Virus record (IMG/VR): IMGVR_UViG_3300030060_005860
Coordinates: 1-35,609 of that record
Source: a virus
DNA length: 35,609 nucleotides
Reading direction: 5' to 3' (one strand)
The notes under the pieces were generated by a model. The model was not told the DNA's origin, did no database searches, and saw nothing but the letters and a program-made list of their open reading frames with translations. Within the stretch, counting starts at the first letter, position 1. Every line of letters begins with the position of its first letter. Shown here piece after piece: positions 1 through 35,609 of this stretch. Both the position numbers and the translations under genes were made by a program.

Positions 1-686
1 TTAAAATAGAAAAGGCTGGTTTAACTAAGTCTATTTCTGATTTAAGAATATCTCTTTCTAATCCTGCACAAGTACAATATATTGATAAAGAATCAGGACA
101 ACTTATTACTACAACATCAAGTTCAGCAAGAAGAGCTTTACAAGATGAATTAGCTAGAACTCTAAATGATAGAAATCAAGTTAACCTAAAATTAGAAGCC
201 ATAACAGATTCTATTACAAAAACAGATATGGTAATTCTAAATGAACAAATAGGCAATGAAGAACAAAGAGAACTTGGACCACTAAAATATCTAGCAGAAA
301 CTACAGGTAAAGATATGAATACAGTTGTAAATTGGTTCTTGTTGATGATTATATTTGTTTTTGACCCATTAGCAATTGCATTAGTTGTAGCTGCAAACAT
401 GGCTTTTACAATGAATAGACCTAAAGATATTGAAATGTCAGTACCAGATGGAATGGAATTTAATAAACCATATCCAATGCCAAAATCTTGGTACGAACCA
501 AATATAGAGGAACAAGATTTAGCTGTAGATGACTTAGAAGAAAATATTAAAACAGCTGACGTTGAAGAGGAAAAAATAGAAGAAGTTAAAGATGACCTTT
601 ATGGTGAAGATTATGGTGAAGATAGAACACAAATGATTAAAGGTTCTGATGGAGTATATAGACCATTAGGAAATAAAAATTTATAG
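1..686 (+). CDS. C-terminal part of a membrane/coiled-coil phage protein (5' truncated by window edge)
   Basis: The reading frame is open from the first full codon at base 3 to the TAG at 684-686, so the true start lies outside the window. The ATG at 228 is internal: the same frame is open and protein-like before it, with charged, helix-forming sequence. About 227 residues are visible. A hydrophobic stretch encoded near 324-411 (VVNWFLLMIIFVFDPLAIAL and on) looks like one transmembrane helix or hairpin. It is preceded by coiled-coil-like sequence rich in E, Q, L and R, and followed by an acidic tail rich in E and D. The FVFDPLAIALV motif is familiar to me from coiled-coil proteins of T4-like marine phages whose function is unknown. 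I infer a membrane-anchored phage protein; the specific role is not evident. Confidence 0.8.
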   Translation, partial: KIEKAGLTKSISDLRISLSNPAQVQYIDKESGQLITTTSSSARRALQDELARTLNDRNQVNLKLEAITDSITKTDMVILNEQIGNEEQRELGPLKYLAETTGKDMNTVVNWFLLMIIFVFDPLAIALVVAANMAFTMNRPKDIEMSVPDGMEFNKPYPMPKSWYEPNIEEQDLAVDDLEENIKTADVEEEKIEEVKDDLYGEDYGEDRTQMIKGSDGVYRPLGNKNL

Positions 687-696
687 AGGAATAGTT

Positions 697-1230
697 ATGG
701 AACAATATAGAGTTGAATATTTACCAGGTACAAAATGGAATGAAAAAAAGGGAGCTATGTATCGCCACATGGAATGTAAAGTTTGTGGTGTAATGACAAA
801 ATGCAGTGAAGATACTCAAGCCGTAACTTGTTCTATTTGTGTTCAAGAATCATTATATGAACAATTTGGTGGACCAGATGTAACTCTAAAGAAATCTTCA
901 GGTCGACCAAGAGGTTGGAAATGGATGGCTGTATTTGTTGATAGAGATGGAACAGTTTTTCATAGAGGAATAGAACAACCTGAATTAAAGGGTACTTTAG
1001 AGCCTAGTAAAGTAAAAGATAAAGGCAATAGATTAACTAAAAAAGATAAAGAAAAAATAAAGCTAGAAGCTGGAAGAAGGTTATATAAACTTAAAAAAGA
1101 TATACAAAAGTTACGATGGAAAAAGGACAAAAAAGTCCTAGATAAAGCTATTAAGTATGAGACTAGAATATTAGCTGGAAAGTTTCCAAGAAAGTTTGAC
1201 TCAGAAGAGTATTGGAAAAAAACTTACTAA
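697..1230 (+). CDS. Small basic protein with a Cys-cluster (putative zinc finger)
   Basis: The 177-residue product has Cys27-x2-Cys30, Cys36 and Cys45-x2-Cys48 near its N-terminus, a spacing typical of a zinc ribbon or treble-clef site. A GRPRGWKWM segment and a short beta-rich part (AVFVDRDGTVFHRGIEQPEL) follow, and the C-terminal half is very Lys-rich and probably helical. The start is supported by GAGGA about 8 bases upstream. Proteins with a similar GRPRGWKWM...DGTV...RG.EQPELKGTLEPT core occur in T4-like marine phages, but I know of no established function. Binding of nucleic acid through the zinc site and basic tail is inference. A weak hairpin with a T tract overlaps its 3' end. Confidence 0.8.
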   Translation: MEQYRVEYLPGTKWNEKKGAMYRHMECKVCGVMTKCSEDTQAVTCSICVQESLYEQFGGPDVTLKKSSGRPRGWKWMAVFVDRDGTVFHRGIEQPELKGTLEPSKVKDKGNRLTKKDKEKIKLEAGRRLYKLKKDIQKLRWKKDKKVLDKAIKYETRILAGKFPRKFDSEEYWKKTY

Positions 1231-1254
1231 ACATTTTACCATGTAGATTTTTTT
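1226..1254 (+). terminator. Possible weak intrinsic terminator
   Basis: CTA-AA-CAT at 1226-1233 can pair with ATGTAG at 1241-1246, giving a six-pair stem with a two-base bulge. Seven T residues follow at 1248-1254. The stem is short and AT-rich, so termination would be partial at best. It overlaps the stop codon of the upstream Cys-cluster gene. Confidence 0.3.
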
Positions 1255-1296
1255 GTTTATATTTAACATATTACAACAATAAACTTGAGAACTGAT

Positions 1297-1533
1297 ATGT
1301 TGATAAATATGACAAATAGATTGATTTACCAAAGAGGTGGATCCACAAAAGAAGCTAAAGAAATAAGGTTTGAACTTCCTAAAGATATGACCTGTAATCA
1401 ATTTAAGGTTATGTGTATAAGAATGGCTCATGCAATAGGTTATCATGAAACATCTGTTAGAGAAACATTTGGTAAAATAGATGATGAAAACCTCGAAAAA
1501 GATAAAAAACAACTAAAATTATTATTTGACTAA
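1297..1533 (+). CDS. Small conserved phage protein, unknown function
   Basis: The product has 78 residues when started at ATG 1297. An in-frame TTG at 1285 and an ATG at 1309 are alternatives; 1297 is preferred because a weak GAGA lies six bases upstream. The sequence is a single compact alpha/beta-looking domain with a strand (KEIRFELPKDM), then helices (QFKVMCIRMAHAIGY and ESVRETFG-like), ending in a charged tail. I recall short phage proteins of this pattern (I/E-R-E-P...A.A.GY...V...FG) near baseplate and late-transcription genes, but no function is established. The stop codon is almost in contact with the start of the ClpP-like gene, which suggests translational coupling. Confidence 0.7.
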   Translation: MLINMTNRLIYQRGGSTKEAKEIRFELPKDMTCNQFKVMCIRMAHAIGYHETSVRETFGKIDDENLEKDKKQLKLLFD

Positions 1534-1534
1534 T

Positions 1535-2161
1535 ATGGCATTATACGACGAAGATATGGAAAGAGAATTACCTGGCAAACAGGCAAAATCAGAGACTGTA
1601 GCACTACCTCCTCCTAATACTATTTGGGAAGAGTCTGAACGAGGAGTATATATTCCTGAAAGTGTATTATATTTAGTGGGTGAAATTGCTGAATATACTC
1701 TTTTTGATTTTATGACTAGAGTTAGGGTTATTATTAGAGAAAGAGGACCTGAATATAAAGAAGAACCTCTAAATTTAATTATTAACTCTCCTGGTGGTGA
1801 TGTATCTGAGATGTTTGGTATTATAGACTTTATGGAGATTATAGATACTAAAGTAAATACCATCTGTAGAGGTTCAGCACAATCTGCAGGAGCAATAATT
1901 TTAGCTTGTGGAACAGGACAAAGAGCTGCATCAAAGCACTCTACAATAATGTTTCATCAAGGATCTACATTTTCACAAGGAAAACTTTCAGATGTTAGAG
2001 CAGGTTTAGAATATTCTAAGTCTGTAGAATCTAAAATTTATGCTTTACTTGGTGAAAAAACAAAAAAACCAGCTGAATGGTGGGAAGAAAAGATGAAGTC
2101 AGACTTTTACTTAACCGCTGAAGATGCTTTAGAATTAGGTGTAATAGATACAATAGGATAA
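1535..2161 (+). CDS. ClpP-like serine protease
   Basis: This is a 208-residue ClpP/crotonase-fold peptidase. The family features are visible in order: INSPGGDV at residues 83-90 (oxyanion-hole loop), nucleophile Ser117 in GSAQSAGAI, His141 in STIMFHQGS, and Asp190 in SDFYLTAEDALELGVID. The triad therefore appears intact. ATG 1535 is chosen over the upstream TTG at 1526 because it sits directly after the previous stop codon. ClpP peptidases form barrel-shaped oligomers and normally need an ATPase partner for folded substrates; none is encoded in the window, so use of a host ClpX/A or a regulatory role is inference. Some phages use ClpP-fold enzymes as prohead proteases, but no capsid gene is visible here. 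The HD-domain gene starts two bases after the stop. Confidence 0.92.
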   Translation: MALYDEDMERELPGKQAKSETVALPPPNTIWEESERGVYIPESVLYLVGEIAEYTLFDFMTRVRVIIRERGPEYKEEPLNLIINSPGGDVSEMFGIIDFMEIIDTKVNTICRGSAQSAGAIILACGTGQRAASKHSTIMFHQGSTFSQGKLSDVRAGLEYSKSVESKIYALLGEKTKKPAEWWEEKMKSDFYLTAEDALELGVIDTIG

Positions 2162-2162
2162 T

Positions 2163-2933
2163 ATGAATTTAACAGAACAACAATTATTAGAAAACTGGAA
2201 TAATCTACTATCAAAGATTGACAACAATTTTGATGGTGAAAGAAAACGAGCTCTTTTAGAAATGTACAATGGCTTTGCCGATCGCATGATGATGGCACCA
2301 GCCTCTGGTATAGAACACTTTCATAACTGTTTTATTGGTGGATATGTTGACCATGTATTAAGAGTTATGGAATGTTCTGCCAACTTATATAACTTATGGA
2401 AAAAGATGGGAGCAGATATGAGTGGTTATACAACAGAAGAACTTGCATTTTCTGCACTTAATCACGACCTTGGTAAAATTGGTGATATGAACCATGAATA
2501 TTATGTACCAAATCCTAGTGAATGGCACAGAAAGAATCAAGGTAAAATATACAATGTCAATCCTGATATTCAAAATATGTCTGTACCTCATCGTAGTTTA
2601 TGGTTATTACAAGAGTTTGGTATAAAATATTCTCAAAATGAAATGATAGCTATAATGACTCATGATGGATTATATGACGATGGTAATGCTACATATCTTA
2701 AAACTTGGGACAAAGACAGAAAGCTTAGAAATCACATGCCATTATTACTACATCAAGCAGACCACATGGCATCTATGATTGAGTTTGAAAGATGGAATAA
2801 AGGTGGAGTACAAGCATCGGCCCCTTTAGTAAAAAATAGTACTCCAACATTTAAGAAAAAAGCACCTAAAATATCTAGTGCAAATGAAAGTGCACAAGAT
2901 TTATTTAAGGACTTATTTGGAGATACTAAGTGA
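2163..2933 (+). CDS. HD-domain phosphohydrolase-like protein
   Basis: The 256-residue product has the metal-ligand series of the HD superfamily: His64 in GGYVDHVLRV, the doublet His101-Asp102 in ALNHDLGKIGDM, a His-Asp pair in MTHDGLYDD, and a late Asp in LLHQADHMAS. HD proteins hydrolyse phosphate esters, often of nucleotides; the substrate cannot be read from the sequence. After about residue 215 there is a low-complexity tail rich in S, K and A, ending in a short helix (SAQDLFKDLFGDTK) that could be an interaction peptide. The gene begins two bases after the ClpP-like stop codon, and its own stop overlaps the next gene's GTG start by four bases, so these genes are probably co-translated. 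Nucleotide-pool or signal-nucleotide hydrolysis during infection is inference. Confidence 0.85.
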   Translation: MNLTEQQLLENWNNLLSKIDNNFDGERKRALLEMYNGFADRMMMAPASGIEHFHNCFIGGYVDHVLRVMECSANLYNLWKKMGADMSGYTTEELAFSALNHDLGKIGDMNHEYYVPNPSEWHRKNQGKIYNVNPDIQNMSVPHRSLWLLQEFGIKYSQNEMIAIMTHDGLYDDGNATYLKTWDKDRKLRNHMPLLLHQADHMASMIEFERWNKGGVQASAPLVKNSTPTFKKKAPKISSANESAQDLFKDLFGDTK

Positions 2934-3196
2934 TATTAACAATTGTTATATTATCTATCGTAGTTTTAATTTTAGGATATGGTGTATATAATCTTCTACA
3001 AAAGTTAGAAGGATATGAAGAAGCCGTAGAAACCTCAGATAAAAGCCTTATTGAAGTTCAACAAAGTTTGGTTGCAATTTTAGCAAGAATTAGGGCTATA
3101 GATAGAAAGGGTATATTTGAAAATGATGATGAAGTAGGTCAAACGTTTAAGCAAATAGCTGATGTAATTAAAAGTATTGAGGAACAAGATGAATAA
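2930..3196 (+). CDS. Single-pass membrane protein with coiled coil
   Basis: The product has 88 residues and starts at GTG 2930, overlapping the upstream TGA as GTGA. Residues 1-22 (ILTIVILSIVVLILGYGVY) form one hydrophobic helix, probably with the N-terminus outside and the rest in the cytoplasm. A heptad-like helix follows, then a conserved-looking segment IDRKGIFENDDEVGQTF and an acidic end. Small proteins with a membrane helix and the D.(K/R)G.FE.DDEVG motif lie next to gp55 in T4-like marine phages; their function is unknown to me. The 3' end overlaps the sigma-factor start by eight bases. Confidence 0.82.
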   Translation: MILTIVILSIVVLILGYGVYNLLQKLEGYEEAVETSDKSLIEVQQSLVAILARIRAIDRKGIFENDDEVGQTFKQIADVIKSIEEQDE

Positions 3197-3977
3197 AAAA
3201 CTATCAGCAGTACAACAATTTTACTTTGACTTAGAAAGGCAACAAGAAGAAGAAAGAAGAATCTTTGAAGAACAGCGAAAAGGTAAAAGAAGAGGTCGAC
3301 CAAGAAAAAACAAAATGTATTTTACACCTATTACAGAAGCTGCTATCATAGCCTACAATAAAGAGCCAGACCAAAAATTAAGAAATAAAGTTTTTAATGA
3401 GCATATACATAAAGCTCTAGATAAACTTTCAGAAAATATAATTCATACGTTTAAGTTTTATTATTTTGATTATGGAGCAAGAGAACTTAAACAAGAGGTA
3501 GTAGCATTTATGCTTGAAAAATTACCTAAGTTTGTAGAAGGAAAAGGTAAAGCTTTTTCATATTTTAGTATAGTTGCTAAAAATTATTTAATACAAAACA
3601 ATAATAAAAACTACAAGGCATTAAAAGAAAAAGCTCCAGTTGTAGTAATAGATACACAACGAGACTTAACAAATGAGCAAATGAAAAAAGAGTTTGATGA
3701 ACAAAGAGCTGCATTTATGGAAGCTTTCATTGACCATTATGACAAGAAAATACCTACAGTTTTTAAGAGCGATAGAGATAGAAAAATAGCCTATGCCGTC
3801 TTAGAACTGTTTAGAGAACGAGAAAATATAGAAAACTTTAATAAGAAAGCACTGTATATTATGATTAGAGAAATGACAAACACTAGAACTCAGTATATAA
3901 CGAAGGTTGTCAACGTAATCAAAAAGGAATATTCAGAGACTTTCAAGAAATATCAAGAAGCAAGGATAAATATCTAG
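3189..3977 (+). CDS. 55: gp55-like late-transcription sigma factor with AT-hook-like N-terminus
   Basis: This is a 262-residue protein; T4 gp55 has about 185. Residues about 85-145 resemble sigma-70 region 2: a helix ending in YFDYGARELKQEVVAFML, then PKFVEGKGKAFSYFSIVAKN, which matches the core-binding and -10-recognition helices of minimal phage sigma factors. An upstream charged helix (residues 14-33) ends in GKRRGRPRKNK, where R35-G36-R37-P38-R39 is a textbook AT-hook core. The C-terminal 100 residues are basic and helical. ATG 3189 is chosen over the in-frame TTG 3177 because AGGAAC lies just upstream. In T4, gp55 with gp33 and the sliding clamp directs RNA polymerase to late promoters; the recurring AT-rich box in this window is its likely target. 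Assignment rests on region-2-like sequence and context, so I am fairly but not fully sure. Confidence 0.78.
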   Translation: MNKKLSAVQQFYFDLERQQEEERRIFEEQRKGKRRGRPRKNKMYFTPITEAAIIAYNKEPDQKLRNKVFNEHIHKALDKLSENIIHTFKFYYFDYGARELKQEVVAFMLEKLPKFVEGKGKAFSYFSIVAKNYLIQNNNKNYKALKEKAPVVVIDTQRDLTNEQMKKEFDEQRAAFMEAFIDHYDKKIPTVFKSDRDRKIAYAVLELFRERENIENFNKKALYIMIREMTNTRTQYITKVVNVIKKEYSETFKKYQEARINI

Positions 3978-4024
3978 ATGTAAAATTTAGTATATTTAAT
4001 TTTGACAATGGCCATACCGGCCTA

Positions 4025-4058
4025 ATTATTAACAATAGCTAGCAAGTATTATTAACAA
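4025..4058 (+). repeat. 11-bp direct repeat in the leader of the outer-membrane protein gene
   Basis: ATTATTAACAA occurs at 4025-4035 and again at 4048-4058, 23 bases apart, with TAGCTAGC between them. The leader of the next gene (about 4493-4515) has a related AAATAACAAATGCTAGCT stretch. The 103-base gap from 3978 to 4080 also contains GGCC-ATACC-GGCC at 4010-4022, a four-pair hairpin. The arrangement could be an operator or transcript-leader element; AT-rich chance repetition is possible. Confidence 0.35.
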
Positions 4059-4080
4059 AAAAGAAAAAGAGGGAAATTTT

Positions 4081-4491
4081 ATGAGAACAATTATTTTAAC
4101 AGCTGTTTTAGCTTGCGCAACTTTTTTAAGTACACAAGCTCAAACTAAAGGAGACTGGTACATTGGTACTGGTGATGTTGCAAACGTTGCTTGGACAGAA
4201 TGGGCTTTGGCTCCAACTGTTGGATATGGCGTAATGGACAACCTAATGGTAGGTCTGTCAGTATCCCAAGCAGACTCGACTGTAGATATGGTAATGGACT
4301 TCCATGCAAGATACTTTGTAAAAGGATATTTTGTATATGCTGCAGCGAAAGACTTAGACACAGATAACTTAAAGATCGGTCTAGGTAAAATGTTCACTAT
4401 ACGTAATAACGTATTTGTAGACCCTAAAGTGGTTTACTCAACTGGAGAAAAGACTACTAACTTAATGTTAGGTTTCGGTCTTAAATTTTAA
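4081..4491 (+). CDS. Secreted outer-membrane beta-barrel-like protein
   Basis: The 136-residue product has a clear Sec signal peptide: MRT, a hydrophobic core at residues 4-16, then STQA|Q with likely cleavage after Ala20. The mature part of about 116 residues alternates hydrophobic and polar residues in short strands separated by turns (GDWYIGTGDV, WALAPTVGYGV, LMVGLSVSQ, YFVYAAAK, LKIGLGKMF, VFVDPKVVYS). It ends LMLGFGLKF, a C-terminal aromatic typical of the BAM recognition signal. This fits a small barrel of the OmpW/OmpA-barrel kind. An AGAGGG ribosome site precedes the ATG. TTC and TAC codons are commoner here than in the tail genes, suggesting strong expression. I infer it is inserted in the host outer membrane; superinfection exclusion or receptor masking is possible. 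A lipobox reading at Cys12 is less likely. Confidence 0.75.
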   Translation: MRTIILTAVLACATFLSTQAQTKGDWYIGTGDVANVAWTEWALAPTVGYGVMDNLMVGLSVSQADSTVDMVMDFHARYFVKGYFVYAAAKDLDTDNLKIGLGKMFTIRNNVFVDPKVVYSTGEKTTNLMLGFGLKF

Positions 4492-4541
4492 TTATTAAAT
4501 AACAAATGCTAGCTAAAAACCAAAAACAAGGAGAGACAAAA

Positions 4542-4769
4542 ATGGATAACGTAATAAAATATATTACAGGATTCTTCGGAGGTTTGATGGGAATCATGAT
4601 GGCGATTCTTCCAATTACTATATTATGGTACGTTTTAACAGGCGGATCTGTATTTGGTATGGATGTTATTGCTAACTTGACTGCTCTTGTAAGTTCACTA
4701 GGAAATGGTGGATTTGTAGGATTAGTTGTATTGGTAATCATTGCCCAATTCTTCGTAGGTAAAAAGTAA
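4542..4769 (+). CDS. Small two-helix membrane protein (holin-like size, function unknown)
   Basis: Started at ATG 4542, the product has 75 residues. AAGGAG at 4528-4533 has ideal spacing for this start, so the in-frame ATG at 4506 is rejected. Two hydrophobic helices are visible, roughly residues 9-34 (Gly- and Met-rich) and 53-71, joined by a short loop, with a KK end. The size and topology would suit a class II holin, but there is no lysin nearby and no diagnostic motif, so that is only one possibility. Codon choice (TTC, ATC) resembles the barrel gene just upstream rather than the tail genes. A strong terminator follows 23 bases after the stop codon, so the two membrane-protein genes form a closed transcription unit. 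Confidence 0.8.
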   Translation: MDNVIKYITGFFGGLMGIMMAILPITILWYVLTGGSVFGMDVIANLTALVSSLGNGGFVGLVVLVIIAQFFVGKK

Positions 4770-4792
4770 TATACCTAACATAGAATAATTAG

Positions 4793-4831
4793 TTGCCCTG
4801 GTACTTAATGTGCTGGGGCAATTTTTATTTT
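4793..4831 (+). terminator. Strong intrinsic terminator
   Basis: TTGCCCTGGTA at 4793-4803 pairs with TGCTGGGGCAA at 4811-4821, giving eleven pairs with a few G-U, around a seven-base loop. A T-rich tract, TTTTTATTTT, follows at 4822-4831. It is the only convincing Rho-independent terminator in the window. It separates the membrane-protein cassette from the baseplate genes. Confidence 0.9.
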
Positions 4832-4839
4832 GTAGCTCG

Positions 4840-4857
4840 GATATATTTATATATGGA
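4840..4857 (+). promoter_or_regulatory. Candidate late promoter box upstream of baseplate block
   Basis: GATATATTTATATATGG lies between the terminator and the first baseplate-block gene, about 25 bases before its ATG. Near-identical boxes recur before four other structural gene groups. The core TATATTTATATA is close to a palindrome; its complement contains the T4 late sequence TATAAATA. Assignment to the gp55-like factor is inference. Confidence 0.6.
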
Positions 4858-4880
4858 CAGATAGTATTAGGAGAAATAAT

Positions 4881-5222
4881 ATGTTTGATGACGAAATATT
4901 TGAAGGTAAAACCTTATCTAATCTTTTTTCTGAGATATACCAAAACTCAAAAAAGAAGGATGAGCAAATAAATACCTTAATAGGACAATTAAAGGGTCTA
5001 ATTAAAAACATGACTGATGCTACGGTTATAGTACCTTTAATAAAAGATTATATTGATGCGTCCTTAAAAAATGATGACCATTTAATAAAAATGGCAGGAA
5101 TAATACAAAGAGCTCAAACAAGAGCAACAGACTCAGGTGGAGATTTTTCTTTAAGTGATGATGAAAAAAAGCAATTGTTAGAAACTATAACTGAGTTAGA
5201 AGATAAAACTAGGGATAAATAA
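4881..5222 (+). CDS. Small conserved baseplate-region protein, unknown function
   Basis: The product has 113 residues and looks entirely helical: MFDDEIFEGKTLSNLFSEIY, then a heptad-like helix (KKKDEQINTLIGQLKGLIK), a TVIVPLIKDYIDASLKND segment and a charged end. The pattern (F)EGKTL..LF.EIY...K...QI..LI..L...I....DA....PLIK.Y...KND.HL is one I associate with a small protein encoded beside baseplate genes in T4-like marine phages; no function is established. AGGAG nine bases upstream supports the start. It is the first gene behind a candidate late promoter, and its TAA shares a base with the ATG of the spike gene (TAATG), implying coupled translation. A virion or assembly role is inferred from position. 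Confidence 0.78.
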   Translation: MFDDEIFEGKTLSNLFSEIYQNSKKKDEQINTLIGQLKGLIKNMTDATVIVPLIKDYIDASLKNDDHLIKMAGIIQRAQTRATDSGGDFSLSDDEKKQLLETITELEDKTRDK

Positions 5223-6409
5223 TGGCTATAAATACTGGAGGACAAGTTAAAGGCTTAGAACAAAAAGTCGATAATTTACAAATAGAACCAGCAGAAGTTG
5301 TAGATATTATATTAGATGAATCTCATCCAGAATATAATCCTGATAATGGTAATACCGTTGGTTGTGTTTTAGCAAGGGCTATACAAACAGAAAGAAATAG
5401 AAGTGACTATACTTTACAATGGACAATGCCTGCAAATGGAAATATAATACAATATCCTTTAATTGCAGAAATAGTTTTATTAGTAAATGGAGCTTCACCA
5501 GATTCACAAAGACAAACGGGTTCTATTAAAAAGTATTGGATGTCTTTGCCACAAAATGTTTGGCAAGATGTAAATGAGAATAGTTTACCAGCAGCATCTT
5601 ATGCTTTACCATATAGACAAGCAAATGCAAAAGAATTTGATAGACATAAGGGAGATGCAGAACCAGAAGGACCAACATTAGGTAATTCATTTGAACCAAA
5701 AGAAATTGCACCAATGCAGCCTTATGAAGGCGACTTAATTATTCAAGGTAGATGGGGTAATTCAATAAGATTTGGTAGTACTTCTGACCCTCAAGCTGGA
5801 GATCCAAATCTTTATTCTGATGCTGGTTCACCAGGTGACCCTATAATTACAATACAAAATGGATATGGTAATGCCTCAGATACAGGAGAAGGTTATCACT
5901 TAGAAGATTATACAACTTCAGGAGATGCTTCACAAATAGTATTAGCAAATGGTCAAAAAATACCTTTAGAAATTGCAAGTACTAATAAAGATTCTTACCA
6001 TAATAGCTCAAATCCTGATGAACAAGACGCTTTTGAAGGAAATCAAGTAATAATAAATTCAGATAGAATAGTATTTAATGCAAAAACAGATAGTATTTTG
6101 GGAACAGCAAAAGTTTCAGTTGGCTTTTCAACAGAAGGAACATTTAATATAGATGCTGATGACCATACAATAATAGATTCACCTAAAATATATTTAGGAA
6201 ATGCATCAACAGATGAAGCCGAGCCTGTAGCTTTAGGTCAAACCTTGGTAGATTGGATGCAAAAGTTATGTGATACTCTAATGGCAGAAACTCACCCTAC
6301 GGCATGTGGTCCTAGTGGAACACCAATAAATTCGGCAGATTATGCAGACTTAAAGTCGGCGGCACCAGATATATTGAGTGAAAATAGTTTCTGTACAAAA
6401 TCTAATTAG
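5222..6409 (+). CDS. Baseplate central spike / hub protein (gp5-VgrG-like, without lysozyme)
   Basis: The product has 395 residues. An N-terminal beta-rich part (residues about 20-110, including NTVGCVLARAIQTE and PLIAEIVLLVNG) looks like the OB-fold of gp5/VgrG-type hub proteins. The middle has the phage-typical GDLIIQGRWGNSIRFGST signature at about 170-187. The C-terminal third (IINSDRIVFNAKTDSILGTA through GTFNIDADDHTIIDSPKIYLG) has the short-strand repetition of the triple-stranded spike helix, then a helical tail. In T4, gp5 also carries a lysozyme domain; no such domain or Glu-Asp-Thr active-site signature is visible here, so wall digestion must reside elsewhere if it is needed. Trimerisation and membrane puncturing are inferred from the family. 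The gene lies four genes before gp25, a normal baseplate setting. Confidence 0.75.
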   Translation: MAINTGGQVKGLEQKVDNLQIEPAEVVDIILDESHPEYNPDNGNTVGCVLARAIQTERNRSDYTLQWTMPANGNIIQYPLIAEIVLLVNGASPDSQRQTGSIKKYWMSLPQNVWQDVNENSLPAASYALPYRQANAKEFDRHKGDAEPEGPTLGNSFEPKEIAPMQPYEGDLIIQGRWGNSIRFGSTSDPQAGDPNLYSDAGSPGDPIITIQNGYGNASDTGEGYHLEDYTTSGDASQIVLANGQKIPLEIASTNKDSYHNSSNPDEQDAFEGNQVIINSDRIVFNAKTDSILGTAKVSVGFSTEGTFNIDADDHTIIDSPKIYLGNASTDEAEPVALGQTLVDWMQKLCDTLMAETHPTACGPSGTPINSADYADLKSAAPDILSENSFCTKSN

Positions 6410-6418
6410 GAGAATAGA

Positions 6419-6892
6419 ATGCCATTTAATGTTGGACTTTTTGCAAATGTTTACAATCTAAACTTTGGTAACGATGTACCAAGTGGAGAAAAACAAGGAG
6501 ATGCAGGCAAAGGTTGGGCACAGGCAGTTACAGCAGGAGCGGCCACAGTTTTAGCACCTGCTCCATCTACACTTTTAAGTGCAGCAGAAAATGCAATGGC
6601 TGGCGCTTTAGCCGGATGGAATTCAGATACAGATAACGCAGGAAATATGTTAAAGTCAGCAATACAATTATATGCAACAACAATGGCTCCGGGTTTTGCA
6701 CCAGGCGGAGTACCAGCAATACCTCCAGCCGGTCCACCACCAATAGATAGTGTTTTTTCTGTTGGAGAACCTGGAGGAGCAGATGCATTAACAATGGGTA
6801 ATCAATTTGGTGCAATATTAGCTAGTTGGTTTCCAACAGGAACATATATGATTCCTGGTGCACCACCTATTGGACCATTACCTTGGATATAG
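6419..6892 (+). CDS. Ala/Gly/Pro-rich putative baseplate protein
   Basis: The product has 157 residues. Residues about 30-95 are Ala-rich helices (VTAGAATVLAPAPSTLLSAA, MLKSAIQLYATTMAP). The rest is Gly/Pro-rich (GFAPGGVPAIPPAGPPPID, PGAPPIGPLPWI), which makes it look like a small structural adaptor with extended loops rather than an enzyme. There is no signal peptide or convincing membrane helix. AGGAG precedes the ATG and the spike gene ends nine bases upstream. A position directly after the spike gene would suit a spike-tip or hub accessory protein, but no PAAR motif is visible, so this is only positional inference. Confidence 0.7.
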   Translation: MPFNVGLFANVYNLNFGNDVPSGEKQGDAGKGWAQAVTAGAATVLAPAPSTLLSAAENAMAGALAGWNSDTDNAGNMLKSAIQLYATTMAPGFAPGGVPAIPPAGPPPIDSVFSVGEPGGADALTMGNQFGAILASWFPTGTYMIPGAPPIGPLPWI

Positions 6893-6914
6893 GAACAAAA
6901 AAGTTAGCAAACGA

Positions 6915-6928
6915 GATATTTATATAAG
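6915..6928 (+). promoter_or_regulatory. Candidate late promoter box
   Basis: GATATTTATATAAG stands in the 50-base gap after the Ala/Gly/Pro-rich gene, 15 bases before the ATG at 6943. It shares the ATATTTATA core with the other candidate late boxes in the window. The distance to the start codon is short, so the transcript leader would be very short if this is a true promoter. Confidence 0.45.
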
Positions 6929-6942
6929 TAACGAGAACTAAG

Positions 6943-7437
6943 ATGAAAAAAACAGAAAAACTATTAGAACTAATTAGAAAAGTTGTTAGAGAAGAAGTTA
7001 GATCCGTAATTCAAGAAGAGTTAGGATCTAAAAAGAAATTAACAAAGGAAGCAATACAACATGGTATGAACCTAAATGATATTGTAAATTCTCCTAAAAA
7101 CCCTTATGAACAAGGCACTCGTAAAAGAAAACAAAAAGAAGATTTTCAATTTACTAAAGATCCTGTTCTTAATAAAGTTCTAAACGAAACAGCAAATAAA
7201 GATGAGTGGCCAACTATGGGAGGTGCACCATTCACAGCTGGTAAAGAAGGATTAGCATCAATGATGGGTATGCAATCACCAGAACAAATGTTTGGTGGAA
7301 AACCATCTGTAGAACAAATGCTTCCTAATGATAGAAAACATGTACAGATAGATGATAACATGGCAGATATATTAACAAGAGACTATTCTCAACTAATGAA
7401 AAAAGTTGATGAAAAAGTAAAAAACAAGAGACCTTAA
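6943..7437 (+). CDS. Helical protein upstream of gp25, unknown function
   Basis: The product has 164 residues. Residues 1-30 form a charged amphipathic helix (LLELIRKVVREEVRSVIQEE) likely to pair as a coiled coil. The middle is Lys/Pro/Gly-rich and probably unstructured, with Met-rich stretches (LASMMGMQSPEQMFGG). The end is another helix (MADILTRDYSQLMKKVDEKV). This mix suggests a chaperone, scaffold or linker rather than an enzyme. No strong ribosome site is visible; GAGAACT precedes the ATG. The stop is four bases before gp25, so the two genes are coupled. Genes with a similar N-terminal helix are common beside gp25 in marine myoviruses, in my recollection, without known function. Confidence 0.72.
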   Translation: MKKTEKLLELIRKVVREEVRSVIQEELGSKKKLTKEAIQHGMNLNDIVNSPKNPYEQGTRKRKQKEDFQFTKDPVLNKVLNETANKDEWPTMGGAPFTAGKEGLASMMGMQSPEQMFGGKPSVEQMLPNDRKHVQIDDNMADILTRDYSQLMKKVDEKVKNKRP

Positions 7438-7440
7438 TAA

Positions 7441-7896
7441 ATGGCAATACCTCCTAGAAAAATATTTAGAATTAACCCAGCCGATGAAGATGAAAGAATT
7501 GCGGTTGGTATAGATTTGCCTCTTAGAGATAATAATGATTCTCCTTTTCCACAAACGAGAACTACTATTAGAGCTGCAGCTGCAAATATGAAAAATTTAA
7601 TTCTAACAAGAAAAGGAGAAAGACCATTTCACCCAACATTGGGTACTAGTATTTATGATTCTTTATTTGACCAAAACGTTGATGAAATGATAGGAAAAAT
7701 AGAAGAAGAAATAAATGAGGCAGTAGCTTATTGGTTACCTTATATACAAATAACAGACCTAGTTGTTGGAGTATCTGATAAACAATATGGCTTTGGTGAT
7801 AGATTTAATGGAGTAAGAATATCTATAAGTTTTACACTAGCAGGAAATAGGTTCGAAGAAGAAAGAATAGTCCTTGAAATAGGTGGAGTAGAATAA
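7441..7896 (+). CDS. 25: Baseplate wedge protein gp25 (IraD/gp25-like)
   Basis: This 151-residue protein is close to the usual size of T4 gp25. The diagnostic core lies at about residues 49-67: NMKNLILTRKGERPFHPTLG, followed by SIYDSLFDQ. The C-terminal beta-strands (GVRISISFTLAGNRFEEERI) complete the fold. In T4-type and simpler contractile tails gp25 joins the wedge to the sheath initiator and the hub. The stop codon overlaps the gp6 ATG (TAATG at 7894-7898), matching the common gp25-gp6 gene order. No clear Shine-Dalgarno sequence precedes its ATG, consistent with translational coupling to the gene upstream. Confidence 0.95.
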   Translation: MAIPPRKIFRINPADEDERIAVGIDLPLRDNNDSPFPQTRTTIRAAAANMKNLILTRKGERPFHPTLGTSIYDSLFDQNVDEMIGKIEEEINEAVAYWLPYIQITDLVVGVSDKQYGFGDRFNGVRISISFTLAGNRFEEERIVLEIGGVE

Positions 7897-9776
7897 TGGC
7901 ACTAGTTAAAAAAGACGTAAAATACTTAAATAAAGATTTTTCTCAGTTTAGAGAAAGATTAGTAAATTTTGCAAAAACATACTTTCCAGATACATACACT
8001 GACTTTAATGAAACTTCTCCTGGAATGATGTTCATTGAAATGACTGCTTATGTTGGAGATGTATTATCACTATATATCGATAATCAACTAAGAGAGTCAA
8101 TGTTATTACATGCAGAAGAACCACAAAATGTATATGATATTGCTCAAGCATTAGGATATAAACCAAATCCATCAGCTGCTGCAACCGTTACCTTAGATGT
8201 ATTTCATCTTGTACCAGCTGTTGGAAGTGGTGTAAATGTAGCTCCAGACTTTAGATACGCTTTAGAGATACAAGAAGGCATGACAATAAAGTCTACAGAA
8301 AATAAAGAAGTAGAATTTAGAACCTTAGAAGCAGTTGATTTTGCATTTTCTAGTTCTACAAGTCCTACAGAAGTTTCAATATATAAAGTAGATGATACAA
8401 CAGGAGCTCCACAATTTTATCTTTTACAAAAAAGCATTAAAGCGATATCTGGAAAATTAGAGTCAGAAACTTTTCAGTTTGGTGAACCTAAGAAATTTGA
8501 TAGAATTAGATTAGCACCAACAAATATTATAGATATAGTGGACTGTAAAGATATAGATGGAAATAAGTGGTATGAAGTGGATTATTTGGCACAAGATACA
8601 GTTTATACTGAAGTAAAACAAGGAGAGGCTGTTGACCCACTATTATCTCCATACGCAGATTCTGTACCATATATATTATCTCTAAGACGAGTACCTAGAC
8701 GTTTTACAAAAAGAATAACGTCTAATAATCAAATAGAATTGCATTTTGGAGCAGGAGTATCTGCAAATGCTGATGAAATTATTTTACCTAATCCTATAAA
8801 TGTAGGAATGCAATTACCGTATGGTAATACGTCTGGTCTAGATAATGCTTATGACCCTACTAACGTTCTTTTTACCCGAGGATATGGTAAAGCCCCTTCA
8901 GATACAACTTTAATTGTTAGATATTATACTGGTGGTGGAATAATTGCAAATGTTTCGTCAAGAACACTAACAGATATTACAAATGCACAATTTTTAGGTG
9001 GAACAGATGGACTAGATACTGATGTTGTAGATTTTGCAAGAAAGTCTTTGGCATGTACAAACCCAGAAGGAGCTACTGGAGGTAGAGGACAAGAAACAGT
9101 TGAAGAAATAAGACAAAACGCACTTGCGGCTTATTCAACACAAAATAGGGCGGTAACAAAAGAAGATTATATTGCAAGAGTTTATACTTTACCTGGTAAA
9201 TATGGAAGTATAGCTAAGGCTTATGTTGAAAGAGATGAACAAAATTTACAAGAGGATGGGTCTACTGAATTTAATCCTTTAGCAATAAACCTATATCTTC
9301 TTTCCTATAACGCAAATAAACAACTTATTGCACCAAATTTGGCAACAAAAACAAACTTAAAAACATATCTTACCAAGTTTAGAATGTTAACTGACGGTGT
9401 AAATTTAAGAAATGCACATGTAATTAACATTGGTATAAAGTTTGATATTGTAGCCAGACCTGATGCTATTTCTAAGGAAGTACTTATTAAAGCAATTGAT
9501 GAAGCAAAGACTTATTTTTCTATAGATAAGTGGCAAATAAACGAACCAATATCGATATCAGATCTAGCAGCAACTTTAGACCAAGTAGATGGAGTGCAAT
9601 CAATATTAAACCTAACAGTAGTAAATAAGTTTGATACAGACTCAGGATATTCTCCAAACTTCTATGATATACAAGAAGCTACTAAGAGTAATATAATTTA
9701 TCCTTCTATGGACCCTTCAATTTTTGAAGTTAGGTTTCCTGATACTGATATTGAAGCTAGAATAGTTGGAGCATAA
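7896..9776 (+). CDS. 6: Baseplate wedge protein gp6 (Baseplate_J family)
   Basis: The product has 626 residues, near the length of T4 gp6 (about 660). The N-terminal signature is clear: YLNKDFSQFRERLVNFAKTY, then FNETSPGMMFIEMTAYVGDV and YDIAQALGYKPNPSAAA, the gp6/Baseplate_J pattern. The central part carries ETVEEIRQNALAAYSTQNRAVTKEDY (about residues 406-431), the conserved J-domain segment, and the C-terminus has the alpha/beta wedge domain (ISISDLAATLDQVDGVQSIL). gp6 homologues assemble around the hub and tie adjacent wedges together. The gene starts inside the gp25 stop codon and has GGAG upstream. Confidence 0.96.
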   Translation: MALVKKDVKYLNKDFSQFRERLVNFAKTYFPDTYTDFNETSPGMMFIEMTAYVGDVLSLYIDNQLRESMLLHAEEPQNVYDIAQALGYKPNPSAAATVTLDVFHLVPAVGSGVNVAPDFRYALEIQEGMTIKSTENKEVEFRTLEAVDFAFSSSTSPTEVSIYKVDDTTGAPQFYLLQKSIKAISGKLESETFQFGEPKKFDRIRLAPTNIIDIVDCKDIDGNKWYEVDYLAQDTVYTEVKQGEAVDPLLSPYADSVPYILSLRRVPRRFTKRITSNNQIELHFGAGVSANADEIILPNPINVGMQLPYGNTSGLDNAYDPTNVLFTRGYGKAPSDTTLIVRYYTGGGIIANVSSRTLTDITNAQFLGGTDGLDTDVVDFARKSLACTNPEGATGGRGQETVEEIRQNALAAYSTQNRAVTKEDYIARVYTLPGKYGSIAKAYVERDEQNLQEDGSTEFNPLAINLYLLSYNANKQLIAPNLATKTNLKTYLTKFRMLTDGVNLRNAHVINIGIKFDIVARPDAISKEVLIKAIDEAKTYFSIDKWQINEPISISDLAATLDQVDGVQSILNLTVVNKFDTDSGYSPNFYDIQEATKSNIIYPSMDPSIFEVRFPDTDIEARIVGA

Positions 9777-9778
9777 AC

Positions 9779-10900
9779 ATGATTTATAGTATAACATCAT
9801 CAATAGACGCAACAATGTATGAGCAGTTTGAAGCAAAGAATACTGGCTTAGACGAAGTATTACAACTCCAAAAGATAATATCAGAATCAACCACAAATAG
9901 TACTTTTAATTCTAGAATATTAACAAAGTTTAATTTAGGATATATATCTAGTTCTATTCTTTCTGGAGATATACCGGCATTTTTTGAAGCAGACTTAAAA
10001 TTATATACACATGAAGCTCAAAGTTTACCGTTTTCTTATACTTTATATACATACGCTGTTTCACAGTCCTGGGAAATGGGAATAGGTAGAGAAACACATA
10101 ATCCAAAAACAACAGAAGGTGTTAGTTGGAAATATAGAGATGGAGAATCAGTAGGTACAGTTTGGGAAACGGCATCTGCAGATTTTGGAGCTGGAAGTTC
10201 AGGTAGTTTGGAAACACAAACAACTGTAGGTGGCGGTAACTGGTGGACAGGAAGTGCAGCTAGCCAATCTTTTGAATATCAAAGTTCAGATGTTTGTATG
10301 AATGTATCTCAGCTAGTTAAAGCATGGCTTAGTGGTAGTTTCTTTGGTGGACCAATAGTAAACAACGACGGATTTTTAGTAAAAAGATCTGACGTAGATG
10401 AATATAATGGTAAAAACTTTGGTGATATTAGATTCTTTTCAAAGGAAACACATACAGTTTATCAACCTAAATTACAGTTTAAGTGGAATGATTTTTCACC
10501 TGCAACTGAAAGTTTATCTCAACTAGATATTGCTGGTGATATTTTTGTTTATGTTAAAAACAATAGAGACTTAATACATAGAGAAAGCAAAGAAAGATTT
10601 AGACTAGTTGGAAGAGATAGATTTGTTTCAAAGTCTTATGCAAATTCAACTGCAGAATTAGATGTTAAGCATCTTCCTACAAACTCATATTGGTCTATAG
10701 AAGACTATAATACGGGAGAAACAGTAATAGATTTTGATACAACATACACTAAAATTAGTTGTGATTCTAGCGGTAATTATATTGATTTATGGATGGACCA
10801 ATTTGAAACAGATAGAAGATATAAGTTTGTAATTAAAGCAACTAGTGGAAGTACTGTTAAGATTTTTGATGATGATTTAACATTTAAGGTAATTGATTAA
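9779..10900 (+). CDS. Putative baseplate/tail structural protein
   Basis: The 373-residue protein is rich in Ser, Thr, Tyr and aromatic beta-strand residues, with no signal peptide or membrane helix. The pattern (ITSSIDATMYEQF, ADLKLYTHEAQSLPFSYTLY, then SSDVCMNVSQLVKAWLSGSF) resembles DNRLRE-type phage structural proteins in which strands with NVT/W repeats form beta-sandwiches; this resemblance is from memory. The C-terminal 110 residues read as an Ig-like sandwich (DIFVYVKNNRDLIHRESKER, YKFVIKATSGSTVKIFDDDL). Its position directly after gp6 and before two larger structural proteins indicates a baseplate component. GGAG lies 7 bases before the ATG. Confidence 0.75.
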   Translation: MIYSITSSIDATMYEQFEAKNTGLDEVLQLQKIISESTTNSTFNSRILTKFNLGYISSSILSGDIPAFFEADLKLYTHEAQSLPFSYTLYTYAVSQSWEMGIGRETHNPKTTEGVSWKYRDGESVGTVWETASADFGAGSSGSLETQTTVGGGNWWTGSAASQSFEYQSSDVCMNVSQLVKAWLSGSFFGGPIVNNDGFLVKRSDVDEYNGKNFGDIRFFSKETHTVYQPKLQFKWNDFSPATESLSQLDIAGDIFVYVKNNRDLIHRESKERFRLVGRDRFVSKSYANSTAELDVKHLPTNSYWSIEDYNTGETVIDFDTTYTKISCDSSGNYIDLWMDQFETDRRYKFVIKATSGSTVKIFDDDLTFKVID

Positions 10901-10902
10901 GA

Positions 10903-12195
10903 ATGGCAAAACCAAGATACAGAACCCAAAAGGTAGAAAGACAGGTTTCTAGTAAGCCTTTAGAGCCTACTAAAGACGTAAATGCAGGTAAAGATGCAAC
11001 ACTAACTAAGCCAGATAGTGGTGCTGTTTCAATAGTAACTGTACAAGAAGACTATTATCCTTGGGATGCTGGAGCACATATAATTAGAGAAGATATAGAA
11101 AATTTTCAAATAAATGAAACTTTAGATTATTTAGAAACAGCTGCCGATAAAACACATAGAGACCCTAATAATACAATAATATCACAAACAGATAGTGATG
11201 CAATAGGACAAGACTTTGTTATAGTACCACAAAGATACGTATTAGAAAAAGAAAATTATATATCTGTTGTAGATACTTCAATAACAGAGCTTTTACCTAC
11301 GGTTGTTTATGGAGAAACAGGAGCTCCAATACTTAGAGAAAATCCTAATTCTGGAGAAACAACTGGTATTATTATTTTTCCTTCACATGGAACGGTTGAT
11401 GGCAAAATATCAGATGGTTGGAGTGTATATGAAGATAAGGCACTTGCTACTACTGCATATCAATTTCCAGCAAATCATTCAAGAGTACTAGTAGCAGATG
11501 CATATAATTATTTAGGTGAAGACGATATAGAAATTGAAGATGGTTTAACTTATGAATGGATATTTAATTCAGATAATCCTGCAAAGCATGGCTTAGAAAC
11601 TAGAAAAAGAATAAGTAATAAGGTTGTAAGTAGAACTAAAAAGCTTTCTCTAATAAATGGAACTAAGTTTGATACAGGATTCTATCATTGTAGAGTAAAA
11701 AACGGTAAAGGCCAAATTGAAACTCAGCAAATTTACATATTGTGTTTTGGTGGATTGATAATTGAAAGAGAAGAATTACGAAATCCTGAAACTGGAGAAT
11801 TTTTAGCGTTTGGAGCTCCAACAGGAGAACTACTGGAAGACCAACAACATAACAATCAGTATAGACTAACAGACTCTTGGATGGATTATGATACTGAAAA
11901 TAATGTTTGGTTCAATGCTGCATGGGACTCTGGAGCAGAAGAATGGTATACTAGAGATAATTATAGAAACTTTAATCCTTGGAGAGTACCCAAGTATGGA
12001 CCAGAACCAAAACAAGATGAGGTACCAGATGAAAGAGTTGTTAATCCTACAAAAACTTCTGTAGTTTCTAGACAGCCAGAGACTTCAACCTTACCTGTTA
12101 GAAAAGAAGCAACAGTTCAACCTAGACAAACAACAGTACAAAGTGTAAAACCAGACGGATCTAGAGGAAGAAATACTAGAATACAGGGAAGATAG
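10903..12195 (+). CDS. Virion structural protein with an Ig-like domain
   Basis: The product has 430 residues. Residues about 190-285 form an immunoglobulin-like domain: LTYEWIFN carries the core Trp, and KFDTGFYHCRVKNGKGQ is the classic F-strand D.G.Y.C pattern followed by a G strand. The partner Cys expected in the B strand is not evident, so the disulphide is probably absent, as is common in phage Ig-like domains. The N-terminal 130 residues hold an ATEGVQ-less charged linker and IREDIENFQINETLDYLE. The C-terminal 70 residues are low complexity, rich in T, R, P, Q and V. Ig-like domains on phage virions typically bind weakly to surface carbohydrates; here that is inference. It lies 3 bases after the preceding gene and one base before the 1795-residue gene. 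Confidence 0.78.
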   Translation: MAKPRYRTQKVERQVSSKPLEPTKDVNAGKDATLTKPDSGAVSIVTVQEDYYPWDAGAHIIREDIENFQINETLDYLETAADKTHRDPNNTIISQTDSDAIGQDFVIVPQRYVLEKENYISVVDTSITELLPTVVYGETGAPILRENPNSGETTGIIIFPSHGTVDGKISDGWSVYEDKALATTAYQFPANHSRVLVADAYNYLGEDDIEIEDGLTYEWIFNSDNPAKHGLETRKRISNKVVSRTKKLSLINGTKFDTGFYHCRVKNGKGQIETQQIYILCFGGLIIEREELRNPETGEFLAFGAPTGELLEDQQHNNQYRLTDSWMDYDTENNVWFNAAWDSGAEEWYTRDNYRNFNPWRVPKYGPEPKQDEVPDERVVNPTKTSVVSRQPETSTLPVRKEATVQPRQTTVQSVKPDGSRGRNTRIQGR

Positions 12196-15100
12196 ATGGC
12201 TTGGAACACGAAATATAAAGATGAAGACTTAAGGCTAATACCATCAAAGCCTATATTATCTGACTTTGGAAAGGCTCTAGATGCTGAAGATAGAGTAGAA
12301 CTTCATATTTACAGTCGAGATAACGATACACTTTTATTCTCAGATGCAGATATAACTAGCTATAAAGTAGCTGAAGGTGGTATTTTAGATAATGGTACTG
12401 TAAACCAAGATCCTGTTGTATTTTTAGATTTACATAACGATATAAGACAGTTTGTAAACTCAGGAACATTTAATGTAAAGTATTGTTTCTATAGAACTGT
12501 AGTTGGAAGTCCTGATTTATCTGTAAATGACTTGTTTTTAGATGAAATAAGTACTAGCAGAAAAGAAATAAGACTAAAAATTAGTGATGATGCATCTCAA
12601 GAAGAAAAAGAAATCTTCGAAGACTTTGCAGATAAACTATCAATAAAAGGAGATGTTGACCATTGGGTTGATATTCATGTTAACTTTGGAGATAACATAG
12701 TACCTTTAGCTGTAAATTGGTCTATAGATAAAATAACAACTCCAGAATTTCCATATTCTATTGTATTAAAATTATATGAGCCACTACCTGATAATATTGA
12801 TGTAAAAGCACCTTGTTGGATAGTACAAGAAATGATAACTCCTGTTAGGGAGACTGTTTTTGTTGAATCACCTGAAGTAGAAAAAGAAGTTAACTTTCTT
12901 GCACCACCAAACTTTGGAGCAGGAAGCGAAGATAATCTTGGAGGAGGTACAACTGGTTATGAAACATGGACTACTCTTACAAATGCAAAAGAAGAAGTTG
13001 TAAATAAAGTTCTTAATAGATATTTTTCAAGCAGCCTCGCAGATGTAAGACTTAGTATAGACTATAGAAGATTTTCGCACTTTATTAGATTTGGTTCTGC
13101 AAAATCTAGATTAGATAATTTCAAATATAAACTATCACAGGTAGAATTCTTTCAGGAAAAGATAGAAAATTTAACTACAAATTCTCCTGCTACAGCTAGT
13201 AATGCATCAATAACAGGTTCAACATACCACCAAAAAAATGTGCAAAATTTCAAAGATAAGCAGAATGAAATAATTGCAGGTTTTGATGGATATGAAAGAT
13301 TCTTATATGAAGAGTCAGCGTCTTATACTACTAGTTCACTTGGAGAATTTGTACCTGCAACTTGGCCAAAAGTTTCACCTAAGCCTTTGCCAAAAACTCC
13401 TTATGAACTTAGATCTGTAACTTCATCAGAGGCTATTGACTGGTTTACAGGAATGTACGCCACTGCATCTATATACGATAGAGAAAATATACATTCATTA
13501 GAAAACACTGCCATACCTTTACATATTCATGAAGATCCTACTTTAGGTAAAGATGAAAATATAAATAGTGAATATGTTAAGTTTGTTAATATGGTCGGCC
13601 AATTTTTTGACAACATTTATTTATATGTAACGGCTATACCTGAAACATGGGACAGACACAATGCTTTAGATGCAAAACTAATTGAAGGTCACTTTAGCGG
13701 TTCTGATATGTTATCAAAAGACTTAATCTACATGGGATTAAAGTCATTAGGATATAGTCAGTGTCTAAAAACAGATGAACAAGACTTATGGTCCTATGTA
13801 ATAGGTACAGATTCAGACGGAAACTTTGGAGATAAGCATAATTATTTTGCAACAAGTGATTGGTCATATTGGAATCAACCAGACGATCAGTTTGCATCGG
13901 CAAGTTATATTGCTGGTACTAGTGTATTTTCACAATCAGTAATACATGCTTCAGACTTTTATCAAACTTCACAATCTGTGCCTAGAGAAAATGTTAGACT
14001 AGAATTTGGTAAAAGATTATTAAACAATTTACCTCATCTGCTTAGAACTAAGGGAACTAAAGAAAACTTAAAGGCATATATGAATATATATGGTATACCT
14101 CAAAGTTTATTTAGAATAAAAGAATGGGGATCTCCAAAAGCTCCTAATTATTTTGACAATTCATACTATGAATATGAAACATTTAATTATAGGTTAAACT
14201 TTAATGGAACTTCATGTATTACTGCTTCTTGGGACGCAGTAACAGATCCTAGAATAATAGCAGATAATGGAGGAAGAACACAATATCCTGATACTATAGA
14301 ATTTAGATTCAAATTACCAGACATGTTAGAATATAATCTAAAGTGTGGTAAAAGACAGTTTAATGAAATAGCAAACAATGCTAATAAAAAGGATATGGTT
14401 GTTGTACAGATAAATTCTAGTTCATTTATTGCTGTAGAACATGTATCTGAGCATATACCTTCAGCAGATCAGTCAAAATATGATTTTCCTATCGGTGAAG
14501 ATAGTAAATATGGTAGAGTAAAGTTTGGATTAGGTGTAAATGATGGAACATATAAATATCCATCTTACTTTGTTTCTTGCTCTACAGATTGGGCACCTAT
14601 ATATGATGGAGATTTTTGGAATGTAATGGTTAGAAGAAATTCTCCATCTGCAACTGCTGTATCAAGCCAAATAACAGAAAACTTTACTTATGAGCTATTC
14701 TGTAAAAAGTCTACAGACTGGTCAAGGGCTACAATAACTCACGAATTTTCATCAAGCTTATCAACAAATGGAAGTACAACTGCAGGAAGACTTGCAAATA
14801 GTTCTTGGAATTCTGATGGTTTCCATGATGATACGTATGTTACAGGCTCATATTTTACTCCAGAAAACTCATCATCTAATTTTAATGGATATGCTGATGG
14901 TCTATTTGGATATAATTTTGATTCTTTCTTTATAGGAGGTGCAGTAGATAGTGTAGACTGGGGAATAAATAGAACTCCTGGAATAGACTATGAAAACTAT
15001 AGTGGTTCATTACAAGAATTCAGATTTTGGATGAAGCCATTAACTGAGTCTGCATTTAATCACCACGTACTTAATCCAATGGCTATTGATGGAAATACTT

Positions 15101-17583
15101 ATACTTCATCATATAATGACCTAATTGTAAGATATTCATTAGGAGCCGACCTTAAAACTTATGCATTATCAAATGGAACTGAGATTATATCTTCTCATCC
15201 AAACCAAGATATTCTTACACCATTTACAGACAATAGATCTACTTTTGCAACTGCAAGTGGATTTAATGGTGTAGTTGATTTTGAAGATGACCAAGAAAAA
15301 GTTGCAACAATCGTTCCTAATTATGTTGGATTATGTGTTGACCCTGACAAGGTTAGAGTACAAGAAAATTATTTAGATGGAAATCTTAGTGTAAACAAAA
15401 CAGCAGAAGCGTCTTTACCACAAGATAATGACCAAAACAGAGTCTCAATACAGATGACTCCAGTTGACCAAATAAATATTGATATTGAGCACCAACTAGG
15501 AGGAATTGAATTTAATGACCTTGTTGGAGATCCTAGAGCAAAATATAATGAATTTTATGCTGATGTTATATTTTATGACGAGCATTATTGGAAAAAACAT
15601 TTTGGTTCATTTAAGTACAATGAGTTTTTCAAGCTAATAAGATATTATGACGATACTGTTCTTTGCCAAATGAAAAAGAACGTTCCTGGTAGAAATAAGC
15701 CCGACTTTAATATTGCAGTAGAACCACATATATTAGAAAGACCTAGAATTCCTGTACATAGACCTACCCGTGTACCTCTTCATTTTGAAGGTTCTGCATC
15801 TGCAAGAGTTTTTGCACATGGTAATACTACCGAGTTAGGAAGATTCAAACATAATGGACCTGGAGATCCTTACTATAATAGTTGGGATGGAAACGGACCA
15901 GAAGAATCTAGATATGGTGACTTAGTTGCACCTAACCATAGGTTTGGTAATAGAGATGGTGCACATCAATTGCCTCAGCTACATCCTTCTTATGGAACAG
16001 GAGGTCAGAGAGAAAGAGAAAGAAATCCTGCAGGATTATTTAGAACAACTGTTGGAGAACTAGAAGCAACTATAAAACCTGCTTTTGAGCCTATAATTAA
16101 AGATGATATATTTATGTGTTGGGAAAGAGACCAACATGAAGGAGCTGCAAGATACGAATGGCATTTACCAGTAAATTGGGGAGATTCAAAAGGTGATTAT
16201 GTAGACTATTCTGTAACAGGAACAAATTCAAATTCAGCAACAAAGGCTAGATCTAAAATAAAATTAGCTGGAACTTTTCCTAATGCAGGTGTATCAGCTG
16301 TAGCCTATGATAATACGACTATAATACTAACTGCAACAGATGGAACCGTAGTAACGTTTACTTGTGATGACCCTCTAGGAGGTACAGGTTCAACAATCGC
16401 CGGATCTCAATTTGCATATAGTAATAATCCACTAACGCTTGCAACAAATATTAGAACTGCAATCAATGGACATTCTAAGTTTACTTGCGGAACTGTTCAT
16501 CAAGATGGTACAGTTGCACATTCATCTGGAGACCAAACTGCATTATATGTTGTACCTGTAACACAATCAACAGCAGGAGCAAATGGTAATACTACTATGT
16601 TTGGTACTTTCTTCCCACCTTATGGATATAATCCAAATGGTACTGGTGGAACAATTGCTTTATTCCAAGCTCATACTGCTAGTAGGTTCCATGTTATACC
16701 TGAAGAAACAGGTTTTTCTGGAGGTAGTGATGCAACAACAGATCCAAAAATAACTATAGTAACAGATAGTGTACGAACTTCAATAACTCAGTCTAACCCT
16801 TATTGGGAAAGAGATGTTTTAATGAATGTAAGTCACCCTATGGATCCTAGAGAACAGGAAAGATGGTATGATTTTAATAAACAAGAATATGTTTCAAGTA
16901 ATTTACTTCCTAATAAGCCAATGTTCGATAGGGCTGGAAACTATCCAGTAATAAATAATGGTTTAACTTCATACGCAGATAATAAAAGCTGTAGAGATAG
17001 AGGTAAAGAATGGTTCTTCCCTTTTATTAGTGACCAAAGAATTTCATTCTACAAACATACAGAACTACATAGATTTGCAACAGAACTTAGCCAATCTTTA
17101 GGAATAAAAGTACCTAGAATAGATTTTGGACAAGCAGATATTGGATATGGTAATTTAGATGGTCAAGCTATAGTTTCACATAGTGGTGCACCGATACGAA
17201 ACCTAAATGGAATATCTGTTTTAAGTAGATCTGCACAATATCAAGACTATAGAGCAAAAGGAATTCAAAATTTAATATATGACGGATGTATGATGTCAGC
17301 CTCAGATTTTAACGTAGATTCATCACAAACAATTGATGGTGGACCTGTTGTTGAAATAATAGACACTACACCGTTCACATTAACAGCTGCAGAGCCAACA
17401 TTAGGCGAAGGACCAGGTAGAGTATCTGGTGAAGGAATCGGTAAAGGTTTAGGAAGTTATAGTGGTAGACCAATAAACAGAGGTCCTGCGGCAGGTAGAG
17501 GACAAGCAATAACGGGTGGCAGATTTAATATTCAGCGATCACCGGCTGGAAGACCACAACCAAATGGAAATCAAATGTCGTGA
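12196..17583 (+). CDS. Very large baseplate/tail protein with tail-protein-I-like segment and LamG-like domain
   Basis: The product has 1795 residues. Residues about 600-636 (FGKRLLNNLPHLLRTKGTKE...YGIP) match the LLP.L...KGT...L...YGIP pattern of P2 tail protein I / T4 gp7-type wedge proteins. Residues about 660-945 look like a LamG/ConA-like sandwich: FNYRLNFNGTSCITASWD opens it, and YSGSLQEFRFWMKPLTESAF closes it. Residues about 1020-1190 include a phage-typical block (ADVIFYDEHYWKKHF...MKKNVPGRNKPDFNIAVEPH). Residues about 1350-1470 form a further beta-rich module (TTIILTATDGTVVTFTCDD, LATNIRTAINGHS, VTQSTAGANGNTT). The last 65 residues are Gly/Arg/Pro-rich and likely disordered. I infer the gp7/gpI partner of gp6 with grafted carbohydrate-binding domains. 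The ribosome site is GGGAAG. Confidence 0.8.
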   Translation: MAWNTKYKDEDLRLIPSKPILSDFGKALDAEDRVELHIYSRDNDTLLFSDADITSYKVAEGGILDNGTVNQDPVVFLDLHNDIRQFVNSGTFNVKYCFYRTVVGSPDLSVNDLFLDEISTSRKEIRLKISDDASQEEKEIFEDFADKLSIKGDVDHWVDIHVNFGDNIVPLAVNWSIDKITTPEFPYSIVLKLYEPLPDNIDVKAPCWIVQEMITPVRETVFVESPEVEKEVNFLAPPNFGAGSEDNLGGGTTGYETWTTLTNAKEEVVNKVLNRYFSSSLADVRLSIDYRRFSHFIRFGSAKSRLDNFKYKLSQVEFFQEKIENLTTNSPATASNASITGSTYHQKNVQNFKDKQNEIIAGFDGYERFLYEESASYTTSSLGEFVPATWPKVSPKPLPKTPYELRSVTSSEAIDWFTGMYATASIYDRENIHSLENTAIPLHIHEDPTLGKDENINSEYVKFVNMVGQFFDNIYLYVTAIPETWDRHNALDAKLIEGHFSGSDMLSKDLIYMGLKSLGYSQCLKTDEQDLWSYVIGTDSDGNFGDKHNYFATSDWSYWNQPDDQFASASYIAGTSVFSQSVIHASDFYQTSQSVPRENVRLEFGKRLLNNLPHLLRTKGTKENLKAYMNIYGIPQSLFRIKEWGSPKAPNYFDNSYYEYETFNYRLNFNGTSCITASWDAVTDPRIIADNGGRTQYPDTIEFRFKLPDMLEYNLKCGKRQFNEIANNANKKDMVVVQINSSSFIAVEHVSEHIPSADQSKYDFPIGEDSKYGRVKFGLGVNDGTYKYPSYFVSCSTDWAPIYDGDFWNVMVRRNSPSATAVSSQITENFTYELFCKKSTDWSRATITHEFSSSLSTNGSTTAGRLANSSWNSDGFHDDTYVTGSYFTPENSSSNFNGYADGLFGYNFDSFFIGGAVDSVDWGINRTPGIDYENYSGSLQEFRFWMKPLTESAFNHHVLNPMAIDGNTYTSSYNDLIVRYSLGADLKTYALSNGTEIISSHPNQDILTPFTDNRSTFATASGFNGVVDFEDDQEKVATIVPNYVGLCVDPDKVRVQENYLDGNLSVNKTAEASLPQDNDQNRVSIQMTPVDQINIDIEHQLGGIEFNDLVGDPRAKYNEFYADVIFYDEHYWKKHFGSFKYNEFFKLIRYYDDTVLCQMKKNVPGRNKPDFNIAVEPHILERPRIPVHRPTRVPLHFEGSASARVFAHGNTTELGRFKHNGPGDPYYNSWDGNGPEESRYGDLVAPNHRFGNRDGAHQLPQLHPSYGTGGQRERERNPAGLFRTTVGELEATIKPAFEPIIKDDIFMCWERDQHEGAARYEWHLPVNWGDSKGDYVDYSVTGTNSNSATKARSKIKLAGTFPNAGVSAVAYDNTTIILTATDGTVVTFTCDDPLGGTGSTIAGSQFAYSNNPLTLATNIRTAINGHSKFTCGTVHQDGTVAHSSGDQTALYVVPVTQSTAGANGNTTMFGTFFPPYGYNPNGTGGTIALFQAHTASRFHVIPEETGFSGGSDATTDPKITIVTDSVRTSITQSNPYWERDVLMNVSHPMDPREQERWYDFNKQEYVSSNLLPNKPMFDRAGNYPVINNGLTSYADNKSCRDRGKEWFFPFISDQRISFYKHTELHRFATELSQSLGIKVPRIDFGQADIGYGNLDGQAIVSHSGAPIRNLNGISVLSRSAQYQDYRAKGIQNLIYDGCMMSASDFNVDSSQTIDGGPVVEIIDTTPFTLTAAEPTLGEGPGRVSGEGIGKGLGSYSGRPINRGPAAGRGQAITGGRFNIQRSPAGRPQPNGNQMS

Positions 17584-17606
17584 TATATATAAAATTAAAA
17601 GACTTT

Positions 17607-17621
17607 GATATTTATTTATGA
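17607..17621 (+). promoter_or_regulatory. Candidate late promoter box
   Basis: GATATTTATTTATGA lies in the 68-base gap before the first fibre-region gene, about 30 bases upstream of its ATG. It matches the other candidate late boxes except for TTT in place of TAT. A second AT-rich stretch, ATATAATC, follows at 17621-17628. Confidence 0.45.
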
Positions 17622-17651
17622 TATAATCTGTAATAAGACGGAGAAACTCAA

Positions 17652-18326
17652 ATGGGATATTTAGACAAAACAACTATTACTGTTGACGCAATCTTAACAA
17701 AGAAGGGACGAGAGCTTTTAGCTAAGAATAGATCTGCGTTTAACATAACAAAATTTGCACTAGCAGATGATGAGATTGATTATACATTATGGGATGTTAA
17801 TCATGCATTAGGAACAAATTACTACGGACAGGCTATTGAGTCTATGCCAATTATTGAAGCTACACCTGATGAGTCTCAAATGATGAAATATAAATTAGTA
17901 ACATTACCTAAAAATATTTCTAAGATGCCAGTAGTAACGGCACTACCAGGAGCGGTAACTCTTACTTCTGCAGGTCAACAAGCAACAATCGTTCCTTCAA
18001 CTACGAACTTTCAAAATGGAAATAATACTTTTGGATATACAGCAATATTAGCAGATTCAGATGTTTGTTATCTTAATGTTGCACCAGGAGGAGCTGTTGA
18101 TTCAAGATTCAACCCTTCAGTACCTTCTCCAATGGAGACTAATGTTAAGTCAATAAGCTTAGTTGGTAAGTCATTCCAAATAGTAGCAAAAGCTCAACCA
18201 TTACAGTCAGTTTCTACAACTTTAACAATTATAGGAAATGAAACAGGTGGATCGGCAACTGTAACTATTACAGTTAATAAAGAAGAGGTAAGTACAAACG
18301 TACTAGAATCACCAGCATATAGATAA
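17652..18326 (+). CDS. Virion structural protein (fibre-region), N-terminal DAILTKKGRELLA domain
   Basis: The product has 224 residues. The N-terminus (TITVDAILTKKGRELLAKNR, then FNITKFALADDEIDYTLWDV) is a conserved module I recall from many marine phage tail proteins, often the first gene of the fibre block. The C-terminal 60 residues form Ig-like strands (SISLVGKSFQIVAKAQPL, TTLTIIGNETGGSATVTITV). There is no catalytic motif. CGGAG lies nine bases before the ATG, and a candidate late promoter box lies upstream. Its role as a fibre or baseplate-peripheral protein is inferred from position and composition. Confidence 0.75.
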   Translation: MGYLDKTTITVDAILTKKGRELLAKNRSAFNITKFALADDEIDYTLWDVNHALGTNYYGQAIESMPIIEATPDESQMMKYKLVTLPKNISKMPVVTALPGAVTLTSAGQQATIVPSTTNFQNGNNTFGYTAILADSDVCYLNVAPGGAVDSRFNPSVPSPMETNVKSISLVGKSFQIVAKAQPLQSVSTTLTIIGNETGGSATVTITVNKEEVSTNVLESPAYR

Positions 18327-18341
18327 TAGAGGAAGATAAAC

Positions 18342-19562
18342 ATGGCATCATATAAAGACTCAAGAGGAAATCCAGTATCACCAGCAAGGTTAACTCCTAC
18401 TAGAGCTTCTAATCAAAGCGATAGAGTAACTAGAGATAGAGAAAGACCACAACAAGAGCCAAGCAGAAGACCTTTTGTTAGGCCTAGGCCAAATCCAATA
18501 ACACCAAGAGCAATAACAAGCGTATTCTCTGAGTTTGGTGTTGATGATATAGTAGAAAACCTAGATTCAGATGTAGTAACGGCTGCATTATTTTCAGAAA
18601 ACACTGGTGAAATTTCTGGAATGTTTACTTCATCTGCACAAAGCCAAAGTGCAGGAGAATATTATTTAGATGTATATCAAAAAGATCCATCTACTAATAA
18701 TAACCAAGAAATACAGTTTGCAATTGCATTTGGACACTATGCAGGATCAGGATCTAATCCACCTCAGTATGCTTCAGTTGGTTTCACACCATCAAAAGCA
18801 GTATATACACAATATGCAAACACATTATTAAATGCAGGAGATACAAGATTTTCAGTAACTTCTCCACATGCAAATTCTAGTGAAAACTTAGAAATGATTT
18901 ATGCAATAAACTTTCAAAGAACTAGAATGAAAGAAAAAATAGATCCAGGTAATTGGGAACTACATGTATCTGGTAATGTTAATCCAATAAAACTTATAGA
19001 CGATTCTACTGTATCAGATGGTACAGTAACAGAAGCAGGTAGACAATACTTTATTAGAAGTGGTACTATAGATGCAGGCGTATTCTCAGGTGACACACAA
19101 CATTATGGTATAGTTTATCCTGATATGGGAACTATTATTTTAGATCCTAAAGCTATTAGTGGTTCTGTAGGTCTTAATATAAATTCAGCGTCATTTGCAT
19201 ATTCATCAACTCCTGTTACAGTTTCAAATGCAAATACTACTGACTTCTTTAAGCATTTAAGTGGATCTTCAACTGCACAAGTAGGATACTTAGCTGCAAG
19301 AAATAAAGAAACAATACATTCAACACATTATTTTGTTAGAGTTAAAAATAGTGAATTTAACTTTTCAAATAATCCAACATTTACTTCTGGTTCTACAGGA
19401 ACATTTGCAAATGCATCTTTCTTTAGAGACCCTAAGTCTTATGTAACTACAATTGGATTATATAATGATAACAATGAATTATTGGCTGTTGCAAAATTAA
19501 GTAAACCATTATTAAAAACTTTTTCAAGAGAGGCTTTAGTAAGAGTAAAATTAGAATTCTAA
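18342..19562 (+). CDS. Tail/fibre structural protein, C-terminus paralogous to the next gene
   Basis: The product has 406 residues. The first 60 are Arg/Pro-rich and probably disordered (RDRERPQQEPSRRPFVRPRP). A beta-rich body follows, with strands such as GEYYLDVYQKDP and IQFAIAFGHYAGSG. The last 80 residues (about 325-406) contain HYFVRVKNSEFNFSNNP and TTIGLYNDNNELLAVAKLSKP, which closely parallel the end of the neighbouring 605-residue protein. This suggests an ancient duplication and a shared attachment or assembly function for the C-terminal domain. AGAGGAAG precedes the ATG. No enzyme motif was seen. Confidence 0.78.
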   Translation: MASYKDSRGNPVSPARLTPTRASNQSDRVTRDRERPQQEPSRRPFVRPRPNPITPRAITSVFSEFGVDDIVENLDSDVVTAALFSENTGEISGMFTSSAQSQSAGEYYLDVYQKDPSTNNNQEIQFAIAFGHYAGSGSNPPQYASVGFTPSKAVYTQYANTLLNAGDTRFSVTSPHANSSENLEMIYAINFQRTRMKEKIDPGNWELHVSGNVNPIKLIDDSTVSDGTVTEAGRQYFIRSGTIDAGVFSGDTQHYGIVYPDMGTIILDPKAISGSVGLNINSASFAYSSTPVTVSNANTTDFFKHLSGSSTAQVGYLAARNKETIHSTHYFVRVKNSEFNFSNNPTFTSGSTGTFANASFFRDPKSYVTTIGLYNDNNELLAVAKLSKPLLKTFSREALVRVKLEF

Positions 19563-19576
19563 AATAGGGAAGAGGT

Positions 19577-21394
19577 ATGTCGGAAGTCTTCAAAACATTT
19601 AATCAGGATGACATACAGATCCGAGATTTTACTGCACGCAAATCTTATACTCTGACCTTGTCAAACTATTCTGCATCTTATGAGCCGGACAATCCGTTAA
19701 TGGTAGATGGTGATTCAATTGTACCTCAAGTTAAAGGGTATGTTGGTAAGTGCGATAGATTTACTGAATTTAATAGTGGTAGTGAAGACCTAAATACTGC
19801 TAATTTAATACCTTCTAGATCTGTATGGGATAATCTTTGGCAAATGTATTACAGAGACTGGCCAAATCATGGTAGTGTGTTTTGTACTAGAGGTGATAAA
19901 AGAGAACATAGAGAGTTATATGATACTGCTTATGTAATTTCTGTACCTCATTACATTTATGGTCAAGGAATTACAAGAGACTCTTTAACTGTTTCTTTTC
20001 CATCGGTTCAACCAGGTTCAGGTTCAAGTGAAACAATAACACTTAAAGATGATGGCTTTGGAAACTTATATAATACTTCTTTTGCAACTTCAAGTGGTTT
20101 AACCATAACCTCTTCTGTACCTCCAACAAGTAGAACAACTTTATATCTTCCTTTTAAGGATTTAACACAATATCAATATATGCCTGCTTTTGGTAAAGGA
20201 TTTTTACATGAGCAAATTGCGTCTGGAAGTATACGCGATTATAGTATGTATCAAAATAATATCTCATCAAATAGAATAAAGGTAGTAACAGGAAGCAAAT
20301 ACGGAACAGGTATAGAGTTTACAGGAATGTATGGAGACTCACATACTATAGGTATAACACCTGATGAAATGAAAGCACAAGATAGTTGGAGTTTTGTAAA
20401 GATAGATCCTGACTATAAGGTACCACAATTAGATTTTATAGAAGATGAAGATTTTGCAATATCATTCTACTTAAACATAAGCGCAAGTCAAAATTCAGAA
20501 GGTTCATTTACAAATCAAGTAATACTTTCACATGAAATACCTTCACCTGCAACAGAGTCTATGCTTATTGGTGCAAACGAAAACATTACAAACGGAGATG
20601 GAAACTTTTCATATCCATTTAGAATAGAACTAACTGCTGAGGGTTATATAAATGCAAGTAGAAAGGATGGTACTGGTCAAGTTAAAAGCTGCCAAGTAGA
20701 AGACGATTTTAGAGATGGTAATTGGAGACACATTGTATTTCAAAAAACAGGCTCTACACTTGATTTATATGTTAATCATTCAAAGGACAATGGCGATACA
20801 AACACAATGGTAGATGCTGGTCCTATAAAAAATAGAGGTTCAATAATATTGGGATGTCAAAGAAACTTAATAGAAGGAGTTGTTGACCCTAGAACAAATC
20901 AAAGGCAATTTATACCACACCACAATAGACCATTCGCAGGACAAATAGATGAATTCAGAATATTTGACAAAGCACTCACAACAGAGCAAGTAAACTATAT
21001 GAGCTCTTCATTAGGAACCGGTCTAAACCATTGGGGTAATGTATTTTATGAACATGGACAAATAGTAATTACACATCCATCATCGTCATATCTTTCAGCA
21101 GCTCCAAGAGAAGCTTCACTTCAATTTAGAAACAAAACAACAGTAACTGAAAACCTATTTAGTTGTGAGGTAAAGTCTAGTGAACTTAATTTCTCAACTA
21201 ATCCTTCACTAGTACAAAACCATAAAACAAAAGATGTAAAAGAATTTGCACTTTCAAATGATTTTAATCCATATATAACAAAAATAGGATTATATAATGA
21301 TGCTGGAGAACTTTTAGTTATAGGTTCACTAGCACAGCCAATATTTAAGATGGTTGATTACGATATGACTTTTGTTGTTCGGTATGATACTTAA
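19577..21394 (+). CDS. Fibre/adhesin protein with LamG-like (concanavalin-like) domain
   Basis: The product has 605 residues. Residues about 187-475 form a LamG_3-type sandwich: TLYLPFKDLTQYQYMPAFG, ISFYLNISASQ, FRIELTAEGYINASRKDG, then the hallmark GNWRHIVFQKTGSTLDLYVN and FAGQIDEFRIFDKALTTEQV. Such domains usually bind glycans, fitting a receptor-binding or cell-surface role. The C-terminal 80 residues (FSCEVKSSELNFSTNP ... ITKIGLYNDAGELLVIGSLA) are paralogous to the end of the preceding protein. The start at ATG 19577 follows GGGAAGAGG. The 59-base gap downstream holds a candidate late promoter box. Confidence 0.85.
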   Translation: MSEVFKTFNQDDIQIRDFTARKSYTLTLSNYSASYEPDNPLMVDGDSIVPQVKGYVGKCDRFTEFNSGSEDLNTANLIPSRSVWDNLWQMYYRDWPNHGSVFCTRGDKREHRELYDTAYVISVPHYIYGQGITRDSLTVSFPSVQPGSGSSETITLKDDGFGNLYNTSFATSSGLTITSSVPPTSRTTLYLPFKDLTQYQYMPAFGKGFLHEQIASGSIRDYSMYQNNISSNRIKVVTGSKYGTGIEFTGMYGDSHTIGITPDEMKAQDSWSFVKIDPDYKVPQLDFIEDEDFAISFYLNISASQNSEGSFTNQVILSHEIPSPATESMLIGANENITNGDGNFSYPFRIELTAEGYINASRKDGTGQVKSCQVEDDFRDGNWRHIVFQKTGSTLDLYVNHSKDNGDTNTMVDAGPIKNRGSIILGCQRNLIEGVVDPRTNQRQFIPHHNRPFAGQIDEFRIFDKALTTEQVNYMSSSLGTGLNHWGNVFYEHGQIVITHPSSSYLSAAPREASLQFRNKTTVTENLFSCEVKSSELNFSTNPSLVQNHKTKDVKEFALSNDFNPYITKIGLYNDAGELLVIGSLAQPIFKMVDYDMTFVVRYDT

Positions 21395-21403
21395 TGAAAT
21401 ACA

Positions 21404-21420
21404 GCTATATTTATATATAG
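21404..21420 (+). promoter_or_regulatory. Candidate late promoter box before fibre shaft genes
   Basis: GCTATATTTATATATAG follows the LamG protein gene by ten bases and stands about 33 bases before the TTG start of the next gene. It is nearly identical to the boxes at 4840 and 28531. A small hairpin, GGTG-TGTAC-CACC, at 21425-21437 lies between the box and the ribosome site. Confidence 0.6.
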
Positions 21421-21453
21421 TTAAGGTGTGTACCACCATATAGGAGAATTATT

Positions 21454-22065
21454 TTGGCATTAGTATTTAGAGACGTAAAAGGAGCACCATTAACTCATGC
21501 TGAGGTTGATGGAAATTTTAGGCATCTAACAGGATCGCATGAGATATCTGGTAGTATAAAAGTACAAGGTAATATATCTGCAAGTGGAAATATAACTGGA
21601 AGTAATATATTACTTACGGGTACAGATTCTGTTTTAGCAGTTAATAGTATTAGTGCTTCTGGCGGATTGACTGGTTCTCATTTATACATATCAGGTAATT
21701 CAGTTATTGATGGTAATCTTACACTAGGTGGAAGTATGACTGGTGGAGATGCAAATACAGACTCGGTAACATTTAATGCAGATATTACGTCTAATCTTAG
21801 ACCAGATGCAGATGATACCTATGATATTGGTACAACAGCTAATAGATGGAAAGACATACATGCGGTAACGGCCCAAGGAGAAGTTAGTGTACAAAACCAC
21901 ATAACTGCATCTGGTACGGCCACTTTAGCCGATCAACAATATGGAATTTGGATAGGACCATTTTCAATAAGTGGTACGGTTGATATAGGAGCAGGTAGCA
22001 ATTTTGTAGTTACCAGTTTCAATCGAATGAACGAGATAGATTTATTAAACTATAGTGACTACTAA
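21454..22065 (+). CDS. Tail-fibre shaft protein with ITASG/ISASG repeats (TTG start)
   Basis: The product has 203 residues. It begins at TTG 21454, supported by AGGAG at 21442-21446 with seven-base spacing and by the N-terminal pattern VFRDVKGAPLTHAEVDGNF, a common opening of phage fibres that attach to the tail. The body has short repeats of the kind GNISASGNITGS and SISASGGLTGSHLYIS, which build trimeric beta-helical shafts. Residues about 101-137 carry a module NTDSVTFNADITSNL..DADDTYDIG, which recurs in the next protein. The C-terminal 40 residues differ in composition and may cap the trimer. A fibre role is well supported by composition; receptor specificity cannot be read. Confidence 0.85.
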   Translation: MALVFRDVKGAPLTHAEVDGNFRHLTGSHEISGSIKVQGNISASGNITGSNILLTGTDSVLAVNSISASGGLTGSHLYISGNSVIDGNLTLGGSMTGGDANTDSVTFNADITSNLRPDADDTYDIGTTANRWKDIHAVTAQGEVSVQNHITASGTATLADQQYGIWIGPFSISGTVDIGAGSNFVVTSFNRMNEIDLLNYSDY

Positions 22066-22086
22066 GATAATTAGAGGGAAAGTAAA

Positions 22087-24006
22087 ATGAGTAGACTTAA
22101 TGTAAACAGCGTAAACCCACATGATGGCGTAAAGGTAAGCATCACGGGATCTACAAATGGAGGACTTATTGTTAGTGCTTCACCAGCATCAGATGGAAAT
22201 CCGGTTGTACAAGTACATGGATCCGTTTCAGCATCTGGAGAATTAACAGCATCAAATGCATTTTTTAGCGGTAATGTACATGCCGTAGGAAATATATATG
22301 TTGAAGGACATGCAACCTTCAGTGCATTTACACCAGGAGGTATCCAATTAGGAGACCAAAATACGGATAACGTAACATTCGGTGCAGATGTAAACTCAAA
22401 TATTATTCCAGATGTAAATAATACTTATGACTTAGGTTCAGATGCCCAAGAATGGAGAGATATTTATGTTGAAGGTACAGGATATATTGATAGACTTGTA
22501 CAAGACGATGCTTCTGTTACTAATACTGCAAGAGGTGATTGGAACTTTAATGATGATGCCGGAGTTATTTCCCTAAGAGTCAACTCAGCTGACGGTAACA
22601 TTGGTGTAAAAGTTTCTGACCCTAATACAGAATTCGAAGTTAGCGGTAGTATATCTGCTTCTGGCGATATTGCAATTGAAGGACACGTATCTGCATCTAA
22701 TATTAGTGGTAGTGGAACCTTAACAGGAGAACACTTATATATTAGTGATGACGCAGAAATAGTAGATTTACTAACTGTTGGTCAAATATTAGTTACAAAT
22801 GTAACTGCATCTAATATAAGTGCAAGTGGAACTATTACAGCTAATAAAATAGAATCAGACCAATTATTTTCTCATGTAGGAGACGCAAATACAGGAATAC
22901 AGCTTGGCTCAGATACTGTACAAATTGAAGGTAATGATGTAATACTAGCTAATTTCACTACAGCTAGAATTGAGTTGAATCAGCCTGTAACGGCATCTGT
23001 TAATATAAGTTCAAGTGAAACTGTAACTGCAGAAATATTTGATGCATCTACAGGAGTAATTATTGCAGAACAAAGATTAGTTTATGATTCAGCAGGAGAT
23101 ACTATAAAGGTAGAAGATTCAGGATTATGGGTAGAAGGTGGCCACCTTACAGCTTCAAATGCTGTAAGCGTAAGTGGTGTAACTACTACAGGTATCTTAA
23201 ATGCATTTGGTAATGTTTCTGCAAACGCAAACCTTGAAGTTTTAGGAACAACTACATTAGGTAACGCAGCTGCAGATTCAATTGGACTTGTTGGTAACAT
23301 TACAGCATCAAATGTTATATCTGCATCTAGTACGACTGCAACTCACTCATTTGGTGGAGAGATGCATATTTCAAACCAAGTTTCACTTATGGATGGTGGA
23401 AATCAAGGTAGAGTAGGTATTGGAACTTTAACTCCAGACTCATCATATAGACTACACCTTCTTATTGAAAACTCAGTAGATAATAACTTTATTAAGATTC
23501 AATCAAACGCAGGTCATGCTTCTTATGGTATACTAGCAAATGGAAATCATACTATTTATAGTAACAAGGCAAATGGAGCTCTAGAATTAGGAGCAGAAGG
23601 TACAACTGGTTTAACTATTTCTTCATCAAATAATTTAATTACTCCATTGAAAGTATCTGCTTCCGCTGCAACAGGTGTTCATATATTTGGAGGAACATTA
23701 GTAACTCCATCAACAGAAGATCTAGCAGACAGTGGAGCAGCATCAATAACACGCTTTAGTTCTCACTTCTCAACAGGAGGTTCAGGCGAAACAGCTACTC
23801 TAGCTGCAGGTCAAGAAGGACAGTTCAAATCTTTCGCAATGAAAGATGATGGTGGTGGAGACATGGTAATTACGGTTACAAATGCAGGATGGAAATCTTC
23901 TGGTACTGGAACTCTTACTTTCGATACAATAGGAGATGCATGTCTACTACAATATATCGGTGCAAAATGGCACATTGTTGGTAATAATAGTGTAGTCGCT
24001 GCATAA
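22087..24006 (+). CDS. Tail-fibre/adhesin protein with repeated shaft modules
   Basis: The product has 639 residues. Residues 1-230 and on contain many SASG-type repeats (VSASGELTASNAFFSGNV, ISASGDIAIEGHVSASNISG, ITANKIESDQ). A module NTDNVTFGADVNSNIIPDVN at about 92 onwards matches the one in the preceding protein. At about residues 440-460 GRVGIGTLTPDSSYRLHLLI is the VGIGT..P...L.L motif usual before the head of trimeric phage fibres. The C-terminal 100 residues (FSTGGSGETATLAAGQEGQF, MVITVTNAGWKSSG, CLLQYIGAKWHIVGNN) look like a receptor-binding or capping head. I see no peptidase S74 Ser-Lys signature. A TAA follows GTCGCTGCA; the endonuclease gene starts 20 bases later. Confidence 0.85.
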   Translation: MSRLNVNSVNPHDGVKVSITGSTNGGLIVSASPASDGNPVVQVHGSVSASGELTASNAFFSGNVHAVGNIYVEGHATFSAFTPGGIQLGDQNTDNVTFGADVNSNIIPDVNNTYDLGSDAQEWRDIYVEGTGYIDRLVQDDASVTNTARGDWNFNDDAGVISLRVNSADGNIGVKVSDPNTEFEVSGSISASGDIAIEGHVSASNISGSGTLTGEHLYISDDAEIVDLLTVGQILVTNVTASNISASGTITANKIESDQLFSHVGDANTGIQLGSDTVQIEGNDVILANFTTARIELNQPVTASVNISSSETVTAEIFDASTGVIIAEQRLVYDSAGDTIKVEDSGLWVEGGHLTASNAVSVSGVTTTGILNAFGNVSANANLEVLGTTTLGNAAADSIGLVGNITASNVISASSTTATHSFGGEMHISNQVSLMDGGNQGRVGIGTLTPDSSYRLHLLIENSVDNNFIKIQSNAGHASYGILANGNHTIYSNKANGALELGAEGTTGLTISSSNNLITPLKVSASAATGVHIFGGTLVTPSTEDLADSGAASITRFSSHFSTGGSGETATLAAGQEGQFKSFAMKDDGGGDMVITVTNAGWKSSGTGTLTFDTIGDACLLQYIGAKWHIVGNNSVVAA

Positions 24007-24026
24007 TAAAAAATAAAAGGTTATAT

Positions 24027-24416
24027 ATGGCAAGAAGAATTAAAAAGATAAATGGGTATAGAAGCGGCTTTGAAAATAAGGTCGCTTCTGCACTTTCAGA
24101 ACAAAGTATAAGTTTTGAATACGAGGTTACACAAATAGAGTATATAAAGCCTCAAACAAACCATAAGTATACAGTAGATTTTACTTTACCAAATGGTATA
24201 TTGATAGAAACTAAAGGTAGATGGACAACTGAAGATCGTAAAAAGCATCTACTAATAAAAGACCAACACCCAAACTTAGATATTAGATTTGTTTTTCAAA
24301 ACCCAAAAGGAAAAATAAGAAAGGGTTCTAAAACAACTTATGCAGATTATTGCGATAAGCATGGAATCTTATGGGCAGATAAAGAAATACCTAACGAATG
24401 GTTACTGGAAAAATAG
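24027..24416 (+). CDS. Phage endonuclease I-like Holliday-junction resolvase
   Basis: The 129-residue product is close in size to T7 endonuclease I (149). The PD-(D/E)XK-type active site can be aligned: Glu16 in GYRSGFENKVASAL, Asp51 in YTVDFTLPNG and Glu61-x-Lys63 in ILIETKGRWT. Between them lies EVTQIEYIKPQTNHKY, the usual beta hairpin. The C-terminal half (HPNLDIRFVFQNPKGKIRKG, YADYCDKHGILWAD) is also typical of the family. These enzymes cut branched DNA such as four-way junctions before packaging, and T7-type resolvases can stand in for T4 gp49. The gene opens a recombination/replication cluster with primase and Mre11-Rad50. AAAGG precedes the ATG. Confidence 0.9.
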   Translation: MARRIKKINGYRSGFENKVASALSEQSISFEYEVTQIEYIKPQTNHKYTVDFTLPNGILIETKGRWTTEDRKKHLLIKDQHPNLDIRFVFQNPKGKIRKGSKTTYADYCDKHGILWADKEIPNEWLLEK

Positions 24417-24427
24417 TTTCCTGAGAT

Positions 24428-24456
24428 TTTACCGATTCAATAAAATTTATTATATT
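24428..24456 (+). promoter_or_regulatory. Possible sigma-70-like promoter before primase gene
   Basis: TTTACC at 24428-24433 and TATATT at 24451-24456 are separated by 17 bases in the 50-base gap before the primase gene. The downstream ATG would fall about eleven bases after the -10 element, so a transcript would have little or no leader. The region is AT-rich and a chance match is quite possible. Confidence 0.25.
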
Positions 24457-24466
24457 ATACCTATAA

Positions 24467-25387
24467 ATGGGTAATTTAAGAATCATACAAATATTAGAAC
24501 AAGTACTTGGTCGTTCAAAAACAAATGAACAGACTGGAGAAGTTGGCTTTCATTGTCCTTTTTGCAAGCATCATAAAAGAAAGTTTAATCTAAATTTAGA
24601 AACAGAAAAATGGCATTGTTGGGTATGTAGTGTTAAAGGTAGAACTATATCTTCACTATTCAAAAAATTAAATGTTTCTAGAGAAATAATAAGTAGATTA
24701 TCTAAACTTACTGGTAAAGCAATAAAGGTAGATGATAATAAAAAGTATGACGACTTATCTTTGCCTAGTGAATATATTCCACTCTATTTAGCAAATAAGA
24801 AAAGCCCTGAATATAAGAATGCTATAAATTATCTTCTTGGTAGAGATTTAAGTGGAACTGATATTTTAAGATATGGAATAGGTTATTGTGAAAGTGGAAG
24901 ATATAGTGGTATGATAATTATACCTAGTTATGATTGTGATGGAAATCTAAACTTTTTTACTGGTAGAAGCTACTATAAAGATGCAACATATAAGCATAAT
25001 AATCCTAGAGTTAGTAAAGATATTATTGGCTTTGATTTATATATTAACTGGGATGAGCCAATAACAATTGTTGAAGGAGTATTTGATGCAATAGCAGTTA
25101 GGCATAATGCAATACCGTTATTTGGTAAACTAATGCTAGATAGTCTTAAAACAAAAATAATAAAAAATAAAGTAAATAGAATAAATATTGCACTAGATTC
25201 AGATGCATTAGAACATTCTATAAAAATGGCAGAATATTTTATGAGTTTAGATAAGGAAGTACATATTGTAGACTTAGGAGAATCAGATCCCAGTGAAATG
25301 GGACATGAAAACTTTCAAGATTTACTAGATGAATCTAAACCATTAACATTTGGAAAATTGATGGAGTATAAATTTATATGCAAATAG
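24467..25387 (+). CDS. DNA primase with zinc-finger and TOPRIM domains (gp61-like)
   Basis: The product has 306 residues. The N-terminal zinc-binding domain has Cys30-x2-Cys33 and Cys51-x2-Cys54 (GFHCPFCKHHKRKFNLNLE; WHCWVCSVKG). A primase core follows, with YGIGYCESGRYSGMIIIPSYD and FTGRSYYKDATYKH. The TOPRIM motifs are Glu203 in ITIVEGVFDAIAV and Asp244-x-Asp246 in NIALDSDALEHS. This is the DnaG/gp61 arrangement, and the length is similar to T4 gp61 (342). It makes RNA primers for the lagging strand, working with a helicase not in this window. No Shine-Dalgarno sequence precedes ATG 24467. The 3' end overlaps the next gene by ten bases, so primase and the Mre11-Rad50 fusion are translationally coupled. 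Confidence 0.92.
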   Translation: MGNLRIIQILEQVLGRSKTNEQTGEVGFHCPFCKHHKRKFNLNLETEKWHCWVCSVKGRTISSLFKKLNVSREIISRLSKLTGKAIKVDDNKKYDDLSLPSEYIPLYLANKKSPEYKNAINYLLGRDLSGTDILRYGIGYCESGRYSGMIIIPSYDCDGNLNFFTGRSYYKDATYKHNNPRVSKDIIGFDLYINWDEPITIVEGVFDAIAVRHNAIPLFGKLMLDSLKTKIIKNKVNRINIALDSDALEHSIKMAEYFMSLDKEVHIVDLGESDPSEMGHENFQDLLDESKPLTFGKLMEYKFICK

Positions 25388-28300
25388 ATATTGGATTTGA
25401 TAAAGTAGATAAGATTCTACATGTAGCTGATATACATATTAGAAACTTCAAAAGGCACAAGGAATACAGGCAAGTATTTAGAAAACTATATAAAGAAGCA
25501 AAGCTTTTACCAAAGAATAGTTTAATATATGTAGCTGGTGATATTGTTCACACAAAAACAGATATTAGTCCTGAGCTAGTAGAGTTAACTTCTGAGTTTT
25601 TTAGAAAGTTGGCTGATATTAGACCAACAATAGTAATTACTGGTAATCATGACGCCAACCTAAATAATTCTAGTAGATTAGATGCGCTATCACCAATAAT
25701 AGATAATCTTGCACATTCAAACCTTCACTACTTAAAAAATAGTGGAATATACAGAGTTTCTAATATAGATTTTATAGTCATGTCTGTATTTGATGACCCT
25801 AAAGACTTCCCAGATGCTACACAAGCATCGAATATTAAAATTGGTTTACATCATGGACCGGTACATAATTCTGTAACTGATATTGGCTATGTTGTAAACA
25901 ATGAAAGCCTAAAACAGTCTGTATTTAAGGGATGTGACCTAGTTTTATTAGGTGATATACACAAAAGACAATATTTAGATAAAAATGAAACTATAGCCTA
26001 TGCTGGTTCTCTAATACAACAAAACTTTGGTGAAACTTTTGAAAACCATGGTTATATGTTATGGGATATGAATACACTAAAAGGTGAATTTATTGATATA
26101 CATAACGATTATGGATATTATACTGTTGACATGATAGATGGTAAATTGCCAAACATAGATAATATACCTAAATATCCAAGATTAAGAATAAGAACAACAA
26201 ATACTACACAGGCAGAACTGAAAAAAGGACTGGTTGAAATAAGAAAAAAGGCTAGAGTTAGAGATGTTATTCATATAAAAACAGATAAGCTTGCTAATAT
26301 ATCTAATAACTCAAAAAATGCAATTGAAATAACAAAGGATATTAGAGATTCTAATTATCAAAATGAACTAATTGTAGATTATTTAGAAAGAAATTATGAC
26401 CTAGATCCTGATTTATTAAATAGAATAAGAAAAATAAATAGAGACCTAAATTCATTATTACCTGATGTAGAAATAAGTAGAAATCTTAGTTGGAAGCCAA
26501 AGACTTTTGAGTTTTCAAACATGTTTAGTTATGGCGAAAATAATAAAATAAACTTTGAAAATATGAATGGAACTGTCGGAGTATTTGCACCAAACCATTC
26601 AGGTAAGTCTGCAATATTAGATGCAGTTGCATATTGTTTATTTGACAAATGCTCAAGAACAAAGTCAGCATCAGAAGTTATGAATACTTCTAAGAATAAT
26701 TTTAGTTGTACTTTTAATTTTGAAATAGATGGTATAGATTATTTTATAGAAAGAAGAGCTAAAAGGTCTCATACTGGCCATGTAAGAGTAGACGTAGATT
26801 TTTGGATGATTGACGAAGCAGGAGAAAAAGTATCACTAAATGGAGAACAAAGAGTATATACAAATAGAAATATTCGTGGTTACTTAGGATATTATGAAGA
26901 TTTTGTTCTAACTGCTCTATCACTACAAAACAATAATACAGGATTTATAGATAAAAGCCAAGTGGAAAAGAAAGATTTATTGGCACAGTTTCTAGATATT
27001 ACAGTATTTGAAGAACTATATAGAGTTGCAAATGAAGAAATAAAAGAAGTTGAAGTTTTACTTAAGCACTTCAAAGACTTAGATTTTACTCAACAACTAA
27101 TAGATTCTGAAGAGCAATTACAAATACATGAAGCAGACTATAAAAACTATGAGAAAATAAAAGATTCTATAAATAAAAAACGTGAAAAGCTAAACGATAA
27201 AATTATAGAACAAACTTCTAATTTATTAAAACTAGACAGTATTACCGACATTAAAGAATTAAAGTTAAAGAAGAAAGATATATTATTAGAAATATCTTCA
27301 GCAGAAGAAAGATTGGCTAAATATGATAGATATTTTTCTCAAAACACTCCTAGACTTAGAGAGCTTACAAGATTAGAAAAGAAATATAATGCAGAAGATA
27401 TTGATGATAGACTTAAAAAGCTAAAATTAACGAGAACAGAACAGACTACTGTAAAGTCCGAACTAGATAAACTTAAAATTATTATTAAAAATAAGTTAGA
27501 TAAGTTAAAAGCAATAGGTCAATTTGACCCTAATTGTGATTTTTGTAAGAATACACCTTTTGTTCAAAGTGCTTTTAAGATAGAAAATGAATTAAGAGAT
27601 GACAAAATCTCAGTAAATAGACTTTTAGATAGACAATCAAAGTTAGATTCATTAGTTGGAATATTAGAACCAGTTGAAACAGAGTCAGTAGAATTAAAAA
27701 ATATTGTTGATGAACATAATAAATTATCAAAGTATCAATCTGAGATAAAGTTAAAAAGAGTTCAAAGAAGATCTGAGTTACGAGAAAAAAATAGAAATTT
27801 AACTTCTGTAGAAAAAGAAATAGATAAATACTATAAGAATGAAGAAAATCTTCGACATAATTCAAAGGTACAAAAGAAAATAGACTCTCTAAAAGAACAA
27901 CTATCAGAAGTATCTACTGAACAAGTAGAAAATTCTAATAATTTACAAGAAGCATTTAGTAAGTTATCTATGGTAAAACAGTCTATAGAATCTACACATT
28001 CATCAATAGAACAGGCGCATGACCTAGAAGAAAAGTATAAGGCTTATGAATATTATCTAAACTCTATACAAAGAAATGGTGTACCATACGAGCTAATATC
28101 TAATATTTTACCATATATACAAGAAGAGGTAAATACAATTTTATCTCAGATAGTTGATTTTAGTATTGAATTTAGTGTAGATGGTAAAAATATAAATACT
28201 TTAATATCTTATGGAGACAATAAAAAATGGGCACTAGAATTAACATCTGGTATGGAAAAGTTCATAAGTTCTCTAGCCATTAGAGTCGGTTTAATAAATG

Positions 28301-28518
28301 TTTCTAATCTGCCAAGACCAAACTTCTTAGCAATTGATGAAGGTTTTGGTAATTTAGATGCTAATAATCTAAACTCTATATTTATGTTGTTTGATTATCT
28401 AAAAACAGAATTCGATTATGTAATAGTTATCAGCCATATTGACCTGATGAGAGATATTACAGATAATTTATTAGAAATAAGCAAGTCTTCAGGATTAAGT
28501 AACGTAGTCTATAACTAA
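25378..28518 (+). CDS. 46/47: Single-chain Mre11-Rad50 (gp47-gp46 / SbcD-SbcC) fusion
   Basis: The product has 1046 residues. Residues 1-about 350 are a calcineurin-like nuclease: Asp18-x-His20 (HVADIHIR), Gly54-Asp55 (VAGDIVH), Asn90-His91-Asp92 (TGNHD), HHGPVHN, LLGDIHKR and an AGSLIQQNFGE capping region. Residues about 375-1046 are a Rad50-type ATPase: Walker A near 404-411 (APNHSGKS, with Ala replacing the usual first Gly), a long coiled coil broken by a zinc hook Cys720-Asp-Phe-Cys723, signature TSGMEKF at 956-962 and Walker B FLAIDEGFGNLD with Asp987-Glu988. In T4 these are separate genes, 47 and 46. No stop, frameshift or start signal is visible at the junction. The complex resects DNA ends for recombination-dependent replication and can degrade host DNA; a fused chain would fix 1:1 stoichiometry (inference). 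Confidence 0.93.
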   Translation: MQIDIGFDKVDKILHVADIHIRNFKRHKEYRQVFRKLYKEAKLLPKNSLIYVAGDIVHTKTDISPELVELTSEFFRKLADIRPTIVITGNHDANLNNSSRLDALSPIIDNLAHSNLHYLKNSGIYRVSNIDFIVMSVFDDPKDFPDATQASNIKIGLHHGPVHNSVTDIGYVVNNESLKQSVFKGCDLVLLGDIHKRQYLDKNETIAYAGSLIQQNFGETFENHGYMLWDMNTLKGEFIDIHNDYGYYTVDMIDGKLPNIDNIPKYPRLRIRTTNTTQAELKKGLVEIRKKARVRDVIHIKTDKLANISNNSKNAIEITKDIRDSNYQNELIVDYLERNYDLDPDLLNRIRKINRDLNSLLPDVEISRNLSWKPKTFEFSNMFSYGENNKINFENMNGTVGVFAPNHSGKSAILDAVAYCLFDKCSRTKSASEVMNTSKNNFSCTFNFEIDGIDYFIERRAKRSHTGHVRVDVDFWMIDEAGEKVSLNGEQRVYTNRNIRGYLGYYEDFVLTALSLQNNNTGFIDKSQVEKKDLLAQFLDITVFEELYRVANEEIKEVEVLLKHFKDLDFTQQLIDSEEQLQIHEADYKNYEKIKDSINKKREKLNDKIIEQTSNLLKLDSITDIKELKLKKKDILLEISSAEERLAKYDRYFSQNTPRLRELTRLEKKYNAEDIDDRLKKLKLTRTEQTTVKSELDKLKIIIKNKLDKLKAIGQFDPNCDFCKNTPFVQSAFKIENELRDDKISVNRLLDRQSKLDSLVGILEPVETESVELKNIVDEHNKLSKYQSEIKLKRVQRRSELREKNRNLTSVEKEIDKYYKNEENLRHNSKVQKKIDSLKEQLSEVSTEQVENSNNLQEAFSKLSMVKQSIESTHSSIEQAHDLEEKYKAYEYYLNSIQRNGVPYELISNILPYIQEEVNTILSQIVDFSIEFSVDGKNINTLISYGDNKKWALELTSGMEKFISSLAIRVGLINVSNLPRPNFLAIDEGFGNLDANNLNSIFMLFDYLKTEFDYVIVISHIDLMRDITDNLLEISKSSGLSNVVYN

Positions 28519-28530
28519 TTTTTCTCTTCG

Positions 28531-28547
28531 GCTATATTTATATATGG
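28531..28547 (+). promoter_or_regulatory. Candidate late promoter box before giant adhesin gene
   Basis: GCTATATTTATATATGG begins twelve bases after the Mre11-Rad50 stop and ends 35 bases before the GTG start of the giant ORF. Its match with 4840 and 21404 extends over the whole box. It marks the return from DNA-metabolism genes to late structural genes. Confidence 0.62.
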
Positions 28548-28582
28548 TATAAAAGTGAAATATAGTTGGAGACTAGTATTTA

Positions 28583-31500
28583 GTGGCGACAATACAAAGA
28601 ACATTCAAGGACCCTACATTACAGAACCCCTTGAAATACCTGGGTTACGATTCTATACCTGTTGAGATAGAAGATTCAGGAATTTCAGAGGACTATTTTA
28701 ATGTACAAGGCATAGGACAAGAACTTCATGCAGGTAAGAATTTATTCTATATAAAGCCTGACCCCGAAACATTAGTAGAAAATGCTGAAATCGGAGTAGA
28801 AGTTCTAGATGCTGACGGTGACCTAGTACCAGTACGTCTTTTAGATAATAGAAGAAGTGATGGTTCTATAGGACTAATCATTGAGGTAGATGAGACCAGA
28901 CCTAAAGGATATGGTCAAGTAACTATTGTTTCAGTTGCAAAAGGAAGAGTACTCAATGCTAGAATTGCTCCAGTTAGAAATCCTGGTGTATTTAATATAA
29001 GATGGGCAAAAAGAGTATATATAAATAGAGACGCAAATAATACGTCTGAAATAACATATATTACTCCACCAAAAATTGAAGTATCTGAATTAAAACTTCC
29101 TTACTATGAGCATTACTTTAATACAAAGCTTACTTCTTCTCTATCTTCAGCCCTAACTTCTGCAAACCCAGTAATACAAAATGAAATAACATGTTCTATA
29201 TATCAACTTTCTTCATCATATAATACAAATGCAAAAATATCTTATGATAAGAGAGGAGAACAAATATACTTAGAGCTAACAGGATCTGATTTTGGTGGAT
29301 TTGTTAGTGATATGGAAAATGGTACTATATTTTTTGATGCAAAAGATATAGTTGGAATAGACCCTGAGGCTACGGCGCTAAATACTTTAGTTGAAGATGG
29401 AGATGGATTCGATGATATAAATTCAGAAGGTTCTTATTTCACTAGTATACTCCAAGTACTTTCACCATCTAGAGTATTAGCATCTAGCCCTCATACAACT
29501 TTTCAAGGATCAGGTCAATCATTGCATGAAGTAATGCACCAAAACTTTGAACATAGTGATTTTACACTAACATGGGCAATGCCACCTTATTCTCACAGTA
29601 GATACCCACACCCAGATCCACCAGAATCAGAATCAATGTTCAAAACCTCATATGCTGGGGTTGTTATTGATGACTTAGACCCTTATTCAGGTGAAGTACA
29701 TAGAATAAAAACATACATAAGAGCAGAATCAAGGCCAGATGATTATCACCTTTGCTCTGATTTACCTGTAGAGGCACAAGAAATGCTAGTTGTTTCAATG
29801 TCTCCTCACTATAATAAAAATAGATTTAAGAATATACCATGTGGAAGATTTGATAGATTAAATTCTTCTGTAGATACTTCAGACGTAAGATACTTTGGAA
29901 ATTATTGGTACACTACTGCAGTTGGACTAGAAGCTCCAACACTTTCAATAGTATCTGAATCACTCGCTACGCCAACTGTAGAACAACCTCCAAATACTGT
30001 TCTAGACTTTATACCCATGCGACCGTCTCTTAGGGTTGGTTCACTTGGAGAAGTTTCACCATTAGATGATAATGTTGGAAGGAACCCAAGTGTACAACCT
30101 CTAAAGGTGGTAGAATTGCGAAGTAATGTTTCTGCATCATTTAAGCAGGACAAAGTTTACGTTTTAGAAGTAAGTGCCTTTGTTAAAAGTAGAGAAATAA
30201 CAACCTTAGAAGATAATCACCTTGGTGTTGCACATGGTATTGGAACATTCAAGATAGGAGCTCCACAAAATTCATCTGGAGGCCAAGCACCTGGATTCCA
30301 AGTTCAACCTCCACTTTATGGTGGTATTGTATCTGGTCAAGGGGTAAATTCACAAAATGTATTTACTATACCCGATGGACCTGTGTTAACTGCACCAAGG
30401 CTAGATATTTTTGGTTTCGGAGATGCATTTCAAGATGATACAAACCGTATAGGTTTAGGAAAACTTATTGGCGAAATAAATGATGTCAACCAACCACAAG
30501 GTAGAGTTGTTGATATTAAAAAGGTAGAAGGATATTCTGGTGTAGACCATGTACTTGAAGTAAACTTTAGATTCCCGTTCAAAGCAGACGCAAATGCTAT
30601 TGGAGAATTTAGATTTGAAATAGAACGAGGATTGTGGTATTTTCAAGAAATATCTGTTAAACCTTATGAAAGAGCTGGTGTATCTACTCACAATTATAAC
30701 TATTTAGTACCACTACCTAGAGGTTTATCTCATCCAGATAAAAGAGATGTTTTTGACTTCATGTTTGAATTCTATAATATAGAAGGACACATGTGTGCAG
30801 AAAAAGTCTATATAGATAATGTTTGTATGGACAATGAATGGACTATTGCACCAACAAGTATCGTTGTAGAAAATATAGATAATGTCGAAAATAATATAGA
30901 AATAAACGGTCCTCTAGTTGTCAATAATCTAACTAATATAACAAGTTCAACTTCAAATATAGATATTACAAATAACTTTGGAGATATATTAGTATATAAT
31001 ACAGGTTCAGGAGAAATTGGTCATGTACAATTAGGTTGTGCTTTAGACTTTATGGATAAAGATAATTGTTGTTGCCATCTACATGCAGATACAAACATTT
31101 ATATCTTTATAGATAATACGAGTATGAAGGTAACTCAGCAAAATCCTGACGGTCTTTCTGCAGCTCAATATACTCCAGGACTTATTACTAGATGGGTAAT
31201 TACCAAGTTTGAAAAAGATATGAGGGAGAGATACCCTTATTGGAAAGGAAATATATTTGTAGGACAAGGATCTGGAGGACCAGGTCAAGGTACATTACCA
31301 GCTGAAAGATGGTTATCTATGATGTCATGGCCGGCAGTTGGTAATCAGCGAATAGATAATGATGGTATAGGACAAGGTATTACTGGTAGTATGGCATCCG
31401 TTACTTGGGGAGAATTTCCTTATGGAACAACTGCAAATGATGAATCTATCGGAGCATACGTAAATTCAGATGAGTTTGAAGCGTACGGATATCGAACAAA

Positions 31501-34500
31501 TGAGTATTATCTTGAAAATTCACCAATCATAAAAGATGGTGTACCAGATACAAATGTAATTGTATTTACAATGGTTGATGAAACAGATGCAACCACAAAC
31601 TCGGTTACTGGTGGACCAGGTAATGGTTATCACTATAGAAATAACGACTCAAGTTATTCATCACAGGCTACAGACCTAACAGGTACATCTGCAGATTTTA
31701 CAAATCATTTAACGAGTCACTATAAAGCAGATTACGGACTATTTATCGGTAAGGCGCATCCATTATATACTTGCTTTGCAGGTTATGTATATGCTCTTCC
31801 TAGTTCTTTATCAACAACACACCCAGTAAGACAACACTTTGCATTACATATTTATGCGGCAATAGAAACTGGTATTGTAGATTCAGATGATTTTATATCT
31901 GAAACACCTACAGGTGGTAATCTTAGCGCAATAACGGGTAGTAATCCTTATGCTGGCGTAAACTCTGTAGGAACTAATTCACCATGGTATCAAGGTGGAA
32001 TATACGGGTTAAAGAGTCAATCCATAAAAGAAAAACATGACTTTGTTGGAGGTATAAGTGGATGGTATTCTGAAAGTTTAGTTTATCCTGTATCACTAGT
32101 AGAAGCAAACAAGTCGGGTTCATGGCTAAGAGGTCAAGCAAGCTTCAGTGCAGATTTATTTGAGTTTATCAATGGTGATTCTATAGGAGTTAAAGTTGAT
32201 GGTACAACAATCTGTGTAAATGAAGCCAATGAATTATTTGCAAGACATACTGGTTCTTATACAGGTTCATTTACAGGAGATATAGTTACCACTAATATAA
32301 ACATAAATAATGGTGGTGTAAACACTTATATAATTGGTGATACTTTCGTCATAAATAGTACAACTACTAATATTTTTGGTGGTGATACTTTCATAAATAA
32401 TCTAAGCATAAATAAGTTCGATATAACAAATATTACTAATATAGATAATAGTACAACTTCTGTTAGAAATGAATATAATAACTTTGTTGTATATAATAAC
32501 ACGACGAATGAAGTAGCAGAACTTAAATTAGGTTGTGCACTTGATTTTATGGATAGTGAAAACTGTTGTTGTCACCTTCATGCAGATACCAACATCTATA
32601 TTTTTATTGATAACACTAGTTTAATTTTTAGTGGTTCTGCACCAGATAGTCCTGCAATATTGACAAGATATGTTATTCCTAAATTTGAAAAAGATATGCG
32701 AGAAAGATACTCGTATTGGAAAGGAAATATTTATGTAGGAGCTGGAGATACTGGCGGTGTATTTAATGTTAGAGAAAGATGGTTATCTTGGATGTCATGG
32801 CCAGCTGTTGGTAATCAAAACGAACTATCTGCAGGATCTGGTATCACAGGAAGCTTAGTTTCAGTTAGATGGGATGCATCCGGATCCGGTACAGATTTTG
32901 CAGCAGGAACTTATGCTAATTCTGATGATTATCATGCGTATGGATATAGTTCATCTGCATATTATCTAGAAAATTCACCTATTAGTTCATCTGGAGAAAG
33001 TGATAAAAATGTTATTGTATTTACTCTTGTTGATGAAACACATCAGAGTTATCATAATAATTCTCAACAAACACAAGGACCACAAGGTGTAGCCGCAGAT
33101 TGGGCAAACGAACCTCAAGACGACTACAAGCGTGATTATGGATTATTTATAGGAGAAGCTCATCCTAAATACTCTTGTTTTTCTGGATATGTATATGCTT
33201 TACCATCCGGCCAAAACATAGCACATCCTGTAAGGCAACAATTTGCTTTACATATTTATGGTGCGATAGAAACATCTGCAGTTGATTCAGCAGACTTTAT
33301 AGGATTTACTGCAACTGGAGGTAATCTTAGTGCAATAACTGGTTCGAATCCTTATGCTCATGCATCTAACTCAGTTGGTACTTTGTCTCCACACTATCAA
33401 GGTGGAATATATGGACTAAAGAGTCAGTCTATAAAGGAAAAGCACGACTTTGCTCAAGGTGCACAAACATGGCATGCAACAAATGGAAATGTACATCCTC
33501 ACCAAGAATTAAACTCAACATCATCATGGGAATCAGGTCAACAGGCGTTTTCAAGTGACCTATTTGACTTTATAGATGGTGATTCTATAGGAGTTAGAGT
33601 AGATGCAAAAACTATATGTGTAAATGAAGCCAATGAATTATTTGCAGAAACAGGATCTATGGTTGTTTCTCAGTCTATTTCATCTATAACTGCTTCTTTT
33701 GCACTAACAGCATCTCACGCAGTATCAGCTTCTCACGAAATAACATTTGAACTTTCATCTTCTAATGCACAAACTGCTTCTCTTGCATTAAGTGGAACAG
33801 GTTCTTTTACAGGTAGTTTTACAGGAATAAGTAATACTACAGGCTCATTTACCGGTTCAGGACACATAACATCAGCATCCTTTGCCGTAACTGCTTCACA
33901 TGTAATAGGAGGTGGTAGTGGTGATGGAGATAATTTAGGTAATCATACTGCAACGCAAGATATAAACCTAGATGGAAATGATATTATTGGAATAGATAAT
34001 TTAATAGTATCTGGAAATATAACTGCTTCTGGTACTGTAAGTTCTTCTGGAGGTTTTATTGGAGATTTAACCGGTACGGCAAGTTATGGAGCAGATAATG
34101 ACTGGTACAAACAAGGAGTTTCAAATGCTCTTACAGACCCACAAATAACCGATCAGATATATCATAATGGTCTAGTCGGTATAGGAGATTTTTCTAGTGA
34201 TTCAGTAACTCATCAATTACAAGTTGAAGGAAAGACTAGAATAGGTAATTCAACCGACGATAGGCATGAATTTACAGGTTCAATACACTTATCACACTCT
34301 GCAATGTCTATATTTACTGGTAGTGGTAAGCTTGCGTTTGGTTTACAAAATACAAATGCACAATTTACTCAGGCAAATACTAGACTGGTACAATTCTATA
34401 GTGGAAGTGATAGAGCAGTATTCTTAAATGTTACCAACTGGGAAACAGCTTCAGCATTTACAGCCGCAGGTGGAAGTCCTGGTGACGCATCACCTTCTAC

Positions 34501-35609
34501 AAACGGCCCAAGAACAGGAATTTCTGTTAATGGAGTAAATTCAAGGGCAAACTATGGATTAGGCGGAACAAGAGGAACAGCAGGAGGAAATATATCCTTC
34601 CATCCAGATACCTATGAAGGTAATACAAATGGTAATGACTTAGGTGATGGAGGTGACGTAGATTCTTTAGGTAGAAGATTATTACAAGAAGTTTTACATA
34701 TTTCTACCGGAGGTAATCCTCAACCTAGTATAAATATACATGCAAGAGGTGATAGAGGCCAGCAGATACGATTCTTTGTTGGAAATGACGACGCAAGAAA
34801 TACTGGTGGACCAACTGTAGAAACTCAAAGAATGACCATAATCAATGAAGGTCTTATTGGTATTGGTACTCATGACCCTCAGCGTAGACTTCATATTTCT
34901 GAAAGTGGAAATACATATAATGGTCAAAAAGTACCTCTTAGAGTAAATAACTTTACAGAAGGACCTGCACAAAATGTTCTTGTATGGGACGAAAATACAG
35001 GTGATGTCTATAAAAAGCCACTATCAGAGTTACCGTCTGGAGATGCTGGTATAAATACATTTATTATTGGTGATACTTTTGTTATAGGACCACATAACAC
35101 ATTTATTAACAATGTTTCTATATTCTCAGATTCTACATTTATTACTAATTTAACTGCAAGCAATGGTCAATTTACAGGTTCATTCACAGGTTCATTTACT
35201 GGAGATGGTAGTGGACTAACAGGAGTTACTGGTGAATGGGACGGAACACTTAATGGTGATGCACAAATAACTGGTTCACTAGTTTTAACTTCAAACTTTA
35301 CAGCATCAAGTAACGTAAGTGTTAGTGGAGATATTGAGGTAAGAAATATAACGGCATCAGGACAAGTTAGTGCAAGTGGTGGTTTTGTTGGAGATTTAAC
35401 TGGAACGGCAAGTTATGGTGCAGACAATGACTGGTACAAAAGAGGAGCATCTGATGCACTTACAGATCCTACGATAACTGATGAAATATATCACAATGGA
35501 AACGTAGGTATAGGAGACTTTTCTTCAGATACCGTTACTCATAAACTACAAGTTGAAGGAAAAACAAGAATAGGTAATTCCACAGACGATAGGCATGAAT
35601 TTACTGGTT
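28583..35609 (+). CDS. Giant virion adhesin/fibre protein with duplicated vWA-like domain (3' end outside window)
   Basis: The frame is open from GTG 28583 to the window end, giving at least 2342 residues. An in-frame TAG at 28574-28576 bounds it, GGAG at 28568-28571 is the ribosome site, and no ATG competes. Residues 1-210 are a beta-rich phage module (VEVLDADGDLVPVRLLDN; VFNIRWAKRVYINRD). Residues 210-770 are further sandwiches. Two vWA-like repeats follow (about 797-1220 and 1299-1688), each with LGCALDFMD, NCCCHLHADTNIYIFIDNTS, a helix FEKDMRER, and a strand VIVFT.VDET. Residues from about 1695 are shaft repeats (ITASFALTASHAVSASHE, GSFTGSFTG), with a second duplicated module (VGIGDFSSD...LQVEGKTRIGNSTDD). 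I infer a long fibre or large tail adhesin. The end and any head domain or chaperone lie beyond the window. Confidence 0.88.
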   Translation, partial: MATIQRTFKDPTLQNPLKYLGYDSIPVEIEDSGISEDYFNVQGIGQELHAGKNLFYIKPDPETLVENAEIGVEVLDADGDLVPVRLLDNRRSDGSIGLIIEVDETRPKGYGQVTIVSVAKGRVLNARIAPVRNPGVFNIRWAKRVYINRDANNTSEITYITPPKIEVSELKLPYYEHYFNTKLTSSLSSALTSANPVIQNEITCSIYQLSSSYNTNAKISYDKRGEQIYLELTGSDFGGFVSDMENGTIFFDAKDIVGIDPEATALNTLVEDGDGFDDINSEGSYFTSILQVLSPSRVLASSPHTTFQGSGQSLHEVMHQNFEHSDFTLTWAMPPYSHSRYPHPDPPESESMFKTSYAGVVIDDLDPYSGEVHRIKTYIRAESRPDDYHLCSDLPVEAQEMLVVSMSPHYNKNRFKNIPCGRFDRLNSSVDTSDVRYFGNYWYTTAVGLEAPTLSIVSESLATPTVEQPPNTVLDFIPMRPSLRVGSLGEVSPLDDNVGRNPSVQPLKVVELRSNVSASFKQDKVYVLEVSAFVKSREITTLEDNHLGVAHGIGTFKIGAPQNSSGGQAPGFQVQPPLYGGIVSGQGVNSQNVFTIPDGPVLTAPRLDIFGFGDAFQDDTNRIGLGKLIGEINDVNQPQGRVVDIKKVEGYSGVDHVLEVNFRFPFKADANAIGEFRFEIERGLWYFQEISVKPYERAGVSTHNYNYLVPLPRGLSHPDKRDVFDFMFEFYNIEGHMCAEKVYIDNVCMDNEWTIAPTSIVVENIDNVENNIEINGPLVVNNLTNITSSTSNIDITNNFGDILVYNTGSGEIGHVQLGCALDFMDKDNCCCHLHADTNIYIFIDNTSMKVTQQNPDGLSAAQYTPGLITRWVITKFEKDMRERYPYWKGNIFVGQGSGGPGQGTLPAERWLSMMSWPAVGNQRIDNDGIGQGITGSMASVTWGEFPYGTTANDESIGAYVNSDEFEAYGYRTNEYYLENSPIIKDGVPDTNVIVFTMVDETDATTNSVTGGPGNGYHYRNNDSSYSSQATDLTGTSADFTNHLTSHYKADYGLFIGKAHPLYTCFAGYVYALPSSLSTTHPVRQHFALHIYAAIETGIVDSDDFISETPTGGNLSAITGSNPYAGVNSVGTNSPWYQGGIYGLKSQSIKEKHDFVGGISGWYSESLVYPVSLVEANKSGSWLRGQASFSADLFEFINGDSIGVKVDGTTICVNEANELFARHTGSYTGSFTGDIVTTNININNGGVNTYIIGDTFVINSTTTNIFGGDTFINNLSINKFDITNITNIDNSTTSVRNEYNNFVVYNNTTNEVAELKLGCALDFMDSENCCCHLHADTNIYIFIDNTSLIFSGSAPDSPAILTRYVIPKFEKDMRERYSYWKGNIYVGAGDTGGVFNVRERWLSWMSWPAVGNQNELSAGSGITGSLVSVRWDASGSGTDFAAGTYANSDDYHAYGYSSSAYYLENSPISSSGESDKNVIVFTLVDETHQSYHNNSQQTQGPQGVAADWANEPQDDYKRDYGLFIGEAHPKYSCFSGYVYALPSGQNIAHPVRQQFALHIYGAIETSAVDSADFIGFTATGGNLSAITGSNPYAHASNSVGTLSPHYQGGIYGLKSQSIKEKHDFAQGAQTWHATNGNVHPHQELNSTSSWESGQQAFSSDLFDFIDGDSIGVRVDAKTICVNEANELFAETGSMVVSQSISSITASFALTASHAVSASHEITFELSSSNAQTASLALSGTGSFTGSFTGISNTTGSFTGSGHITSASFAVTASHVIGGGSGDGDNLGNHTATQDINLDGNDIIGIDNLIVSGNITASGTVSSSGGFIGDLTGTASYGADNDWYKQGVSNALTDPQITDQIYHNGLVGIGDFSSDSVTHQLQVEGKTRIGNSTDDRHEFTGSIHLSHSAMSIFTGSGKLAFGLQNTNAQFTQANTRLVQFYSGSDRAVFLNVTNWETASAFTAAGGSPGDASPSTNGPRTGISVNGVNSRANYGLGGTRGTAGGNISFHPDTYEGNTNGNDLGDGGDVDSLGRRLLQEVLHISTGGNPQPSINIHARGDRGQQIRFFVGNDDARNTGGPTVETQRMTIINEGLIGIGTHDPQRRLHISESGNTYNGQKVPLRVNNFTEGPAQNVLVWDENTGDVYKKPLSELPSGDAGINTFIIGDTFVIGPHNTFINNVSIFSDSTFITNLTASNGQFTGSFTGSFTGDGSGLTGVTGEWDGTLNGDAQITGSLVLTSNFTASSNVSVSGDIEVRNITASGQVSASGGFVGDLTGTASYGADNDWYKRGASDALTDPTITDEIYHNGNVGIGDFSSDTVTHKLQVEGKTRIGNSTDDRHEFTG
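30971..32242 (+). repeat. vWA-like domain, repeat 1 (coding)
   Basis: This copy starts at NNFGDILVYN and ends at NEANELFA. Landmarks are the Cys triplet at residues 829-831, the strand with Asp844 (IFIDNTSM), and Asp999-Glu1000 in VIVFTMVDET. Between them are SWPAVGN, GGNLSAITGSNPYA, YQGGIYGLKSQSIKEKHDF and FINGDSIGV, all of which recur in repeat 2. The protein is clearly similar while synonymous sites differ widely, so the duplication is old. Confidence 0.88.
32477..33646 (+). repeat. vWA-like domain, repeat 2 (coding)
   Basis: This second copy of the preceding domain is slightly shorter, opens with NNFVVYNN and closes with the same NEANELFA. Corresponding residues are the Cys triplet in NCCCHLHAD, Asp1343 (IFIDNTSL) and Asp1484-Glu1485 (VFTLVDET). 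The two copies are separated by an Asn/Thr/Ile-rich linker containing IIGDTFVI. Confidence 0.88.
34049..34280 (+). repeat. Fibre module repeat, copy 1 (coding)
   Basis: The copy encodes GGFIGDLTGTASYGADNDWY, a Q/A/L/T segment, IYHNG.VGIGDFSSD, then LQVEGKTRIGNSTDDRHEFT. Copy 2 begins 1329 bases downstream, in frame. The two are more alike in DNA than the vWA-like pair, suggesting a later duplication or recombinational homogenisation. Confidence 0.85.
35378..35609 (+). repeat. Fibre module repeat, copy 2 (coding, cut by window end)
   Basis: It encodes the same module as the copy at 34049, with substitutions such as I to V in GGFVGDL and Q to R after DNDWYK. It is cut by the window end at HEFTG. 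More copies may follow outside the window. Confidence 0.82.

Follow-up and report, generated by a model that had tools for sequence, protein, structure and literature searches.

A conserved phage gene that very probably encodes a single-chain Mre11–Rad50 complex

The window analysed here, all 35,609 nucleotides of the virus record IMGVR_UViG_3300030060_005860, carries a gene that very probably makes a single-chain phage Mre11–Rad50 complex (SbcCD, or gp47–gp46 in T4), resembling R555 of Mimivirus and serving recombination-dependent replication and repair. The observations behind this explanation are one conserved frame, the motifs, the predicted folds and the gene neighbourhood. The initial annotation had claimed a single frame of 1046 codons with the nuclease first and a zinc hook; its coordinates proved exact and the frame is uninterrupted, with no internal stop, while profile matches and motifs in that frame agree on the order and on the hook (Table 1). 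Both domains lie in one frame with the nuclease N-terminal, the arrangement that defines an Mre11/Rad50 fusion. Conservation is given below for alignment A2, which comprises 77 fusion rows of 42-96% identity. Loci L006, L007, L009, L012, L013, L028, L030, L034, L052, L066, L079, L083, L089 and L092 were left out of it by our choice as partial or near-duplicate. L001, which is the window itself, also lies outside it, as do L014-L018 and L098-L100, which come from other sources or are partial.

In profile searches, the nuclease half matched Pfam Metallophos on residues 12-196 (E 3.1e-13) and the SbcD family phrog_100 on residues 10-350 (E 7.4e-29). Its five phosphoesterase motifs are DIH (18-20), GDIVH (54-58), GNHD (89-92), HG (159-160) and GDIH (192-195); D18, D55, N90, H91, H159 and H195 are invariant in the 77 aligned fusions, and residue 20 is His in 73 and Gln in 4. 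The motif sets had been called complete, and all motifs are indeed present with near-invariant catalytic positions, with the nuance that the metal-ligand motif GHxH of SbcD/Mre11 reads GDxH: one ligand is D193 where His is usual, as also reported for R555. The nuclease and cap fold aligns with S. aureus SbcD (7dog_A; VIA-align Z 25.2, rmsd 3.2, 271 residues) over model residues 10-301. The AlphaFold model predicts two further helices, 325-339 and 344-359, and the nuclease structural alignments stop short of both. The C-terminal helix-loop-helix of Mre11 has been described as binding Rad50 (PMC3175470), and by analogy that of the window protein is a candidate for the same role.

The ATPase half matched Pfam AAA_23 on residues 380-623 (E 1.8e-6) and the SbcC family phrog_77 on residues 286-1045 (E 2e-41), and its fold aligns with E. 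coli SbcC (7yzo_D; VIA-align Z 30.3, rmsd 3.4, 352 residues) over 372-1046. Walker A (404-411), the signature TSGME (956-960) and Walker B FLAIDE (983-988) are recognizable, as are a D-loop and a His switch, with N406, G409-K410-S411, S957-G958, D987-E988, D994 and H1020 present in every aligned fusion (77/77). The reported change of the first Walker A Gly to Ala is real and, like M959 of the signature, A404 is fixed in all 77 rows. The Gly to Ala change and that of SGG to SGM in the signature could weaken ATP handling. The model of the whole protein has a mean pLDDT of 82.5 and a pTM of only 0.53, so the relative placing of its domains is unreliable.

Table 1. Features of the fusion gene and its upstream neighbours (window positions)
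Feature	Position	Strand	Evidence or remark
T7-type endonuclease I (Holliday junction resolvase)	24027..24416	+	Phage_endo_I, E 1.5e-58
DnaG-like primase gene	24467..25387	+	phrog_47, E 2.3e-37
GGAG, likely Shine-Dalgarno motif ahead of the fusion gene	25363..25366	+	Upstream sequence; putative function
Fused SbcD(Mre11)-SbcC(Rad50) gene, 1046 aa	25378..28518	+	ATG at 25378, stop ends at 28518; profiles; frame kept in relatives
Mre11 phosphoesterase and capping domain, residues 1-301 (approx.)	25378..26280	+	Metallophos; VIA-align to 7dog_A
Mre11 helix-loop-helix, residues 325-359, a candidate for binding Rad50	26350..26454	+	Model helices
Linker, 11 residues, 360-370, without in-frame start codon	26455..26487	+	Model secondary structure
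Rad50 N-terminal ATPase half, residues 371-569	26488..27084	+	AAA_23; VIA-align to 7yzo_D
Walker A variant APNHSGKS, residues 404-411	26587-26610	+	
Antiparallel coiled coil, residues 570-712 and 727-897	27085..28068	+	Model helices
Zinc-hook CxxC (CDFC 720-723; C720, C723)	27535-27546	+	Both Cys in 77/77 rows
Rad50 C-terminal ATPase half, residues 898-1046, holding signature TSGME, Walker B, D-loop and H1020	28069..28515	+	Alignment; VIA-align

The frame is kept well beyond this contig. A first scan found it intact at 10 of 12 loci, the other two stopping early at contig ends, and a second viral scan found it so in 79 of the best 80 of 565 relatives, a fused share biased towards full-length matches; the remaining one ends inside the ATPase, where its contig stops. 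The junction D324-F379 measures 55-57 residues in all 77 rows, and residues 321-376 gave dN values of 0.056-0.079 in three comparisons with dS of 0.76 and 1.68 and saturated in the third, the mark of purifying selection. An artefact of assembly or sequencing in one contig has a negligible chance of explaining the fusion: nothing was found in favour of this reading, and it is refuted by the conserved relatives, since the same frame recurs in many other independent contigs (42-96% identity, A2) and in complete phage genomes, among them that of phage Mel-JY01, and dS is high while dN is low. The removal of a stop by a sequencing error, raised in the initial annotation, is thereby ruled out.

The same annotation had named an internal start near codon 360 as a way to two proteins. 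None exists in the window, which has no in-frame ATG, GTG or TTG between codons 257 and 382, and M382, just beyond the first ATPase strand, has no four-base ribosome-site match upstream. Some such codon does occur in the aligned region 322-381 of 62 of the 77 relatives, in five of them behind a four-base Shine-Dalgarno-like match, but these five candidate starts are scattered with no common place, and the D324-F379 stretch keeps to 55-57 residues throughout. Processing after translation would also be compatible with the sequence. That an internal start or proteolysis frees a separate Rad50-like ATPase in practice is on balance very unlikely.

The fusion gene is set among tailed-phage genes. 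The primase gene overlaps its start by 10 bases and lies upstream of the fusion in all 86 relatives with enough flank, and endonuclease I does so in 52 of 74. This conserved block, together with phrog_77 (2e-41) and Rad50/SbcC structures that fit better, argues against a Lamassu-like defence or conflict ATPase-nuclease in place of a replication and repair enzyme, although the PADLOC LmuB model PDLC03859 matches residues 386-1032 (E 5e-28) and Lamassu LmuACB entries appear among the Foldseek matches. LmuB is itself Rad50-like. We consider the defence role highly improbable. In Rfam, neither the window nor locus L015 gave a match reaching the gathering score.

A full-length relative, 41% identical, is WWT39521.1 of Microcystis phage Mel-JY01, which is annotated as 'AAA domain containing protein'. 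The order nuclease, primase, fusion is common to both; in Mel-JY01, however, a 174 bp gene separates primase from fusion where the two overlap in the window, and the upstream nuclease is annotated as GIY-YIG whereas its counterpart is a T7-type endonuclease I. In the complete Mel-JY01 genome Metallophos matches nothing but the fusion, which is also alone in matching phrog_77 strongly (E 1.3e-45), and it consequently stands in for the split pair; two weak phrog_77 matches (7e-6 and 1.8e-4) fall on positions of the profile taken to be coiled coil. The window being a 35.6 kb fragment, a separate SbcC or SbcD may lie elsewhere in its own genome. No paper on Mel-JY01 was found in the openly available literature.

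The rarity implied by the initial annotation does not stand. Yoshida, Claverie and Ogata described Mre11/Rad50 fusions in 2011 in Mimivirus (R555), a Bacillus phage, plasmids and eukaryotes (PMC3175470), and our search found them recurrent in many phages of several lineages and common in phages and giant viruses; a query of open-access papers for SbcCD fusions in jumbo phages returned nothing, and among those papers just one besides that of Yoshida and colleagues names Mimivirus R555. The window gene is a clean further example of the 2011 type. According to its description (PMC3175470), from which the likeness is drawn, R555 is also nuclease-first, keeps the Mre11 helix-loop-helix and a short linker, and shares the two reported substitutions, a His within GDxxH and an Asp within GDxH; it is longer (1351 aa vs 1046 aa), and the window fusion lies beside tailed-phage genes. 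The primase and T7-type endonuclease of the window are also the neighbours of R555-like genes on metagenomic scaffolds, genes argued to be mostly viral (PMC3175470). Among the best nine structural matches in BFVD (E 5e-76 to 7e-50, 17-25% identity, 969-1417 aa) are proteins of Tupanvirus, Harvfovirus, Yasminevirus, Terrestrivirus, Catovirus, Pyramimonas orientalis virus and Tetraselmis virus, two of the nine being nameless, and the top ones are giant-virus DNA-repair proteins. The predicted structure thus points to a close relation with giant-virus fusions, R555 being known here by description.

E. coli SbcCD and T4 gp47–gp46 have the same two folds, motifs and zinc hook, and in both the gene order, sbcD then sbcC, matches the domain order of the window protein. 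Theirs are two proteins and not one, with GHxH and a Gly-first Walker A in place of GDxH and Ala, and the signature is SGG in E. coli, SEG in T4 and SGM here. Other phage SbcDC fusions, in each of which a single annotated CDS covers both nuclease and ATPase, include the IME392/Acinetobacter/Rhizobium/Vibrio/Thermus phiLo type, the Tenacibaculum PTm1/Sphingomonas PAU type (phrog_35725) and Xanthomonas XacN1. They are distant from the window protein (IME392 about 21%) and form separate branches. The last tree covers 20 fused and 9 split rows, the latter selected either by name or for their similarity to the window; in its alignment the StaphBS1 ATPase is cut and YerGN1 is without the first two nuclease motifs. 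Starred branches of this tree force two changes, and fused XacN1 groups with split CBB at 100/99. As far as these sequences indicate, fusion was gained or lost at least twice. A single origin of all fusions was unsupported once XacN1 was added; one change had sufficed in earlier, smaller trees, with 16 fused rows and 5 or 6 split ones, which shows that the count varies with sampling. The GHxH position is His in 9/9 split rows, Asp in 16/20 fused rows and His in the other four, and GDxH was accordingly rejected as a mark of fusion.

The initial annotation had suggested that fixed stoichiometry and a tethered nuclease might alter ATP-gated cutting. The canonical Mre11–Rad50 complex is already a 2:2 assembly. 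Since, in addition, the 11-residue linker fits the known geometry given in PMC3175470, a large change in ATP-gated cutting is not expected. Two chains, presumably with no processing between their halves, would pair through nuclease domains and ATPase heads into the usual 2:2 assembly, each Mre11 helix-loop-helix seated on the coiled-coil base and tied to the ATPase by the linker. ATP binding would close the heads over DNA and the nuclease would trim or nick DNA ends, the product probably feeding recombination-dependent replication and repair with the adjoining primase and endonuclease I resolvase. The jointly altered active sites (Gly to Ala, SGG to SGM and GHxH to GDxH) are all fixed, 77/77, in this aquatic phage clade, which might suggest that tethering allowed a differently gated enzyme, e.g. 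a nuclease less dependent on ATP hydrolysis. We regard this as unlikely: GDxH and SGM are found as well in fused phages that lack the Ala, and XacN1, itself fused, retains GHxH, so that the changes track lineage more than fusion.

The fusion alone opens no new question. It defines an abundant and clearly delimited clade of natural Mre11–Rad50 enzymes of one chain, to which a protein of a sequenced cyanophage is related and which could give structural work a simple system of a single gene. Further, the fusion supports the proposal made in 2011 that R555-like genes of aquatic metagenomes are largely phage-borne (PMC3175470).

The SbcD(Mre11)–SbcC(Rad50) fusion gene of this 35.6 kb virus fragment has GGAG ahead of its ATG and shares its first 10 bases with the 3′ end of the primase gene. 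Residues 12–196 match Metallophos and 10–350 the SbcD family phrog_100; 380–623 match AAA_23 and 286–1045 the SbcC family phrog_77. The NCBIfam matches to SbcD and SbcC/Rad50 fall under the curated cut-offs, as expected of a distant phage version.

Position of the fusion gene (window nucleotides) and organization of its product (residues, AlphaFold2 model)
Feature	Position	Strand	Remark
Fusion gene	25378–28518	+	uninterrupted frame, 1046 codons
Nuclease and cap	N-terminal to helices 325–339
Helices	325–339, 344–359
Linker	360–370
ATPase	from 371
Coil	570–712, 727–897

Two separate proteins could arise through processing by a protease or from an internal start near codon 360. Against such a start, no in-frame ATG, GTG or TTG occurs between codons 257 and 382, and initiation at M382 would delete the first ATPase strand (371–380), just past which this residue lies in the model. 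Relatives confirm the initial annotation of nuclease and ATPase in one frame. Both halves were in-frame together in 10 of 12 relatives from a first scan of viral contigs (L009 and L013 being truncated at the contig end) and in 79 of the best 80 of 565 relatives in a second, a choice by score that favours full-length matches; at the remaining locus, L066, the frame is open beyond Walker A up to the contig end. Of four loci from bacterial and archaeal assemblies, one (L097) carries the fusion, two (L098 and L100) are truncated where their contigs end, and the last (L099) is a nuclease ORF of 277 aa on its own, with no ATPase frame seen directly 3′ of it. The junction (321–376) showed dN of 0.056–0.079 against three relatives of 81–84% identity, with dS of 0.76, 1.68 and saturated.

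In the complete 190 kb genome of Microcystis phage Mel-JY01, the fusion is a single annotated CDS, 41% identical to the window protein, and the sole Metallophos match; besides it there are just two weak phrog_77 matches (E 7e-6, 1.8e-4) to short inner profile stretches. Apart from its intact fusion, the 735 kb phage LR756501 has one further SbcC-like match (E 3.7e-74; LR756501.1 670999–672753), in which several in-frame stops occur.

Among 77 aligned fusions, nuclease positions D18, D55, H58, N90, H91, D92, H159, D193 and H195, ATPase positions A404, N406, G409-K410-S411, D987, E988, D994 and H1020, as well as S957-G958-M959-E960, C720 and C723, are invariant; position 20 varies, with His in 73 rows and Gln in the other four. 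Unlike E. coli SbcCD, the window fusion has Asp in GDxH, a Walker A beginning with Ala and Met in the ABC signature. This Ala occurs in 6/6 window-clade rows of the tree alignment, including Mel-JY01, and in 0/23 others, in a column blurred by inserts or odd residues in the Bacillus, Listeria, Enterococcus, Staphylococcus, CBB and XacN1 rows. The signature Met is found in 10 tree rows, namely the window clade and the LR756501/PTm1/PAU/MA9V1 branch.

The AlphaFold2 model, built on the 77-row alignment (mean pLDDT 82.5, pTM 0.53), aligned in VIA-align with E. coli SbcC (7yzo_D; Z 30.3, rmsd 3.4, 352 aligned) and S. aureus SbcD (7dog_A; Z 25.2, rmsd 3.2, 271 aligned). In the viral structure library, the top matches come from giant viruses and are about as long as the window protein or longer (Tupanvirus, E 5.1e-76; also Harvfovirus, Yasminevirus, Terrestrivirus and Catovirus); Tetraselmis virus, Tenacibaculum pT24 and PTm1 rank lower.

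Such fusions are not rare in phages. At least 80% of the query was covered by 19 of 78 matching phage records for the IME392 fusion and 11 of 13 for that of LR756501. The inspected genome regions show a single CDS in 13 phages: IME392, Acinetobacter Ab1-TPeters, Rhizobium Y65, Vibrio 150E35-1 and Va2, Cobetia Carin-5, Yersinia GN1, Thermus phiLo, Tenacibaculum PTm1, Sphingomonas PAU, Chryseobacterium MA9V-1, and Xanthomonas phiXF1 and XacN1. Pfam scans of nine of these proteins gave both phosphoesterase and ATPase-type matches in seven; Ab1-TPeters and PTm1 matched on the ATPase side only, their nuclease motifs being visible in the alignment.

A tree was built from 20 fused and nine split rows, and its starred branches require at least two changes between these states; one sufficed in smaller trees. 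Fused XacN1 pairs with split CBB (support 100/99), its closest sampled relative, whose two genes lie 12 bases apart, making the XacN1 protein a candidate separate fusion event. This SbcDC (L116, 2596–5895) has 1099 aa. At L015 (LR756508.1, 6598–7661), in an uncultured phage of 484 kb, a stretch of about 1 kb breaks up the SbcD part of the gene between residues 198 and 207, immediately behind GDIH. This stretch resembles a homing element and contains an ORF of 305 aa that matches HNH-type and TnsA-like nucleases; an Rfam search for it gave no intron.

Directly upstream of the window fusion are the genes for a DnaG-like primase and for a T7-type endonuclease I. Across 89 loci (L013 omitted), the primase is upstream in all 86 relatives with more than 1.3 kb of flank (79 within 63 bases, seven within 172–729) and the endonuclease in 52 of 74 with more than 2.2 kb. 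Directly after the fusion, a frame of at least 2342 aa (28583–35608) without Pfam match runs past the window end; several relatives have comparable sequence behind their own fusion. Elsewhere, a 1795 aa ORF (12196–17583), also without Pfam match, lies downstream of a baseplate wedge gene, and 1526–2161 encodes a ClpP-type head maturation protease (PF00574, E 2.7e-34).

The fused frame stands, conserved in relatives, and its initial interpretation holds in part, the implied rarity of such fusions not being supported: besides Mimivirus R555, Yoshida et al. (2011, PMC3175470) report Mre11/Rad50 fusion in twelve further sequences, of bacterial, plasmid and eukaryotic origin and from Bacillus phage 0305phi8-36. 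The window protein resembles the fusions described there in domain order, linker length and neighbours, and has both substitutions reported for R555. It is an ordinary, well-preserved member of this known class. A survey of jumbo phages describes SbcC and SbcD as practically universal among them (PMC7824862). The protein families and neighbouring genes suggest that the fusion acts in DNA-end resection for recombination-dependent replication.

Follow-up and report, generated by a model that had tools for sequence, protein, structure and literature searches.

A duplicated, uncharacterised domain in a giant phage tail-fibre-like protein

The window analysed here, a virus record consisting of one contig of 35,609 bases, encodes a giant tail-fibre-like protein that carries the same large, uncharacterised domain twice. 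The reading that we favour, with a probability of about 0.6, is that this domain belongs to a phage-restricted family, is probably of the alpha/beta type, lies at hairpins of the fibre shaft and is likely to act as a host-contact module. An unnamed, large domain that is duplicated and reordered in giant fibres presents a target for the pursuit of a new host-recognition or surface-modifying module. An earlier note, made from the sequence, had read the two copies, as a fold hypothesis, as tandem von Willebrand factor A (vWA)-like domains that may have a metal site of the MIDAS kind, used to bind a host surface protein.

The giant fibre gene and its two domain copies

The fibre ORF (28583-35608, plus strand) starts with GTG and encodes 2342 residues with no stop before the contig end; because it runs off the contig, the protein is longer than the part seen and its C-terminus lies beyond the record, and the full-length relatives reach 3002 aa (in the contig L001) and 2939 aa (L002). 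Its first 796 or so residues (28583-30970) form a conserved fibre base, with tblastn matches in Microcystis phage Mel-JY01 (E 5e-10) and in LR756508.1 (E 2e-12). The proposal that this is a giant phage tail-fibre-like protein is borne out by its structural gene neighbourhood and by its homology to annotated fibres. Upstream lie genes for a baseplate wedge protein (7896-9776), a DNA primase (24467-25387) and a fused SbcD-SbcC-like protein (25378-28518); the gene order in Mel-JY01 is alike, with a virion protein, a primase and an AAA protein followed by the frame homologous to the fibre N-terminus, which runs off the end of that record. At the other end of the protein, the C-terminal part of the L001 fibre shares 43.5% identity with the “putative tail fiber-like protein” of Flavobacterium phage immuto in an alignment of 180 residues; further matches are to many cyanophage proteins and to two PHROG families with no assigned function. 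Thus, Mel-JY01 shares the fibre N-terminus and the gene order, and immuto shares the fibre C-terminus, but both records are without the duplicated domain, with the caveat that the Mel-JY01 frame is incomplete, since its record stops within it.

The tandem copies described earlier, aa 797-1220 (copy 1; 30971-32242) and aa 1299-1688 (copy 2; 32477-33646), are confirmed by blastp and by a MAFFT alignment, and their shared motifs stand at the residues given for them: IFIDNTS begins at 841 (31103-31123; it includes Asp844, Thr846 and Ser847) and at 1340, FEKDMRER at 876 and 1368, KGNIFVG at 888 with its counterpart KGNIYVG at 1380, VIVFT at 992 and 1477, and VDET, whose Asp is Asp999 in copy 1, at 998 and 1483. 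The alignment of the copies spans their full length, with 58% identity and E about 1e-149 in blastp (65% identity in the MAFFT alignment); at the DNA level, they share eight blocks of 72-91% identity, spaced 1404-1497 bases apart, far beyond chance. Measured against the L001 orthologues, dN/dS is about 0.14 for copy 1 and about 0.12 for copy 2, compared with 0.12 for the fibre N-terminus: both copies are under purifying selection. Whole-length similarity together with low dN/dS shows that the duplication is real and that both copies are maintained as protein.

Where does the domain itself begin and end? Each copy opens with a fibre hairpin of 20 or so residues (NILVYNxxSGE...), so the limits of the domain are narrower than those of the copy, probably about aa 815-1205 in copy 1 and 1315-1675 in copy 2. 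The hairpin that precedes each copy reads NILVYNTGSGE... (NIMTWNSGSGDVSYTQL in the related contig L004), and a similar one, NVLVWDENTGDVYKKPL, occurs near aa 2130 of the same fibre with no domain after it; from this likeness, we infer that each copy forms a globular insertion following a hairpin of the shaft. A search for a fibre with the same flanks and the domain absent found none, and the insertion reading accordingly draws on the hairpin resemblance. The surroundings are shaft-like: the linker between the copies (32243-32476) is made of GSFTG and NTYIIGDTFVI stretches, the latter present again at 35043-35086, and both copies are flanked by stretches of these two types. Directly before the first predicted strand of each copy stand three consecutive cysteines (CCC; 31067-31075 and 32564-32572), which are invariant in all ten known copies.

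Distribution and descent of the family

Scanning IMG/VR with several queries and patterns brought the family to ten copies on six viral contigs: the two in the window and eight in five other IMG/VR contigs, of which L001, L002 and L004 have two each and L003 and L011 one each. Each giant fibre thus has at least one or two copies, sited differently in different fibres. DNA patterns for YIFIDxTS and WPAxGNQ, run over IMG/VR, returned only the contigs already known and chance matches, and the family is absent from the 50,697 phage records, plasmids and species genomes searched. A tblastn match to Bacteroides phages (E 1, in the phage collection with E allowed up to 10) was judged to be chance, and among 395 sampled genomes from the phylum of Taibaiella the best E value per genome, 0.009, is the level that chance gives over that many. 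Judged by sequence searches, the family is phage-restricted and, as far as the searched databases go, new.

In the tree, each copy of the window groups with its counterpart in L001 (support 100/100 for the copy 2 pair and 99/98 for the copy 1 pair), so the duplication predates the split of the two phages. The copy 1 pair is joined by the second copy of L002 (support 95/96; L002 6615-9230 compared with window 30971-33646); the order of the copies in L002 is therefore different, which suggests that the modules have been reordered or exchanged. Between the window and L001, the domains are 84-86% identical and the fibre N-terminus 84.5-90%; because the two have diverged about equally, the domains give no sign of fast, receptor-driven change.

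Predicted fold and candidate roles

What kind of domain is this? Searches of Pfam, NCBIfam, PHROG and PDB with single sequences, with the ten members and with a family profile found no family match, and the view that the domain, or at least its first part, is probably alpha/beta (Rossmann-like) comes from low-confidence models. AlphaFold2 gave a mean pLDDT of 32 for the full copy 1 with nine alignment rows, and a pLDDT of 43.6 with a pTM of 0.55 for a trimmed L002 copy with ten rows, in which blocks 11-60 reach 62-70. Both models contain a strand at 42-47, a long helix at 64-87, a strand at 95-99 and another near 195-201 (copy numbering; a copy has about 350-390 residues); the first strand ends just before Asp48, which is Asp844, and the last stands just before Asp203, which is Asp999. 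Structure prediction, proposed earlier as a check, thus makes a strand-Asp-helix-strand start plausible, at the low confidence of these models (pLDDT 32 and 43.6). The copies differ in length at residues 58-64 (after DxTS), 104-109 (after the second strand) and 207-234 (after the VDE strand); if the fold, as yet unproven, were doubly wound, all three sites would lie on one face, which would fit an exposed, ligand-facing edge.

In the reading that we favour, the giant fibre would be displayed on the virion, the domains would protrude from its shaft, and they would touch the host surface during adsorption and there bind or modify a glycan or protein. Position is what makes this host-contact role likely.

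Among the alternatives, it is possible, if tentative, that the domain is an enzyme, for example an esterase, a deacetylase or a glycosidase, that modifies a polymer of the host surface during adsorption. Enzymes are common in phage tail fibres and spikes, and the family has many further invariant polar residues (EKH at 354-356, RQ at 287-288 and EN at 182-183, copy numbering), but no enzyme family was matched. A profile comparison with the SGNH hydrolases (PF13472), with the GDS block included, gave a probability of 0.54, and 78 of 100 shuffles scored as high; comparisons with VWA_2, NYN and HAD profiles, set against column-shuffle nulls, likewise gave none above the null with a sensible alignment. 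A response-regulator profile was also tried and rejected: only 8 of 150 shuffles scored as high, but the alignment consisted of 23 columns before the core.

It is doubtful that the domain is a structural collar or bend, which would stiffen or multimerise the fibre and have no direct role in binding. The copies do sit inside the shaft and not at its tip, the invariant CCC could link chains, and conservation is at least roughly on a par with that of the fibre base; on the other side, fibres differ in having one copy or two and in where these sit, and a non-repetitive domain of 350 residues is large for a pure spacer.

The vWA reading, in which the copies are very divergent vWA domains and the DxTS that closes strand 1 joins Thr934 and Asp999 in a putative MIDAS-like metal site that would attach the fibre to a host surface protein, we regard as unlikely. 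A vWA domain has a beta strand ending in a metal-site D-x-S/T-x-S, a first helix, and a later strand ending in Asp. The points of resemblance are these: the predicted first strand leads to an Asp and then a helix, and an invariant Thr, a later strand and an invariant Asp follow. All ten copies keep Asp844, Thr846, Ser847, Thr934 and Asp999 unchanged; of these, Thr934 (residue 138 of the copy, within GxGITGS; 31382-31384, by arithmetic from the copy start) and Asp999 (copy residue 203, in VIVFTMVDET, 31556-31585, where Glu1000 is invariant too) come in the order of MIDAS motifs 2 and 3, and both models share the strand-helix-strand start. Such invariance counts for little in closely related copies whose alignment has roughly 140 unchanging columns overall. 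Moreover, the first motif is not DxSxS: in all ten copies, D-x-T-S is followed by Met or Leu. The evidence for the candidate MIDAS-like site of DNTS and the later Asp, suggested earlier, is weak, as sets of residues no less suggestive can be picked for other folds. A DxSxS string of copy 1, DSSYS, lies in a variable loop; it was considered as a MIDAS motif and rejected, being absent from copy 2.

Profile searches, which the earlier note had proposed against vWA families, speak against the fold. None of the ten members has a VWA match, and neither PF00092 nor PF13519 reached its cut-off; PF00092 found nothing at E <= 10 in the window and the five related records, while it gave matches in 14 of 14 control genomes. 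For a profile-profile comparison, vWA alignments were built from species genomes, and hhalign gave the family a probability of 0.02 against 27 vWA sequences and of 0.15 against 42, a value equalled or exceeded in 30 of 150 column shuffles; as a positive control, two separate vWA sets match each other at 98.9%. With a Neff of 1.75, the family alignment is shallow; the power of this comparison is accordingly low and its negative outcome is not an exclusion. For what the alignments are worth, hhalign pairs strand 1 of the family with the first vWA strand, and a long alignment, when forced, sets GxGITGS against the GGTA loop of vWA and the VDE strand against the TDG strand.

In a Foldseek search with the low-confidence model, no vWA domain is among the 50 PDB matches listed, of which the best has E 0.69 and the top ones are short alpha/beta fragments of LysR effector domains. 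A0A516LFR9_3 leads the BFVD matches (E 5.6e-3, 68 columns, 22% identity), among which proteins labelled VWFA come only at ranks 25 and 28, with E about 3.6. In sum, the domain differs from PF00092 (integrin I domains, BatA/BatB, YfbK) in its D-x-T-S in place of DxSxS, in a length about twice that of a vWA domain, in having no detectable profile similarity, and in a low-confidence model that does not match the vWA structure; with no family match, a profile-profile score inside the shuffle null and no vWA among the listed PDB fold matches, the fold claimed earlier found no support.

Is there a precedent for vWA domains in fibres? VWA domains have been reported in the tail fibres of extracellular contractile injection systems of the eBAP4 group (PMC12923769), and these, like the protein described here, are long fibre proteins of the phage-tail type with inserted globular modules; their VWA domains are recognised by Pfam, unlike the duplicated domain of this fibre. 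The other vWA proteins of phages or archaeal viruses that the literature search brought up are not fibres: they include CobT-like cobaltochelatase subunits (PMC8651126) and a core protein of N4-like phages (PMC10783043). VWA domains in proteins of the tail-fibre type thus have a precedent in the contractile injection systems; for phage tail fibres, no published vWA domain was found in a literature search that covered few subscription journals. The most specific form of the vWA reading, a highly derived vWA-like pair with a non-canonical D-x-T-S metal site that grips a host protein receptor, and hence integrin-like adhesion by a bacteriophage, is improbable; if true, such a metal-dependent, vWA-like adhesin, at present hypothetical, would be the phage counterpart of integrin and pilus-tip domains.

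Other modules and genes in the window

Beyond copy 2, the distal shaft (33647-35608) contains a second duplicated fibre module: 34014-34279 and 35343-35608, each of 266 bases, are 80% identical. The module is cut short by the end of the contig, and similar modules occur in the related fibres.

The gene at 25378-28518 (plus strand) encodes a protein of 1046 aa that matches an SbcD-like profile at residues 10-350 and an SbcC-like profile at residues 286-1045; from these profile matches, a single protein seems to combine the two SbcCD nuclease subunits. At the corresponding place, Mel-JY01 encodes an AAA protein of about this length. Between the baseplate-type and fibre genes, 12196-17583 (plus strand) encodes a protein of 1795 aa with no PHROG match.
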